This document shows positions 1 to 64,000 of a stretch of DNA of 64,000 nt, in pieces. This DNA comes from an uncultured Pelagibacteraceae bacterium. Lineage in GTDB: Bacteria; Pseudomonadota; Alphaproteobacteria; Pelagibacterales; Pelagibacteraceae. The notes beneath the pieces are model-generated. The model saw only the letters and a program-made list of their open reading frames with translations. It made no database searches and had not been told where the DNA came from. Within the stretch, counting starts at the first letter, position 1, and every line of letters begins with the position of its first letter. Both the position numbers and the translations under genes were made by a program. The stretch is from positions 1 through 64,000 of the forward strand of contig CACFAI010000002.1 of NCBI GenBank assembly GCA_902564265.1, in the 5' to 3' direction.

Positions 1-583
1 ATCCTTGTATCAGACCTTCTTCATTGTTTAGATTATTTTTTTTGCTTATTTTTGATGGTTTGGTAATTGCTTTTCCATTTTTATAATTCATTGTGTACCA
101 ACCAAATACCATATCAAATACTTTAAATTTACCTTGCTCTTTATCTTTTTTAAAGATTCCGTTTTTTTTTGTTTGTATAATAGGACTAAAATTTTTGTTT
201 AAAAATATATCAACATGGTCACTGTCAAATAATCCTATATATTCAGTTTTTTCTCCTTTGCCGTCCTTTTTTCCTAGTATCCAATTACCAGCATATCTTT
301 CTTCTAAAACATAGCCTACAGATTTCTCTATTAAATATTTAGAATATTTTTTCCAAAGGGTTTTGATTTTTTGAGATTTATAAAGTTTAGCTAATGTTGA
401 ATCATATTTATAAACTTCCAATATACCTTTGCCATTTGGCTTACCATCTAAAGAATGTCCTGAATAATATTTAATTATTTTAATATCACCCTCCTCGAAA
501 GGAAATCTCTCTATTGTTGGTCCGTACTTTATAGAAAATTTTTCAATTACTAGTTTGTCTACTTTTTCAAATTTTTTTTTCAT
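1..583 (-). CDS. MORN-repeat protein, 3' end outside window
   Basis: An open frame runs from an ATG at 583-581 to the left edge, at least 194 codons with no stop. Two stretches match the MORN repeat pattern (Y-x-G-x-W-x-x-G-K-x-x-G-x-G): one near residues 42-58 containing GKPNGKGILEVY and a better one near residues 98-112 containing GNWILGKKDGKGEKTEY. MORN repeats usually mediate membrane or protein contacts; no enzymatic domain is visible. The protein lacks its own signal peptide, but its start codon overlaps (ATGA) the stop of an upstream 43-aa secreted-type ORF. It also starts on a nine-A run, so a frameshift joining the two cannot be excluded. The function is unknown. Confidence 0.72.
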   Translation of the reverse strand, partial: MKKKFEKVDKLVIEKFSIKYGPTIERFPFEEGDIKIIKYYSGHSLDGKPNGKGILEVYKYDSTLAKLYKSQKIKTLWKKYSKYLIEKSVGYVLEERYAGNWILGKKDGKGEKTEYIGLFDSDHVDIFLNKNFSPIIQTKKNGIFKKDKEQGKFKVFDMVFGWYTMNYKNGKAITKPSKISKKNNLNNEEGLIQG

Positions 584-711
584 TCAGATTTTGAAATTTC
601 TGATGATGTTGCTCTTAAAGTTTTAGCTGATGTAGGTGCTACTTTTGATGAAACTTTGGCAATCACAATCAAGCAAATGAATAAAATTGCAAAACTTTTC
701 GTAAGATTCAT
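580..711 (-). CDS. 43-aa secreted peptide overlapping the MORN gene
   Basis: A short frame from an ATG at 711-709 to a TGA at 582-580 encodes 43 residues. It begins MNLTKSFAILFICLIVIAKV: a positive N-terminus and a hydrophobic core typical of a signal peptide, then a short polar tail rich in serine, threonine and lysine. Its TGA overlaps the ATG of the MORN gene (ATGA), which suggests translational coupling. No clear ribosome-binding site is seen upstream. It may be a real small exported peptide, or the true N-terminus (signal sequence) of the MORN protein separated by a frameshift. Confidence 0.45.
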   Translation of the reverse strand: MNLTKSFAILFICLIVIAKVSSKVAPTSAKTLRATSSEISKSE

Positions 712-828
712 ATTGTAGGATTTTATAGGATAACTAGGACCAAACTAGGATTAAATTAAAAATTTTTTGAAAATATATCTCTGTTTTTTTGTTGAATTTT
801 AATATTATACTTATAAAACCTTGCTTAA

Positions 829-918
829 GGAGAGATGGCTGAGCGGTTGAAAGCACCGGTCTTGAAAACCGGCAAAGGGGCAACTCTTTCCTGGGTTCGA
901 ATCCCAGTCTCTCCGCCA
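829..918 (+). tRNA. tRNA-Ser (UGA)
   Basis: The cloverleaf has acceptor arms GGAGAGA (829-835) and TCTCTCC (908-914), a long variable arm as expected for serine, a T-arm with GGTTCGAATCC, and an anticodon loop CTTGAAA with anticodon TGA. The 3' CCA is encoded at 916-918. The stop codon of the convergent sdhE gene begins at the very next base (919). A possible promoter upstream is TTGTTG (789-794), 17 bp, TATAAA (812-817). Confidence 0.97.
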
Positions 919-1179
919 TTATTTAAATTTTTGAAATTTATCAATAATGTGTAAAATTTTTTCATCTTTATAGTCGATTAATGATTCTTTCTTTTTAATA
1001 GAAATCAATGTTTCATCATCCATATTAACAAATGAATCTAGAGTTTTTAGAAAATTTTCATCCAAATCGTTAATCAACGATTTTACAAAAGCTGTCATCA
1101 GTATATCCATTTCTTTTGTTCCTCTATAGGAAGCCCTGTATATAATTTTATTTTTAAGATCTTCTTTATTAAGAGTCAT
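919..1179 (-). CDS. sdhE: Succinate dehydrogenase assembly factor SdhE
   Basis: This 86-residue protein matches the small SdhE (YgfY/DUF339) family, which helps attach FAD to the flavoprotein subunit of succinate dehydrogenase. The family signature R-G-x-x-E is visible as YRGTKEMD near residues 18-25, followed by the helical region with FVNMDDETL, where family members carry a conserved acidic segment. The length is normal. The gene is divergent from recG with only 17 bp between start codons, a pairing common in alphaproteobacteria, and ends directly against tRNA-Ser on the other strand. Confidence 0.88.
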   Translation of the reverse strand: MTLNKEDLKNKIIYRASYRGTKEMDILMTAFVKSLINDLDENFLKTLDSFVNMDDETLISIKKKESLIDYKDEKILHIIDKFQKFK

Positions 1180-1196
1180 GATATTATAACTAAACT
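1180..1196. promoter_or_regulatory. Minimal divergent sdhE/recG promoter gap
   Basis: Only 17 bp separate the two start codons. The gap contains TATTATAAC, which offers a -10-like hexamer on each strand (TATTAT at 1182-1187 on plus, TATAAT as complement of 1183-1188). Initiation about 7 bp downstream would fall at or within a few bases of either ATG, so both transcripts could be leaderless or nearly so. No convincing -35 is seen. The promoter call is inference. Confidence 0.35.
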
Positions 1197-3236
1197 ATGT
1201 CTTCATATGAATATTTGCTATCCGATATAAGTACCATAAAAGGTATAGGAACTAAAATAGGAAAATTATTTCGAAAAAAGAATATTAACACAATATTTGA
1301 TCTTCTTTGGAATTTGCCTAGAGATTTTGTGGATAGATCAAATGTTTATCCAATTAATGAATTGCAAGTAGGAAAAATACAAACAGTAACAGTTGTGGTA
1401 AAAAAATATAATTTTCCACGTATCAGAAACTTGCCTAACAAAGTAATATGTGAAGACGAAACTGGAAAGTTAGATTGCATTTTTTTTAATAGTTATGAGG
1501 GATATATTAGAAAAATACTTCCACTAAACGCAAAAGTAACTATCAGTGGTAAGATTGGTTATTACAATAAAAAATATCAAATAACTAACCCTACTCATTT
1601 ATCTGAAGATCCTAATTCTGTTAAAAAAATTGATAAAAGTTATAGTTTAACTGAAGGCATTAATAACAAACTTTATAACAAAATCATTCAAGAAGTACTA
1701 AAAAATATACCAAATTTAGATGAATGGTTGGATAAAGAAACTCTAAAAAAATTTGAAAATATTTCATGGAAAAAAGCAGTTTTAGAACTTCATAATCCTA
1801 ATAATATAAATAAAAAGGGTAATTTTTTAAAAAGATTAATTTTTGATGAAATTCTCTCTACTTTTTTAATTAACTCGAAAATAAGAAAAACTATTAAAAA
1901 ATTTAAAAAAGAAAAAAAAATATTTAATAACGATTTTTCAAACAATATAAAAAAAGAATTGAGTTATGAGCTTACCTCCGATCAAACAAACGCATTAAAT
2001 GAGATAAACAATGATTTAAAATCTGAAGAAAAAATGTTCAGACTTTTACAGGGAGATGTTGGAAGTGGTAAAACTATTATAGCATTAATTTCATGTTTTA
2101 ATGTTGTTAATAGTGGTTACCAGGTTGCTTTTATGGCACCAACTGAAATTTTAGCATATCAACATTACAAATTAGCTCAATCTTTATTAAAAGATAAAAT
2201 TAAAATCGGTTTTTTAACTTCTAAAACTGATTATACTGAGAGGAAAAAGATAATTAAAGATTTAGAAGCTAATAAAATTAAAATTCTTTTTGGAACTCAT
2301 TCAGTCTTTCAAGAAAAAATAAATTATAACAAACTTGGACTTGTTGTTATTGATGAACAACATAAATTTGGTGTTAAGCAACGAAAAAAATTATCAGATA
2401 AAGGTGGTAAAAATTGCGATGTATTAGTTATGTCAGCAACTCCTATACCAAGAACTATGATTATGACTGTTTTTGGAGATATGGATGTTACTATCATTAA
2501 ACAAAAACCTAAAAATAGAAAACCAGTAAAAACTTACAGTAAGGTCGATACAAAACTTAACGAAATAATTGATTTTACAAAAAATCAAATTAAGAAAGGT
2601 AATCAAATTTTTTGGGTTTGCCCTTTAATCGAAGAGTCTAAAAAAGTTGATCATCAATCAGCAGTGCAAAGATATAATGGTCTTCAAAAAATTTTTAAAG
2701 ATCGAGCTGGTCTTTTGCATGGTTCACTCGATAAAACTGATAAAGATAAAATATTGAATAATTTTCTGAACAAAAAAATTGATATTTTGATCTCAACAAC
2801 AGTTATTGAAGTTGGTATTGATTTTCCAAATGCAAATGTGATCATAATAGAAAACTCAAATAAATTTGGTTTATCGCAACTTCATCAACTAAGAGGAAGA
2901 GTTGGTAGAGGTAATAAGGAGTCGTTTTGCATTCTAATGTTTAAAAAGAATTTAAGTAAAAATGCTAGAAAACGAATAAATATTTTGAAGGAAAATAATG
3001 ATGGATTTAAAATATCAGAAGAAGATATGAAATTAAGAGGTTATGGTGATTTACTAGGGTTTAAACAAAGCGGAGTTCAAAGTTTTCGACTTGCTGATCC
3101 TGTTTTAAATGAGGATCTTTTTATATTAGCAGAGAAAGAGACTAAAAGAATTGAAAGGGATAATATAAATTTAAATAAGTTTCAACCTTTGCTCAAACTT
3201 TATGACAGAGCCGATATTTTAAATGATATTGTTTAA
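1197..3236 (+). CDS. recG: ATP-dependent DNA helicase RecG
   Basis: RecG is a branch-migrating superfamily 2 helicase that reverses stalled replication forks and processes recombination intermediates. The 679-aa protein has an N-terminal OB-fold wedge region (about residues 55-135), Walker A GDVGSGKT (286-293), motif II DEQHKFG, motif III SATPIPRT and motif VI QLHQLRGRVGRG, followed by the RecG C-terminal domain. The length is typical of the family. Its TAA shares four bases (TTAA, 3233-3236) with the TAA of the convergent DUF502 gene. Confidence 0.97.
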   Translation: MSSYEYLLSDISTIKGIGTKIGKLFRKKNINTIFDLLWNLPRDFVDRSNVYPINELQVGKIQTVTVVVKKYNFPRIRNLPNKVICEDETGKLDCIFFNSYEGYIRKILPLNAKVTISGKIGYYNKKYQITNPTHLSEDPNSVKKIDKSYSLTEGINNKLYNKIIQEVLKNIPNLDEWLDKETLKKFENISWKKAVLELHNPNNINKKGNFLKRLIFDEILSTFLINSKIRKTIKKFKKEKKIFNNDFSNNIKKELSYELTSDQTNALNEINNDLKSEEKMFRLLQGDVGSGKTIIALISCFNVVNSGYQVAFMAPTEILAYQHYKLAQSLLKDKIKIGFLTSKTDYTERKKIIKDLEANKIKILFGTHSVFQEKINYNKLGLVVIDEQHKFGVKQRKKLSDKGGKNCDVLVMSATPIPRTMIMTVFGDMDVTIIKQKPKNRKPVKTYSKVDTKLNEIIDFTKNQIKKGNQIFWVCPLIEESKKVDHQSAVQRYNGLQKIFKDRAGLLHGSLDKTDKDKILNNFLNKKIDILISTTVIEVGIDFPNANVIIIENSNKFGLSQLHQLRGRVGRGNKESFCILMFKKNLSKNARKRINILKENNDGFKISEEDMKLRGYGDLLGFKQSGVQSFRLADPVLNEDLFILAEKETKRIERDNINLNKFQPLLKLYDRADILNDIV

Positions 3237-3844
3237 TTGTCAGCAGGATCTGAAGTACCAGCTGATACAATAAATTTTGAAGCTTCCTCAAAAGTCATAT
3301 CAAGAAAAATAACTTCTTCTTTTGGAAACATTAACAAGAAACCACTTGTAGGATTTGGGGTTGTGGGAACAAATACATTAATTAAATCTTTATTAACTTT
3401 TTTACTTATCTCACCTTTATTTTCTTTTGTAGCAAAACCGACAGCCCATGAACCTTTTTTAGGATACTCAACCAGAACCACACTTTTTTTATTATCAGAT
3501 TTGTTAGTGAAACTTTCAGTCATTTGACCAATAGCAGAATAAATTGTCCTCAAAATAGGAATTCTTTTAAAAAGATCATTAATTAAATTTAAAATTTTTT
3601 TTCCAAAAAAGGATAAAGAGATACCACCAACTAAAGTTATAAAAAATACAGATAATAAAATTTCTAGGCCCGGTATAGAAAAAGGAAGATAATTATTTGG
3701 ATTTATTTCACTAGGAATTAATTTTGAGGATATTTTTATTATGAATAAAGTAAGATACAGAGTAAAACCAATTGGTATCAAAACAACAATTCCAGCTATA
3801 AAAGCATTTCTTAATTTAGAAGTAATTGAAGATTTCTTTTTCAT
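3233..3844 (-). CDS. DUF502 family inner-membrane protein
   Basis: This 203-aa protein resembles the DUF502 family, found widely in proteobacteria near recG. It has two hydrophobic segments (about residues 13-35 and 55-80) separated by a short loop, then a cytoplasmic domain with the conserved pattern G..L..IP..R.IY...Q, visible as KRIPILRTIYSAIGQ, and a later VEYPKKGSWAVGF motif. The biochemical function is unknown. It overlaps the end of recG tail to tail by four bases. Confidence 0.88.
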   Translation of the reverse strand: MKKKSSITSKLRNAFIAGIVVLIPIGFTLYLTLFIIKISSKLIPSEINPNNYLPFSIPGLEILLSVFFITLVGGISLSFFGKKILNLINDLFKRIPILRTIYSAIGQMTESFTNKSDNKKSVVLVEYPKKGSWAVGFATKENKGEISKKVNKDLINVFVPTTPNPTSGFLLMFPKEEVIFLDMTFEEASKFIVSAGTSDPADN

Positions 3845-3959
3845 TAATTATAAGATGAATAAATTACAAAACATAAAGCAGTTATGAATAAAAAAACTAA
3901 TATTTTATTGTTTAAATTCATAAAAAAACTATTAAAACATATTACTTAATATATTTAAA

Positions 3960-4784
3960 ATGAATAGAAGAAAATTTCTTAATATTGTCGGTTGTTGTGG
4001 ATGTAGCTATATTATTAATTCATGCGCCACAGTACCAATTACTGAAAGAAAACAGCTTAAATTAATACCAGAAACAAAACTAAATGCTCAAGCAGCTCAA
4101 ATTTATGAGAAAGTAAAAAAAAAAGAAAAATTAATTACTGAAGGGCGTGATTTAAAAGAAATTAAAGAAATTGGAAAAAAAATGGAGTATGCAATCGGTG
4201 AATATTTTTATTTGAATAATATTAAGGACCCAACCACAAATTTTGAATGGGAATATATTTTGATTGATAATAAAAAAGTTAAAAATGCTTGGTGTATGCC
4301 TGGTGGTAAAATTGCTGTTTATAGTGGGATGTTAGAAGTAACAAAAAATTTGAATGCGTTAGCCGCAGTTATGGGCCATGAAATTGCTCACGCTGTAGCT
4401 AAACACTCTGTTGAGAGGGCTAGTCGTAGCGTAGTACTTCAAACAGGCACTCAATTAATTGACATATTTTCAGGAGGAAAACTTTCGAAAGTAAATAGAA
4501 CAACTGGAATGGATACAGTTGGTTTACTAAAGCAAATTGGAATAATGAATCCTTTTACTAGAAAACAAGAGACCGAAGCCGATTATCTCGGTCTGATTTT
4601 TTCGTCTTTGTCTGGTTATGATATTAGAGAAACGACAAAATTTTGGGAACGTATGAGAGAAACTAACAAAGGTAAAGAACCCCCAGAATTTATGAATACT
4701 CATCCTTCATCTAAAAAAAGAATTGAAAATATAAATGGTTGGATGAATGAAATAATTTTAGATTATCCACCAATTAAAACATAA
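3960..4784 (+). CDS. M48 zinc metalloprotease, predicted Tat-exported lipoprotein
   Basis: This 274-aa peptidase belongs to family M48 (Ste24/HtpX/LoiP-like). The zinc site HExxH is seen as GHEIAHAVAKH (His140, Glu141, His144), with the third ligand in ETEADYLG (Glu206). The N-terminus begins MNRRKFLNIV, a twin-arginine motif (R-R-x-F-L). It is followed by a cysteine-rich hydrophobic stretch ending in IINSC, a lipobox-like site with Cys22. This predicts Tat export and lipid anchoring, probably as an envelope quality-control protease; tatABC are encoded in the same window. The Tat and lipoprotein calls are inference from motifs, the peptidase family is clear. Confidence 0.87.
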   Translation: MNRRKFLNIVGCCGCSYIINSCATVPITERKQLKLIPETKLNAQAAQIYEKVKKKEKLITEGRDLKEIKEIGKKMEYAIGEYFYLNNIKDPTTNFEWEYILIDNKKVKNAWCMPGGKIAVYSGMLEVTKNLNALAAVMGHEIAHAVAKHSVERASRSVVLQTGTQLIDIFSGGKLSKVNRTTGMDTVGLLKQIGIMNPFTRKQETEADYLGLIFSSLSGYDIRETTKFWERMRETNKGKEPPEFMNTHPSSKKRIENINGWMNEIILDYPPIKT

Positions 4785-4812
4785 TGGTGAAACATAACTT
4801 ATTATATAATTT

Positions 4813-5142
4813 TCATTTGCAAGATTGACTACCGTAAGCACTTCCAATCTGTAAAACTACACCAGCATATAATTGAGCATTTCGATAAAAAGCATTAGCT
4901 AAATTTCTAGGATCGCCCATTTTATCTTCTTTTACAGCATCATTCCAATATTTTTCGGTATCAAGGTAACTATCTATAACACCTTCTTGTGCATAAGTAG
5001 GAAGTGAGAAATAACAATTTTGAGCTTTTTGTACAAGATTATATGTTTCGTTCTTAAAATCAGCATTTGAACCTGTGGTATAAAATACTAAATTGAAAAT
5101 TAAGACTAATGAAAAGAGAGAAATTGAAGTTATTTTTTTCAT
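4813..5142 (-). CDS. Small secreted protein, unknown function
   Basis: This 109-aa protein has an N-terminal signal peptide (MKK, hydrophobic core to about residue 22, cleavage near GSNA-DF). The mature part is about 80 residues, mostly helical in appearance, with two cysteines, one after QKAQN and one near the C-terminus (SQSCK), which could form a disulfide in the periplasm. No known domain is recognised. It is divergent from the next gene, another small secreted two-cysteine protein, and convergent with the M48 peptidase. Confidence 0.72.
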   Translation of the reverse strand: MKKITSISLFSLVLIFNLVFYTTGSNADFKNETYNLVQKAQNCYFSLPTYAQEGVIDSYLDTEKYWNDAVKEDKMGDPRNLANAFYRNAQLYAGVVLQIGSAYGSQSCK

Positions 5143-5260
5143 TTTTAAAAACTTTTCTAAAATATTTCTTTTTGTATCTTATCAAATCATATTTTACCGT
5201 ACACTATTTATTAAAAGCATATATAAAACTCTTTTATTTAAGTAGATTTTTTTTTATTTT

Positions 5261-5269
5261 TGGTATAAT
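5261..5269 (+). promoter_or_regulatory. Extended -10 promoter, near-leaderless
   Basis: The sequence TGGTATAAT is a perfect extended -10 element (TGnTATAAT). Transcription would be expected to start about 7 bp beyond the hexamer, at 5276-5277, while the downstream gene starts at 5278. The mRNA would then have essentially no 5' leader, and no ribosome-binding site is seen. No good -35 is visible, which fits an extended -10 promoter. Confidence 0.55.
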
Positions 5270-5277
5270 TTTATTCT

Positions 5278-5643
5278 ATGAAAAAATTAATTTTATACTT
5301 TTTTGCAATATTTTTTGTTACTTCAGCTGCATATTCCATGTCTTGCACTTTTCAAATGCCAAAAGGAATAAAAACCTATAATTTTTCATATCAAGATGGC
5401 TCGGTATACGTAGATGGTATGCCATACAAAGTTGGACAAACCCTTGGTCCTGATGAGTCAGGCACAACAGTCAAAACATCTAAAATTGGAGGAAATGCTT
5501 ACGAAGTAGACGTTAGTATCACCTTAAACGGTCAACCATATGTTACTACGAAATTTCAACCAAACTTTGGTAATAAAACTGCAAAGTCGATTATTCAGAT
5601 GGGAACTATGCAACCAATGATGTTTGAAACAAATTGTAACTAA
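5278..5643 (+). CDS. Small secreted protein, unknown function
   Basis: This 121-aa protein has a clear signal peptide (MKK, hydrophobic stretch, cleavage near AAYS-MSC) and a mature domain of about 100 residues. The mature domain is rich in Gly, Thr and Tyr with alternating hydrophobics suggesting a beta fold. One cysteine lies near each end (MSCTF and ETNCN), consistent with a disulfide. No family is recognised. The start is placed directly behind an extended -10 promoter, so the message may be leaderless. An upstream in-frame-unrelated reading from 5109 is not supported. Confidence 0.75.
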   Translation: MKKLILYFFAIFFVTSAAYSMSCTFQMPKGIKTYNFSYQDGSVYVDGMPYKVGQTLGPDESGTTVKTSKIGGNAYEVDVSITLNGQPYVTTKFQPNFGNKTAKSIIQMGTMQPMMFETNCN

Positions 5644-5681
5644 AAGATAATCTATTCATTTTTTTAGCGAGGAGTACATCA

Positions 5682-5708
5682 CACAAATAAACATTCTAAA
5701 GTTTATTG

Positions 5709-5710
<2 letters not shown>
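5682..5710. repeat. Inverted repeat between secreted-protein gene and tRNA-Lys
   Basis: CACAAATAAAC (5682-5692) and GTTTATTGTG (5701-5710) can pair over ten bases with one bulged A, around an eight-base loop. It lies after the stop codon of the plus-strand secreted protein and covers the 3' end (encoded CCA at 5709-5711) of the minus-strand tRNA-Lys. There is no long T-run, so it is not a classical intrinsic terminator; it may be a 3' stabiliser or tRNA processing signal. Confidence 0.4.
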
Positions 5711-5784
<74 letters not shown>

Positions 5785-5833
5785 GAAATAAAATTCTTAT
5801 AGTATTTTTTTTCTAATAATCAATATGTTATAA

Positions 5834-6946
5834 TTACAACTTACCAATGTATTCATCAAAAAAATGGTCAAAAGTTCCATTATTTATGTTAATTCTAATT
5901 TTATTCATAAGTTCATGATAAAAATTTATATTATGAAGGGTCAAAAGCATTGATGCCAGTATTTCGTTCGTATTGAATAAGTGATTTAAGTAGTTTTTTG
6001 AGTACTTATTTAAATTAAATTTTTCACATTTCTCATCAATGGGTTTTGTGTCATTCTGATACTTTGCATTTTTAATATTTATCGGTCCATTCCATGTAAA
6101 AGCTAAGCCAGTTCTCCCAGATCTAGAAGGTAACACACAATCAAACATATCTATTCCTCTTTTAACCGCTCCAAGAATATCTGAAGGTGTTCCAACACCC
6201 ATTAAATATCTTGGTTTATCTTCAGGTAGAAATTCTTTAATACCATCTAATACTTTAAACATCTCGCTTTGTGTGTCTCCAACAGCTAAGCCGCCTAGTG
6301 CATATCCATCGAACCCAATACCAATTAGATCTTCTAAGGATTTTTTTCTTAAATCATCAAACAAACCACCTTGAACTATTCCAAAAAGACCTTTATGAGG
6401 ATTTTTTCCAAAAGAATTTTTTGACCTTAATGCCCATTCGGTTGATAAATCTAACGAGTTTTCAATAATTTTTCTGTCGGTAGTTTTTTTTGGACATTCA
6501 TCCATTACCATAACAATGTCTGAGTTAAGTTTTTTTTGAATTCTTATGCTTTCTTCAGGGCTAAGGATAAATTGTTTTCCATCAATATGAGAATTAAATA
6601 TAGCTCCTTTCTCCCTGTCAATTTTATTTAACTTTGATAGTGACATAACTTGATAACCTCCTGAGTCTGTCAAAATTGGTAAAGAGCAATTCATGAATTC
6701 GTGTAATCCTCCTTGTAGTGCTACTCGTTCTTCGCCAGGTCTTATCATTAAATGATAAGTGTTAGACAGGATAATTTGACTTCCAGCTTTAATTAGGTCA
6801 TCAATAAAAGTTGCTTTTACTGTTGCTTGTGTTCCGACAGGCATAAAAACGGGGGTATTAATGTTTCCTCTAGAGGTTATAATTGTTCCTGTGCGAGAAA
6901 ATTTATCTTTATTTTTTACTTTAAAAGAAAAATTTTTGAAACTCAA
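5834..6946 (-). CDS. tgt: Queuine tRNA-ribosyltransferase
   Basis: Tgt exchanges G34 of tRNAs with GUN anticodons for a queuosine precursor. The 370-aa protein contains TDSGGYQVMS (catalytic Asp94), the substrate loop FGIVQGG, YALGGLAVG, and MFDCVLPSR with nucleophile Asp269. The usual zinc motif C-x-C-x2-C...H is degenerate: only Cys307 and His338 remain, with Lys and Leu at the other two positions (6008-6037). The translation begins at a TTG codon (6946-6944), one base after the stop of the upstream PPIase gene; no better ATG lies nearby. It is the last gene of the ssb-gyrA-coaD-PPIase-tgt run. Confidence 0.95.
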   Translation of the reverse strand: MSFKNFSFKVKNKDKFSRTGTIITSRGNINTPVFMPVGTQATVKATFIDDLIKAGSQIILSNTYHLMIRPGEERVALQGGLHEFMNCSLPILTDSGGYQVMSLSKLNKIDREKGAIFNSHIDGKQFILSPEESIRIQKKLNSDIVMVMDECPKKTTDRKIIENSLDLSTEWALRSKNSFGKNPHKGLFGIVQGGLFDDLRKKSLEDLIGIGFDGYALGGLAVGDTQSEMFKVLDGIKEFLPEDKPRYLMGVGTPSDILGAVKRGIDMFDCVLPSRSGRTGLAFTWNGPINIKNAKYQNDTKPIDEKCEKFNLNKYSKNYLNHLFNTNEILASMLLTLHNINFYHELMNKIRININNGTFDHFFDEYIGKL

Positions 6947-6947
6947 T

Positions 6948-7499
6948 TTATAAAGATTTGAAACTAATTATTTTGTCAGGGTTTGAAACTGAACCATTGG
7001 GTCCATCACCTCTTTTAATCTTATCTACAAATTCCATCCCTTCAACAACTCTACCAAAAACTGTATATTGTCTATCAAGGTGAGGGGCATCTTCAAAACA
7101 TATAAAAAATTGACTATTTGCACTATTTGGGTCAGACGATCTTGCCATAGATAAAGTACCTTTCACGTGGGGAATATCATTAAATTCAGCTTTTAGATTT
7201 GGTAAGTCAGAACCCCCTGTGCCTGCTCTATTTAAATCAAAATTATCTGAGGATGAATTTCCAAACTGTACGTCACCAACCTGAGCCATAAATCCATCTA
7301 TTACTCTATGAAAAACTACATTATCATAAAGGCCTTTATCGGCTAGTTCTTTTATTCGTTTTACATGATTTGGTGCTTTATCCTCAAATAGTTCTATTTT
7401 TACATCTCCATCTTTTAATTTAAGTATCATCATATTTTCCTTTGCATTTAAGTTAGAATTAAATATTAAAAAAAAAATTAAAAAAATTACTTTATTCAT
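6948..7499 (-). CDS. Periplasmic cyclophilin-type peptidyl-prolyl isomerase
   Basis: This 183-aa protein has a signal peptide (about residues 1-19, ending SNLNA-KE) and a cyclophilin domain. The domain shows the bacterial short-cyclophilin signature VVFHRVIDGFMAQVGD, followed by the substrate-site segments FNDIPHVKGTLSMARS and NSQFFICFEDAPHLD, and YTVFGRVVEGM. It would catalyse cis-trans isomerisation of prolyl bonds during folding of exported proteins. Its start overlaps the end of coaD by 8 bp and its stop lies 1 bp before tgt. Confidence 0.94.
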   Translation of the reverse strand: MNKVIFLIFFLIFNSNLNAKENMMILKLKDGDVKIELFEDKAPNHVKRIKELADKGLYDNVVFHRVIDGFMAQVGDVQFGNSSSDNFDLNRAGTGGSDLPNLKAEFNDIPHVKGTLSMARSSDPNSANSQFFICFEDAPHLDRQYTVFGRVVEGMEFVDKIKRGDGPNGSVSNPDKIISFKSL

Positions 7500-7986
7500 T
7501 AAATTTATATTTTAAAGATTTAATTACTGATTTGGTAGTAAATTTTTTGATATCTCCGTTTAATTCGATAATTTCTTTAACAAATTTAGATGAAATAATT
7601 TGATTTTCTGGATCTGACATTAAAAAAACAGTTTCAACTAAACTATTTAACTTTTTATTCATTCCAGCTAATTGAAATTCATATTCAAAATCAGAGGTTG
7701 CACGAAGACCTCTAATAATAACATTTGATTTCATTTTTTTACAAAAATCGGTAGTTAAAGTTTTGAACGAAGTTACAATTATTTTTTTTTTATTAAATTT
7801 CAAGTCTCTAAATAGAGCCTTTTTTATGAGGTGTTCCCTTTCATTGGCGTCAAAAAGATAATTTTTTGTATTGCCATCAGAAACAGCAACAATCAATTGA
7901 TCAAAAATATTTAAAGATTTTTTAATAAGATCAATGTGTCCAAATGTGATTGGATCAAAAGTTCCAGGATAGATCGCTTTTTTCAT
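7492..7986 (-). CDS. coaD: Phosphopantetheine adenylyltransferase
   Basis: CoaD transfers AMP from ATP to 4'-phosphopantetheine, the penultimate step of coenzyme A synthesis. The 164-aa length is standard. The nucleotidyltransferase motif is YPGTFDPITFGHIDLI at the N-terminus (T/H-x-G-H), with the conserved VIIRGLRATSDFEYE segment and the C-terminal signature ISSKFVKEI. The ATG overlaps the gyrA stop codon by one base (TAATG), implying translational coupling. Confidence 0.96.
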   Translation of the reverse strand: MKKAIYPGTFDPITFGHIDLIKKSLNIFDQLIVAVSDGNTKNYLFDANEREHLIKKALFRDLKFNKKKIIVTSFKTLTTDFCKKMKSNVIIRGLRATSDFEYEFQLAGMNKKLNSLVETVFLMSDPENQIISSKFVKEIIELNGDIKKFTTKSVIKSLKYKFNE

Positions 7987-10541
7987 TATATTAAGTTATC
8001 ATCAATTTTGATTGCTGAAACAACTTTTTCATCACCAGATAACTTGATAATTCTAACACCTTGAGTATTTCTGCCTGCAGTTCTTATTTCCTTAACTGCA
8101 ACCCTTATTACTCTACCTTTGTTTGTAGATATCAATATTTCATCGCCATCAAAGACTGGAAAAGAAGATGCAATATTTCCATTTCTTGATGAGTTTACTA
8201 TACCTATAATGCCCTTGCCTCCCCTATTAGTAGTGCGAAATTCCTTATCATTTGTTCTTTTACCAAATCCATTTTCAGTTATTGAAAGTATATATCTACC
8301 CTCAACTTTGCCGTTTTTGTCAGATTTTTTTTCAATTTTTTCTACAATTGATAAAGAAACTATCTTATCTTTTTCCCCTAAATTTATTCCTTTAATGCCT
8401 TTAGAAGATCTACCTTTAAATAATCTTAGTTTTTTTGACTCAAATCTGATACATTTTCCATTTAAAGAGCTAAGCATTATATCTTGATTTTCTTTACAAA
8501 TTTTGACACCTATTATCTTGTCGTCATTATCTAGTTTCATTGCAATTTTGCCTGCTGTATTAATATTTAAAAAATCCTCTAAACTATTTTTTCTTATTTT
8601 TCCTTTAGCTGTTGCAAAAATAATATTTAAATCTTTAAATTCAGATTTATCTTCAGGTAGAGGCATTATCGAACTGATTGACTGGTGATTTTTTAATGGA
8701 AGAATATTATATAAAGATTTACCTCTTGAGCTAGCCGATCCTTCAGGTATTTTCCATGCTTTAAGTTTATAAACCATACCCTGTGTTGAGAAAAAAAGCA
8801 CAGAGGTATGTGTGTTCACAGATAACGTTTGAACTACAGAGTCTTCATCTCTAGTTTTAATTCCAGATTTGCCTTTGCCACCTCTTTTTTGTTTTTTAAC
8901 AATATCAAGTGCACCTCTTTTAATATATCCTTGTAAAGTAACCGTTATTAATACAGATTGTTTTTGAATAGTCTCTTCGATATCATAATTAAGAACTGCA
9001 TCAATTATTTTTGTTCTTCTTTCAACTGAATATTTTTCTTTTATTTCATTTAATTCATTACTGATAACTTTTAAAAGTTCTTTTCTAGAGTTTATTATTT
9101 TTTTAAAGGAGATTATTAAATTAGCTAATTTTTTTAATTCAACCTCTATTTCATTAATACCTAAAGCCGTAAGTTTTTGAAGCCTTAATTCTAAAATTGC
9201 CTCAACTTGCTTTAAGGAAAGAGAGTAAGTATTTTTATTTTTTTTATTATCAACTAATTTTAGTAATTTTTGAGATGATTTAATTTTCCAAGAAGCATTA
9301 AGTAAAGAATTTTTTGCTTGTTCTGGATTTTTTGAAGATCTTATAATCTTGATCACTTTATCAATATTTTCAACTGAAACTGATAAACCAATTAATATAT
9401 GAGCTCTATCTTCTGCTTTTCTTAAATCAAATTTTGTCTTTTTAACTACGACTTCTTCTCTAAATTTTAGGAAAGACTCTAAAAAATCTTTGAGATTACA
9501 GCTTTTTGGTTTTCTATCTACTATTGCTAAGGTATTGAAACTAAATGAAGATTCCAAAGAAGTATATTTATAAAGTTGTCTTTTAACTGTCTCTGGTTCT
9601 ATATTTCTTTTTAAATCAATTGCTACTCTTATACCTTCTCTATTTGACTCATCTCTAATGTCATTAATTCCCTCTATTTTCTTATTTCTTATTAGTTCAA
9701 CAATCTTTTCATTTAAAACAGACTTATTGACTTGATATGGAATTGAATTGATAACTAATCTTTCCTTACCATTTTTAAGTTGCTCTATTAAAACATCTCC
9801 CCTTACTTTAAAAGATCCTCTTCCAGTTTTGTATCCAGTTTTAATAATATCTTTACCTATTATTGTGCCGCCCGTAGGAAAATCAGGCCCTGGTATATGC
9901 TTCATTAATTCATTTATCTTAATATCTTTATTGTCTATAAGAGCTAAGGTAGCGTTTATCACTTCTGAAAGATTGTGTGGTGGTATACTGGTCGCCATAC
10001 CAACGGCAATTCCTCCAGCTCCATTTACTAATAAATTCGGGTATTGAGCAGGCAAAACCTCGGGTTCTTTTTCAGTTTCATCATAATTACTTTTAAATTC
10101 TACGGTGTCTTTATCAATGTCATCTATTAAATTTTGAGAAATCTTAGCTAATCTAGTCTCTGTGTACCTCATCGCAGCTGGAGGATCACCATCAACAGAA
10201 CCAAAATTTCCTTGACCATCAATTAGTGGTAAACTCATAGAAAAATCTTGAACCATTCTAACTAATGCATCATAAACAGCTTGATCACCATGAGGATGAT
10301 ATTTACCAATCACATCTCCTACTATTCTTGCAGATTTTCTGAATTGTTTACTCCAATCAAAACCACCTTTATGCATGGCATAAATTATTCTTCTATGAAC
10401 AGGTTTCAAACCATCTCTAATGTCTGGCAAAGCACGGCTAACAATTACGCTCATTGCATAAGAAAGATAGGATGAGCTCATCTCATCATACATTTCGATA
10501 GGTTTAATGTTATTTTTTATCTCTGTTTGCGATTTATCCAT
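7986..10541 (-). CDS. gyrA: DNA gyrase subunit A
   Basis: GyrA is the breakage-reunion subunit of gyrase. The 851-aa protein begins with the conserved [22 protein letters not shown] region, has catalytic Tyr126 in [10 protein letters not shown], and a C-terminal beta-pinwheel. The GyrA-box appears as [10 protein letters not shown], close to the canonical QRRGGKG. In the quinolone-determining region the residue equivalent to E. coli Ser83 is Gln87 (codon CAA at 10283-10281), while Asp91 (E. coli Asp87) is kept. It lies 9 bp downstream of ssb and is coupled to coaD. Confidence 0.97.
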
Positions 10542-10550
10542 AAAGATTAA

Positions 10551-10997
10551 TTAAAAAGGGATATCGTCATCTAAATCATTATCGGGTGCTTGGGAAATTT
10601 CATTTTTATTCTGAGGTGCATTTGCAATTGAAGATGAGGAATTATTACCTCCAAGCATTGTTAAAGATGAGTTATATCCTTGTATTAATATTTCTGTAGA
10701 ATATTTGTCTTGGCCAGATTGTTCATCTTTCCATTTTCTAGTGCTTAATTGACCTTCAATATAAACTTGAGCACCTTTTTTAAGATACTGTTGAACAACA
10801 TTAACAAGGCCTTCATTAAATACAACTACACGGTGCCACTCGGTTTTCTCTTTTTTTTCACCAGTGTTTTTATCTTTCCAGGATTGGCTAGTTGCAAGAC
10901 TAAGTCTAGCGACATTTTTACCATTTACCATCTGCTTTATCTCAGGATCTGCACCTAATCTGCCAATTAAAAGTACTTTATTTAAACTTCCAGCCAT
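10551..10997 (-). CDS. ssb: Single-stranded DNA-binding protein
   Basis: This 148-aa SSB has an N-terminal OB fold (about residues 1-112, beginning [19 protein letters not shown], with the conserved TEWHRVVVF segment), a short flexible linker rich in Asn, Ser and Gln, and the acidic protein-interaction tip DLDDDIPF. It protects single-stranded DNA and recruits repair factors. It is divergent from uvrA, the same pairing as in Escherichia coli, and heads the run into gyrA. Confidence 0.96.
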
Positions 10998-11068
10998 ATT
11001 ATTTTATATTAATTATATCACAAAAAGGATTTGATTATTAACTTTATTGAGCTAAAGCAAATAAAAAA

Positions 11069-13945
11069 ATGAACAAAAAGATAGTTATTAAGGGCGCAAA
11101 AGAACACAATTTGAGGAATATTTCTGTAGAGATTCCAAAGGACAAATTTGTAGTTATTACAGGTTTGTCAGGCTCTGGAAAATCTTCATTAGCATTCGAT
11201 ACTATCTATGCTGAAGGACAAAGAAGATATGTTGAAAGTCTTTCAGCTTACGCAAGACAGTTTTTAGATAAAATGAAAAAACCAAAAGTTGATTTTATTG
11301 AAGGATTAAGTCCAGCCATTTCAATTGAACAAAAAAATACATCAAAAAATCCAAGATCAACTGTAGCAACAGTAACAGAAATTTATGACTATATGAGAGT
11401 TCTCTACGCAAGAATTGGAACACCATACTCACCTTTTACAGGTAAAGAAATTAAATCTCAGACAGTTTCTCAAATTGTAGATAAGATTTTAGAATTACCA
11501 AAAAAATCAACTATTTTCTTATTTGCTCCAATAGTCAGGGGTAGAAAAGGAGAATATAAAAAAGAAATCTTATCATATAAAAAAAGAGGTTTTAGAAAAG
11601 TAAAAGTCGACGGCACACTTTATGACATTGATAAAACTCCAGACTTAAATAAAAAATTAAAACATGATATTTATATTCTGGTTGATAGAATTGTAATAAA
11701 TTCTGATTTGGGAAATAGACTTGCCGAAGGTATAGAAACATCATTGAATTTAGCGAATGGCCTTTTATTTGTTGAATATCAAAATGAAACATTGCCTGCT
11801 AAATTTAGAAAGACAGAAAAATTAACATTTTCCTCAAAATTTGCATGTCCTGAAAGTGGATTTACAATCGAAGAAATCGAACCAAGACTATTTTCTTTCA
11901 ATAGTCCTTATGGAGCTTGTGAGGAATGTGAGGGTATCGGTATAAAACTCAACGTTGATCCAAATCTTGTTGTCCCTGATGATAAAAAAAGTATTGCTCA
12001 GGGTGCTATTCAACCTTGGGCAAAAACAACTACTCTTTATTATGCTCAAACATTAACTTCTCTCGCAAAACATTATAAATTTTCTATGGATGAAAAATGG
12101 TCAAAATTGCCGAAAAAAATAAAAGATATAATTTTATATGGATCTGATGATGAAGAGATTAAATTTTCATATGATGATGGCTATGAAAAGTATTCCCATA
12201 AAAAAACGTTTGAAGGAGTTGTAAATAACTTAGAACGACGTTATTTAGAGACTGATAGTGATTGGAAAAGAGAAGAAATTTCTCAATATCAATCAGACAC
12301 AAAATGCGATATTTGCAAAGGCCACCGACTAAAAGATGAAGCGCTTTGTGTAAAAATAGATGGAAAACACATAAGTGAAGTAACTGAAAAATCTATAAGC
12401 GATGCTAAAGAATGGTTTAATAATTTGTCAAAGAAACTTGATCAGAGAAAACTTAAAATATCAGAACATATTCTTAAAGAAATAAATGAGAGACTAAATT
12501 TTCTTCTGAATGTTGGTCTTGATTACCTAACATTATCAAGAGAGTCAGGAACTTTATCTGGTGGTGAAGCTCAAAGAATTAGACTTGCATCCCAAATTGG
12601 TTCAGGTCTAACAGGAGTTTTATATGTATTAGATGAACCATCAATTGGTTTGCATCAAAAGGACAATGTAAAATTAATAAATGCTTTAAAAAGATTACGA
12701 GATTTAGGAAATACAGTAATTGTTGTTGAACACGATACAGAAACAATAGAAAATGCAGACCACATCTTAGATCTTGGACCTCAAGCAGGTAGCAAAGGCG
12801 GTGAAGTTGTTGCAGAAGGCAATCTTAAAGATATTATTAAAAATGATAACAGCATTACAGGAAAATATTTATCTTCTAAATATTTTATACCAATTCCAAA
12901 AAAAAGAAGATTGGCAAAAAATGGAAGGTTTTTACAAATTAATGGGGCCTCCGGTAATAATTTGAAGAATGTTGATTTAAAAATTCCATTTGGAACTTTT
13001 ACATGTGTTACTGGTGTTTCAGGAAGTGGAAAATCCACTTTAGTGTTACAAACGCTTTACAATGCTCTTAACTTATCTTTGAACAATAACAAATCTAGAA
13101 AGATACCAATGCCATTCAAAGGTTTTAAAGGTATCGAATTGATTGATAAAGTAATTGATATTGATCAATCTCCTATTGGAAGAACTCCAAGATCTAATCC
13201 AGCAACTTACACAGGTGCATTTGGACCAATTAGAGATTGGTTTACTAATTTACCAGAGTCAAAAAGTAGAGGTTACAAACCTGGAAGATTTTCTTTCAAT
13301 GTTAAAGGTGGAAGATGTGAGGCATGTGAAGGTGATGGTGTAATAACTTATGAAATGCATTTCCTTCCAGATGTTTATGTAACATGTGATGAATGTAAGG
13401 GCAGCAGATACAATAGGGAAACTCTTGAAATAAAATTTAAAGGAAAAAGCATCGCTGAAGTTTTAGATATGACCGTTGAGGAAGGATGTGATTTCTTTGA
13501 AAATATAGCTACTATAAGATCAAAGTTATTAACATTAAAAAAAGTTGGATTAGGTTATATAAAAATTGGTCAACAAGCTACAACCCTATCCGGTGGTGAA
13601 GCTCAAAGAATAAAATTAGCAAAAGAATTATCAAAAAGATCTACAGGAAGAACAATTTATATTTTGGATGAACCTACAACTGGTTTACACCAACATGATA
13701 TAAAAAAATTATTAGAAATATTGCACACTTTCGTTGCAACAGGTAATACAGTTGTTGTCATTGAGCACAATTTAGATGTTATCAAAACTGCTGATTACGT
13801 CGTCGATATGGGTCCAGATGGCGGTGTTAAAGGTGGACAAGTAATCGCAGAAGGAAAACCTGAAGATATATGCAATACAGAAAAGAGTTATACAGGTAAA
13901 TTTCTAAAGCCTTTACTAAACGGAAAATTTAAAAAAATTGCATAA
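11069..13945 (+). CDS. uvrA: UvrABC system protein A
   Basis: UvrA is the damage-sensing ATPase of nucleotide excision repair. The 958-aa protein has two ABC modules: Walker [10 protein letters not shown] (32-40) and GVSGSGKST in the C-terminal half, with signature motifs [13 protein letters not shown] and [13 protein letters not shown]. The C-terminal zinc finger CEACEGDG...CDECKG is complete. In the N-terminal finger the second cysteine is Ser (CPESG, then CEEC), so it has three of four usual ligands. No GTTC-N7-GTTC type LexA site was seen in the 71-bp gap to ssb. Confidence 0.97.
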
Positions 13946-13972
13946 TCAAATAAAATTTGATAAATTAATCTT

Positions 13973-14575
13973 ATGTTAAGTATTTTAAGTTCCCTCTCAA
14001 GAACAATACACTACTCTCTTGCTATATCAGTTTTACTGTTCGTAGCTCTTTTTTTCCTGAATGGTGGTTTTGATTTTGATTTATTATTTTGGAGCTGGTT
14101 ATTTAGGTATATCCACGTACTTGTTGGAATAATGTGGATTGGATTATTGTGGTATTTCAATTTTGTTCAAATTCCTAATATGGCAAAAATACCTGATGAA
14201 CAAAAACCAGCCATTAGCAAAGTAATTGCACCCTCTGCCCTTTTTTGGTTTAGATGGGCAGCTTTTGCAACAATTGTATCTGGTTTAATCTTGTCATATC
14301 TCAATGGGTATTTGCATGATGCAATGACACTTGGCATTGGATCAGGTGGAGGCAAAAGTACAGCGATTGGAATAGGAATGTGGCTAGGTTTAATTATGGC
14401 TTTTAATGTTTGGTTTGTTATATGGCCAAATCAGAAAAAAGCTTTAGGCATGGTTGAAACAGATCCAGAAAACAAAGCTAAAGCTGCAAAAACAGCAATG
14501 GTTTTTTCAAGAACTAATACTTTATTATCTCTACCAATGTTACTATCAATGGTAGCAGCCCAAAACTTATATTAA
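13973..14575 (+). CDS. Membrane protein resembling the PuuD membrane domain
   Basis: This 200-aa protein has about five transmembrane segments (around residues 15-30, 40-62, 92-110, 130-150 and 178-196) with a histidine in YIHVLVGIMWIGLLWYFNFV, a pattern like the N-terminal membrane domain of urate hydroxylase PuuD. That family is associated with a cytochrome domain, which is absent here. A glycine-rich loop (GIGSGGGKS) lies in the middle and should not be read as a Walker motif. The function is uncertain. It ends tail to tail with secF, sharing TTAA. Confidence 0.65.
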   Translation: MLSILSSLSRTIHYSLAISVLLFVALFFLNGGFDFDLLFWSWLFRYIHVLVGIMWIGLLWYFNFVQIPNMAKIPDEQKPAISKVIAPSALFWFRWAAFATIVSGLILSYLNGYLHDAMTLGIGSGGGKSTAIGIGMWLGLIMAFNVWFVIWPNQKKALGMVETDPENKAKAAKTAMVFSRTNTLLSLPMLLSMVAAQNLY

Positions 14576-15468
14576 TTATCTTCCTTAAGAACTGTTTTTT
14601 GTGAAACTTTAAAGAAAACTAGAAGTGGATTTGCTATGAAAATCGAGGAATAGGTTCCTAAAATAACACCCAGGATCATAGCTAATGAAAAACCTTTTAA
14701 TATTTCTCCACCAAACAAAAAGATTGAAACTAAGGCTAACAACGTTGTTGAAGAAGTAATTATGGTACGTGATAAAGTTTCATTAATTGATAAGTTAGTA
14801 AGATCAAATATCTTAATATCTGAGTATTTTTTTAAATTCTCCCTTACACGGTCATAAATTACGACAGTATCGTTCATTGAATAACCTACAATAGTTAAAA
14901 CAGCTGCTACAATTGACAAATTTATTTCTAAACTTAATGCTGAAAAAATTCCAAGAGTAATTATAACATCATGGAATAAAGCAGCTATTGCACCAACACT
15001 AAATTGCCATTCAAAACGTATCCAAATATAGATTAGCATTGCAATTAACGATAAGCATATAGCAGTTACTCCGGCTTTTAATAATTCTGAACTTACTTTA
15101 GGTCCTACATTTTCAACTCTTCTGAAAGAAAAATCTTGAGTTAATTCTTGTGAAAGATTTTTTTGTAAATTTTCAATGAACTCTGGATCATTAAGTTCGT
15201 CTCTTTTAAATTTAACTACAAAATCATTATCACTTCCGAAATTTTTAATTGAAATCTTACCTAAGTTCAATTTATTAAAACTTGATCTTAAAACTTCAAT
15301 ATCAGGTTTTTCAGTCTCAACACGAATTTCAATTAAAGTTCCACCTTTAAAATCAACTCCATAATTCAAACCTTTAAATATTAAAAAAATTAATGAAAGT
15401 AATATTAATGTAATAGAAAATATATTCAATGACTTATAATATTGATTAAATTTATAATCCTTTTTCAT
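14572..15468 (-). CDS. secF: Protein translocase subunit SecF
   Basis: SecF works with SecD to drive late steps of Sec-dependent export using the proton-motive force. The 298-aa protein has one N-terminal membrane segment, the GGTLIEIRVE segment beginning the periplasmic domain, and five C-terminal membrane segments with ALFHDVIITLG and GYSMNDTVVIYDRVRE, hallmarks of SecF. The ATG overlaps the secD stop as ATGA. Confidence 0.96.
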   Translation of the reverse strand: MKKDYKFNQYYKSLNIFSITLILLSLIFLIFKGLNYGVDFKGGTLIEIRVETEKPDIEVLRSSFNKLNLGKISIKNFGSDNDFVVKFKRDELNDPEFIENLQKNLSQELTQDFSFRRVENVGPKVSSELLKAGVTAICLSLIAMLIYIWIRFEWQFSVGAIAALFHDVIITLGIFSALSLEINLSIVAAVLTIVGYSMNDTVVIYDRVRENLKKYSDIKIFDLTNLSINETLSRTIITSSTTLLALVSIFLFGGEILKGFSLAMILGVILGTYSSIFIANPLLVFFKVSQKTVLKEDN

Positions 15469-17018
15469 TTTATAATAATTTCCTTATGTTTGTTAATTTT
15501 TACATAAATAGATGTAAGTAATCGCGCGATAAAAAAAACTGAAAATAGAGTTGTTAATATTCCAACACATAACGTGATTGAAAATCCTTTAACGGGTCCT
15601 GATCCAAAAATAAACAGAATTATTGCAGCTATTATTGTTGTTATATTTGCGTCTAAAATTGTAATTTTTGATTTTGAGTATCCAATATCAAAAGCTATTA
15701 GATTATTTTTTTCTTTACTTGTTTCTTCCTTTATTCTTTCAAAGATTAAGACATTTGCATCTACAGCCATACCAACTGTTAAAATTATTCCTGCGATTCC
15801 CGGAAGAGTAAGGGTTGCTTCTAATAATGTTAAAATGCTAATTAGTAAAATCAAATTAATAATAAGCGTAAAATTTGCAATGATACCAAAAATTCTATAT
15901 TTTAATGTCATAAACCCTATGACTAATAAAAATCCTATTATGAGTGAAAGTATTCCTGCATTAATAGAATCTTGTCCTAAATCAGGTCCTACTGTTCTTT
16001 CTTCGATAATATTTAATGGAGCTGGTAAAGCACCAGACCTTAATAATAAAGCTAGATCTGTTGCAGATTGAAAAGTAAAACCTCCACTTATTTGACCTGA
16101 TCCCCCTGCAATCACATCCCTTATTACGGGAGCACTTATTATTTGACCATCTAGAACTATAGCGAGACGTGTGCCTATATTTCTTTTTGTTGCTTGAGCA
16201 AATCTTTTAGATCCAACTCTATCAAGTGTAAAACTTACAACTGTTTGATTATTTAATGAATCCATACGAGGACTTGCATCAACTAAATTATCTCCACTTA
16301 TAATAACTCTTTTACTTAATAATAGTTCTTCACCTGTTTCTATTAATTTAAGTTTTTCAGTTCCAAAAGACTCGTTTGAACTCTTTGATTCAAGTCTAAA
16401 TGCAAGATCTGCAGTTTTACCTAATAAAGATTTAATCCTGTCTGGATTGTCAAGACCTGGGAGTTCAAGCAAAATTCTATCATTACCTCTTTTTAAAATA
16501 TTTGGCTCATTAGTACCAACCTCATCAACTCTTTTTCGAACGATTTCTATTGCTTGATCTAATGATGCATTTTTGATCAGTATAATTCCATATTTACTTA
16601 GCTCTAAATTAAAAACATCGCCATTAATCTTAACATTCAGTTGGTGACCTTTGTATTGAAAATAATAAGGATTGATCGTACTTTCTTTATCATTAAAAAT
16701 TTTTTCAACCTTTTCAACATCATCTTTGGAAACTTTAAGCTTAATTAATTTATCATCAAGTTTTAAACTTAAAATCTTAATTTTATTTTTTTTAAAATAA
16801 TCTTTTATTTCTAATAATTTTGATTGTAATTTTTGTTTAATTACGGGTTCATTATCAAGTTCTAATAACAAATAGGAACCACCTTGAAGATCTAAACCTA
16901 ATTTAATTTTTTTTTGATTATCTAAATCTAAATCTAAAAAATTTGATGATGAAACAATCACCATAAAAAGAGTGAACAGTGCTATCAAAGTGATCTTCAG
17001 TTTTGAAAAATATAACAC
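15465..17018 (-). CDS. secD: Protein translocase subunit SecD
   Basis: SecD is the larger SecDF subunit. The 517-aa protein has an N-terminal membrane segment, the motif LGLDLQGGSYLLLE, a large periplasmic domain (about residues 60-345), and six C-terminal segments with VGMAVDANVLIFERIKEE. At 517 aa it sits at the short end of the family. It follows yajC by 6 bp and overlaps secF by 4 bp, giving the usual yajC-secD-secF order. Confidence 0.96.
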   Translation of the reverse strand: MLYFSKLKITLIALFTLFMVIVSSSNFLDLDLDNQKKIKLGLDLQGGSYLLLELDNEPVIKQKLQSKLLEIKDYFKKNKIKILSLKLDDKLIKLKVSKDDVEKVEKIFNDKESTINPYYFQYKGHQLNVKINGDVFNLELSKYGIILIKNASLDQAIEIVRKRVDEVGTNEPNILKRGNDRILLELPGLDNPDRIKSLLGKTADLAFRLESKSSNESFGTEKLKLIETGEELLLSKRVIISGDNLVDASPRMDSLNNQTVVSFTLDRVGSKRFAQATKRNIGTRLAIVLDGQIISAPVIRDVIAGGSGQISGGFTFQSATDLALLLRSGALPAPLNIIEERTVGPDLGQDSINAGILSLIIGFLLVIGFMTLKYRIFGIIANFTLIINLILLISILTLLEATLTLPGIAGIILTVGMAVDANVLIFERIKEETSKEKNNLIAFDIGYSKSKITILDANITTIIAAIILFIFGSGPVKGFSITLCVGILTTLFSVFFIARLLTSIYVKINKHKEIIIK

Positions 17019-17024
17019 TTAAAA

Positions 17025-17312
17025 TTATTTTTTTTGGTCAGTATTATTTATTAGGGCTTGAATACCTGTAGATTTTATAACTTCAACTTTGACATTATCA
17101 GTTATAGCAATTTCTGCTTTATCACCATCAATAATTCTTTCGACAGTACCTATTATTCCACCAGAGGTGATAACTTTGTCTCCTCTTTTTAAGTTTTCAA
17201 CCATTAACTTATGTTCCTTAACTTTTTTTTGTTGTGGTCTTATTAAGAAAAAATAAAAAATAACAAAAATTAGAATTAAAGGTATTAATGATGCAAATCC
17301 TGATTCATTCAT
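17025..17312 (-). CDS. yajC: Preprotein translocase subunit YajC
   Basis: This 95-aa single-pass membrane protein has the family hallmark FFLIRPQQKKVKEH directly after its transmembrane segment and a cytoplasmic domain with GDKVITSGGIIGTV. YajC associates with SecDF and the Sec translocon. It lies upstream of secD and 45 bp downstream of serS. Confidence 0.95.
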   Translation of the reverse strand: MNESGFASLIPLILIFVIFYFFLIRPQQKKVKEHKLMVENLKRGDKVITSGGIIGTVERIIDGDKAEIAITDNVKVEVIKSTGIQALINNTDQKK

Positions 17313-17357
17313 AATAATAAATTGGTTTTTATACTATTAGATTAATTAACACAACTC

Positions 17358-18614
17358 CTAATTCGATGTAATTTTATCTATATTATCCATGTATGGTTTT
17401 AATACGTCGGGTATTATAATTGACCCATCTTTATCTTGGTAATTCTCAAGGATTGCAATCATAGTTCTTCCAATCGCAAGTCCACTTCCATTTAGTGTAC
17501 CTATATAATTTTTTTCATTTTTTGAATTTTTATATTTAGCTTTCATTCTTCTAGCTTGAAAAGTCCCACATGTTGAGCAACTTGAAATTTCTCTATATTT
17601 TTTTTCTGAAGGTAGCCAAACTTCAATGTCAAAAGTTTTTTGAGCACTGAAACCCATATCTCCAGTACAAAGCTCAACGACTCTATATGGTAGGTCCAGT
17701 TTATCTAAAATTCCTGATGCACATTTAGTCATTCTTTCTAATTCCTCCTCACATTTTTGAGGCTCCACTAAGCTTACAAGTTCAACTTTATAAAATTGGT
17801 GCTGTCTAATCATTCCTTTTGTGTCTTTACCATAACTTCCAGCCTCTTTTCTAAAACAAGGGGTAGATGCTACATATCTCAAAGGTAACTCTTTTATATC
17901 AAGAGTTTTTTCTCTAGCCATATTAGTTAAAATAACTTCTGCGGTTGGAATTAAAAATTTTCTATTTTTGTCATCAATTTTCACTTCAAATTGGTCTGAC
18001 TCAAATTTTGGAAGTTGTCCAGTACCTAACATTGTATCAAAGTTGGCAAGTAATGGTGGGGATATTTCTTCATAACCATTTTCTTTTGTATGAACGTCAA
18101 TCATGAAATTTGATAAAGCTCTTTCTAATTTTGCAAGTTTGTTTTTTACAAATACAAATCTTGATCCAGATGTCTTTGTGGCTAAATCAAAATCAAGCAT
18201 ATTTAAATTTTCTCCTATTTCATAGTGGGACTTAATCTTAAATTCTTTTTTTTTAATAGATCCTTTTTTTTTAACTTCTATATTTGAAGTTTCGTCCTTA
18301 CCCTCTGGTACATCTGATAATGGCGTATTAGGTATTGATGATAATATTTCATTTAAGTTTTGGCTAATTGACAGTTGTTTTGTTTGAAGAGTGTTTATTT
18401 TATCAGTAAGTTCTTTAGATTTTTTAAATAAAGATTTGTCTTTAATTTTTGAAATTTTTTTTTTTTCAGATTCTAATTTTTCTTTTTCTTGAATTAAAAA
18501 CCTATTTTCTTTATCTAAATCTAAAATTTTATCTAACTTTATGTCGACATTTCTTTTTTTTATTTTATCTGAGAATTCTTTAAAATTTTCTCTAATTTCT
18601 TTTATATTATGCAT
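17358..18614 (-). CDS. serS: Seryl-tRNA synthetase
   Basis: This 418-aa class II synthetase has a long N-terminal coiled-coil arm (about residues 28-105, very Lys/Glu rich), which recognises the long variable arm of tRNA-Ser. The catalytic core carries motif 2 (TPCFRKEAGSYGKDTKG...RQHQFYKVE) and motif 3 (NGSGLAIGRTMIAILENYQ). The start overlaps the end of tatC by 8 bp. A tRNA-Ser gene is present near the left edge. Confidence 0.97.
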   Translation of the reverse strand: MHNIKEIRENFKEFSDKIKKRNVDIKLDKILDLDKENRFLIQEKEKLESEKKKISKIKDKSLFKKSKELTDKINTLQTKQLSISQNLNEILSSIPNTPLSDVPEGKDETSNIEVKKKGSIKKKEFKIKSHYEIGENLNMLDFDLATKTSGSRFVFVKNKLAKLERALSNFMIDVHTKENGYEEISPPLLANFDTMLGTGQLPKFESDQFEVKIDDKNRKFLIPTAEVILTNMAREKTLDIKELPLRYVASTPCFRKEAGSYGKDTKGMIRQHQFYKVELVSLVEPQKCEEELERMTKCASGILDKLDLPYRVVELCTGDMGFSAQKTFDIEVWLPSEKKYREISSCSTCGTFQARRMKAKYKNSKNEKNYIGTLNGSGLAIGRTMIAILENYQDKDGSIIIPDVLKPYMDNIDKITSN

Positions 18615-19368
18615 TCTCTTCTACTTTTTTTTCAATCATTTTTACTGAAATTATAGATAATTCATATAAAATTAATAATGGAATCGCTAAACCAATTTGT
18701 GTAATTGGATCAGGAGGTGTAAGTATTGCAGCTGCTGTAAAAATAATAATTACAACATACTTTCTTCTTTTTTTAAGAAATTCTGAATCAATAAGACCAA
18801 TTCTAGCTAGCAATGATAACACAACAGGTAATTGAAAACTTAATCCAAAAGCAAAAATTAATTTCATAACCAATGAAAGATATTCGTTAACTTTAGCTTC
18901 AAGTTGTATTGGCAATGTTGTGGTCAAACCAGTGCTCTCAAATGATAAGAAAAATTTAAAGGCTAAAGGCATAATTAAATAATAAACCAGCATTCCACCC
19001 AAAAGAAACAAAATTGGAGTTACAACTAAATACGGCATGATTGCAGACTTTTCATGTTCATATAAACCTGGAGCAATAAATTTCCAAATTTGAATTAATA
19101 TAAAAGGACTAGTAAAAAAGAATGCAGTAAAAAAGGATACTTTAATGTATGTTAAAAAAGTTTCTTGTAATGCGGTAAAGATTAATCTTCTTTGAATTTC
19201 ACTATTCTTTACAGCTTCAGCATAAGGATCTACAAGAAAATTATATATTTCTTCAGAAAAAATATAACAAATGACAAATAAAACTAATAAAAAAACAAAA
19301 GATTGAATTAATCTTTTTCTTAACTCAGTCAAATGACTAATAAAACCCTCTTCTTTATTTTGACTCAT
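18607..19368 (-). CDS. tatC: Twin-arginine translocase subunit TatC
   Basis: TatC is the multispanning receptor for twin-arginine signal peptides. The 253-aa protein shows the N-terminal HLTELRKRLIQS motif, six hydrophobic segments and the conserved segment FGLSFQLPVVLSLLARIGL with RKYVVIIIFTAAAILTPPDP. It overlaps tatB by 14 bp. The M48 lipoprotein at 3,960 is a candidate substrate. Confidence 0.96.
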   Translation of the reverse strand: MSQNKEEGFISHLTELRKRLIQSFVFLLVLFVICYIFSEEIYNFLVDPYAEAVKNSEIQRRLIFTALQETFLTYIKVSFFTAFFFTSPFILIQIWKFIAPGLYEHEKSAIMPYLVVTPILFLLGGMLVYYLIMPLAFKFFLSFESTGLTTTLPIQLEAKVNEYLSLVMKLIFAFGLSFQLPVVLSLLARIGLIDSEFLKKRRKYVVIIIFTAAAILTPPDPITQIGLAIPLLILYELSIISVKMIEKKVEENA

Positions 19369-19588
19369 CTTTTTTTAAATCCTTTTTATCTTTGTTTTCT
19401 TTATCTTCGTAATCAAGAGGATTTTCCTCAAAATTAGAAACTTCTGATTGAACAGTGTTAATATATCTTTTGATTGAACCAAACCAACTTCCAATTTTTT
19501 TTAAAACGATTGGAAAATCTTTTGGACCAATTATAACTACTGCTAGACCAATTATTAACAGTAATTCAAACCAGCCAATTTGTGGCAT
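19355..19588 (-). CDS. tatB: Twin-arginine translocase subunit TatB
   Basis: This 77-aa protein has the TatB N-terminus MPQIGWFELLLIIGLAVVIIGPKDFP, with the Glu in the membrane helix (WFELL) and G-P hinge that distinguish TatB from TatA, followed by an amphipathic helix and a charged tail. It is shorter than many TatB proteins. It sits 3 bp after tatA. Confidence 0.93.
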   Translation of the reverse strand: MPQIGWFELLLIIGLAVVIIGPKDFPIVLKKIGSWFGSIKRYINTVQSEVSNFEENPLDYEDKENKDKKDLKKDESK

Positions 19589-19591
19589 TGA

Positions 19592-19804
19592 TTATTCTTT
19601 ATTATTTGGATCTTGATTATTATTCTGATCGTTGTTCTCAGTGATGTTTGTTGTCTGATCCTCAGTTGGATCTTGTGACATACCCTTTTTAAAACTTTTA
19701 ATTCCTTTTGCTACATCACCCATTAAACTAGAAATTTTTCCTCTTCCAAAAAGTAAAATCACAAGGATAATAACAACTGCAATTTGCCAAAGACTTGGTG
19801 CCAT
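19592..19804 (-). CDS. tatA: Twin-arginine translocase subunit TatA
   Basis: This 70-aa pore-forming Tat subunit has [24 protein letters not shown], the FGRGK hinge, an amphipathic helix ending in [10 protein letters not shown], and an Asn/Gln/Asp-rich tail. It is followed by tatB and tatC in the standard order and lies 46 bp downstream of scpB. Confidence 0.94.
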
Positions 19805-19850
19805 AATGATAACTTTATAACCTTTTTATCAATAATTTTAAAGAAATAAT

Positions 19851-20549
19851 TTACTTATCATCGTTTTCTTTATCTAACGTACTGCTTAGCATATCGTCTA
19901 TTTCAGTATAAATGTTTTCTTTTTTTTCATCCTGTTTCTCTTGATAAAATTTACCCGTTCCAAAAATCGCAGAATCAATATTTGAGCTGTCGATTAGACC
20001 TGCAGAACTTAGCTCCTCTATTGTAGGGAGGTCAGACAATTTTTTTATATTGAAGTGGCTTAAGAATTCATCTGTTGTACCATATTGTATTGGTTTACCT
20101 GGTACATCTTTTCTACCCATTGGTTTTACCCAATTTAATGCCATTAAAATATCTAAAGTATTTACACCAAAAGCAACCCCACGTATTTCTTCGATCTCTG
20201 CTCTAGTAACTGGTTGATGATAAACAATAATAGATAAAGTTTCTATAGATGCTTTGGATAATTTTTTTTCAACTTTTTTTTGTTGAGTCATTAATGAAGA
20301 TAAATTTGATGAAGTTCTAAAAGACCATTTATTAGATATACAAACCAGATTGAAACCACGGTTTTCATAAATTTTCTCTAGTTTTTTTAGAATTTTTTTT
20401 ACATCAACTTTTTTATTTAATCTTGCTTCAATACTTTCAATTTCAAGGGGTTCTGAAGCTGCAAACAAGATTGCTTCAACTTCTCTTTCCCCATTTGTTA
20501 AACTATTTGGAAAATTTATTATATTGTTATTTTTTTTTTCGTTTTTCAT
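19851..20549 (-). CDS. scpB: Segregation and condensation protein B
   Basis: ScpB is a winged-helix partner of ScpA and SMC in chromosome condensation. The 232-aa protein contains EVEAILFAASEPLEIESIEARL, the SKASIETLSIIVYHQPVTRAEIEEIRG core and a GRKDVPGKPIQYGTTDEFL segment, all family hallmarks. Its ATG overlaps the scpA stop by 4 bp. Confidence 0.94.
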   Translation of the reverse strand: MKNEKKNNNIINFPNSLTNGEREVEAILFAASEPLEIESIEARLNKKVDVKKILKKLEKIYENRGFNLVCISNKWSFRTSSNLSSLMTQQKKVEKKLSKASIETLSIIVYHQPVTRAEIEEIRGVAFGVNTLDILMALNWVKPMGRKDVPGKPIQYGTTDEFLSHFNIKKLSDLPTIEELSSAGLIDSSNIDSAIFGTGKFYQEKQDEKKENIYTEIDDMLSSTLDKENDDK

Positions 20550-21280
20550 GATTTTTTAATAAATATGTCATCAAATATTTTCTCTTGTTTAATCTGTAGA
20601 TTTCCTTCTTTTACTAGCTCTAAAGAACCAGCAAAAAGACCTGCTATGCCAGTTTTTTTCTGATCTTTAGATTTCATAAAATTCTCTGGATATAATGCAT
20701 TTATATTTTTCCAGTCATTTAAGTTATTAAGAAATCTTTTAATTCTGTTTATTCCATCTTCTGTAGTAAAAACTGGAAGTTTAGGAATATTAATTCTTTG
20801 GAAGTCCTTCTGCATATAGATAGTCGAATAAGATTTAAGTAAGTCATATAAATTTACTGAATATTTTTCGCTATATATAGATTTGATTTTGCCTTTAATG
20901 CCTCTCATAAATATGTCTTTTCCTAATCTTTTTTTCTTAAGCATTTGATCTGAAAGTAGTCTGATTAATTCTAACTTTTTTAATTGTAGTTTTAATTTTT
21001 CTGCTACTTCATCAACTTTAAATTCATCTTCATCGGTTTGTGGTAATAAAAGTTTTGATTTTAAGTAAGCTAACCATGTAGCCATAACTAGATATTCTGA
21101 AGCAATATCTAAATTTAATTTTTCTACTTTTGAAATATATTCTAGAAATTGATCTGCTAGTTTTGTTATCGATATATCTTCAATTTTTACTTTTTGAGAT
21201 TTAGCTAAATCCAACAACAAGTCAAGTGGACCGCTAAACTGATTTAGGTCTACGTTAAATGCATTACTTTGATTAATCAT
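20546..21280 (-). CDS. scpA: Segregation and condensation protein A
   Basis: ScpA is the kleisin bridging the SMC heads. The 244-aa protein has the N-terminal signature FSGPLDLLLDLAKSQKVKIEDISITKLADQ (read in two parts here) followed by ASEYLVMATWLAYLKSKLLLP, and a C-terminal winged-helix region. It overlaps nagZ by 8 bp and scpB by 4 bp. Confidence 0.94.
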   Translation of the reverse strand: MINQSNAFNVDLNQFSGPLDLLLDLAKSQKVKIEDISITKLADQFLEYISKVEKLNLDIASEYLVMATWLAYLKSKLLLPQTDEDEFKVDEVAEKLKLQLKKLELIRLLSDQMLKKKRLGKDIFMRGIKGKIKSIYSEKYSVNLYDLLKSYSTIYMQKDFQRINIPKLPVFTTEDGINRIKRFLNNLNDWKNINALYPENFMKSKDQKKTGIAGLFAGSLELVKEGNLQIKQEKIFDDIFIKKS

Positions 21281-22235
21281 TACCTACTAATCTATAATAT
21301 TTTAAAGTCTTTTCGATTATAAATTTATTTAATTTTTTTGAATTTTCAGCAACTTTGGTCATTTCTTTGATTTTTCCGTTACAATGAAGAACTAAATCAC
21401 AACCTGCGGTAAATGCTTTAATAGTATTTAAAGTAATATTAAATTTTAATGCTTTCATCGAAATATCATCACTAATTATTAAATTCTTAAACTTTATCTT
21501 TTTTTTAATAATACCAATAATCTTTGATGAATGGGTTGCAGGATTATTTGCATCAATTTTCCTAAATAGAATATGAGCTGTCATGGCAAATAATGAGTTT
21601 TTATTTTTAAAAGTTTTAAAATCATTCTTCATTAAATATTCATAAGTCTTATCTACAATAGGTAATTTTAAGTGGCTGTCTGATTTTGCTAATCCATGAC
21701 CAGGAATATGTTTTATTACAGTTGCAATACGCGCTTCTTTAAAATGTTCAATTGTTTTTTCACCAATTTTATTAATTACATTTATGTCTTTAGAAATTGC
21801 TCTAGTGCCAATAACCTTTGATGTAAATGGTCTAGGAATATCCAAAACAGGTACCGTGTTGATGCTAATCCCCATATATCTTAACAAATGACTAATTTGT
21901 TTGATGTAAGTTCTTAGATAAAGCAAAGATTTTGTTTTATCTTTTTTATAATTGTCACCAAAGTATTTTGCAGGAAAATGACTATTGTCAATTATAGATC
22001 TAATTCTAGTTACCATGCCACCCTCTTCATCTATTAAAATTGGATATTTTGGATCTTTAAAAATTTTTTTTATATCATTGGTGAGTTTTTTAGTCTGATC
22101 AACTGATTTGATATTTCTTGCAAATAAAATTATACCCCAAGGTTTATATTTTCTCAAAAAATGTCTCTCTTTATTTGTAATTTTTTTTGAGCTTAATCCA
22201 ACTATAAAAGCTCTTCTTGATTTAAGATTATTCAT
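21273..22235 (-). CDS. nagZ: Beta-N-acetylhexosaminidase (glycoside hydrolase family 3)
   Basis: NagZ removes N-acetylglucosamine from anhydromuropeptides in cell-wall recycling. The 320-aa cytoplasmic protein has the LIDEEGGMVTR motif, the catalytic His-Asp loop KHIPGHGLAKSDSHLKLP and the nucleophile segment ISDDISMKAL. Its position between argS and scpA, following a small membrane protein, is the usual alphaproteobacterial one. Confidence 0.94.
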   Translation of the reverse strand: MNNLKSRRAFIVGLSSKKITNKERHFLRKYKPWGIILFARNIKSVDQTKKLTNDIKKIFKDPKYPILIDEEGGMVTRIRSIIDNSHFPAKYFGDNYKKDKTKSLLYLRTYIKQISHLLRYMGISINTVPVLDIPRPFTSKVIGTRAISKDINVINKIGEKTIEHFKEARIATVIKHIPGHGLAKSDSHLKLPIVDKTYEYLMKNDFKTFKNKNSLFAMTAHILFRKIDANNPATHSSKIIGIIKKKIKFKNLIISDDISMKALKFNITLNTIKAFTAGCDLVLHCNGKIKEMTKVAENSKKLNKFIIEKTLKYYRLVGND

Positions 22236-22482
22236 TTAAAAGTTTCCAGAATGAAAAAGGTTTCGTCTTTTCGTTTTTATCATCAATGTAAGTAATTATA
22301 TCTTGAGTGTCATTTTTTAGTATAGGTATATTTTGATCATCTATACTTAAGTTATTGTTGATTTCGTTGACAGTTCTGTAGTATTTTTTCTTATGTTCAT
22401 CCGATAAATAGTATTTAATTGTTAGGAAAAAAAATATTAAGATAAAAAATATAATTAGCACATATCTTAATTCTTTTATCAT
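22228..22482 (-). CDS. Small single-pass membrane protein in the SPOR-protein position
   Basis: The start is placed at the ATG 22482-22480, which overlaps the argS TAA by one base (TAATG) and gives 84 residues; an upstream extension inside argS is unlikely. It has one strong membrane helix (about residues 8-25), then a charged tail of about 58 residues. Many alphaproteobacteria have a SPOR-domain protein between argS and nagZ; here no SPOR domain is visible. It may be a reduced remnant keeping only the membrane anchor, or an unrelated small protein. Confidence 0.7.
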   Translation of the reverse strand: MIKELRYVLIIFFILIFFFLTIKYYLSDEHKKKYYRTVNEINNNLSIDDQNIPILKNDTQDIITYIDDKNEKTKPFSFWKLLNE

Positions 22483-24209
22483 TACATATTTTCCGGTGTA
22501 TCGACTCCGATAATTTCCATTCCATTTTTTATCACTAATAGAATACAATTTAACAAAACTGCTTTATTCGTATCAATTTTCTTGTCCTTATCTAAAAATC
22601 TGAAATCTTCACTATCTCTTCCCATATTCCAGTATGAATGAAAAATAGATGCTAATTGATACAAGTATGTGGTCAGTCGGTGTGGTTCTAATTTATTTAT
22701 AGAAGTTTCTATACATTTTGGCCATTCTGAAAGTTTTCTTATAATCTTAATTTCTTCATCGTTAAATTCAAAATTTTTATCTAAATTTTTATAATCGTTA
22801 TTAATTGGTGTTTTTGAATTTGAAAAAATTGAACAAATTCTAGCATAAGAATATTGAACATAATACAAAGGATTGTCTTTAGATTTAAGTTTGACCTTTT
22901 CAAAGTCAAATTCTAATTCAACATCACTCACTCTACTTAACATAATAAATCTAGCCGCATCTTTTCCTACTTCATCTATTAAATCTTCAAGAGTAATATA
23001 ATCACCTTTCCTCTTTGACATTTTAAATGGTTTATTATCTTTAATAAGTTTTACTAATTGAGTTACTTTACATTCAATTTTTTGCTTACTTTTTGATAAA
23101 GCATCTACAACAGAACTTATTCTTTTAATGTAACCGGCATGATCAGCTCCAAGAATATTTATGAGTATATCAAAATTTCTACTGATCTTATTGTTATGGT
23201 ATGCAAGATCTCCAGCAAAGTATGTCCAACTGTCATCACCTTTTTTTAAAGCTCTATCTTTATCATCACCAAATTCTGTTGATCTAAATAATAATTGATT
23301 TCTAGTTTCAGAAATTTTTTTCTTCTCTCCTTGAGGTGCCTCAATTTTTCCTTCAAAAACTAAATTTTGCTCTTTTAGTTTTTTTAAAGCTTTTTCAACT
23401 TCTTTATTTCCAATTATACTTTTTTCACTTACAAAATTATCATGAACAATACCTATCTTCTTTAAATTAGATTTTATGATTAAAAGTGAATTTTCAATAC
23501 AAAGTTTCTGTAATTCTTCAAATATTGGTTCCAACTCATCAAACTTATCAATTTTAGAATTTGATATAATATTTTGTGCAATTTCTTTTATGTATTCACC
23601 AGGATAAAGATTTTCATCATCAGGAAATTTTTTTTTGTGTTTTAATTCTAAAATTCTGTAAAAGACCGAATGAGTAAAGTTTGTTATTTGATTGCCGTGA
23701 TCATTTATGTAATATTCTTTTGTAACATCATGATTATTAAATTTAAGTAGATTTGAAAGAACATCACCGAATACAGCTCCTCTACAGTGGCCCACATGTA
23801 ATGGTCCGGTTGGGTTAGCTGATACGAATTCAACTAAATAATTTCTGGTTTTTTCATTCTTATTTGATCCATATTCCTTCAATTGAACAATTTTTTCTAA
23901 AAAAGAGTTCCAAAATTTCTTTTTAAATTTTAAATTTACAAAACCAGGATTTACAATTTCAAAGTTTTCTAAATTGTCGTCTTTACTTAAAAGTTTTGAT
24001 ACATAATTTTCATATATATCTTTTGGTTTACTTTTATTAATACCTGACAAAACCATACAAACGTTTGTTGAAATATCAGCATCAAACTTATCAGGTGGAA
24101 CCTCCACACTAATACTATTAGTTTTTTCTGGGATTTTGATTGCTCCTTTTTTTTCAAAATCTTTAAGACCTTTTAATAAAGAGCTGTGATAATAATCAAA
24201 TATATTCAT
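22482..24209 (-). CDS. argS: Arginyl-tRNA synthetase
   Basis: This 575-aa class I synthetase has the HIGH motif as SANPTGPLHVGHCRGAV, a KMSKS-type loop as KMSKRKGDYITLEDL, and a C-terminal anticodon-binding domain ending near YLYQLASIFHSYWN. It starts one base before the dgt stop and is coupled to the following small membrane gene. Confidence 0.97.
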   Translation of the reverse strand: MNIFDYYHSSLLKGLKDFEKKGAIKIPEKTNSISVEVPPDKFDADISTNVCMVLSGINKSKPKDIYENYVSKLLSKDDNLENFEIVNPGFVNLKFKKKFWNSFLEKIVQLKEYGSNKNEKTRNYLVEFVSANPTGPLHVGHCRGAVFGDVLSNLLKFNNHDVTKEYYINDHGNQITNFTHSVFYRILELKHKKKFPDDENLYPGEYIKEIAQNIISNSKIDKFDELEPIFEELQKLCIENSLLIIKSNLKKIGIVHDNFVSEKSIIGNKEVEKALKKLKEQNLVFEGKIEAPQGEKKKISETRNQLLFRSTEFGDDKDRALKKGDDSWTYFAGDLAYHNNKISRNFDILINILGADHAGYIKRISSVVDALSKSKQKIECKVTQLVKLIKDNKPFKMSKRKGDYITLEDLIDEVGKDAARFIMLSRVSDVELEFDFEKVKLKSKDNPLYYVQYSYARICSIFSNSKTPINNDYKNLDKNFEFNDEEIKIIRKLSEWPKCIETSINKLEPHRLTTYLYQLASIFHSYWNMGRDSEDFRFLDKDKKIDTNKAVLLNCILLVIKNGMEIIGVDTPENM

Positions 24210-25325
24210 CTATTTTAATTCTTCATATAAATTTATTGCATAACGATCCGTCATTCCAGATATAAAGTCTGCAACTGATCTGGATTTATTCTCATCAAAA
24301 TTTTGTATGGAAAAATTATTATTAGTATTACTGTAAAGCTTTTTAAATAAAAAATTTACAATTTTTTTACCTTCATCATTTCTTTTTTGAACATCTTTAT
24401 GATCATACATATTTTTTCTTAAGAAACTTCTTATATCGAAATCAATATCTTTGAGTTTATCCGAAAATTCGACCGTCTTTTGCTTATTATCAAATACATT
24501 ATTGAGCTTTTTGATCTTATTTTTTTTTATATTCTGAATAGTGTTATTTATTATGTCTTTTACCATTAGGTCTATCGAGTCTCTGATTATTTGATGTATC
24601 AAAACTTGTAATTCTATCTTTTTTTTATTTTTGTATTTTTTATATATATCTTTAAAGAAATTGATTTCCAATAATTCTTCTAATGTGAATAAGCCTGCTT
24701 TTAGACCGTCTTGTATGTCATGATTGTTGTAAGCAATGTCATCTGCGATATTTGAAATCTGTGATTCTAAACATGAAAATTTATTTAATTTAAACTTATT
24801 TTTTAACGATTTTATTCCAATAATATTTTCTAATTTAGATAGGTCTTTGATTGGTCCATTATGTTTTATTAGACCATCTAAAGTTTCAAAAGATAAATTT
24901 AAACCATCAAAATCAATATATTTTTTTTCTATAAACATTACTATTCTTAGGGTTTGTAAGTTATGATCAAAACCTCCATGGTTGCTCATACAATCATTTA
25001 AAACTTCTTCACCTGCATGACCAAAAGGGGTGTGGCCTAGATCATGTGCCAAACTTAATGTTTCAGCCAAATCATCATTAAGATTTAAATATTTAGATAT
25101 TGATCTTGCGATTTGAGCTACCTCTAAGGAGTGAGTCATTCTTGTTCTATAATGGTCACCGTCAGTATTTACAAAAACTTGGGTTTTGTGCTTTAACCTT
25201 CTAAATGAAGCGCTATGTATGATTCTGTCTCTATCTCTTTGAAATGGGCTTCTATATTTACTTGTTTTATCTTTGAAAAATCTTCCTTTGCTTTTAAAAA
25301 CACCTAATTTTTTGAAATTATTCAT
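24210..25325 (-). CDS. dgt: Deoxyguanosinetriphosphate triphosphohydrolase-like protein
   Basis: This 371-aa HD-domain protein belongs to the Dgt family that hydrolyses dNTPs to nucleosides and triphosphate. The metal site appears as HSLEVAQIARSI...LAHDLGHTPFGHAGEEVL, and the second Asp as ISNIADDIAYNNHDIQDGL. It is the first gene of a 13-gene minus-strand run and is divergent from the Fe-S carrier gene by 50 bp. Confidence 0.93.
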   Translation of the reverse strand: MNNFKKLGVFKSKGRFFKDKTSKYRSPFQRDRDRIIHSASFRRLKHKTQVFVNTDGDHYRTRMTHSLEVAQIARSISKYLNLNDDLAETLSLAHDLGHTPFGHAGEEVLNDCMSNHGGFDHNLQTLRIVMFIEKKYIDFDGLNLSFETLDGLIKHNGPIKDLSKLENIIGIKSLKNKFKLNKFSCLESQISNIADDIAYNNHDIQDGLKAGLFTLEELLEINFFKDIYKKYKNKKKIELQVLIHQIIRDSIDLMVKDIINNTIQNIKKNKIKKLNNVFDNKQKTVEFSDKLKDIDFDIRSFLRKNMYDHKDVQKRNDEGKKIVNFLFKKLYSNTNNNFSIQNFDENKSRSVADFISGMTDRYAINLYEELK

Positions 25326-25375
25326 ACTTTAAAAAAGAAAATATATTATTATATTAGTAATAGCTCAGTTTTATT

Positions 25376-25693
25376 ATGAATAAAGAAATTATATTTACAG
25401 ATAATGCTATAAAACAAATCAATTATCTCCTTGATAAAAAGGAAAAAGGTTCTTTTTTTAGAATCGCAATTAAAGGTGGTGGTTGTTCAGGTTTTCAATA
25501 CGATTTTTCTTTCGATAAAGTTAAAAATGAAGATGATTTAGTTTTTAACAATATTTTAATCGACAAAACTTCAGCTGACATGTTGCAAGGGTCGGAAGTT
25601 GATTTTTCTAAAGAACTTATTGGTCAACAATTTAAGATTAACAACCCACAAAGCAAATCATCTTGTGGTTGTGGCGTGTCTTTTTCTCTTTAA
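25376..25693 (+). CDS. erpA: A-type iron-sulfur cluster carrier (ErpA/IscA family)
   Basis: This 105-aa protein has the three conserved cysteines of A-type carriers: one in KGGGCSGFQYDF and two in the C-terminal SSCGCGVSF. It delivers Fe-S clusters to target enzymes. The choice between ErpA and IscA cannot be made from motifs alone. It is followed by an overlapping xth gene (TAATG). Confidence 0.88.
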   Translation: MNKEIIFTDNAIKQINYLLDKKEKGSFFRIAIKGGGCSGFQYDFSFDKVKNEDDLVFNNILIDKTSADMLQGSEVDFSKELIGQQFKINNPQSKSSCGCGVSFSL

Positions 25694-26469
25694 TGTTAAT
25701 TTCCTCATGGAATGTTAATTCGGTAAGAGCCAGAATTGATAATATAAAAAGTTATTTGGTAAAGTACAAACCAGATATACTATTAATGCAAGAAATTAAG
25801 ACTGAAGAAGTAAATTTTCCTTTTGATGTATTTTCCTCCCTTGATTACGAAAGCCATGTCCACGGTCAAAAAAGCTACAACGGCGTTGCTATAATTTCTA
25901 AAAAAAAATTAGATAATGTCAAAACTGATATAATTAAAGATAAATTAAAACAATCTAGAATTATATCTGCGGAAGTTGAACATAAGAAAAAAAAGATACA
26001 ATTAATCAATATATACACGCCTAATGGAAATCCAGTTGATACACCTAAATATGAATATAAAAAAAATTGGTTAGATGATTTAATTAAAAAGTTAAAATCT
26101 TTATCAAAGACAAACAAAAATATAATCTTAGCTGGAGATTTCAATGTAATCCCTGCAGCTGAAGACGTTTATAATCCAAAAAGTTTTGAGGATGACGCAT
26201 TATATAGACTAGAAATAAGAAAAAAATTTAGAGAGATGTTAAGCTTGGGTTTCAGTGATGTTTACAGACATTTTAATGAAACAAAAGAAGGATATACATT
26301 TTGGGATTATATGAGAGGAGCTTGGCCAAAAAATAATGGTATGAGAATTGATCATTTTTTAGTTTCAAGTTCTATTATAGATAATATTAAAAAAATTAAT
26401 ATTAATAAAGACCCTAGAGGAAGAGAAAAACCCTCTGATCATACTCCGATTGAAATAACCTTAGCTTAA
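25693..26469 (+). CDS. xthA: Exodeoxyribonuclease III family protein
   Basis: The 258-aa protein from the ATG at 25693 is an exonuclease III/AP endonuclease: MLISSWNVNSVRARID at the start, LLMQEIKTEE (metal-binding Glu), AGDFNVIPAAEDVYNP, and RIDHFLVSS with a C-terminal PSDHTPIEI. It acts on abasic sites in base excision repair. A longer reading starting at 25663 would run inside the preceding gene; the overlap start (TAATG) fits the window pattern better. Confidence 0.94.
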   Translation: MLISSWNVNSVRARIDNIKSYLVKYKPDILLMQEIKTEEVNFPFDVFSSLDYESHVHGQKSYNGVAIISKKKLDNVKTDIIKDKLKQSRIISAEVEHKKKKIQLINIYTPNGNPVDTPKYEYKKNWLDDLIKKLKSLSKTNKNIILAGDFNVIPAAEDVYNPKSFEDDALYRLEIRKKFREMLSLGFSDVYRHFNETKEGYTFWDYMRGAWPKNNGMRIDHFLVSSSIIDNIKKININKDPRGREKPSDHTPIEITLA

Positions 26470-26490
26470 TTTAATTTTAATTGTCGATTG

Positions 26491-26519
26491 TTGACTTTGT
26501 TATATTATAACACTAAGAT
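26491..26519 (+). promoter_or_regulatory. Promoter of the DsrE-like gene
   Basis: TTGACT (26491-26496) and TAAGAT (26514-26519) are -35 and -10 hexamers with an exact 17-bp spacer. The spacer is almost completely filled by a perfect palindrome (26498-26512), and a second imperfect copy begins at the last base of the -10 element. Transcription should start near 26526. Confidence 0.7.
26498..26512. promoter_or_regulatory. Zur-box-like operator 1 (DsrE-like gene)
   Basis: TGTTATATTATAACA is a perfect 7-1-7 palindrome located between the -35 and -10 hexamers. It matches the general form of alphaproteobacterial Zur sites and is nearly identical to the sites between znuA and znuC in this window. 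A bound repressor would block RNA polymerase. Confidence 0.68.
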
Positions 26520-26533
26520 GTTATATTGTAACA
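26519..26533. promoter_or_regulatory. Zur-box-like operator 2 (DsrE-like gene)
   Basis: TGTTATATTGTAACA is the same 15-base palindrome with one mismatched pair, covering the expected transcription start. Its centre is 21 bp (two helical turns) from that of operator 1, so two dimers would sit on the same DNA face. Confidence 0.63.
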
Positions 26534-26554
26534 ATCAATTAAAAAGGAGAAAAA

Positions 26555-26932
26555 ATGAAAGTCGCGTATGTATTTAGAAATAATATGGCAAGTACTTATC
26601 AATTAAGTACGATGATACTGCCCCAATTAGAGGATAACAAACACCTTGTGAATGTTTTAGGAATGTTTTTCTTTGATGATAATCTTTTTTGCCTTCAAAA
26701 AGGAAACCCAATAGGTGAAAGATTAGCAAAAATTGCAAAAGAAAAAGGTATGTTATTAATGGTCTGTGACCAGTGCGCTGTTAGAAGAGGTTTAGCAGAT
26801 GGTACGTTTGAACAATGTGGTAGTGGAGAAGTTAAAGCAAAAGGTTTGGTAGATGGTGTTGTTGCTGGTTGTTTTCCACAATTGTATACAGCTCTAGGTT
26901 CAAACCCACCAGATCAAGTAATAACTCTTTAA
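26555..26932 (+). CDS. DsrE-like protein under predicted Zur control
   Basis: This 125-aa protein resembles DsrE/DsrF/YchN-type proteins, small Rossmann-like oligomers in sulfur relay. It has no signal peptide. A C-x-x-C-A-x-x-R-G segment (MVCDQCAVRRGL) resembles the family active-site loop, and further cysteines occur in FEQCGSG and VAGCFPQ. A good ribosome-binding site (AAGGAG, 26544-26549) precedes the ATG. The promoter holds two Zur-like palindromes, and znuA lies just downstream on the other strand. A role in zinc limitation, for example handling Zn-thiolate or sulfur groups, is inference; the substrate is unknown. Confidence 0.8.
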   Translation: MKVAYVFRNNMASTYQLSTMILPQLEDNKHLVNVLGMFFFDDNLFCLQKGNPIGERLAKIAKEKGMLLMVCDQCAVRRGLADGTFEQCGSGEVKAKGLVDGVVAGCFPQLYTALGSNPPDQVITL

Positions 26933-26941
26933 GGAAAATAT

Positions 26942-27967
26942 TTAACAGCCTTGAAACGACTTAGACATATTCTTTATAAGATTAAAATATAAATCTTTAC
27001 CGGGGTTTAAAGTTGCTCCAAGTGGATCAATTACTCCGGTATTGATATTCATGTCTTTTGCTACTGCATTAATTATATCTGGATTAAATTGTGGTTCTGA
27101 AAAAACACAAGTTACCTTTTCATGTTCGATTATTTCTCTTATTTCAGATAATTGTTCTGCCCCAGGTAGCACATCTGTATTTACTGTAAATGCTCCTAAA
27201 ACATTTACTTTAAATCTCTTTTCAAAATACTGGTAAGCGTCGTGAAACACTATAGATTTAAAATCCTTATTTAATTCAGACTTAACTTGTTTTACTAATT
27301 TGTCTAAATCTTTGTACGCCTTTTTCAAATTCTCTTTATAAATCGACTCATTTGCTTGGTCATTTTCTATTAAATGTTTAGCCATTTCTTTTAAGATTTT
27401 TTTAGCGTTTAAAGGATCTAACCATATGTGTGGGTCAAACTCGCCGTGTGCATGACCCTCATGACCGTGATCGTCATGTCCGTCTTCTTTATGCTCGTCT
27501 TTATCATGATCGTGATCGTCATGACCATCTTCCTTTTTAGCATGATCATCATGATCGTCATGATCGTCTTCTTTATGTCCATGATCATCATGTCCATCAA
27601 AAATATTTCTTTCTCTAAATTTCAATTTCTTAATTCCCTTAATTTCCATTAATTCAATTTTTTCAGCTTTTTTTGCAATCGATCCAAGAGGTTTAACTAA
27701 AAAACTCTCAATATCCTCACCTACCCAAAATATTAAATCTGCTTCTTGAAGCATTTTTGCATGAGATGGCTTCATAGCAAAACCGTGAGGTGATGCATAA
27801 CCACTAACGATTAAATCAGGCTTTCCTACTCCATCCATTAAATAGCTCGCAAGTGAATGAATAGGTTTAATTGATGCTACAACTTTGATTTCAGCATTAG
27901 CTTGTGAAAAATAAGTTAAAAATGATAAGAATGTGAATATATAAGTTAATTTTTTGAGTTTAAGCAT
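26942..27967 (-). CDS. znuA: Zinc ABC transporter substrate-binding protein ZnuA
   Basis: ZnuA captures zinc in the periplasm. The 341-aa protein has a signal peptide (cleavage near SQANA-EI), the N-terminal VVASIKPIHSLASYLM motif, a His/Asp-rich loop of about 50 residues (roughly residues 123-175, DNA 27443-27601) and the zinc-site segments DPHIWLDPLNAK, IVFHDAYQYF and CVFSEPQFNP. The charged loop is typical of ZnuA and may hold extra zinc. It is divergent from znuC; the 42-bp gap carries Zur-like palindromes. Confidence 0.95.
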   Translation of the reverse strand: MLKLKKLTYIFTFLSFLTYFSQANAEIKVVASIKPIHSLASYLMDGVGKPDLIVSGYASPHGFAMKPSHAKMLQEADLIFWVGEDIESFLVKPLGSIAKKAEKIELMEIKGIKKLKFRERNIFDGHDDHGHKEDDHDDHDDHAKKEDGHDDHDHDKDEHKEDGHDDHGHEGHAHGEFDPHIWLDPLNAKKILKEMAKHLIENDQANESIYKENLKKAYKDLDKLVKQVKSELNKDFKSIVFHDAYQYFEKRFKVNVLGAFTVNTDVLPGAEQLSEIREIIEHEKVTCVFSEPQFNPDIINAVAKDMNINTGVIDPLGATLNPGKDLYFNLIKNMSKSFQGC

Positions 27968-27977
27968 AATAATATTT

Positions 27978-27992
27978 TGTTATAATATAACG
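27978..27992. promoter_or_regulatory. Zur-box-like operator A (znuA/znuC)
   Basis: TGTTATAATATAACG is a 7-1-7 palindrome with one mismatch at the outermost pair. It includes TATAAT (27981-27986), a candidate -10 for znuC, so a repressor would cover the promoter. It lies 11 bp from the znuA start codon. Confidence 0.68.
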
Positions 27993-27995
27993 TTA

Positions 27996-28010
27996 TGTAA
28001 TAATATAACA
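27996..28010. promoter_or_regulatory. Zur-box-like operator B (znuA/znuC)
   Basis: TGTAATAATATAACA is the same motif with one mismatched pair. Its last base is the A of the annotated znuC ATG. Its centre is 18 bp from that of operator A. Confidence 0.62.
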
Positions 28011-28777
28011 TGGTTGAGTCAAGTATTAAAATGAGTTTAAAAAACAAAACATTAGTCAAATTAAACAATGCTGGTTTTCGAATAAATGAAAAATGGTTAG
28101 TACAAGGTGTATCTTTACACGTAGAAAGAGGTAAAATTATTACTTTAATTGGGCCAAACGGATCTGGAAAAAGTACAACAGCAAAAATTGCTTTAGGTAT
28201 TTATAAAAAAATTGAGGGTCAAGTTGAAAAATACACAAATAAAATTGGATATGTTCCCCAAAAGATTTCAATAGATTGGACGTTACCTTTAAGAGTTAAA
28301 GACTTTATGTCATTAACTGAAAGTCTCGAAGAGGAAAAAATTAACGAAGCATTATCCTTAACTGGTGTAATACATCTAAAAGATAAAAATTTAGGAGACT
28401 TATCAGGTGGAGAATTTCAGAGAGTTTTATTAGCAAGAGCTATTTCAAAAAAACCAGAATTACTTGTTCTTGATGAACCAGTACAAGGTGTGGATTTCAC
28501 TGGAGAAATTGCTTTATATGAATTAATCAAAAAAATATCTGAGGAGTTAAATTGTGGAATTCTATTAATTTCACATGACTTACACACAGTTATGAGTGCT
28601 ACAGATCATGTCGTTTGTTTAAATGGTCATGTTTGTTGTTCTGGATCCCCAATCGATGTTGCACAAAATAGTGAATATAAAGCTTTATTTGGAGATCAAG
28701 CTTCACAAACTCTATCAATTTACGAACATAAACACGATCATATTCATACAAGCGAAGGGAAAATTAAAAAGAATTAA
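28010..28777 (+). CDS. znuC: Zinc ABC transporter ATP-binding protein ZnuC
   Basis: This 255-aa ATPase has Walker A GPNGSGKST, the signature LSGGEFQRVLLARA, Walker B LLVLDEPVQGVD and a His-switch ISHDLHTVM. The C-terminus carries a short His-containing tail (HKHDHIH), common in ZnuC. The start at 28010 overlaps operator B; an alternative ATG at 28031 would shorten it by 7 residues and put the operator wholly upstream. It is followed by znuB one base after its stop. Confidence 0.94.
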   Translation: MVESSIKMSLKNKTLVKLNNAGFRINEKWLVQGVSLHVERGKIITLIGPNGSGKSTTAKIALGIYKKIEGQVEKYTNKIGYVPQKISIDWTLPLRVKDFMSLTESLEEEKINEALSLTGVIHLKDKNLGDLSGGEFQRVLLARAISKKPELLVLDEPVQGVDFTGEIALYELIKKISEELNCGILLISHDLHTVMSATDHVVCLNGHVCCSGSPIDVAQNSEYKALFGDQASQTLSIYEHKHDHIHTSEGKIKKN

Positions 28778-28778
28778 A

Positions 28779-29582
28779 ATGCTTGATGACTTTTTTATAA
28801 GAGCTTTATTTGCGGGTATTGGAATTGCCTTAGTTACAGGTCCTCTTGGATGCTTTGTAGTTTGGAGACGATTATCTTATTTTGGAGATACTTTAGCTCA
28901 TTCTGCTCTATTAGGAGTGACAATCGCATATTCTTTTGAATTAAATATTGCAATATCTGTTTTTGTAATTTCAGCCATTATAGCTTTACTACTAGTTAAT
29001 CTTCAAAAGAAAACTAACCTACCAGGAGATGCATTGTTAGGACTTTTAGCGCATTCTTCTTTAGCTATCGGTCTTGTTGTCATTGGTTTTTTATCATTTA
29101 TTAGATTTGATGTTATGGGATTATTATTTGGAGATATATTGGCAGTATCTTTAAATGATATAATAATTATATGGATAGGTGGAGCCATTATATTATTAGT
29201 TTTAAGGTTAATTTGGAAATCTTTATTTGCATCTACTGTCAATTACGAATTAGCTGAAGCAGAGGGTCTTAATCCTGACAAAGCTAAAGCAATATTCACA
29301 ATTTTAATGGCCGCGATAATCGCTATTTCTATCAAAATGGTAGGATTATTATTAATTACTGGAATGCTTATCATACCGGCAGCAATGGCAAGAAATATTT
29401 CAAATAGTCCACAACAAATGATTCTTTTTTCAGTAATTGGTAGTTTATTGTCAGTTATAATTGGATTGTTTACATCTTTAGAATTCAATACAGCTTCAGG
29501 ACCTTCTATTATCGCTGCTTCTTTATTTTTGTTCATTCTTTCGTTACTTAAAATAAAACAATCCATCAAATTGAAAAATTAG
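28779..29582 (+). CDS. znuB: Zinc ABC transporter permease ZnuB
   Basis: The start is set at the ATG 28779, one base after the znuC stop, giving 267 residues beginning MLDDFFIRALFAGIGIALV; a longer reading from 28623 would run inside znuC. The protein has about eight membrane segments and the ABC-3 family features GPLGCFVVWRRLSYFGDTLAHSA and ITGMLIIPAAMAR. It forms the channel of the ZnuABC importer. Confidence 0.94.
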   Translation: MLDDFFIRALFAGIGIALVTGPLGCFVVWRRLSYFGDTLAHSALLGVTIAYSFELNIAISVFVISAIIALLLVNLQKKTNLPGDALLGLLAHSSLAIGLVVIGFLSFIRFDVMGLLFGDILAVSLNDIIIIWIGGAIILLVLRLIWKSLFASTVNYELAEAEGLNPDKAKAIFTILMAAIIAISIKMVGLLLITGMLIIPAAMARNISNSPQQMILFSVIGSLLSVIIGLFTSLEFNTASGPSIIAASLFLFILSLLKIKQSIKLKN

Positions 29583-29589
29583 TGAGAAA

Positions 29590-29997
29590 ATGGTAAAATT
29601 GAATATGCAAAGACAGCAAAACTTAACAAAAAATCAAAAAATTGTTTTAGATATTATTGAAAAATCTACAGAACCATTAAAAGCATATTCAATATTATCG
29701 AATGTTAAGAAGAAAGGGATTAACGCCCCTCCTCAGGTCTACAGAGCTTTAGATAAATTAGTGGATATGGGAAAAATACACAAAATTGAAAGCAAAAATG
29801 CTTTCGTTGCCTGTCAAAATTCAAACTGTAAAGTTTCAAAAGCTGCGGCATTTTCAATCTGCGAAAGCTGTGAGGAAGTAACAGAAATTGATAATTCAAA
29901 AATATCAAAATACTTAAGTAGTTTTGCAGATAAAATCGGCATGAAATACAAAAAATATAATCTTGAATTTTTTGGTCTGTGCAAAAAGTGTAAGTAA
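29590..29997 (+). CDS. zur: Fur-family zinc uptake regulator Zur
   Basis: This 135-aa Fur-family protein has an N-terminal winged helix (APPQVYRALDKLVDMGKIHKIES) and a structural zinc site formed by Cys91/Cys94 (ICESCEEV) and Cys131/Cys134 (GLCKKC). By comparison with E. coli Zur, the sensory site keeps His64, Cys75 and Glu99. The next usual His is absent, and Cys80 is a possible replacement. Its place behind znuB implies autoregulation through the znuC operators. It should bind the TGTTATA palindromes. Confidence 0.88.
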   Translation: MVKLNMQRQQNLTKNQKIVLDIIEKSTEPLKAYSILSNVKKKGINAPPQVYRALDKLVDMGKIHKIESKNAFVACQNSNCKVSKAAAFSICESCEEVTEIDNSKISKYLSSFADKIGMKYKKYNLEFFGLCKKCK

Positions 29998-30048
29998 ATA
30001 TTAAGAAATAATCAAAAAATCTATATATTGCAAATTAAGGAGGAAAAT

Positions 30049-30270
30049 ATGTTTGTAAAAAAATATCTTAAATGGATAAGCACATTTCTAGTTTTGTTTG
30101 GCATTCTTCTAACTAATCTAAATATATATCCACTTAATATATATTTTCATGGATTAGGAGTTGTTGGATGGACAGTCGCTGGGTTTATAAGTAAAGATAA
30201 AGCAATAATGACTAACTTTGGATTACAAGTTCCTTTATTTTTAGTTGGAATTTATAAAGTTATAATTTAA
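30049..30270 (+). CDS. Small two-helix inner-membrane protein, unknown function
   Basis: The start is chosen at 30049 because a near-perfect ribosome-binding site (AAGGAGG, 30037-30043) lies 5 bp before it; a 7-codon upstream extension lacks one. The 73-aa protein has about three hydrophobic stretches (residues 8-25, 30-47, 55-72) and a short cytoplasmic-looking loop SKDKA. The family is not recognised. It lies 51 bp after zur on the same strand and may be part of the same transcript. It shares TTAA with the phoB stop. Confidence 0.72.
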   Translation: MFVKKYLKWISTFLVLFGILLTNLNIYPLNIYFHGLGVVGWTVAGFISKDKAIMTNFGLQVPLFLVGIYKVII

Positions 30271-30950
30271 GACAAAGAATAGCCAGCAGATCTTACTGTT
30301 CTTACAAGTTCTTTTTTACCAGAAAGGTTTATAGATTGTCTCAATCTTCTGATGTGAACATCTATTGTTCTACTTTCTACGTTTATATTATTTGGCCACA
30401 CACTTTCTAAAATTTGATCTCTTGAAAAAACCCTCTTTGGGTTTAATAAAAAAAATTCTAAAAGTCTAAATTCAGTAGGACCAAGATGAATTTCATTATT
30501 ATCTCTAAAAACTCTTCTTTCAGTTCTATCTAATTTCAAATCCTCAAAAATAAGATCATCAGATACAGTCTTAGGATCTGATCGTCTTAGTAAAGCTTTT
30601 ATACGTGCCATTAACTCATTAAAACCGAAAGGTTTTGTTATATAATCATCTACACCACTTTCCAATCCTTTAACTTTATCTTCCTCTTCACCTTTGGCTG
30701 TTAACATGATTATTGGCAAATTTTTATAATTTTTGTCTCTTCTAATACTTTTGCAAACATCTATTCCAGATAAATCAGGTAACATCCAATCAAGTAATAG
30801 TAGATTAGGCTCAAATTTTTTTAATTCTTTTAAACCATCATTACCATTAGTTGACGAAGATACAACAAAACCCTCTTTCTCTAAATTATGTTGTACTAGC
30901 TGGATTATTGAAGTCTCATCTTCAATAATAAAAATTTTTCCCTTCATCAA
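30267..30950 (-). CDS. phoB: Phosphate regulon response regulator PhoB
   Basis: This 227-aa OmpR-family regulator has a receiver domain with phospho-acceptor Asp54 (LLLLDWMLPDLSG) and conserved Lys in DYITKPFGFNEL, then a winged helix (GPTEFRLLEFFL...SRTIDVHIRRLRQSI). It activates Pho-box promoters when phosphate is low; a matching box array lies before pstS. It is the last gene of the pst run. Confidence 0.95.
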   Translation of the reverse strand: MMKGKIFIIEDETSIIQLVQHNLEKEGFVVSSSTNGNDGLKELKKFEPNLLLLDWMLPDLSGIDVCKSIRRDKNYKNLPIIMLTAKGEEEDKVKGLESGVDDYITKPFGFNELMARIKALLRRSDPKTVSDDLIFEDLKLDRTERRVFRDNNEIHLGPTEFRLLEFFLLNPKRVFSRDQILESVWPNNINVESRTIDVHIRRLRQSINLSGKKELVRTVRSAGYSLS

Positions 30951-31643
30951 TTATTCTTGAGCTTGCTTACCTTTTGGTCTGCTACCTTTAAGATATTCAC
31001 CTTTTATTAAGTAACAAATAGTTTCAGCTATGTTTGTTACATGATCTCCGGCTCTTTCTAAATTTTTTGTTGCAAAAATAAGATGTGTTGAAAAATCTAG
31101 ATTTTTTTTATCTTTTGACAGAAAGTCTATGACACTTTGCATAGCTATATTTGTAAGATCATCGACTTGTTCATCTTTTTCCCATACAGTTTTAGCCTTA
31201 TCAAAGTTCTTATTGATATAACTGTCTAAAACGTCGTTCAATTGTTTAATAACCAAATCACCTAATCTTTTAAGATTTGATAATAGTTCTTCTGGTAAAT
31301 CAAGAGGAAGTGGCTTTATTTTTTTTGCATTGCTTTTGGATAAGTCTCCAATTCTTTCCAAATCTTGAGAAATTTTGAGTGAGCTTATTGTTTCTCTTAA
31401 ATCAATTGCCATTGGAGCTCTTTTAACTAAAAGGTTCATTATTTGAATATCAATAACTGATCTGAATTTATTAATTTCATCATCGCTTTTTATTATCTTA
31501 TCAATTGAATCCTTATCAACTTTAATAATTGCATCCATAGAGTCGCTCATTTGAGACTCGGTTAAACTACCCATCTTAATCAGAGAGTCTTTTAAATTTT
31601 GAAGTTCCTCTTCATATGATTTAACTGTATGCTCATTACTCAT
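30951..31643 (-). CDS. phoU: Phosphate signalling protein PhoU
   Basis: This 230-aa protein matches PhoU: two three-helix repeats with the metal-binding pattern DLERIGDLSKSNAK and NLERAGDHVTNIAE. PhoU links PstSCAB transport state to PhoR signalling. It directly abuts phoB (no gap) and follows pstB by 3 bp. Confidence 0.95.
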   Translation of the reverse strand: MSNEHTVKSYEEELQNLKDSLIKMGSLTESQMSDSMDAIIKVDKDSIDKIIKSDDEINKFRSVIDIQIMNLLVKRAPMAIDLRETISSLKISQDLERIGDLSKSNAKKIKPLPLDLPEELLSNLKRLGDLVIKQLNDVLDSYINKNFDKAKTVWEKDEQVDDLTNIAMQSVIDFLSKDKKNLDFSTHLIFATKNLERAGDHVTNIAETICYLIKGEYLKGSRPKGKQAQE

Positions 31644-31646
31644 AAT

Positions 31647-32408
31647 CTATCCAAACCTACCTGTAATATAATCTTGTGTCATTTTATTGTCAGGGTTTTT
31701 AAAAATTTTTTCAGTTTTGCCTACTTCTATAAGCTTTCCAAGATGGAAAAAACCAGTTTTCTGAGAAACTCTAACTGCTTGTGCCATAGAATGTGTAACA
31801 ATTACTATTGTATATGTTTTTTTTAGATCATCAATCAATTCCTCGATTTTTGCTGTAGCTATTGGATCTAAAGCTGAACACGGTTCGTCCATAAGTATAA
31901 CTTCAGGATTTACTGATATCGCTCTTGCTATACAAAGTCTTTGTTGTTGTCCGCCAGATAAACTTGTGCCTGGTTCATCAAGACGATCCTTAACTTCCTC
32001 CCATAATGCTGATTTTTTAAGACTGTTTTCTACGATTTCGTCCAATTCACTTTTTGTATCACCTTTGCCATGAATTTTTGGACCATAAGATATATTTTCA
32101 TAAATACTTTTTGGAAAAGGATTGGGCTTTTGAAATACCATCCCTACTCTCTCTCTTAATGATACTACATCTAAATTTTCGTCATTAACTTCTACTCCAT
32201 CTATTTCAATGTTGCCGGTAACTTTACATATATCAATGACATCATTCATTCTATTAATGCATCTTATAAAAGTAGACTTACCGCATCCTGAGGGACCAAT
32301 TAGAGCAGTTACCTCTTTCTCATTCAAATCAAGGTTAACATCAAACAATGCTTGTTTTTGTCCATAATGAACGTTTAAATTTTTTGATTTTATTTTTACT
32401 TTATTCAT
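31647..32408 (-). CDS. pstB: Phosphate ABC transporter ATP-binding protein PstB
   Basis: This 253-aa ATPase has Walker [10 protein letters not shown], signature [14 protein letters not shown], Walker [14 protein letters not shown] and the PstB-specific N-terminal region [16 protein letters not shown] followed by [12 protein letters not shown]. It powers phosphate uptake with PstC and PstA. Confidence 0.97.
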
Positions 32409-33671
32409 TTAATTCCATCTTTTTTCAAATTTTTGTCTTAAATATACTGCTAAGAAATTCATTATCATAAGAAATGTTAGCAGTATCATAATAGTTGCTG
32501 AAGTTTTTTCAACAAAACCTCTCTCGGCAGACTCAGACCATAAGTAAACTTGTACTGGTAAAGATGACGACGGATCTATTGGACTTGAAGGTATATCTAC
32601 TACAAATGCTACCATTCCAATTAGAATTAAAGGGGCAGTTTCACCCAATGCCTGGGCCAATCCAATTATTGTACCAGACAAAGTTCCTGGCATTGCTAAT
32701 GGAACTACATGATGAAATACCGATTGGAATTTAGAAGCTCCAACAGCTAAAGCACCTTCCCTTATTGATGGTGGTACTGCTTTTAATGATGCTCTGCATG
32801 GTATAATTATTCGTGGTAAAGTCATCAATGCAAGAGTGATACCAGCTACTAATGGCGTGGATCTTGGCAATTGAATAGTTGCTAATAATATTTGTAAAGC
32901 AAGCAGACCATAAACTATTGAAGGGACAGCAGCTAAATTATTAATATTTATTTCAATAAAGTCAGTTATTCTATTTTTAGGAGCAAACTCCTCAAGATAA
33001 ATTGAAGCTAAAACAGCTACTGGAAAAGCTAAAAGAAGGCAGATTAATATACTATAAATCGATCCAACTATAGCTCCACCTATACCAGCTAGTTCTGGGT
33101 CTCTAGAATCCCCTTTTGTAAAATAATAATTATTGAAATTTTTACTAATTTTATCATTTTCAACAAAATTATCATAAATAGCTAATTGAAAATTTGAAAT
33201 TCTTCTTCTGTCCTCTGGTAGGTCTCTTGGGTAGTTTCCTTTGTGAAGCTGATCGATATCATCCGAGGCCGTTAAATCAAGAATAATTTTTTCACCAATA
33301 AGATTATTATTGTTTAAAAAAGCTTTTTTGATCTCATATTCAGCATCAGCACTGAATAATCTTATGAGTTCATTTTCTTCGTCTATATTTTTTGCAGGAA
33401 ACGATTTAATTAGACTTTCAATCATAACCTCATAAAAATCTGCATTTATAATATCTTTTTCTGAAGCCCCATTTTTTAATTCTAGTAGCTCTTGATTATA
33501 AAAAACTTCAGTTTTTATAACTGTTTTTTTAAATGCTGAACTTCCTTTTGAAAATATGTTTTGAACCAAGATAAGTACAAAAAGTAAAGCAACAAAAATG
33601 GATGCTAATCCATAAAATCTAAATCTTTTTTCAGCACTATGTCTTTTTTTTAATCTTTCTTCTTTAGTCAT
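32409..33671 (-). CDS. pstA: Phosphate ABC transporter permease PstA
   Basis: The start is placed at the ATG 33671 (MTKEERLKKRHSAEKRF), giving 420 residues and an 8-bp overlap with pstC; a reading from 33707 would add 12 residues and a 44-bp overlap. It has an N-terminal membrane segment, a roughly 150-residue periplasmic insert, then the permease domain with IREGALAVGASKFQSVFHHVVPLAMPG (EAA loop, quoted in part) and six segments. PstA is long here, as in other alphaproteobacteria. Confidence 0.93.
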   Translation of the reverse strand: MTKEERLKKRHSAEKRFRFYGLASIFVALLFVLILVQNIFSKGSSAFKKTVIKTEVFYNQELLELKNGASEKDIINADFYEVMIESLIKSFPAKNIDEENELIRLFSADAEYEIKKAFLNNNNLIGEKIILDLTASDDIDQLHKGNYPRDLPEDRRRISNFQLAIYDNFVENDKISKNFNNYYFTKGDSRDPELAGIGGAIVGSIYSILICLLLAFPVAVLASIYLEEFAPKNRITDFIEININNLAAVPSIVYGLLALQILLATIQLPRSTPLVAGITLALMTLPRIIIPCRASLKAVPPSIREGALAVGASKFQSVFHHVVPLAMPGTLSGTIIGLAQALGETAPLILIGMVAFVVDIPSSPIDPSSSLPVQVYLWSESAERGFVEKTSATIMILLTFLMIMNFLAVYLRQKFEKRWN

Positions 33672-35067
33672 ATTTTTCTCTGTATTTTTTGACTGCTCTT
33701 TGAGCAATGAAATTCAAAATTAGTGTAGCAATAAATAATGTTAATCCTAACGCAAAAGCTGATTGAGTTTTCGGACTATCAAACTCTTGGTCACCGACAA
33801 GTATCATTACAATTTGGGTAGTAATTGTTGTGGTTGACTCTAAAGGATTAATTGTAAGATTTGCTGCTAGACCTGCAGCCATAACTACAATCATTGTTTC
33901 CCCTATTGCTCTTGATACAGCTAATAATATGGATCCAATAATTCCTGGTAATGCAGCAGGTATTACAACTTTTTTTATAGTTTCTGACTTTGTGGCGCCC
34001 ACAGCGTATGAACCATCTCTTAACGACTGAGGTACAGAATTAATTACATCATCTGATAGAGATGAAACGTATGGGATAATCATTATACCCATTATTAACC
34101 CTGCTGCTAAAGCACTTTCAGAAGAAACTGTAAGTCCAAAATTTTCACCCACTTGTCTAAAAAATGGTCCAACTGTTAATGCTGCAAAAAAACCATAAAC
34201 TACAGTTGGAATCCCAGCTAAAATCTCAATAACAGGTTTTGAAAATCTTCTCACTCTAAGCGATGCATATTCTGCCATATATATACCGGAGAACAAACCA
34301 ACCGGCACTGCAACAAGCATTGCTAAGAAAGCTATAAAACCAGTTCCAGCTATTAATGGAACAAATCCAAATGCGTCTTTTAATTCTTGGTACTCAGCAG
34401 GAGTAATAGAAGAAGCATCTCTTACAAATGCTCTCTGCGGACTCCAGTTAGTACCAAATAAATAGTCAAATATATTAATTACAGAGAAAAATTTTATACT
34501 TTCAAAAAGTAAGGACAATATTATTCCTAATGTCGTTAGTATTGCTATTAATGACGACACAAATAATAATCCTTTTAAAATAACTTCAACGTCATCTCTT
34601 GCTTTATTATTGTTTTTTATCTTTTTGAGGGAGTAAAGTGTAGAAGCGATGATAATTCCAAATATCAATACTACTTTAGAGTTTGTGAATATATTAATAA
34701 ATTTAGCATAAGCTAGTGCGCTTTCTTTTAATATACTATCCAACTCACCTAAATAAGTTCCTAAGTGAATAGCTTTAATTTTTTCATATACTAAATTAGC
34801 TTCATTTTTATCATTAAATATTGCACCTTGTTTTGCTGCAGTATCAATTATAATTGATTTTATAATAACTGGTTCGAATAATGACCAAATCAATAAGAAC
34901 ACTAATGCAGGAATTGAGCACCATAAAACAAGATAATATCCATAGAATTTAGGTAAAGCATTTAGTTTTATATTTCCTGATATGGCTAAACTTTTGGTTT
35001 TTGACCTACCATAAAAAAATAGTGATGATGAAAATATGATAATTAAAAAAATAAGAACTAGGTTCAT
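33664..35067 (-). CDS. pstC: Phosphate ABC transporter permease PstC
   Basis: This 467-aa permease is longer than the E. coli protein (about 320) through an N-terminal extension with extra membrane segments. The conserved core contains FGFVPLIAGTGFIAFLAMLV, GIPTVVYGFFA and the EAA loop LRDGSYAVGATKSETIKKVV. It lies after a terminator-like hairpin that separates it from pstS. Confidence 0.94.
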   Translation of the reverse strand: MNLVLIFLIIIFSSSLFFYGRSKTKSLAISGNIKLNALPKFYGYYLVLWCSIPALVFLLIWSLFEPVIIKSIIIDTAAKQGAIFNDKNEANLVYEKIKAIHLGTYLGELDSILKESALAYAKFINIFTNSKVVLIFGIIIASTLYSLKKIKNNNKARDDVEVILKGLLFVSSLIAILTTLGIILSLLFESIKFFSVINIFDYLFGTNWSPQRAFVRDASSITPAEYQELKDAFGFVPLIAGTGFIAFLAMLVAVPVGLFSGIYMAEYASLRVRRFSKPVIEILAGIPTVVYGFFAALTVGPFFRQVGENFGLTVSSESALAAGLIMGIMIIPYVSSLSDDVINSVPQSLRDGSYAVGATKSETIKKVVIPAALPGIIGSILLAVSRAIGETMIVVMAAGLAANLTINPLESTTTITTQIVMILVGDQEFDSPKTQSAFALGLTLFIATLILNFIAQRAVKKYREKYD

Positions 35068-35132
35068 TCGCCAGATTGATAACTTTTTAATGTTACAGAA
35101 TTGTTACAAACTAAACTTTAAATTGTAATAAG

Positions 35133-35164
35133 AAAAAAAAGGCCAGGTAAAACTGGCCTTTTTT
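35133..35164 (-). terminator. Intrinsic terminator between pstS and pstC
   Basis: GGCCAG (35141-35146) and CTGGCC (35153-35158) form a G+C-rich stem around a six-base loop, flanked by A8 and T6 runs, so on the minus strand the stem is followed by an eight-T run. Positioned after pstS and before pstC, it would give a high-level pstS message and reduced read-through into the permease genes. Confidence 0.8.
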
Positions 35165-35178
35165 GAGGAAAGTAGAAT

Positions 35179-36207
35179 TTAGTTTAAGTTAATTGTAATT
35201 AACTCTAAAGCAGCTGTTCTTGTTGATTGATACTTATCTGAAGCCAAAGGGACTAATCCTATTTGGGCTAAGTATCCCCTGTTACTCATTGCTTTTTTTG
35301 AAGTAAATTCTTTTAAAAATTCTTCAATACCTGGAATAACTCCAACATGAGCCTTCTTTACATAAAAAAATAAAGGTCTTGCAATCGGATATGAGTAATC
35401 TTGAATTCCCTGTAAAGATGGTTTCACTCCATTAACTGCTGAAGCTTTAATCTTATCTTTGTTAGCAACTAAATAACTATAACCAAAAAAACCATATGCG
35501 TCTGGATTCGAAGTAAGTTTTTGAACAATTAAAGTGTCATTTTCACCTGCTTCAACTGCATAACCATCTTCTCTAATTTTTACGCACTCTTTTTTTGCTT
35601 TTTTACCATCTGCTTCATAAATTGATTTAGCAGTTTTAGTACATCCTTTAGCCATAACTAACGAATTCCATGCGTCTCTTGTACCGGATGTCGGTGGTGC
35701 AACTAAAATTTCAATCTTTTTGTTTGGAAGACTTGAGTCAATATCACTCCATTTTTTATATGGATTTTCAACAAGCTTTCCATCTACGTCAACTTTTGCT
35801 GCCAAAGCTCTCCAAAGTTGTTCTTTGGTAAAATCAGCATCTGGTGAATTTACTGAATGTGCAAATGAGATACCATCATTACCAACAACTATTTCAATGA
35901 TATCGGTAACACCATTTTTTTCACATAACTTTTTTTCTTTTGGTTTAATAGCTCTTGAGGCATTTGTTATATCTGGGTGGTTTGCACCAACTCCAGCACA
36001 AAATAACTTCATTCCACCGCCTGTTCCAGTACTTTCAATAACTGGTGTTTTGAATTTTCCACCTTTACCAAATTTTTCTGCTACAACAGTAGCATATGGA
36101 TAAACAGTTGATGATCCTACGATTTTAATTTGATCTCTTGAATAGCTATTAGTAGCGAAACTAAATACTATTAGAAATCCTAACATTAATTTTAACAATC
36201 TATTCAT
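35179..36207 (-). CDS. pstS: Phosphate-binding periplasmic protein PstS
   Basis: The start is set at the ATG 36207, preceded by a strong AAGGAG site; the longer reading from 36240 has no such site. The 342-aa protein has a signal peptide (cleavage near NSYS-RD), the phosphate-loop motif IVGSSTVYPYATVVAEKF, TGTGGGMKLFC and PPTSGTRDAWNSLV. It is the high-affinity phosphate receptor of the Pst importer and probably the most expressed gene of the cluster under phosphate limitation. Confidence 0.96.
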   Translation of the reverse strand: MNRLLKLMLGFLIVFSFATNSYSRDQIKIVGSSTVYPYATVVAEKFGKGGKFKTPVIESTGTGGGMKLFCAGVGANHPDITNASRAIKPKEKKLCEKNGVTDIIEIVVGNDGISFAHSVNSPDADFTKEQLWRALAAKVDVDGKLVENPYKKWSDIDSSLPNKKIEILVAPPTSGTRDAWNSLVMAKGCTKTAKSIYEADGKKAKKECVKIREDGYAVEAGENDTLIVQKLTSNPDAYGFFGYSYLVANKDKIKASAVNGVKPSLQGIQDYSYPIARPLFFYVKKAHVGVIPGIEEFLKEFTSKKAMSNRGYLAQIGLVPLASDKYQSTRTAALELITINLN

Positions 36208-36257
36208 ATTTTCTCCTTGTTTAGATTCGTTCATAAACAAATGTTTAAATTCAAATG

Positions 36258-36297
36258 TTAAAAGTTTTGTTAAGATAAAGTTAAAGTTTTATGACAA
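36258..36297 (-). promoter_or_regulatory. Pho-box array upstream of pstS
   Basis: Read on the minus strand, four 7-mers follow each other at 11-bp steps: TTGTCAT, CTTTAAC, TCTTAAC and CTTTTAA, each separated by a four-base A/T spacer. This is the geometry of PhoB sites (CTGTCAT-like repeats every 11 bp), with room for two PhoB dimers, about 50 bp upstream of the pstS start. Confidence 0.75.
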
Positions 36298-36317
36298 AGA
36301 CTAACTTTTTAGTTGAA

Positions 36318-37469
36318 TTATAAAGAGTTAAATTTAACGCTTATTTTAGTTCCTTTATTTTGAACGCTTGAAATATCCATTTCACCTCTATGCTGAGATA
36401 CTAGATGTTTAACTATCGCTAACCCAAGTCCTGTTCCACCGACGCTTCTACTTTTGCTTGGATCTACTGTATAAAATCTTTCTGTGATCCTATGGATGAA
36501 TTCTTTTGGTATGCCTATACCTTGATCCTCTACAGAAACTATATTTAAATTTCCCTCTTTCTTAGTTGTAATTTTAATCTCTTTATTTTTATCACTATAT
36601 TTAATTGAATTATCAATGAGGTTTGTAAATATTTCAATTAATTTATCTCTATCACCAATAATCTTTAAATTTTCTGTCTTTTGAAATTCAATATTTACGT
36701 TGTTTTTTTTAAAAATGTTTTCATAAGTTTTAATCACATAGTCAATAACCTCAATAAGATTAATTTCATGAGTTGGTCTAATATGTTCTTGCAGTTCAAT
36801 TTTTGACAAAGATAGCAAATCCCTAATCAAATTTTCCATTCTCTCAGATTGAGATATCATTACAGGTAATAAGTTATTGACTTCAGAATTCTTATTTATA
36901 TCAGAATTTTTATCAAATGTTTCCAATCCCATCTTAATTGATTGTAATGGAGTTCTTAATTCATGTGAGACATTAGCAACAAAGTCAGATTTAAGCTGCT
37001 GAAATTTATAAAATTCAGTTAAATCTCTTATAAATAACATGCAAGAATCTTCGTCAAAAAATAAATTATTATTATCGTAAAATAAACTGATATTCATTCT
37101 TAGAACAGATGGATTTCTAATCTCAATTTCTAAGTCTTTTACTTTTTGATTATTAAATGCTTTTTCTATTGAAATTAATAAGTCAGGATTCCTAAGAAAA
37201 GAGCTTATATTTTCATTCAATTTAGTTTCAAATCTTTTTTGAGCTGAGGAATTGTTATATAGAATTTCCTTTGACTTATTTATTATTATTATGCCTTCGG
37301 GGATATAATTTAATAAAGATAAAATATTTTTTTGATAATCTTTGTTTTCAATTATTTTTACTTCCTTTTGGTTGTCTTCTAAATTTATTCCTAAAACCCT
37401 TTCCTTTTTGAGCAATAAAAAAGACAATATTCCAATTATAAGAATTAAGATTATAGTAAGTAATTCCAT
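36318..37469 (-). CDS. phoR: Phosphate regulon sensor histidine kinase PhoR
   Basis: This 383-aa kinase has one N-terminal membrane segment (residues 3-20), a PAS-like region (about 45-150), the H-box FVANVSHELRTPLQS with His169, and an ATPase domain (NLIDNSIKYSD, VEDQGIGIP, GGTGLGLAIVKHL). It phosphorylates PhoB. It lies just upstream of pstS, 4 bp after the preceding sugar-nucleotide gene. Confidence 0.93.
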   Translation of the reverse strand: MELLTIILILIIGILSFLLLKKERVLGINLEDNQKEVKIIENKDYQKNILSLLNYIPEGIIIINKSKEILYNNSSAQKRFETKLNENISSFLRNPDLLISIEKAFNNQKVKDLEIEIRNPSVLRMNISLFYDNNNLFFDEDSCMLFIRDLTEFYKFQQLKSDFVANVSHELRTPLQSIKMGLETFDKNSDINKNSEVNNLLPVMISQSERMENLIRDLLSLSKIELQEHIRPTHEINLIEVIDYVIKTYENIFKKNNVNIEFQKTENLKIIGDRDKLIEIFTNLIDNSIKYSDKNKEIKITTKKEGNLNIVSVEDQGIGIPKEFIHRITERFYTVDPSKSRSVGGTGLGLAIVKHLVSQHRGEMDISSVQNKGTKISVKFNSL

Positions 37470-37473
37470 GGAA

Positions 37474-38676
37474 CTATTTTACTCTGCCGTATACATCCTG
37501 ATATCTAACAATATCTGTTTCTTTAAGGATTGAGCCTATTTGTGCTTCTATAATTTTTACTGGTTTTTTAAATGGATTTTCAACTCTATGAACAGCTCCT
37601 AATGGAATATAAATAGTTTCACCAGGTTTCTTTAAGAATTTACTTTTATTTAGAGTTATTCTTGGAATTCCATGAGTAACTACCCAGTGTTCTGCTCTAT
37701 GGAAATGTTTTTGAAGACTTAAAATACCTTTAGATTTCACATACAATTCTTTAATTAAGAATTCTTTGCCTTTAAATAAGTTTGTGTAGCTGCCCCATGG
37801 TCTATGAAATACGTTTTTCTTTTTAAAATATCTATTTTTAATCTTTCCGTACATTTTGCATATTTCTTTCCAGCTCCCTAGATCTGACCATGGAATATCA
37901 AGCTTGATCGCATTAATATTTTTAGTTTTCTCTAGTATCGCATAATCAAACGATTTTGCTGTAGCTTTAGAAAATGATTGTTTATTTAAATAATACACAT
38001 TGCTTTTATATTTAGCTTTTATTACAGCTTTGTTACAGTTTCGAAAAATATTAGGCTGATATTTCTTAAAATTATTAATAATTGAGTCTTTTCTCAAAAA
38101 AAACATCCCAGAATTCCAATAACCCTTTTGTTTAATTACTTGCTTTGCCTTAGCTACTTTTGGTTTTTCAATAAATCTAGTGACTTTATTAATGTTCTTT
38201 TTTTTCTTGGTAATGAAATATCCGTATTCACTAGAAGGGCTTGTGGGTTTTATTCCAAAAATAAATACGTTTTTTTCGTCTAAATTTGACTTATTTTTAT
38301 TAATAGCTGTTATTAGTTTATTTGGCTTTTCAATTAAATGATCTGCAGCAAAATACATTAAAGGCTGGTTATATGGGACATCTTTAATTAATGCTGATGC
38401 TAAAATTGCTGGAGCAGTATTCTTTTTTGCTGGCTCTAAAATAATCTTATACTTTTTAATTTTACTTTTCTTTAAAGCCTTTTTTACATCCCTAAGATAT
38501 TTTGAATTAGTGCTAATAATTGGATAGTCAAAAACTTTACTTTTAACTCTTTCAAAAGTTTTGTTAATTAAAGTCCAACCGCCAAAATCTATGAACTGTT
38601 TTGCTTGATGTTTAGATTTTTTAGGCCACAGTCTAGTACCTGCTCCTCCGCATAGAATAACTGGTCTAATTTTCAT
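37474..38676 (-). CDS. manC: Mannose-1-phosphate guanylyltransferase
   Basis: This 400-aa protein makes GDP-mannose from GTP and mannose-1-phosphate. The N-terminal nucleotidyltransferase shows VILCGGAGTRLWP and FIEKPKVAKAKQ, while the C-terminal cupin region has RPWGSY, LQKHFHRAEHWVVTHG and YIPLGAVHRVENP. It is shorter than bifunctional PMI-GMP enzymes (about 460-480 aa), so isomerase activity is uncertain. It overlaps ilvD by one base. Confidence 0.9.
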   Translation of the reverse strand: MKIRPVILCGGAGTRLWPKKSKHQAKQFIDFGGWTLINKTFERVKSKVFDYPIISTNSKYLRDVKKALKKSKIKKYKIILEPAKKNTAPAILASALIKDVPYNQPLMYFAADHLIEKPNKLITAINKNKSNLDEKNVFIFGIKPTSPSSEYGYFITKKKKNINKVTRFIEKPKVAKAKQVIKQKGYWNSGMFFLRKDSIINNFKKYQPNIFRNCNKAVIKAKYKSNVYYLNKQSFSKATAKSFDYAILEKTKNINAIKLDIPWSDLGSWKEICKMYGKIKNRYFKKKNVFHRPWGSYTNLFKGKEFLIKELYVKSKGILSLQKHFHRAEHWVVTHGIPRITLNKSKFLKKPGETIYIPLGAVHRVENPFKKPVKIIEAQIGSILKETDIVRYQDVYGRVK

Positions 38677-40394
38677 TAAATATCAGCGTATGTTCTAACC
38701 TCTTCTTTTGCTCCAGGGTGCGTAGGTGCACCTAGATAAGCTGGACCAACTGTTTGTGCATACTTCCAAAGTGTTCCATTACCAAAATTAATTTTCTTTG
38801 GTTTCCATTTCTTTCTTCTTTTCGCTAATTCTTTTCTAGATAAACGAACATTAATTGTACCCTTCTTAGCATCTAAATCTATGATGTCTCCATTCTTAAG
38901 TAAAGCTATTGGTCCTCCAACTGATGCTTCAGGTCCTACATGACCTATACAAAATCCTCTCGTCGCACCTGAAAATCTTCCATCAGTTATAAGTGCAACT
39001 TTTTCACCTTTACCTTGTCCATAAATTGCTCCAGTTGTTTGAAGCATTTCTCTCATACCTGGTCCACCTTTAGGTCCCTCGTATCTTATAATTATAATAT
39101 CACCGTCTTTATACTTTTTGTTTTTAACTGCTTTATAAGCAGCCTCTTCTGTATCAAAGCATCTTGCTTTACCTGTGAATTGTAATTTCTTTAATCCAGC
39201 GACTTTAACAATTGCTCCATCGGGTGCTAAATTTCCTTTTAAACCAACAACACCTCCATCAGGAGACAATGGTTGGTTATGTGTTCTCATAACTTTTTGA
39301 TTTTTATTAAACTTAACGTTTTTTAAATTTTGTCTCATTGTTTTACCTGTAACTGTCATACAATCTCCATGTATGTAACCACCATCTAATAAAGTTTTTA
39401 AAAGCATTGGAACTCCACCTGCTTTCCACATATCTTTTGCAACGTATTTTCCACCAGGTTTTAAGTCTGCAAGATAAGGTGTTTTCTTAAATATTCTTGC
39501 AACATCCATTAAATCAAATTTAATTCCTGCTTCATTTGCAAGTGCAGGTAAATGTAAAGCAGCATTAGTTGATCCACCTGTTGCAGCAACAATTGTTGCA
39601 GCGTTTTCTAAAGATTTTTTTGTAACAATGTCTCTTGGTCTAATGTTTTTTGCCAATAAATTCATTACTGCCTTACCACTTTTTAAAGCATAAGAATCTC
39701 TTTGTGTGTATGGCGCTGGTGTTCCAGCTGAATATGGTAATGCTAATCCTATTGCCTCAGATACACATGCCATAGTATTTGCTGTAAATTGTCCTCCGCA
39801 AGCTCCAGCACTTGGACAAGCTTTTAATTCTAGTTTTCTCAATGCATGTGCTGACATTTTTCCTGAAGAAAATTTTCCAACTCCTTCAAATACATCAACA
39901 ACTGTTACATCTTTTCCGTTAAATCTACCGGGTAATATTGAACCACCATAAATAAAGACACTTGGTACATTTAATCTTACCATTGCCATCATTAAGCCTG
40001 GTAAAGATTTATCACATCCTGCAACGCCAACTAAAGCGTCATAACAATGTCCTCTAACAGTTAATTCAGTTGAATCTGCAATTACATCTCGTGAAATCAA
40101 TGAAGATTTCATTCCTTCATGACCCATTGCTATTCCATCTGTAACCGTAATCGTACAAAATTCTCTTGGTGTACCCCCTGCTTGATGAACTCCTTTTTTA
40201 ACCGACTGAGCCTGTCTCATTAAAGCAATATTACAAGGAGCTGCCTCGTTCCATGTTGAAACAACACCTACGAAAGGTTTTGCTACATCTTTTTCGGTCA
40301 GATCCATTGCATAATAAAAGGACCTTTGTGGAGCCTTATCGGGTCCTAAAGATGTGTGTCTACTTGGTAATTTCTTCTTATTAAATTTCTTCAT
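38676..40394 (-). CDS. ilvD: Dihydroxy-acid dehydratase
   Basis: IlvD is the Fe-S dehydratase making branched-chain 2-keto acids for valine, isoleucine and leucine. The 572-aa protein contains cluster cysteines in [22 protein letters not shown] and [13 protein letters not shown], plus [20 protein letters not shown]. It is coupled (TAATG) to valS, so synthesis and tRNA charging of valine may be co-transcribed. Confidence 0.95.
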
Positions 40395-43012
40395 TATAAA
40401 CCTTTTATAGTGATTGATATTTTATCAATATCTTTTTTTAAATTACTATAGTTATTTTTTTCCTGATCAACAATATTTTTTGGCGCTCTTTCTACAAAAC
40501 TTTTGTTAGAAAGTCTTTTCGATATACCATCTAACTCACTTTGGTATTTTTGCTGTCTTTTTAGAAGGTTTTCTTTGATCAAAGAGAGATCTATTGATTG
40601 ATCAAAATATATCTTAAAAATATCCCCTTTGATGACTAAGTTTGCTGACGCTTTATCTTTATCGGTATCTAGGAAGCTATTTATTCTACCAAGTCTTTTT
40701 AAAACAGTTTGATTTTTTTTGATAAATAATTGATCGTTTTTAGATAAGGTCGAAATAGACATATCTACAAAAGAGCCTGGGCTCACATTTAATTCATTTT
40801 TAAATGCTCTAAGTTGGCTTATTAAATTGATTATATTTTCTACTTCCTTAATTTGTTTGTCTTTATTTGCTTTTTTATTCGACCAATTAGCAAACATTAG
40901 ATAATTTTTTGGTTTATCTAGCTTATTTTTTAACCATAATTCCTCTGTAATAAACGGAATGAATGGATGTAAAAGAATTAAAATTTGTTTAAAGACGTAA
41001 CTTAGGGTCTGTTTTACCTCTGAAATTGATGACTTTTCTTTTGAGTTTAATATAGTTTTAGATAGCTCTACATACCAATCACAATATGAATGCCATACAA
41101 ATTGGTAAATGTTTCTTGCTGCTTCATCAAACCTATAATCATTTATATTCTTTTCAATAAGTTTACTTACTGTGTTTAATTCTGAAATAATCCATTTATT
41201 TATATTTAATTTTACTTTTGGCTCCTTTTTAGACTTTGAAAAATCACACTTATTCATGGCCAGAAAGTTGTTTGCATTCCAAAGCTTATTAAGAAAATTT
41301 CTATAACCTTTCACTCGATCTTCAGATAATTTTACGTCTCTTCCTGGTGATGCCATTGATAGCAAAGTAAATCTTAATGCATCTGCACTATATTTATCTA
41401 TCAATATTAAAGGATCAATTACATTACCTTTTGACTTAGACATTTTTTGTCCTTTTTCATCTCTTACCAATGCATGAACATAAATTTCTTTAAATGGTTG
41501 TTTATTTAAAAACTCCATTCCAAACATCATCATTCTAGCTACCCAAAAAAAGATAATGTCAAAACCTGTTACTAAAACTGATGTTGGGTAAAACTTTTTT
41601 AGATATTCATTTTTATTAGGCCACCCAAGAGTTGCAAAAGCCCATAATCCTGATGAGAACCATGTGTCTAAAACATCTTCATCTCTAACTAATTCTACAT
41701 CTTTCTTATATTTTTTTTTAGCTAGTTTTTTTGCTTCTTTATAATTTGATGCAACAAATATTTTTTTATCAGGTCCATACCAAGCTGGTATTTGATGGCC
41801 CCACCAAAGTTGTCTTGATATACACCAAGGTTCAATATTATTCATCCATTGGAAATAAGTCTTTGACCAATTAGGAGGAAAAAATTTTGTTTTTTTATTC
41901 TTTACAATCTTCTTTGCTTTTACTGATAATTTTTTTGCATCTGCAAACCATTGCTCTGTAAGATACGGTTCAATTACAGAGTTAGATCTATCCCCATAAG
42001 GAACTTTATTTTTAATGTTTTCTTCTTTAATAAGCTTGTCACTGAGGTCATTTAAGATTTTTTTTCTTGCTTCAAATCTATCTAAACCTACATAATCACT
42101 AGGTGCATTTTCGTTTATCTTCCCGTCCTCTGTGAAAATATTTATAATTTCCAATTTATTTCTTTTACCTACATCATAGTCATTAAAATCATGTGCTGGA
42201 GTAATTTTAACTGCACCAGAACCTTGCTCTGGATCAGCGTAATCATCTTGAATAATTTTTATTTTTCTCCCTGTTATTGGTAAAACTACATTTTTACCTA
42301 CTAAATTAGTATACCTTTCATCTTTAGGATTAACAGCAACTGCAGTGTCTCCTAGCATTGTTTCTGGTCTTGTTGTTGCAATAGTTATAAATTCTGAACT
42401 ATTTTCAATTTGATAATTGATATAATAAAGTTTTGAATTTACTTCTCTTTGATCAACTTCTAAGTCAGATATAGCTGTTTTTAAAACAGTATCCCAGTTA
42501 ACTAATTTTTTAGATTTATAAATAAGACCTTTGTTATAAAGATCTATGAAAACTTTAATAACTGATGCAGATAGGTTTTTATCCATTGTGAAGGCATTCC
42601 TGGACCAATCACATGAACATCCAAGTTTTTTGAGTTGATTGATGATGATATCGCCATATTCTTTTTTCCAATCCCAAACTTTTTTAATAAAAGCTTCTCT
42701 GCCAATTGATTGTTTATCAATATTTTCACTTTCAAGCTTTCTTTCGACTAAAGCTTGCGTTGCAATTCCAGCATGATCAGTTCCTGGTTGCCATAAAGTT
42801 TCAAAATTATTCATTCTGTGAAATCTTATTAGTAAATCCTGAATTGTATTGTTTAATGCATGACCCATATGAAGACTTCCAGTGACATTTGGAGGTGGAA
42901 TTACAATAGAATACTTTTTTTTATTTTTTTTGGGTTTAAAGAGACCTTTTTTTTCCCAATAAGAGTAAATCTTATTTTCTACTTTAGAATGTGTATATTT
43001 TTCTGAACTCAT
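40394..43012 (-). CDS. valS: Valyl-tRNA synthetase
   Basis: This 872-aa class I synthetase has the HIGH motif as [15 protein letters not shown], an editing domain ([20 protein letters not shown]), the tryptophan-rich [20 protein letters not shown] (quoted in part), the KMSKS loop [14 protein letters not shown] and a C-terminal coiled coil. It is a housekeeping gene at the head of valS-ilvD-manC-phoR. Confidence 0.97.
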
Positions 43013-43113
43013 TGGTGTTTATAGTTTATAATTCAATAAACGTATTTAACAATAAACAAATTCTGATTGAATTTGATAGAATATTTCATATATAAACATC
43101 TTATAAATTGTTT

Positions 43114-43119
43114 TATAAC
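43114..43119 (+). promoter_or_regulatory. Possible -10 element for tRNA-Cys/tRNA-Asn
   Basis: TATAAC lies 10 bp before the first base of tRNA-Cys, correct spacing for a start about 4 bp upstream of the mature tRNA. No good -35 is visible at 16-18 bp. Confidence 0.35.
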
Positions 43120-43129
43120 CAGATTTATC

Positions 43130-43203
43130 GGTAACGTGGCGGAATGGTTACGCAGAGGATTGCAAATCCTTGTATCCCGGTTCGATTCCGGGCGTTACCT
43201 CCA
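43130..43203 (+). tRNA. tRNA-Cys (GCA)
   Basis: Acceptor arms GGTAACG (43130-43136) and CGTTACC (43193-43199) pair, the anticodon loop reads TTGCAAA with anticodon GCA, and the T-arm contains GGTTCGATTCC. CCA is encoded at 43201-43203. Confidence 0.97.
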
Positions 43204-43254
43204 AAAAAAAGAGTTGTTTTCAAGTAAAAAAAAAGTAAGTTTTGATTTTTACAT

Positions 43255-43330
43255 TCCTCGGTAGCTCAGTTGGTAGAGCAGTTGACTGTTAATCAATTGG
43301 TCGCAGGTTCGAGTCCTGCCCGAGGAGCCA
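43255..43330 (+). tRNA. tRNA-Asn (GUU)
   Basis: Acceptor arms TCCTCGG (43255-43261) and CCGAGGA (43320-43326) pair, the D-arm contains TAGCTCAGTTGGTAGAGC, the anticodon loop carries GTT, and the T-arm contains GGTTCGAGTCC. CCA is encoded at 43328-43330. It lies 51 bp after tRNA-Cys and probably shares its transcript. Confidence 0.97.
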
Positions 43331-43332
43331 AA

Positions 43333-43704
43333 TTAACCAGTCTTTTGAATTCCAACGTTAAGTGATTGTAAATTTTTGCTAAATTTTATTTTCTGATCGT
43401 TAGTTAGCTCAGAATATACCTTAACTAAAAAATTATAGTTCACGTTCATGTGACCTTCTTTAATTTTATCAGCATTAATTAGGTATTCTGAAAAATCTTC
43501 AAAAAAATAATTTATCGGAACTTTTAAATAGTTCGACAACTGAAGTAATCTTATAGAACTTACTCCATTTGTGCCTTTTTCATATTTTTGAATTTGTTGG
43601 AATGTTACGTTGATTGCTTTTGCTACTTTTGTTTGTGTAAGACCTAGTGCCAGTCTTCTTAACTTAAGTTTATTACCTAAGTGTTTATTAAAATTATCTT
43701 CCAT
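43333..43704 (-). CDS. XRE-family transcriptional regulator
   Basis: This 123-aa protein has an N-terminal Cro/CI-type helix-turn-helix (about residues 8-65: LKLRRLALGLTQTKVAKAIN, then FQQIQKYEKGTNGVS) and a C-terminal helical region with SELTNDQKIKFSKNL. Regulators are scarce in streamlined genomes, so its targets would be of interest. The 5' leader contains ACCCCT, able to pair with AGGGGT at the ribosome-binding site. Its stop nearly abuts tRNA-Asn on the other strand. Confidence 0.87.
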   Translation of the reverse strand: MEDNFNKHLGNKLKLRRLALGLTQTKVAKAINVTFQQIQKYEKGTNGVSSIRLLQLSNYLKVPINYFFEDFSEYLINADKIKEGHMNVNYNFLVKVYSELTNDQKIKFSKNLQSLNVGIQKTG

Positions 43705-43708
43705 TAAG

Positions 43709-43748
43709 ACCCCTCTTAAAAAGAAAGATTGAACTCTATCCTAGGGGT
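43709..43748 (-). promoter_or_regulatory. Possible anti-Shine-Dalgarno stem before XRE gene
   Basis: On the minus-strand RNA, ACCCCT (43748-43743) is complementary to AGGGGT (43714-43709), which includes the likely ribosome-binding site just upstream of the ATG at 43704. The six-pair stem with a 28-base loop could hide the site and control translation. The pairing is visible; the regulatory role is inference. Confidence 0.35.
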
Positions 43749-43852
43749 TTATGCAAGCGGAAAAAAAATTTTTTTTGAGTGATTTTGAGGCTTGACATAT
43801 TAGAAAAGCTCTAAATTGCTTTTGAGAAATATACGAAAATACAACATTTTTC

Positions 43853-43867
43853 GCATGTCAGGCATGC
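43853..43867. repeat. Small palindrome after aapP
   Basis: GCATG and CATGC flank the five-base loop TCAGG, 6 bp beyond the aapP stop. It could be a weak terminator or RNA 3'-end for the aap operon, but the T-tail is short. Confidence 0.35.
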
Positions 43868-43872
43868 AAATT

Positions 43873-44607
43873 TTATAATATTTGACTTAAGAAAAGTTTC
43901 GTTCTGTCACTTTTTGGGTTTGCAAAAAATTCTTTTGTAGTATTTTTTTCAACTATCATACCTTCATCCATAAAAATAACTTCATCAGCCACTTCTTTTG
44001 CAAATCCCATTTCATGAGTTACAACAATCATCGTCATACCACCTTTTGCAAGGTTAACCATAGCATCTAAAACCTCTTTAATCATCTCAGGATCAAGCGC
44101 AGAGGTTGGTTCATCAAATAACATTATCTTAGGCTTCATGCACAAAGCTCTAGCAATTGCTGATCTTTGTTGTTGACCCCCAGATAATTGACCTGGGTAT
44201 TTATGTGCTTGGTCAGCTATTTGAACTTGTTCTAATTGTTGCATTGCAAGTTCTTCTGCTTGTTTTTTTGGCATCTTTTTTACCCAAATAGGTGCTAAAG
44301 TGCAGTTATCTAAAATAGATAAGTGCGGAAACAAATTAAATTGCTGAAAAACCATACCAACTTCAGCTCTGATTTGCTCAATATTTTTTGTATTTTCACT
44401 AAGTTCTGTTCCATCAACAATAATTTTACCTTCTTGGTGTTCTTCCAATCTATTTATACATCTGATCAAAGTTGATTTGCCAGAACCAGATGGGCCACAA
44501 ACAACTATTTTCTGTTTTTGTTGAACTTCTAAGTTAATATCTTTTAAAACTTGGAAATCACCAAACCATTTATTCACGTTTTCAATATTTATTATAGAAC
44601 TAGACAT
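43873..44607 (-). CDS. aapP: General L-amino acid ABC transporter ATP-binding protein
   Basis: This 244-aa ATPase has Walker [10 protein letters not shown], signature [14 protein letters not shown], Walker [16 protein letters not shown] and switch [14 protein letters not shown], all typical of polar amino-acid importers. It completes aapJ-aapQ-aapM-aapP and overlaps aapM by one base (TAATG). Confidence 0.95.
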
Positions 44608-45875
44608 TATCTTTCAGTTTTATATTTTTCCTCAAGGTTATAACTATATTTGCTCATTGCATAGCAAATTATCCAGAAAATTATTGCTGCGAAAATATAT
44701 CCTTCCATAGCAAAACCAAGCCATTTTGGATTTGTTTTGGCTAAGGCAAGCATTCCTGCAATTTCAGCTAAGCCAACTACAAATATTAATGGTGTATCTT
44801 TAACTAATGCTAAAAATGTATTTGCAATTCCGGGAATTACTAATTTTAAAGCTTGTGGTAATATTACAAAAATATGCATTTTCCAATATCCCATTCCTAA
44901 AGATTTTGCTGCATCGTATTGACCTCTAGGTAGAGCTTGTAAACCGCCTCTAATAACTTCAGCACAGTATGCCGCTTCAAACAAAGTTATAGCTATTATT
45001 ACTCTTACTAATTTATCCATGAAGAAATCTTGAGGTAAAAACATTGGAAACATTACTGATGACATAAATAATACTGTTATTAACGGAACTCCTCTCCAAA
45101 ATTCGATGTAACCAACTGAAATATATCTTATTGCTGGTAGATTAGATCTTCTTCCTAATGCCAAGATCATTCCAAGTGGAAAACAGAAAATTAAACAAAA
45201 AAATGAGACAATAAACGTTAAAGATAAACCACCCCAAGCTCCAGTTTCTACCCAAACTAAACCAAATGCTCCACCTGAAATCAAATAATAGATTATTAAG
45301 AAAGCAATTATTGGATAGATCACTACATAATATAAAGCTAAGTATTTTTTTAAATTTTCTTTAAAAAAGTAACCAACAAAACCGAGTCCTATAACTAATA
45401 AAAATGCAGAATTAATTCTCCAATGGAGTTCATTAGGGTACATTCCATACATAAATCTCTTAAACCAAACTTTTATGTAGGTCCAACAAGCGCCTGTGCC
45501 TGTACATGCCTCTTTTGTGTCACCAGAAATATTAGCATCCAATACCATCCAACTTAATGCTGGAGGAAAAGCTTTTAAAATAGCAAAAGTTATAAAAAGT
45601 GTAAGAAATGCATTGAAGTTAGTTGTATTAATATTCTTATTAAGAGAGTCTAAAAATTTATATCCACTGTATTCTGTTCTTAAATAAGACAAACCTAAAA
45701 AACCAAGAATTAAAGGGAAAAAAATACTCAAATTTCCTGGTAAAGAACCACTAATATTAATTCTAAAAAAGGAATTTAAAAACACATCAAGAATACTTAA
45801 GATTAATAAAGCGCTTCCAATGTAAATATTAGTCATTTGGTTTTGGCTTTTAATTCTATTTAAACTCAAATTCAT
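44607..45875 (-). CDS. aapM: General L-amino acid ABC transporter permease AapM
   Basis: This 422-aa permease has multiple membrane segments and a long periplasmic insert with [14 protein letters not shown], typical of AapM/BztC. The EAA loop is [20 protein letters not shown]. Its partner AapQ is encoded 2 bp upstream. Confidence 0.94.
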
Positions 45876-45877
45876 TT

Positions 45878-47029
45878 TTATTTTTCCTTAATTTCTATTC
45901 GTTTATTGTACCAATTCATTAATGCAGCGATTGCTAAACTAATTGATAAATAAGTTAACATCGTAATACCAACAATTTCTATCGCTTTACCTGTTTGCAT
46001 CAAAGCTGTTCCTGCAAAAACTAAAACTAAATCTGGATATGCTATAGCAGCTGCTAAAGATGAATTTTTTGTTAAATTTAAATATTGATTTGTTGTTGGT
46101 GGAATAATAATTCTTAATGCTTGTGGCATTATAACTAATTTTAAAATTTGATTAGGTGTTAGACCAACCGAAGCAGCAGCTTCTTTTTGGCCCTTACTTA
46201 TACCTTGAATTCCAGCTCTTACACATTCAGCTACGAAAGTTGATGTATAAAGTGAAAGTGCTAAAACTAAAGCTATCAATTCAGGTGGTAATGCAATTCC
46301 ACCCTCAAAAATAAATGATGTTTGTGCTAATTGTTTTAAAACTGGCATCTCAAAATCAAGGGTTACTCCCCCAATTAAAAATGAAAATAATGGCAAAATA
46401 GTAATTAAAGCTAAAGATATATATAAAACAGGTAATTGTTTACCCTCTCTTTCTTGAATTTTTCTTGCATAAATTCTTATAAAGATAATAGCTACAATCG
46501 CAGCTATTAAACATGACATAAATACATTTAAATTTTCCCAAATCATAGAGGGAATGTAATAACCTTTAATGGTCATATAAGTTACACCGAACCAAGGCTG
46601 AGCATTTTCAGGTAAAGGTAATGCTCTTAATGCAGCATAATACCAAAAAAATATTTGTAATAATAACGGTATATTTCTAAAGAACTCTACATACCATGCT
46701 GCTGAATTTTTTATTAAGAAATTTTGTGATAGTCTGGCAACACCAATTATAACTCCTAAAATAGTACAAAATATTATACCCAAAAAAGATACTAAAAGTG
46801 TATTTAGTAATGCTACTACATAGGCCCAAAGGTAAGAATCCTGACCATCATAGTCTAGCAAGGTGAATTGCATATCGAATGAAGCCTCTTGTGATAAAAA
46901 ACCAAAGCCAAAATCAATACCTCTATTATCCATATTGACTTGTGCATTAATTGTAAAAAAACCAAAAACAAAAATTACGAATAGGATAGTTAAAAGTTGA
47001 GGAAGAATTCTTTTAATTTTATTATTCAT
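45878..47029 (-). CDS. aapQ: General L-amino acid ABC transporter permease AapQ
   Basis: This 383-aa permease resembles AapQ/BztB, with YVEFFRNIPLLLQIFFWY in the first half and an EAA loop ISKGQKEAAASVGLTPNQIL. It forms the channel with AapM. It lies after the terminator-like hairpin that follows aapJ. Confidence 0.94.
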   Translation of the reverse strand: MNNKIKRILPQLLTILFVIFVFGFFTINAQVNMDNRGIDFGFGFLSQEASFDMQFTLLDYDGQDSYLWAYVVALLNTLLVSFLGIIFCTILGVIIGVARLSQNFLIKNSAAWYVEFFRNIPLLLQIFFWYYAALRALPLPENAQPWFGVTYMTIKGYYIPSMIWENLNVFMSCLIAAIVAIIFIRIYARKIQEREGKQLPVLYISLALITILPLFSFLIGGVTLDFEMPVLKQLAQTSFIFEGGIALPPELIALVLALSLYTSTFVAECVRAGIQGISKGQKEAAASVGLTPNQILKLVIMPQALRIIIPPTTNQYLNLTKNSSLAAAIAYPDLVLVFAGTALMQTGKAIEIVGITMLTYLSISLAIAALMNWYNKRIEIKEK

Positions 47030-47050
47030 TTGAACGTATAATAAAAAAAA

Positions 47051-47070
47051 GGGCTAGATAAATCTAGCCC
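47051..47070 (-). terminator. Intrinsic terminator between aapJ and aapQ
   Basis: GGGCTAG and CTAGCCC form a seven-pair G+C-rich stem around ATAAAT. On the minus strand it is followed by a run of eight T. It lies between the binding-protein gene and its permeases, the same layout as pstS/pstC, and would lower permease expression relative to AapJ. Confidence 0.8.
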
Positions 47071-47092
47071 TTTTTAAGTATTTTAAGATGAA

Positions 47093-48130
47093 TTATCTTG
47101 CTGGTGGAACGTATAAAATTCCGCCTTTTGTCCATAATTGATTTGGACCTCTATCTGGTAAAATACCTGTGTCAGCTATATTTCTCTTGTAGCTTTCACC
47201 GTAGTTACCAACTTGCTTAATAATTCTTAGGTTCCACTCGTTATCTAAACCAAAAGCAGCGCCCATCTCACCTTCTGCACCAACAAGTCTTTTGATTTGT
47301 GGGTTATCAGAAGTTTTCATTGAATCTGCGTTAGCTGAAGTAATACCGTATTCTTCTGCTTCGATCATAGTATTTAATGACCATCTTACGATATCTTCCC
47401 AAACAGCATCACCTTGTCTTACAACCGGTCCTAAAGGCTCTTTAGAAATAGTTTCTGGAAGAACAATGTGCTCATCTGGATTCTTCATTTTAGTTCTTTG
47501 AGCAGCTAATCCTGATTTATCAGTTGTGTAAGTATCACATCTACCTGCATCGTAAGCAGCTACGACTTCGTCTGCTTTTTCGAATGCTACTGGCTCATAA
47601 GAAATTCCTCTTGAATTAAAGAAGTCTCTCATATTTAGCTCAGTTGTTGTACCAATGTTTGTACAAGCTGAGATACCATTTTTAAACTGATCTACTGACG
47701 TAATTCCAGAGCTTTTTCTTACCATAAAACCTTGACCATCGTAAAAGTTTACACCTACGAAAGTAAGACCAATGTCAGCGTCTCTAGAAAGTGTCCAAGT
47801 AGTATTTCTTGCTAGTACATCAATTTCACCTGAAGTAAGTGCAGTAAATCTTTCTTTCGCACTTAGTGGAGTGAACTTAACTTTATTAGCATCACCTAGT
47901 ACAGCAGCTGCTACTGCTCTACATACGTCAACGTCGATACCTGTCCAATTTCCAGATGCATCAGCATTTGAAAATCCAGGAAGACCTTGTGAAACACCAC
48001 ATCTAACAAAACCCTTCTTCTGAGTGTTTTTTAGAGTTTTTGACTTTTTAGCCATTGCTTCTGTTGTAAATGCAAACAGCACAGCAATCATAGCAAATAA
48101 AGAAGTCAATTGTTTTAAATGTTTAAACAT
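47093..48130 (-). CDS. aapJ: General L-amino acid-binding periplasmic protein AapJ
   Basis: This 345-aa solute-binding protein has a signal peptide (cleavage near TEAMA-KK), the N-terminal VRCGVSQGLPGFSNADASG motif, WTGIDVDVCRAVAAAV and ARNTTWTLSRD, features of AapJ/BztA. Its codons look less A+T-biased than its neighbours, which suits very high expression, as reported for binding proteins in SAR11. The ATG is preceded by an AGAGGA site and a long leader with a hairpin. Confidence 0.96.
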   Translation of the reverse strand: MFKHLKQLTSLFAMIAVLFAFTTEAMAKKSKTLKNTQKKGFVRCGVSQGLPGFSNADASGNWTGIDVDVCRAVAAAVLGDANKVKFTPLSAKERFTALTSGEIDVLARNTTWTLSRDADIGLTFVGVNFYDGQGFMVRKSSGITSVDQFKNGISACTNIGTTTELNMRDFFNSRGISYEPVAFEKADEVVAAYDAGRCDTYTTDKSGLAAQRTKMKNPDEHIVLPETISKEPLGPVVRQGDAVWEDIVRWSLNTMIEAEEYGITSANADSMKTSDNPQIKRLVGAEGEMGAAFGLDNEWNLRIIKQVGNYGESYKRNIADTGILPDRGPNQLWTKGGILYVPPAR

Positions 48131-48167
48131 ATATTTCCTCTTTTAGTTATTTATTTGTTAACAAATT

Positions 48168-48189
48168 AATTCAAAATTATTTTTGAATT
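48168..48189 (-). promoter_or_regulatory. Hairpin in the aapJ leader
   Basis: AATTCAAAA (48168-48176) and TTTTGAATT (48181-48189) are a perfect nine-base inverted repeat around a four-base loop, 37 bp upstream of the aapJ ATG. It lacks the G+C content of a terminator; a stabiliser of a highly expressed mRNA or a protein-binding site is possible. A weak promoter candidate (TTGATA/GGTAAT, 48278-48249 on the minus strand) lies farther upstream. Confidence 0.4.
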
Positions 48190-48293
48190 TATTTAGTTAA
48201 GCACTTAAATAAAAATTGATCAACTGTCTTTGATGTACATTTTGATGAATTACCGGATCTAAAAGAATCTATTATCAACCTCAGGTAGAATAG

Positions 48294-48370
48294 TGGCGCG
48301 CCCTGAAGGATTCGAACCTCCGACCCACGGTTTAGAAAACCGTTGCTCTATCCAGCTGAGCTAAGGGCGC
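48294..48370 (-). tRNA. tRNA-Arg (UCU)
   Basis: On the minus strand GCGCCCT (48370-48364) pairs with AGGGCGC, the D-arm contains TAGCTCAGCTGGATAGAGC, the anticodon loop is TTTCTAA with anticodon TCT, and the T-arm contains GGTTCGAATCC. CCA is encoded (48296-48294). It lies 27 bp after the trkH stop and before aapJ. Confidence 0.97.
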
Positions 48371-48397
48371 AGAATTAATAATATATATATTATTAAA

Positions 48398-49801
48398 TTA
48401 ACTTTTAAAAAGGAATTTTTTCAAGATAATTAAAATTGATAACAATTCAACTCTACCGATCATCATAAAAAGAATTAGAGAAAATTTTGAAAAAGCACCT
48501 AACTCATAAAAATTAAAATTATCTAAATCAGTTAGTGGAGAATTAACAGTATTCATTATAGTTAAAATTGACAGTTTAAAGGATGTTTCGCTATTTATCC
48601 CTGAAACTGTAAGAAATAAAGATAAAATACTAAGAGAAACTACAAAGATCAATACTGATAAAAAATACTTATGAAAATCTTCCGTCTCAAAATAAATGTT
48701 AAAAAAAGGAAGTTTATTTGAATAAATATTTTTTGGTTTTGCATGTGATACAAGTTCATTTAAAGAAAACTTTAACAATAAAAAAAGTTTAGAAAATCTT
48801 AACCCCGAGCTCGTTGAAAAAAAAGATCCGCCTATAATTATCAAGATTATAAAAATAAATGTAAGATTTTGAGGTGAATCTAAAGAAAATCCAATATTAG
48901 AGATAGAGCTACAAATTGATAAAAAAAGTAGAGAAAAATCGTTATTAGAATTAAAAAAAATGAAGAATATTGTAATTAAGAAAAATAGATAAAATAACAG
49001 ATACAGATCTTCAAATAAAAAATTAGTATTTTTCTTTTTAAAGAATATCAAATTGTATAACAAAAAAAGACTAAAAAAAGATACAAGCATTAAAATTGCA
49101 AGTACTACTTGTTGAAATTTACCATCGATAATTAGACTAAGATTGTTGTCAGGCAAAAAACCCCCGGATGAAATTAGTGTTAACGATAAATTAAATGAAT
49201 CGAATATCCTTACTCCAGATAATGAAAGTATTATAAATATAAGAATAGTTAATATAAAATAAATAAAACTGATTTTTAGAGATTGTTTCAAAGTTTCGCT
49301 GCTACTGAATGAAATGAAATTTGTAAGAGACTTTTTCAAATTTGTGTCAAAAATATCTATTAATAAGATTAGTGAAATCAAAAAATATAATCCACCAATC
49401 CATTGAGTCGAGGATCTCCATAAAATTAAGCTTTGATCTATATGTTTAAGGTTTTCAAAAACTGTAAAACCAGTAGAAGTAAAACCTGAGACTGATTCAA
49501 AGTATGCATCAAATAAACTTAAATTATTTAAAATCAAATAATAAGGTATTGACAATAATACTGGTATAATTAAATAACCCGTTATAACTGTAAGAATCTT
49601 TTCAAATATTGATGTTTTTCTTAAATTTTTTTTTTTAAAAAAAATTAAAGACCCAAAAAAAAGTGTAACTACAAAAATGAAAAGAAAACTATCTATACCC
49701 AGAAATAAGTCAAAATAATAACAATAAATTATATTTAAAAAAGATAGGAAGGATATAAATAAGGAAAATATACCAAGATAAAGCTGTGAAAAGTTTAACA
49801 T
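48398..49801 (-). CDS. trkH: Potassium uptake protein TrkH
   Basis: TrkH is the channel-like membrane subunit of Trk potassium uptake. The 467-aa protein has four pore repeats: STGFT (Gly111), SSGGFLPD, SNIGFS (Gly304) and a fourth, NTVNSPLTDL, in which the usual filter glycine appears to be Asn420. The third repeat is followed by SSGLRFSK and the last by GRVELL (Arg450), conserved in the family. It is paired with trkA immediately upstream. Confidence 0.92.
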   Translation of the reverse strand: MLNFSQLYLGIFSLFISFLSFLNIIYCYYFDLFLGIDSFLFIFVVTLFFGSLIFFKKKNLRKTSIFEKILTVITGYLIIPVLLSIPYYLILNNLSLFDAYFESVSGFTSTGFTVFENLKHIDQSLILWRSSTQWIGGLYFLISLILLIDIFDTNLKKSLTNFISFSSSETLKQSLKISFIYFILTILIFIILSLSGVRIFDSFNLSLTLISSGGFLPDNNLSLIIDGKFQQVVLAILMLVSFFSLFLLYNLIFFKKKNTNFLFEDLYLLFYLFFLITIFFIFFNSNNDFSLLFLSICSSISNIGFSLDSPQNLTFIFIILIIIGGSFFSTSSGLRFSKLFLLLKFSLNELVSHAKPKNIYSNKLPFFNIYFETEDFHKYFLSVLIFVVSLSILSLFLTVSGINSETSFKLSILTIMNTVNSPLTDLDNFNFYELGAFSKFSLILFMMIGRVELLSILIILKKFLFKS

Positions 49802-51175
49802 CTAAATAGAGCTTATTCTAAATAAATTCTCTACAACTGGTAACTGATCTCTTTTTGCTAAAAAAACAACTGTATCTTTTTTTTGAAAAATGAATTTTGA
49901 GGATGGAATAATTATGTCATTTTTTCTTAAAACTGCACCAATTCTAATATCCTCGGGAAGATTTGTATTTTTAAGTTCTTTATCAATTAATTCTGATGAG
50001 TCAATTATCTCAGCTTCAATTACTTCATAATCACCATTTGAGATACTATAAGCAGTTTCAATTGTCCCTTTATGAACATGTTTGAGAATACTTGAAACTG
50101 TATTCATTCTAGGATCTATCAAGTCATCAATTTTTAAAGAAGATTGAAGTATTGAATAATTTGGTTTATTAATTAAAGCCATAGTTCTTTTATCTTTAGA
50201 GAACTTTTCAACCAAAACACTAACCATCAAATTATCCTCATCATCATTTGTTAGAGCCAAAACAGTTTCAGAATCATCTATGTTTGCTTCTTTCAACACA
50301 TCTTCCTCAAGACCGTTTCCATTAATAACTAAAGAATTATTCAGTTCATTGGCTATGTATTCAGCTCTTTCCTTGTTTTTTTCAATTATCTTTATTCTTG
50401 CAGACTCGTGGGAGTTTTCTAAATTTCTAGCTAAATTAAAACCAATGTTTCCACCACCTATTATCAAAAACTTATTTGAAATTTTTTCATTATGACCAAA
50501 TGCATCTAATGTCAATTGCATTTGAGATGAATTAATTATTACATAGGCCTTGTCATTTAATTTTAAAACATCGTTTTTTTTTAGAATTATAAATTTCTCT
50601 TCACGAACAACACCAAGAATATTGGCTTCGAGTTTTGGAAATTTTTTCGTAATTTTATTTAGTTCAATATTAATTAATGGGCATTTTTCATTTATATCTA
50701 TTTCAAGTAGACGTATCTTATTATCAGCAAAAGGTACGTTATCTATTGCCCCTGGTGCCTCCAATTTTCTTTGTATCGACTTAGCAATTTCTACCTCAGG
50801 TGAAATTATAACATCAATAGGTAGATTTTCTTTATTATAAACTAATGAAAATTTAGGATTTAAATAATCTTGAGATCTAATTCTTGCAATTTTTTTTCCA
50901 ATCTTAAAGATAGAAAATGCAATCTGACAAATTAACATATTGATTTCATCATTTTTTGTAACCGCAATAATCATATCAGCATCCTCAGCATTTGCTTTTT
51001 CAAGAATAGATGGAAATGTAGCTTTGCCAACTATGGATTTAACATCTAAATCATCATTAATTTTTTGAATATCTTCACTTGATTGGTCTATAACTGTAAC
51101 TGAATGGTCTTGCTCACTAAGAAGTTTTGCAATCGTATAACCTACCCTTCCTGCTCCACAAATTATTATATTCAT
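49802..51175 (-). CDS. trkA: Trk potassium uptake regulatory protein TrkA
   Basis: This 457-aa cytosolic protein has two RCK modules, each with a Rossmann glycine motif: IIICGAGRVGYTIAKLL at the N-terminus and FLIIGGGNIGFNLARNL near residue 232, each followed by a TrkA-C domain. It gates TrkH in response to nucleotides. It abuts trkH and overlaps ntrX by one base. Confidence 0.95.
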   Translation of the reverse strand: MNIIICGAGRVGYTIAKLLSEQDHSVTVIDQSSEDIQKINDDLDVKSIVGKATFPSILEKANAEDADMIIAVTKNDEINMLICQIAFSIFKIGKKIARIRSQDYLNPKFSLVYNKENLPIDVIISPEVEIAKSIQRKLEAPGAIDNVPFADNKIRLLEIDINEKCPLINIELNKITKKFPKLEANILGVVREEKFIILKKNDVLKLNDKAYVIINSSQMQLTLDAFGHNEKISNKFLIIGGGNIGFNLARNLENSHESARIKIIEKNKERAEYIANELNNSLVINGNGLEEDVLKEANIDDSETVLALTNDDEDNLMVSVLVEKFSKDKRTMALINKPNYSILQSSLKIDDLIDPRMNTVSSILKHVHKGTIETAYSISNGDYEVIEAEIIDSSELIDKELKNTNLPEDIRIGAVLRKNDIIIPSSKFIFQKKDTVVFLAKRDQLPVVENLFRISSI

Positions 51176-52527
51176 TAATTTAAATCCTTAACGCCTAAAC
51201 CTTTTAATTTTCTATGAAGAGCCGATCTTTCCATGCCTACAAACTTTGCTGTTTTTGAGATATTTCCACCAAATTTTTTTAGTTGAGTAGTCAAATATTC
51301 TTTTTCAAAGTTTTCTCTAGCTTCTTTCAATGGCACAGACAAATTATTACTTTTAAATGTCTCTATCCCTCCTTGTTTTATTGACTCCTTAATAATTGTC
51401 TTAATTTTTGTTTGATCATTATTGGATAATATCGCTATTCTTTCTATCAAGTTTCTTAACTCTCTAACGTTTCCTGGCCAAAAGTGATTTATAAGGTAAG
51501 AGTCCTCTTTGTCAATATTGAGAGCTTTAAGATTATATGATTTTGAAATAGTTTTAGAAAAGTACTCAACTAAAAGAGGTATATCACTTACCCTATTGCT
51601 TAGTGGTTCGATATTTATTTGAAAAACATTTAATCGATGAAATAGATCTTCCCTAAAATTACCAAGTTGAGTTTCATTATTAATATTTTTACTAGATGTA
51701 CAAATTATTCTCACGTTAACTTTAATATCATGATTACTATTAATCCTTCTAAATTTTTGATCAATTAAAACTCGTAATATTTTTGATTGGGTTTCAAGCG
51801 GTATTTCAGAAATTTCATCTATTAAAAGGGTTCCCCCAGAAGCTTTTTCCAATGAACCATAAGTAATCGAGCCGTTTTCCTTTTCTTCTCCAAAAAGTTC
51901 AAGTTCATATTTTTTTACATCTAATAATGCACCGTTCAAAATTATAAATGGACCTTTGTTTCTTTTAGAAAGTTTGTGAATTTTTCTAGCGATTAGCTCT
52001 TTTCCAGAACCTGTTGGTCCATATATAAAAATTCTACTTTCTGTGTTTGAGAGTTTTTCAATTTGTTCTCTTATTTTTTCAATATTCTGACTATTTCCGA
52101 TAAGATCGAATGAGTGAAATAATTTAGTTTCAAGAACCTTATTTTCATTTTTTAATTTAAAGTTTTCTACAGCTCTTTTGACAAAATTCATTAGTCTTTC
52201 TTCATCAAAAGGTTTTTCCAAAAACTCAAAAGCCCCTGACTTAAGAGATTTAATAGCCATTTCGATATTTGCATGACCTGAAATAATTATAACTGGGATA
52301 TCCTTATTTTTTTTCTTAATATGACTTAAAAGTTCAATACCGTCGTTATCACCTTTGTCTAGTTTTACGTCTATAATAGCAACGTCAGGTAATTTTTTAT
52401 CAATTTCATTTAAAGCCTGATTATAATTTGCTGCAACTCTGGTTTCATATCCTGCATCAGAAATTAAATCCTTAAGGATATTTCTAATATCTGGATTATC
52501 ATCAATTATTAAAATTTCAGTTGACAT
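51175..52527 (-). CDS. ntrX: NtrX-like response regulator lacking the sigma-54 loop
   Basis: This 450-aa protein has a receiver domain (phospho-acceptor Asp53 in AIIDVKLD), an AAA+ domain with Walker A GPTGSGKE (170-177) and Walker B GGTLLIDEI (231-239), and a C-terminal Fis-type helix-turn-helix. Where sigma-54 activators have GAFTGA, it has EEKENGSITYGSLEK (about residues 214-228), so it is unlikely to activate sigma-54 promoters. It is paired with ntrY (11-bp overlap) and upstream of trkA, the usual alphaproteobacterial order, and may act as a direct DNA-binding regulator. Confidence 0.92.
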   Translation of the reverse strand: MSTEILIIDDNPDIRNILKDLISDAGYETRVAANYNQALNEIDKKLPDVAIIDVKLDKGDNDGIELLSHIKKKNKDIPVIIISGHANIEMAIKSLKSGAFEFLEKPFDEERLMNFVKRAVENFKLKNENKVLETKLFHSFDLIGNSQNIEKIREQIEKLSNTESRIFIYGPTGSGKELIARKIHKLSKRNKGPFIILNGALLDVKKYELELFGEEKENGSITYGSLEKASGGTLLIDEISEIPLETQSKILRVLIDQKFRRINSNHDIKVNVRIICTSSKNINNETQLGNFREDLFHRLNVFQINIEPLSNRVSDIPLLVEYFSKTISKSYNLKALNIDKEDSYLINHFWPGNVRELRNLIERIAILSNNDQTKIKTIIKESIKQGGIETFKSNNLSVPLKEARENFEKEYLTTQLKKFGGNISKTAKFVGMERSALHRKLKGLGVKDLN

Positions 52528-54298
52528 AATTAGGTAATAAAATTTTTATTTTAGCTCCTTCTTTTTGTGGGATAAATTCAATAAATCCATTGTGGTCGTT
52601 TAAGATTTTTTCTACTATAGATAAACCTAAACCACTACCCTCTTTTTTTGTGGTAAAGTAAGGTTTTGAAAATATTTTGGTATCACTGTTTGTAAAACCT
52701 GTTCCATTATCCTGTACTATGATGTTTATATAATCATTTATTAATTGAATTTCTACATTGATTTTCTTTTGAAAATTGCCCATTTTTTTATGTTTCTCTT
52801 TTAGACTTTCAATTGAATTTTTAAATAAGTTAATAAAAACTCTATTAAGTTGCTCAAAATCGCTATTAACAAAATAAATTATTTCAGATACAAAACTAAT
52901 TTCTATATCTTTGTCATTAGTTTTCATTAAGTTAATTGAGTCATTAATAATTTTATTGAGATCATTTTTTTTAAAAATAGGTTTTGGCATTCTTGCAAAA
53001 TCAGAAAATTCATTTACAAGTTTTTCAATAAGTTTTACTTGTTTGTTAATCGTTTTAATCTTCTCTAAGAAGGACTCTTTGTTTTTTTCATCAAACATCT
53101 CAGAATACTTTTTTTTAAGATTATCTATTATAAGCTGAATAGGTGTGAGAGGATTTTTTATTTCATGTGCAATTTTTCGAGCAACGCTTTCCCACGCCTC
53201 ATGTCTTTCATTAGCAATAAGTTTATTTTGTTGGTACTTTAATCTATCAATCATTTGATTGAAATTTTTATTAAGAATTTCTAGTTCCTTATCAGTTTTA
53301 ATCTCCGGAACTTTTGCATTTAAATTTCCCTTTCCAATATTAGTCGAGGCAGATATCAAATTATTTATTGACAAAAAAAATCTAGATGAAAATCTTATTG
53401 CTATGGAAATCGACAAGAATAAAAGAAGAGTAACTATTATTATATAAATGATAGCAAATGAAAATTTAATCCCTGTTCTTTTATCCTGTACTGTGTAATA
53501 AAAATCTAGGGCCTCACTTGACTCAGTTAAGTATTGAGAAATTTTTGGGTCTAAATATTTTATTATATAAATGTAAGTATTGTCAAAATTAGCCAACTTC
53601 ATTAGCGCTGCAGAAGTATTTTTATACGCATTTAATATTTTAAGTGGTCTTTCATCGTTGAGCACCATCTTTAATTGTTCAGTGGATGGAGGTATATATA
53701 GAATCTTATTTCTATCAGTTGACATTAGCAACTCGCCAGTATTATCAATTAGAAAAATTGCATCTAATTTTCTTACTAGTTTTTGTGAATTTAAATAATT
53801 TTCAAACCTTTGTTTATTTTCATTATATATAGAAACATTCTTATTCAAATCGAAAGCAGCCAAAATGATATCAGATTCAACTTTATTTCTAACTGTGCTT
53901 ACGTAATTAACAGCTAATTGATAAGAGTTACTTACAGCAGTAGTAATTTTTTTATCAAAATACTTTTCAAGTGCAAAAGAAAATAAAAATAAAGAAAAAA
54001 CAGATATCAAAATAGATGGTATTAACGTAAATAAAGAAAAGAAGGTTATATATTTCCTATTTGCTCTTGATCCCTCAATTGCTATTTCATTTTTAATAGA
54101 ATTTTTAATCTCAATAAAAATCATTGAAAAAAAAACTAGCAACAATAAAATATTTGATACTAACAAATATTGTAAATTCTCATCTGTAAGTTCAATAAAA
54201 CTCTTCTCAATAAAAGTTAAAAACGTTAAAAAACCCAGGAATAGTGTAATTATAAATATTAAAATAATAAAAATATTTTTTCTTATAAATTTAAGCAT
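52517..54298 (-). CDS. ntrY: NtrY-like sensor histidine kinase, short form
   Basis: This 593-aa kinase has membrane segments near residues 10-30, 45-62, 86-110 and 278-300, a periplasmic sensor region (about 112-277), a HAMP segment (about 300-355), then the H-box SVARKIAHEIKNPLTPIQL with His378 and an ATPase domain (DNGTGF, GSGLGLSIVEKIL). The PAS domain usually found between HAMP and the H-box of NtrY is missing. It is divergent from ispDF by only 33 bp. Confidence 0.92.
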   Translation of the reverse strand: MLKFIRKNIFIILIFIITLFLGFLTFLTFIEKSFIELTDENLQYLLVSNILLLLVFFSMIFIEIKNSIKNEIAIEGSRANRKYITFFSLFTLIPSILISVFSLFLFSFALEKYFDKKITTAVSNSYQLAVNYVSTVRNKVESDIILAAFDLNKNVSIYNENKQRFENYLNSQKLVRKLDAIFLIDNTGELLMSTDRNKILYIPPSTEQLKMVLNDERPLKILNAYKNTSAALMKLANFDNTYIYIIKYLDPKISQYLTESSEALDFYYTVQDKRTGIKFSFAIIYIIIVTLLLFLSISIAIRFSSRFFLSINNLISASTNIGKGNLNAKVPEIKTDKELEILNKNFNQMIDRLKYQQNKLIANERHEAWESVARKIAHEIKNPLTPIQLIIDNLKKKYSEMFDEKNKESFLEKIKTINKQVKLIEKLVNEFSDFARMPKPIFKKNDLNKIINDSINLMKTNDKDIEISFVSEIIYFVNSDFEQLNRVFINLFKNSIESLKEKHKKMGNFQKKINVEIQLINDYINIIVQDNGTGFTNSDTKIFSKPYFTTKKEGSGLGLSIVEKILNDHNGFIEFIPQKEGAKIKILLPNYVN

Positions 54299-54331
54299 AA
54301 TAATGTAGTACTTTAAAAATCATCATAATAT

Positions 54332-55447
54332 ATGAGCAATTGTTTTATAATATTAGCTGCTGGAAAAAGTAATAGATTTATTTCCAAAATACCAAAACCA
54401 TATATTAAATATAAAGGTGATATACTAATTAATCATTCTATAAATAAGGCAATTTTATCAAAAAAATTCTCAAAAATCGTAGTTGCAATCAATAAAAGTC
54501 ATAAAAAATACATAAAAATATTGAGTAAGAAAAAAGTTCACTTCATTGAAGGGGGTAAGTCTAGAGCTGATTCTTCGAGATTATCTTTAAAATATCTGTC
54601 TAAATTTAAGCCTCAAAATGTGTTAATTCATGATGCTGCAAGACCAGATTTTTCTATAACTTTAATTAACAATCTTTTAAAAAACCTAAAAAAATATGAT
54701 GGAGTAATTCCTGTTTTAAAAACTACCAGTTCTATTAAAGCAATAAAAAATAGAAAAATTGTAAATTTGGATCGTGATAAGATTTTTTTATCTCAAACAC
54801 CTCAAGCTTTTAATTTTAAAAAAATATTTGATCTCCAAAAGAAAATAAACTCAAGAACCACAGACGATGCTTCATTATTTGTCAATAAGTCAAGTAAAAT
54901 AAAAATGATAAAGGGTGAGGAGAAAAACATTAAGATTACAACTAAAAATGATATCAAGGAAAACTTAAAATATTATTTTGGTATAGGTTTCGATGTACAT
55001 AGATTAGTAAAAAAAAAGAAATTGTATTTAGGCGGTCTCAAAATTAACTCAAAATTTGGAACTTTGGGGCATTCAGATGGTGATCCTGTTCTTCACGCAA
55101 TTACAGATTCTATTCTTGGAGCCTGCAGAAAAGGTGATATAGGCCAAAAATTTTCAGATCAAGATGTGAAATTTAAAGATATCAGATCAACAATTTTGTT
55201 AAGCAAAGTCATCGAAGAAATAGAAAGGAGTGGATTTTTTATTAATAATTTGGATATAAACATTATAACTGAAGCTCCAAAAATTAGTAAATATAAAAAA
55301 AAAATAATTTCAGTGATATCTAAATTATGTAAAATAAAAAAAAATCAAATAAATATTAAAGGTAAAACCGCTGAGAAACTTGGTGTGATTGGAAAAGAAA
55401 AAGCTATTGCATGTGAAGTGATATCATCGATATATAGATATGAATAA
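54332..55447 (+). CDS. ispDF: Bifunctional IspD/IspF isoprenoid enzyme
   Basis: This 371-aa fusion covers two steps of the MEP pathway. The N-terminal IspD (about residues 1-215) shows ILAAGKSNRF, VLIHDAARPDFS and QTPQAFNF; the C-terminal IspF (about 217-371) shows GIGFDVHRL, GHSDGDPVLHAITD and TAEKLGVIGK. The fusion is common in alphaproteobacteria. It overlaps pgpA by 8 bp. Confidence 0.95.
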   Translation: MSNCFIILAAGKSNRFISKIPKPYIKYKGDILINHSINKAILSKKFSKIVVAINKSHKKYIKILSKKKVHFIEGGKSRADSSRLSLKYLSKFKPQNVLIHDAARPDFSITLINNLLKNLKKYDGVIPVLKTTSSIKAIKNRKIVNLDRDKIFLSQTPQAFNFKKIFDLQKKINSRTTDDASLFVNKSSKIKMIKGEEKNIKITTKNDIKENLKYYFGIGFDVHRLVKKKKLYLGGLKINSKFGTLGHSDGDPVLHAITDSILGACRKGDIGQKFSDQDVKFKDIRSTILLSKVIEEIERSGFFINNLDINIITEAPKISKYKKKIISVISKLCKIKKNQINIKGKTAEKLGVIGKEKAIACEVISSIYRYE

Positions 55448-55943
55448 AAAAATTGGAAAACTTATTGTTACGATGTTTGGTGTTGGTTTGATAAAATATT
55501 TTCCGGGAACTTTTGCTTCCTTTATTACAGCATCAATATATTGTTTTTTTTATACAATTAAAATTAACTATTTATTATTAATACTAATTAACTTTTTATT
55601 GTTTGCTTACTCAGTTTGGATGATTAATAATTTAAAAAATGAATTTGAAGAAATAGATTCTAAAGAAATCGTAATTGATGAATTTTTGGGTCAATCAATT
55701 CCAATTCTCTTTTTTTATATAATCTTCTCCGAAGGATCAGTATCGAATACCTTTTTTTTCATAATAGTTTTTTTATCATTTGTTGGCTTTCGTTTTTTCG
55801 ACATTTTAAAACCCTATCCAATTAATTATGTAGACAAGAGTATTAAAAATGGTTTTGGTGTAATTTTAGATGATCTTATAGCAGGTTTCTTCACACTAAT
55901 AGTATTGTATATATGTATAATCTTTTATGGTCAAATTCAATAA
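55440..55943 (+). CDS. pgpA: Phosphatidylglycerophosphatase A
   Basis: This 167-aa membrane enzyme dephosphorylates phosphatidylglycerophosphate. It shows FPGTFASF near the N-terminus, VIDEFLGQSIPI, FRFFDILKPYPI and GFGVILDDLIAG, the conserved acidic motifs of PgpA. It overlaps cinA by 17 bp. Confidence 0.92.
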   Translation: MNKKIGKLIVTMFGVGLIKYFPGTFASFITASIYCFFYTIKINYLLLILINFLLFAYSVWMINNLKNEFEEIDSKEIVIDEFLGQSIPILFFYIIFSEGSVSNTFFFIIVFLSFVGFRFFDILKPYPINYVDKSIKNGFGVILDDLIAGFFTLIVLYICIIFYGQIQ

Positions 55944-56397
55944 GTTAGTTAAGAAATTAAATAAAAAAAAATTAAAGATTAGTTTTGCCGAGTCCTGTAC
56001 TGGTGGATTGCTTGCTCAATCTATTACCTCATTAAGTGGGGCTTCAAAGGTATTTAATTTAAGCGTTGTAACTTATTCAAATGACTCTAAAAATTTAATT
56101 CTAAATGTTCCAAGAAAAATAATTAATAAATTTGGAGCTGTAAGTGAAGAATGTTGTTTGAGTATGGTAAAAAACTTAGCAAAAATAAGTAAAAGTCAAA
56201 TCAATGTTTCTATTACCGGAATTGCTGGTCCTAAGGGTGGCTCTAAGTTTAAGCCAGTTGGACTAGTTTTCATAGGAATAAATTATAAAGGTAAAAATAA
56301 AGTTTATAAGTATTTATTTGCTAATAAAACAAGAAGATCTATTCAAGAAGCAAGTGCAAAAGCAGTGATAGATAATTTACTAAGTTTTATTAAATAA
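55927..56397 (+). CDS. pncC: CinA C-terminal domain protein (nicotinamide-nucleotide amidase)
   Basis: This 156-aa protein consists of the CinA C-terminal domain only, with ISFAESCTGGLLAQSIT and VSITGIAGPKGGSKFKPVGLVFIG. Stand-alone proteins of this type deamidate NMN (PncC). It overlaps pgpA upstream and runs 18 bp into the end of the convergent ratA gene. Confidence 0.92.
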   Translation: MVKFNKLVKKLNKKKLKISFAESCTGGLLAQSITSLSGASKVFNLSVVTYSNDSKNLILNVPRKIINKFGAVSEECCLSMVKNLAKISKSQINVSITGIAGPKGGSKFKPVGLVFIGINYKGKNKVYKYLFANKTRRSIQEASAKAVIDNLLSFIK

Positions 56398-56829
56398 ACT
56401 CTCTGCCCTGTTTTGAAATGCATCAGCAATTTTATCTAGGCCGTATTTAAATGATTTATTCATAAAAATATTTAAGAATTTATTTTTTAATTCAAAATCC
56501 AAATCAAAGGTAACCTCAGTAAAATTATCTTTTTGATCAAACTTCCACTTGTTTTCTAAGTATTTTAAAGGCCCTTCAATATTTTTAACATAAATAATAC
56601 TTTCTTTCTTATCAAATTTAACATCACTCTTATATGTGTCTTTAAAAGGGCCCTTGCCAATTGTTAAATCAGCTTCAATATATTGAAAATTAGCTTCTGA
56701 TTTATCTTTGTATATTTTGGCATTGAGACAGTAGGGAATAAATTTTGGATACTCTTCAATATTAAGGACAAGATCAATTAAATCTTTTTTGGAACAATTA
56801 ATGTTTCTCTTTATCGATGCTTTTGGCAT
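56380..56829 (-). CDS. RatA/Coq10-type START-domain protein
   Basis: This 149-aa protein is a polyketide cyclase/START family member. It begins [20 protein letters not shown], has a [19 protein letters not shown] segment and ends in a long helix [14 protein letters not shown]-like region (here [16 protein letters not shown]). Relatives bind ubiquinone (Coq10) or act as RatA. It overlaps lipA by 32 bp and cinA tail to tail by 18 bp. Confidence 0.88.
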
Positions 56830-57748
56830 TAGAAGTTATTCTATTTTTTTTCAATTTAGCAAAGTCTTCATCTGCATGATAAGATGATCTTGTTAGTGGA
56901 GAGGAAGATACTAATAGAAAACCTTTTGCTTTAGCGATAACTTCTAAATCTTTAAATTCACTGGGATCATAATATCGTTGAAGTGGAAAGTGCTTTACAG
57001 ATGGTTGTAAATACTGTCCAATTGTTAAGAAGTCAACATTAGCAGATCTTAGATCGTCCATGACTTGCAAAATTTCATCCTTAGTTTCACCCATCCCAAC
57101 CATTATTCCTGATTTAGTAAAAATTTCCTGATTTATGTGTTTAACATTTTTTAATAACTCAAGCGACGAAAAATATCTAGATCCAGGTCTAACCTTTAAA
57201 TATAAACTTGGAACTGTTTCGATATTATGATTAAAAACATCTGGAATTGCATCCAAAACTCTTTTGTAAGCATCTCCTTTTCTTAAAAAATCAGGAGTTA
57301 AAACTTCAATTGTTGTTTCTGGATTAGCTTCTCTTGTAGATTTGATAGTTTCATAAAAATGATTTGAACCACCATCTTTAAGATCATCTCTGTCAACTGA
57401 AGTAATTACTACATGACGCAAGTCTAATCTTTTTACCGCTAAGGCTATTTTTTTTGGTTCAAAAGGGTCCAACTTTTCTGGTCTTCCAGTTTTAACATCG
57501 CAAAATGCACAGGCTCTTGTGCAAGTGTCCCCCATAATCATAAAAGTTGCATGTCTTTTGCTCCAACATTCAGTAATATTTGGACAATTTGCTTCCTCAC
57601 AAACTGTAACTAATTTTTGTTGGTTGACTATACTTTTTGTAAGAAAAAATTCTTTACTATTTAAAAGTTTTGACTTAATCCATGTTGGCTTTTTTTTAAT
57701 AGGATTAATCTGATTTTTTTGTTTTTCTGGGTGTCTTACTTTATTCAT
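56798..57748 (-). CDS. lipA: Lipoyl synthase
   Basis: LipA inserts two sulfurs into octanoyl groups to make lipoate. With the start at ATG 57748 the 316-aa protein overlaps ftsB by 8 bp; the longer reading from 57784 would overlap by 44 bp. Auxiliary cluster cysteines are C50, C55, C61 ([12 protein letters not shown]) and the radical-SAM cluster is C76, C80, C83 (CTRACAFC). The C-terminal Ser ligand is in TRSSYHADE. It lies between ftsB and ratA. Confidence 0.95.
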
Positions 57749-58037
57749 TTTTAATAATATAGGTATTCTCACCTTTTTTTCCAACTACAAATTTGTCCCT
57801 TATTAGGATTTCAAGGTAATCTTTATCTAAATTTGCCTCAATAAGACTATTAATTTTTTTCAAATTTGTTATTTCATTTGTTAGAAAAATTTTTTTTTTT
57901 AAAAGATTTTCAAATCGGTCCTTTTTGTCTAAGTAGGCAAATAGACCTCTATTTCCTCCGAGTAAATTTAAAGAAAAATAAATTATCAATATTATTGGAA
58001 GTACTAGTATTATATTTTTTTTAATAGTATTTATCAC
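57741..58037 (-). CDS. ftsB: Cell division protein FtsB/DivIC family
   Basis: This 98-aa protein has one membrane helix (about residues 8-28), the [14 protein letters not shown] segment characteristic of FtsB after the membrane and a coiled coil ([21 protein letters not shown]). It recruits divisome components. It overlaps eno by 4 bp, the standard eno-ftsB pair. Confidence 0.9.
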
Positions 58038-59290
58038 TTTAAGTTAGCCATGTTTTTACTTTTAATAAACTCTGACTCTATTCTCAATAACTGATTAAAT
58101 TTTGCAACCCTTTCTGATCTGCATAATGAGCCTGTTTTTATTTGATTTGAATTAGTTCCAACAGCTAAATCAGCTATAAATGTATCTTCTGAGTCGCCTG
58201 ATCTATGAGAAATTATAGTTGTATAACCAATATTTTGTGCAAATCTTATAACATCTAAAGTTTCTGAAACTGTTCCTATCTGATTTAATTTAATTAAAAT
58301 AGAATTTGATGATTCATATAAAAAACCTTTTTTTAATCTTTGAAGATTAGTCACATAAAGGTCGTCGCCTACAATTTGTATTTTGTTTTCTTTTTTATAT
58401 AAATCTGACCATGCTTTCCAATGATTTTCAGCAAAAGGATCTTCAATTGATTTAATTTTAAATCTTTTAATTATTTTTGAATAAAAAGTAATTGTGTCTT
58501 TATAAGTGATATATTTTTTTGAATTTATTGAATATTTATTATTTTTAAAAAGTTCATTCGCCGCAATATCTAAACATATTGATACATCTTTCCCATTAAT
58601 AAAACCTGCTTTTTTAATAGCTTTTGAAATTAATTTTAATGCCTCTTCATTTTTTGAAATCATCGGTGCAAAACCACCTTCATCTCCAACAGATATAGAT
58701 AAATTTTTACTCAAAAGTAGTTTTTTTAAACTTTGTATTACTAAAAAACAAATATTCATTGCCTCACTAAAAGTTTTTGCTTTATCAGGTCTAATCATAA
58801 ACTCTTGAATTTTTAAACCATTATTGGCATGTACGCCACCATTTATAATATTCATGAGAGGGTAAGGAAGTTTAAAATTTTTTTTTACTAAAAAATTTTT
58901 ATATAATGGGATTTTTTTAAGCTTTGATGACAGTTTTTTTACAGCGATCGACACAGACAATATTGCGTTAGCGCCTAATTGTCTCTTTTGTTTTGTTCCA
59001 TCTAATTTAATTAGAATTGAGTCAATTAACTCTTGATTGTGAACATTTTTATTTAAAATTTTTTTTGAAATTATTTTATTTACGTTCGCTACGGCAGAAA
59101 AAACACTTTTCCCTAGAAACTTTTTATTTAAGATATCTCTTTTTTCATAAGCTTCGTATGAACCAGTAGATGCACCAGATGGACAAATAGCTTTTGATGA
59201 AACTTTTCCACAAAATATTTCTGTTTCAATTGTAGGCATACCTCTGCTATCAAATATTTGTCTTGAAACTACTTTGGTAATTTTTGACAT
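58034..59290 (-). CDS. eno: Enolase
   Basis: Enolase interconverts 2-phosphoglycerate and phosphoenolpyruvate. The 418-aa protein has RQIFDSRGMPTIETE, SGASTGSYEAYEKRD, SVGDEGGFAPMI, IVGDDLYVTN and SHRSGDSEDTFIADL. The length is normal. It starts 10 bp after kdsA and precedes ftsB. Confidence 0.96.
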   Translation of the reverse strand: MSKITKVVSRQIFDSRGMPTIETEIFCGKVSSKAICPSGASTGSYEAYEKRDILNKKFLGKSVFSAVANVNKIISKKILNKNVHNQELIDSILIKLDGTKQKRQLGANAILSVSIAVKKLSSKLKKIPLYKNFLVKKNFKLPYPLMNIINGGVHANNGLKIQEFMIRPDKAKTFSEAMNICFLVIQSLKKLLLSKNLSISVGDEGGFAPMISKNEEALKLISKAIKKAGFINGKDVSICLDIAANELFKNNKYSINSKKYITYKDTITFYSKIIKRFKIKSIEDPFAENHWKAWSDLYKKENKIQIVGDDLYVTNLQRLKKGFLYESSNSILIKLNQIGTVSETLDVIRFAQNIGYTTIISHRSGDSEDTFIADLAVGTNSNQIKTGSLCRSERVAKFNQLLRIESEFIKSKNMANLK

Positions 59291-59300
59291 TAAAAATAAT

Positions 59301-60125
59301 TTAGTTTTTTATTAGTTTATCAATCTCAAGTAATTTATTAATTAAATTGTCCATTTCATTTAGTGGCACCATATTTGGACCATCAGAGGGAGCATTATCT
59401 GGATCTTGATGTGTTTCAATAAAAATAGCAGCAATTCCAACAGCAACTGCCGCCCTAGATAAGTGTGCAACAAATTTTCTTTCCCCACCACTTTTATCGC
59501 CCATTCCTCCCGGTTGTTGAACTGAGTGAGTTGCATCGAAAACTATAGGATAACCAGTTTGTGCCATAATTGGTATCGATCTCATATCAGACACTAATGT
59601 GTTATAACCAAAACTCGCTCCTCTTTCTGTTATTAGGATATTGCTATTTCCTGTGTCTGAAATTTTCTTTACTACATTTAACATGTCCCACGGAGCAAGA
59701 AATTGACCTTTTTTAACATTAATAATCTTATTTGTTTTGGCAGCAGCTATTAATAAGTCGGTTTGTCTGCACAAAAATGCTGGGATTTGTAAAACATCAA
59801 CATGATTTGCAACAACAGAACATTGTTCTATATTATGAATGTCGGTTAAAATTGGGACATTTATTTGTTTCTTAATTTTATCAAATATCGGTAAAGATTT
59901 TTCTAAACCAACTCCTCTCTTGCTTTTAAGACTAGTTCTATTAGCTTTATCAAAAGACGTTTTGTAAATAAATTCAATATTATATTTTTTAGAAATTTCT
60001 GATATTTTTCCTGCCATATCAAGAGCGTGTTGCTCAGTCTCAAGTTGACAAGGACCTGCGATTAAACATATCTTTTCTTCATTTGAAATTTTTATTCCAT
60101 CGCAATTTACTGTGATATTTTTCAT
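59301..60125 (-). CDS. kdsA: 3-deoxy-D-manno-octulosonate 8-phosphate synthase
   Basis: KdsA condenses arabinose-5-phosphate with phosphoenolpyruvate in lipopolysaccharide core synthesis. The 274-aa protein has [42 protein letters not shown] and [12 protein letters not shown]. It overlaps pyrG by 4 bp. Confidence 0.96.
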
Positions 60126-61741
60126 TGTTTATTTTTCGCAGCTTCAATAAATGATGAGAATAGTGGATGAGGTTGTAAAGGTCTAGATTTAAATTCTGGA
60201 TGAAATTGAACTCCAATGAACCAAGGATGATTTTTAATTTCAATTATTTCAGGTAAGTTATTGTCAGGAGACATACCTGAAAAATTTAACCCGTATGCTT
60301 CAAATTTTTTTCTCAAATTGACGTTAACCTCATATCTATGTCTATGTCTTTCTTTAATTTGACCAGACTTATAAATTTCTTTTATTAAGGAATTGTGTTG
60401 TAATTTAGCTGGATAAAGACCTAATCGCATTGTACCACCTAAATTTTTCACAGTTCCTTTAATTTTTTTACCGCTTTTGTTCCATTCTTCAATAAGACCA
60501 ATAACTGGATAACAATTTTTATCAAACTCGCTTGAGCCAGCATTTTTAATTTTTAGTACATTTCTAGCAAATTCAATTACTGCCATTTGCATTCCAAAAC
60601 AAATCCCTAAAAAAGGAATTTTTTTAATCCTTGCATAATTTATGCATGCTATCTTACCTTCAGTGCCTCTTTTTCCAAACCCCCCTGGAATTATAATTCC
60701 AGAAACATTATCCAATTTTTTTTGAACATCTGAAGCTTTTAATAAATCTGACTCTAGTCTTATCAAATTAATTTTTACATTATTCTGAATACCTCCATGA
60801 ACTAAAGCCTCGTCTAATGATTTGTATGCATCTTTTAAATCAACATATTTTCCAACAATTGCTATATTTACAGTCCTAATATTTTTGTTTGTTACAATTC
60901 TAGTCACCTCTTTCCACGGTTTCAAATTAATCTTTTTTTTCGGCTTTATGTTGAAATATTCAAAGACTTGTTTATCCAAGCCTTCATTAAAAAAACTTAT
61001 TGGTGCTTCATAAATTGTTTTAACATCAACTGTTTCTATAACCCTTTCAATAGGTATGTTGCAAAATAAAGAGATTTTTTTCCTTTGATCAAGAGGTATG
61101 GATTGTTGAGATCTGCAAATGACCATGTCTGGTTGAATTCCAATACTTCTTAATTCTTTAACAGAATGTTGTGTGGGTTTAGTTTTTATTTCATCAGAAG
61201 ATTTTAGAAATGGAACTAATGTTAAATGTATAAATAAAGTTTTTTCTTTACCAATATCGTTAGCAAACTGTCTTATAGCTTCTAAAAAAGGCAGACTTTC
61301 GATATCTCCAACTGTTCCACCGATTTCACAAATAACGAAATCTTCACTTTTAATTCCATTCTTAATAAACTCTTTAATTCTATTTGTAACATGTGGAATT
61401 ACTTGAACAGTTTTGCCAAGGTAATCACCTTTTCGTTCTTTGGATATGATATCACTGTAAATTTTTCCAGTAGTAATATTATCATTTTTTGTAGATGATA
61501 TGTCTGTAAATCTTTCGTAATGACCTAAATCTAAATCAGTTTCAGCTCCATCATCTGTCACAAAAACCTCACCATGTTGAAATGGACTCATCGTGCCTGG
61601 ATCAACATTTAAATAAGGATCCATTTTCCTTACTCTCACTTTAAAACCTTGTGATTTAAGTAGATAAGCTAGTGATGCTGATGATAAACCTTTTCCAAGA
61701 GATGATACCACGCCGCCAGTGACAAAAATATATCGCGCCAT
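60122..61741 (-). CDS. pyrG: CTP synthase
   Basis: PyrG aminates UTP using glutamine. The 539-aa protein has the amidoligase N-terminus ([20 protein letters not shown]) and a C-terminal class I glutamine amidotransferase with [15 protein letters not shown], nucleophile Cys in GICFGMQ and [11 protein letters not shown]. The length is typical. It is flanked by secG and kdsA. Confidence 0.97.
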
Positions 61742-61781
61742 GGAAGTATGTTATAAACTTATTTTTGTAAAAATAAAAGAA

Positions 61782-62087
61782 TTAATTGTTGTTATCTGGT
61801 ATTTTTGGTGCGTCTTTATCTGAATTTTCATCAACAGTATCAATTAATGATTTTTCAGGACTCAATTTTTGATTCGATAGAATGGTCAAACCTAAACTAC
61901 AAATTATAAATAACGTTGCTACAATTGCAGTACTTTTAGTCAAAAAATTACCTGCAGTTTTTGAAAACATATAACTTTCTTGTGAAACACCTATTCCTAA
62001 TGCACCACCCTCGGATTTTTGAAATAAAACAAGAATTACAAGAATGATGGCAAGTATAATGTTTATTGTTAGCAAAATATTTTCCAT
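61782..62087 (-). CDS. secG: Protein-export membrane protein SecG
   Basis: This 101-aa protein has two membrane helices, a conserved QKSEGGALGIG motif between them, and a charged tail. SecG is the small SecYEG subunit. It is found between tpiA (5 bp away) and pyrG, as in many alphaproteobacteria. Confidence 0.94.
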   Translation of the reverse strand: MENILLTINIILAIILVILVLFQKSEGGALGIGVSQESYMFSKTAGNFLTKSTAIVATLFIICSLGLTILSNQKLSPEKSLIDTVDENSDKDAPKIPDNNN

Positions 62088-62092
62088 GAGGA

Positions 62093-62833
62093 CTAATTAT
62101 ACGTTTTTTTTACTATATCAATTAATTTTTTAGGGTTTTGTGATGCACCACCGATTAAAAAACCATCAAGGCTAGTTATCTTTTTTAAATTTCTTATATT
62201 TTCAGGATTTACAGATCCGCCGTATAAAATCTTTGGTAATTTACCTTTAAATTTTTTTTTAATAAATTCAACTGTTTGTTCAAGTTCATTGATTTTAGGA
62301 ATTTTTCCTGTACCGATTGACCAAACAGGCTCATAGGCAAGAAATATATTAGACTTTTCTTTAATCTTTTTTAAACCAAGTTTAATTTGTTTTGATAAAA
62401 TTGACTTTGTTTTTTTTCTCTTTTTTTCAGCCAAAGTTTCACCAATACAAAAAATAACTTTTAATTTTGCCTTAATGGCACTTTTAATTTTGAGATTAAT
62501 AAGTTTGTCTGTTTCGCCTTTTTGTCTATTTTCTGAATGACCTAAAATAACATAATTGGCACCAGAGCTTTTAAGCATTTTTGAATTCACAAAACCTGTA
62601 TGTGAACCATAATCTTCACTTTCATGACAATTCTGTCCTCCAATATCTATTAAGCAATTTTCAAATTTCTTTAAAAAAGAAGAGATTAAAGTATTTGGGG
62701 GACAATAAATTAATCTTCCTTTTTTAATTTCTTTAGATTTTGAAAATCTTATAACTTTATCCAATGTATTTAATGATTTTAAGTTTCCATACATTTTCCA
62801 ATTAGCTATGAAATACATAATTTTATTTGTCAT
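62093..62833 (-). CDS. tpiA: Triosephosphate isomerase
   Basis: This 246-aa TIM-barrel has catalytic Lys in IANWKMYGN, His in VILGHSENRQ and Glu in AYEPVWSIGTGK, with the phosphate loop LYGGSVNPEN. The start at 62833 is used; an in-frame ATG five codons later is also possible. Confidence 0.96.
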   Translation of the reverse strand: MTNKIMYFIANWKMYGNLKSLNTLDKVIRFSKSKEIKKGRLIYCPPNTLISSFLKKFENCLIDIGGQNCHESEDYGSHTGFVNSKMLKSSGANYVILGHSENRQKGETDKLINLKIKSAIKAKLKVIFCIGETLAEKKRKKTKSILSKQIKLGLKKIKEKSNIFLAYEPVWSIGTGKIPKINELEQTVEFIKKKFKGKLPKILYGGSVNPENIRNLKKITSLDGFLIGGASQNPKKLIDIVKKTYN

Positions 62834-62889
62834 AATTCTTTTTTTAATCTATAGATTTGTTTTTATAGATCAATAAATTATCATATATA

Positions 62890-64000
62890 ATGTTAAATAA
62901 GTTAAAAAATTTCTCAAAAAGTAAACTTGGAGTAGTTGTGGTATTTATTGTTGCCTTGCCTTTTGTATTTTTTGGAATGGGTAGCGTTTTTCAAAACAAA
63001 GATACAAATAATGTAGCAAAGATTGACAATTATAACATTTCAACTAAAAATTTTACAAATCACATAAGTTCATTAGGTATAAGTACCGAAGTAATAAAAA
63101 ATAATTTAGATCAAAATATTTTAGAAGAAATATTAAGTGATTTACTGGCTAAAAAATTTATTGAATTAGAAATAGATTATTATGATTTATTAATTTCAGA
63201 TGAACAATTAGTTAAAGTTATTAAAAAAAATAAAAATTTTTTAGATCAAAACTTAAAATTTGATAGAATTAAATATGAAAAGTTTTTAATTGAAAATAAC
63301 ATTAATGCCTCAGATTTTGAAAAAAGATTAAAAAATAGAGAATTAGAAAAAAAACTTTTTTTTCTATTAAATGGCGGTATAAATGTTCCAGAATTTGTAG
63401 TAAAAAAATATTACAAATATGAAAATAGTAAAATTGATTTAAGATTTATTAATCTCGATATTTTTTACAAAAAAAAAAGTCAATTTACTGATGTAGAGAT
63501 CGCAAATTATATTCAAAATAATAGTGACAATTTACAACAAGATTTTATAGATTTTGATTATATCAAAATAACTCCAAAAAATTTAATTGGCACAGAAGAA
63601 TATAATGAAAAATTTTTCTCAGAAATAGATGATATTGAAAACAACATCTCAAACTTTTCAGATCTTAAAAGTCTTTTGAATAGTTATGAAAATATTAACA
63701 TCGAAAAAAAAACAAATTATACACTTACAAATAATGATGATCCTTTTAAAGAAGTCTTTGACAATAGATTTGATAATGGCATTCAGATTATAGATAAAAA
63801 TGATTTTATTTTAATTTTTCAGGTCAAAAATATCGAAAATAAAATCCCAGATGTCTCAGATGAAAATTTTAAAAACTTTATTTTAACAACACTTGTTGAA
63901 AAAGAAAAATTTGATTTTAATAAAAAAATCTTTGATAAAATAAATGCCAATGAATTTTCAGACGCTGACTTTGAAAATGTAAGTAGTAATAAATCCTTGT
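62890..64000 (+). CDS. PpiD/SurA-like periplasmic chaperone, 3' end outside window
   Basis: An open frame from ATG 62890 runs off the right edge with no stop, at least 370 codons. It begins with a positive tip and one membrane helix (KLGVVVVFIVALPFVFFGMG, about residues 12-31), then a charged helical region resembling the N-terminal SurA domain of PpiD (FLDQNLKFDRIKYEKFL, then SDFEKRLKNRELEKKLFFLL). No isomerase domain is seen in the visible part. PpiD assists folding of proteins leaving the Sec translocon. Its position divergent from tpiA-secG fits alphaproteobacterial PpiD genes. Confidence 0.83.
   Translation, partial: MLNKLKNFSKSKLGVVVVFIVALPFVFFGMGSVFQNKDTNNVAKIDNYNISTKNFTNHISSLGISTEVIKNNLDQNILEEILSDLLAKKFIELEIDYYDLLISDEQLVKVIKKNKNFLDQNLKFDRIKYEKFLIENNINASDFEKRLKNRELEKKLFFLLNGGINVPEFVVKKYYKYENSKIDLRFINLDIFYKKKSQFTDVEIANYIQNNSDNLQQDFIDFDYIKITPKNLIGTEEYNEKFFSEIDDIENNISNFSDLKSLLNSYENINIEKKTNYTLTNNDDPFKEVFDNRFDNGIQIIDKNDFILIFQVKNIENKIPDVSDENFKNFILTTLVEKEKFDFNKKIFDKINANEFSDADFENVSSNKSL

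Follow-up and report, generated by a model that had tools for sequence, protein, structure and literature searches.

A DsrE-like gene of marine bacteria is predicted to belong to the Zur regulon and to act under zinc limitation

What is a gene for a DsrE-like protein doing beside the zinc importer of a SAR11 bacterium, behind a promoter that carries what look like Zur boxes? SAR11 bacteria are described as minimizing their metal uptake, high-affinity zinc uptake being an exception (PMC4771312). The initial annotation of the window, by which we mean the whole 64,000-nucleotide stretch of DNA that was analysed, proposed that this gene is repressed by Zur together with the importer and serves an undescribed zinc-limitation function, with zinc-thiolate chemistry or the replacement of a zinc-dependent sulfur carrier as candidate activities. 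The features of the locus are as follows.

26491..26519, plus strand: sigma-70-like promoter of the DsrE-like gene (TTGACT at 26491-26496, 17 bp, TAAGAT at 26514-26519), a consensus match read from the sequence
26498..26512, no strand: predicted Zur operator 1, a perfect TGTTATA-T-TATAACA palindrome (TGTTATATTATAACA) that occupies the promoter spacer and is conserved upstream of orthologues
26519..26533, no strand: predicted Zur operator 2 (TGTTATATTGTAACA), one mismatch, beginning 21 bp after operator 1
26544..26549, plus strand: ribosome-binding site AAGGAG, read from the sequence
26555..26932, plus strand: DsrE-like gene, encoding a SaoD/DsrE family protein (NF040913) of 125 aa with Cys46, Cys71, Cys74, Cys88, and Cys106 (199.8 bits, cut-off 152)
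26942..27967, minus strand: znuA, zinc ABC transporter substrate-binding protein with a His/Asp-rich loop (ZnuA 273.7 bits, cut-off 268)
27978..27992, no strand: predicted Zur operator of the divergent znuA/znuC promoters, one mismatch, with a site at the matching position in unlinked SAR11 genomes
27996..28010, no strand: second predicted Zur operator of the divergent znuA/znuC promoters, one mismatch
28010..28777, plus strand: znuC, ATP-binding subunit
28779..29582, plus strand: znuB, permease (the ORF is also open from TTG 28623)
29590..29997, plus strand: zur candidate, Fur-family repressor (FUR 38.5 bits)

The promoter and the two palindromes 21 bp apart that the initial annotation described are real, as are the two further motif copies that it placed between znuA and znuC. 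Operator 2 is imperfect in the window, and its counterpart is perfect in two close relatives (L008 and L027); L078-L082 have two sites with the identical 21-bp spacing. ZnuA, ZnuC, and ZnuB were confirmed as products of the neighboring genes, and the nearby gene taken for zur encodes a Fur/Zur-family protein whose best NCBIfam match is the Zur model, at 84.2 bits and thus below the cut-off of 167. It is followed by a gene for a DUF6552 small membrane protein (window 30028-30270), and in L054 and L058 the DsrE-like gene itself is placed between zur and the DUF6552 gene.

With up to three mismatches allowed, the motif occurs 14 times in the window against 16 expected, which is the chance level in such AT-rich DNA, and therefore near-perfect sites alone count. 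At one mismatch or fewer, the whole 917-kb assembly contains four sites: two at the DsrE-like gene and two at znuA/znuC. A control with the motif pattern reversed gave 19 matches in total across ten relatives, about 2 per 1.2-Mb genome, so that a chance match within ∼100 bp of a given gene has a probability of about 1e-4. The core of the palindrome agrees with GTTA-N5-TAAC, which has been reported as a conserved Zur motif of many proteobacteria (PMC4176598), and the placement of two boxes across the −35 and −10 elements has precedents in yciC and in znuA of S. coelicolor (PMC6103462).

Across marine genomes the palindrome stays with the gene. All 24 marine gene contexts have a 7-1-7-type palindrome upstream of the DsrE-like gene (within 160 bp; at least one member of each context departs from one of four motif types by no more than one base, and every member by no more than two), and in each context only 0 to 2 of 400 dinucleotide shuffles of the upstream regions reached this level. 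A neighboring znu gene is missing from most of the contexts, in which the neighbors are aldehyde dehydrogenase/DUF779 genes, sugar ABC transporter/ribokinase genes, and others. The initial annotation had proposed a search for the motif upstream of SAR11 orthologues; this was run, and the palindrome is present there, also in genomes where the gene is unlinked to the importer. In 10 SAR11 carriers of this unlinked kind, sites with at most one mismatch fall at the DsrE-like gene and at znuA/znuC, with three strays. The only SAR11 carrier in which a COG0523 gene adjoins znuA (G052; L020/L110) has kept the palindrome in front of a frameshifted DsrE-like gene; the frameshift lies in a homopolymer run and may be a sequencing error.

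Outside SAR11 the palindrome differs, and the one at the zinc genes differs along with it (single-cell and metagenome bin labels are given as in the records, and some may be wrong). In one alphaproteobacterial group, TGTAATAnTATTACA occurs twice at the DsrE-like gene, 21 bp apart, and 3 of 5 genomes have it again at znuA/znuC. In a Rhodospirillaceae-like group the palindrome at the DsrE-like gene is TGCAATAnTATTGCA, and in most members COG0523 follows the gene directly. Three of five genomes repeat TGCAATAnTATTGCA at another locus, between an outer-membrane protein gene and a Fur-zrgA cluster that encodes a Fur-family protein, a membrane protein, and ZrgA (Pfam E 1e-27). One Marinimicrobia genome carries a TTGCAA-type palindrome both at the DsrE-like gene and between COG0523 and a Fur gene, and Verrucomicrobia-labelled genomes have this type of palindrome at the DsrE-like gene and also before a FAD oxidoreductase gene of the same cluster. 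In more distant lineages the palindrome was not seen upstream of the gene, though the motif types sought may not be the Zur motif of those lineages.

Because these motifs link the DsrE-like gene to znuABC, zrgA, and COG0523 genes, we infer that the regulator is the zinc-responsive Zur. Judged from sequence comparison, Zur control of the gene is highly likely, and phylogenetic footprinting that spans unlinked genomes and several lineages lends strong support to the proposed coregulation with the importer.

Gene neighborhoods, which are independent of any motif, provide a second line of evidence for a link to zinc limitation. Distant homologues in Planctomycetes, Gemmatimonadota, Ignavibacteria, Thermomicrobium, and Thermus adjoin COG0523 GTPases, HisI, ZnuABC, or AztC/AztD-like genes. 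A COG0523 GTPase (Pfam cobW plus CobW_C) lies immediately downstream of the DsrE-like gene in L059 and L064, HisI (PRA-CH) and COG0523 are neighbors in L068, and WD40 and COG0523 genes are neighbors in L089 and L094. The order in Thermomicrobium is Fur, metal ABC importer, DsrE-like gene, and in Thermus the gene lies next to genes for AztC/AztD-like proteins and for a ZigA-like fragment. No zinc neighbor was seen beside the copies from Acidobacteria and T. thermophilus HB8. The zinc-limitation function put forward in the initial annotation thus gains support from COG0523, HisI, metal importer, and AztC/AztD-like neighbors in other phyla, and a role of the DsrE-like gene in zinc limitation is, on this genomic evidence, likely, with somewhat less assurance than Zur control itself.

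Several uncharacterized genes share these neighborhoods. The zinc clusters labelled Verrucomicrobia (L035, L065, L068) have a gene for a 147-aa protein of unknown family (L068:5082-5522) placed between HisI and COG0523, and in other bins of marine alphaproteobacteria the gene that directly follows the DsrE-like gene encodes a DUF1636 protein (L069:1194-1598, L070:2053-2451). In L032 (4411-5550) the gene directly downstream encodes a His-rich signal-peptide protein of ∼380 aa (EGHEGHDHGAHGG); proteins of this type, which have no Pfam match and look by eye like outer-membrane barrels, also occur in L010, L011, L030, L033, and L036 (SAR11) and are perhaps zinc-responsive outer-membrane proteins. 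In the Rhodospirillaceae-like genomes (L124:101-1435, L126, L128), a Cys-free, His-rich protein of ∼445 aa, also with no Pfam match, is encoded divergently from the Fur-membrane protein-ZrgA cluster across the shared palindrome. A common origin of the SAR11 and Fur-zrgA-locus His-rich proteins was considered and found no blastp similarity in its favor.

The protein itself is a member of NF040913, whose curated cut-off it clearly exceeds. This family is named "SaoD/DsrE family protein" (DsrE_rel_ELSE), a name that carries no function. The second-best NCBIfam match is SaoD (NF040732; 121.6 bits, under its cut-off of 169), and Pfam DsrE is borderline (22.6 bits, cut-off 22.7). The earlier label "DsrE-like" therefore stands with respect to the fold, while NF040913 is the precise family. 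Orthologues are 71 to 100% identical across phyla, which is high for a protein of 125 residues, and an alignment of 39 diverse orthologues has Cys71, Cys74, Cys88, Cys106, His30, Asp41, Asp42, Glu55, and Asp72 invariant. The Cys71-Asp-x-Cys74 motif is universal; distant Thermus and haloarchaeal homologues keep Cys71, Cys74, and Cys106, and Cys88 is gone in haloarchaea. A confident AlphaFold2 model (pLDDT 93.7) has YchN, DsrE, and TusD as its best matches among solved structures (E 5e-6 to 3e-5, Z 11.2 to 11.5; for DsrE, Foldseek E 7e-6 and VIA Z 11.3), and the protein is small, predicted to be cytoplasmic, with a predicted DsrE/TusD/YchN fold. In the model, Cys71 sits at the junction of the fourth strand and a helix, and it aligns with the active Cys of DsrE (VVCVAA motif) in a weak profile alignment (E 0.57).

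NF040913 is rare, with proteins over the cut-off in 15 of 297 genomes of the order and in 1 of 396 other Pseudomonadota, and no viral carriage of the DsrE-like gene was found in IMG/VR (alignment A1). ZnuA occurs in 15 of 16 SAR11 carriers and also in 243 of the 297 genomes overall, which makes co-occurrence with ZnuA uninformative as evidence. The COG0523 C-terminal domain (CobW_C) is absent from 14 of 15 SAR11 carriers searched, and COG0523 is thereby ruled out as an obligate partner.

The explanation that we favor is that the DsrE-like gene belongs to the Zur regulon and that its product is most plausibly a zinc-thiolate buffer or chaperone; taken as a whole, this account has in our estimate an even chance of being right. 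When zinc is replete, zinc-loaded Zur dimers would occupy both palindromes, and with them the −35/−10 spacer and the start region, and keep RNA polymerase out. Under zinc shortage Zur would come off the DNA, and the DsrE-like gene would be induced along with znuA and znuCB-zur. Its product may then bind zinc as a thiolate and pass it on during starvation, acting as a buffer or a chaperone, either in parallel to COG0523 GTPases or in place of COG0523 where it is missing, as in most SAR11. The four Cys residues invariant in 39 orthologues are compatible with a zinc metallochaperone. That the protein handles zinc as a thiolate is a plausible proposal with slightly under even chances, and we prefer it to a role as a backup sulfurtransferase.

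A backup sulfurtransferase is nonetheless the main rival, though an unlikely one; the gene would still be controlled by Zur, and the protein would be a persulfide sulfurtransferase sustaining sulfur transfer when a zinc-dependent acceptor such as SufU fails. In keeping with this, the protein has a DsrE/TusD fold and a Cys in the active-site position, and SAR11 carriers have a SufU with the CGD...GC...KC ligand set, which exceeds the family cut-off in 6 of 8 of them. Haloarchaeal homologues, moreover, adjoin rhodanese/MST-like, beta-propeller, and YeeE genes, and the rhodanese/MST and YeeE neighbors point to sulfur rather than zinc and keep a sulfur role in play. (On haloarchaeal plasmids L174:104-5384 and L173, the set consists of YeeE/YedE, two beta-propeller proteins, a rhodanese/MST-like protein, and the SaoD/DsrE protein that lacks Cys88.) However, no SufU above the cut-off was found in any of 15 marine carriers outside SAR11, and most of these 15 share the operator logic; a SufU backup is therefore rejected as the general role. 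DsrC/TusE was detected in the E. coli control and in none of 24 carriers searched, on which grounds membership in a Tus/Dsr relay is rejected as well, and no suf or tus gene adjoins the DsrE-like gene in the contexts read. The missing SufU and DsrC/TusE weaken the suggestion in the initial annotation that the protein replaces a zinc-dependent sulfur carrier.

It is more doubtful still that the product is a thiol-based detoxifier, capturing or reducing organometals or thiophilic metals (Cd, Hg, Cu) that get into the cell on derepression of the importer. Its SaoD cousins belong to a system described as Sec-assisted organometallic (SAO; PMC13188914), and the protein combines a CxxC motif with more invariant Cys residues; its neighbors in the contexts read, however, are zinc-uptake, zinc-chaperone, and zinc-enzyme genes and not mer- or ars-like genes. 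A Fur-family regulator for Mn or Fe could in principle bind the palindromes, making the response one to a metal other than zinc, and the sub-cut-off Zur score of the local Fur-family protein leaves room for this; we consider it very unlikely, since the sites are common to znuABC, the zrgA-containing cluster, and COG0523 and their core agrees with the proteobacterial Zur motif. That the palindromes serve znuA or arose by chance, with the DsrE-like gene a bystander because it adjoins znuA in the window, can be dismissed, as the gene keeps a palindrome of its own in more than 20 contexts, most without znu nearby, is contradicted as a bystander by the unlinked genomes, and lies beside a znuA/znuC pair with separate operators.

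Zinc-thiolate handling under Zur control thus remains our preferred reading, and the DsrE-like gene very probably helps these bacteria to cope with zinc scarcity, to which it had not been linked before. To our knowledge, no Zur target other than the importer had been predicted in SAR11. No link of NF040913 or of DsrE proteins to Zur or zinc limitation was found in a search of 5.39 million open-access papers, and within the open-access papers searched the function is, as first annotated, undescribed. What is new here is the predicted membership of the gene in the Zur regulon, and possibly its biochemistry. For NF040913, a family with no assigned function, the comparative evidence points to zinc limitation across unrelated bacteria and offers a testable physiological role, and in ocean metatranscriptomes the gene could serve as a molecular marker for zinc stress. 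If zinc-thiolate handling is true, the few zinc-allocation proteins would gain a member with a new fold. More tentatively, a DsrE-fold protein might have turned into a zinc-thiolate chaperone or buffer that, next to the COG0523 GTPases, makes up a third class of proteins allocating zinc in the cytosol, present in several bacterial phyla, with related haloarchaeal genes, and a stand-in for COG0523 in streamlined ocean bacteria.

Among known systems, NF040913 is the closest, since the protein matches it over its full length and is a member. SaoD is related over the full length as well, but the protein falls below the SaoD cut-off and no other sao gene was seen near the DsrE-like gene. DsrE and TusD (of the DsrEFH and TusBCD sulfur relays) and YchN share the fold, and Cys71 lines up with the active Cys of DsrE; identity to these proteins is 17 to 20%, however, and the DsrE-like protein has the extra invariant residues Cys74 and Cys106 (and Cys88 in most). 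Unlike dsrEFH and tusBCD, the gene is single, with E-F-H or B-C-D partners missing from its neighborhood and DsrC/TusE from its carriers. A search for related terms in the main text of an earlier account of Zur regulon genes (znuABC, COG0523, HisI2, and zrgA; Haas 2009, PMC2770081) found no DsrE-type protein listed. The DsrE-like gene shares operators and gene clusters with genes of this kind. The zinc metallochaperones AztD and COG0523 (ZigA, ZNG1-like) are among its gene neighbors and resemble it in the kind of job proposed, and their folds are unrelated to that of the DsrE-like protein.
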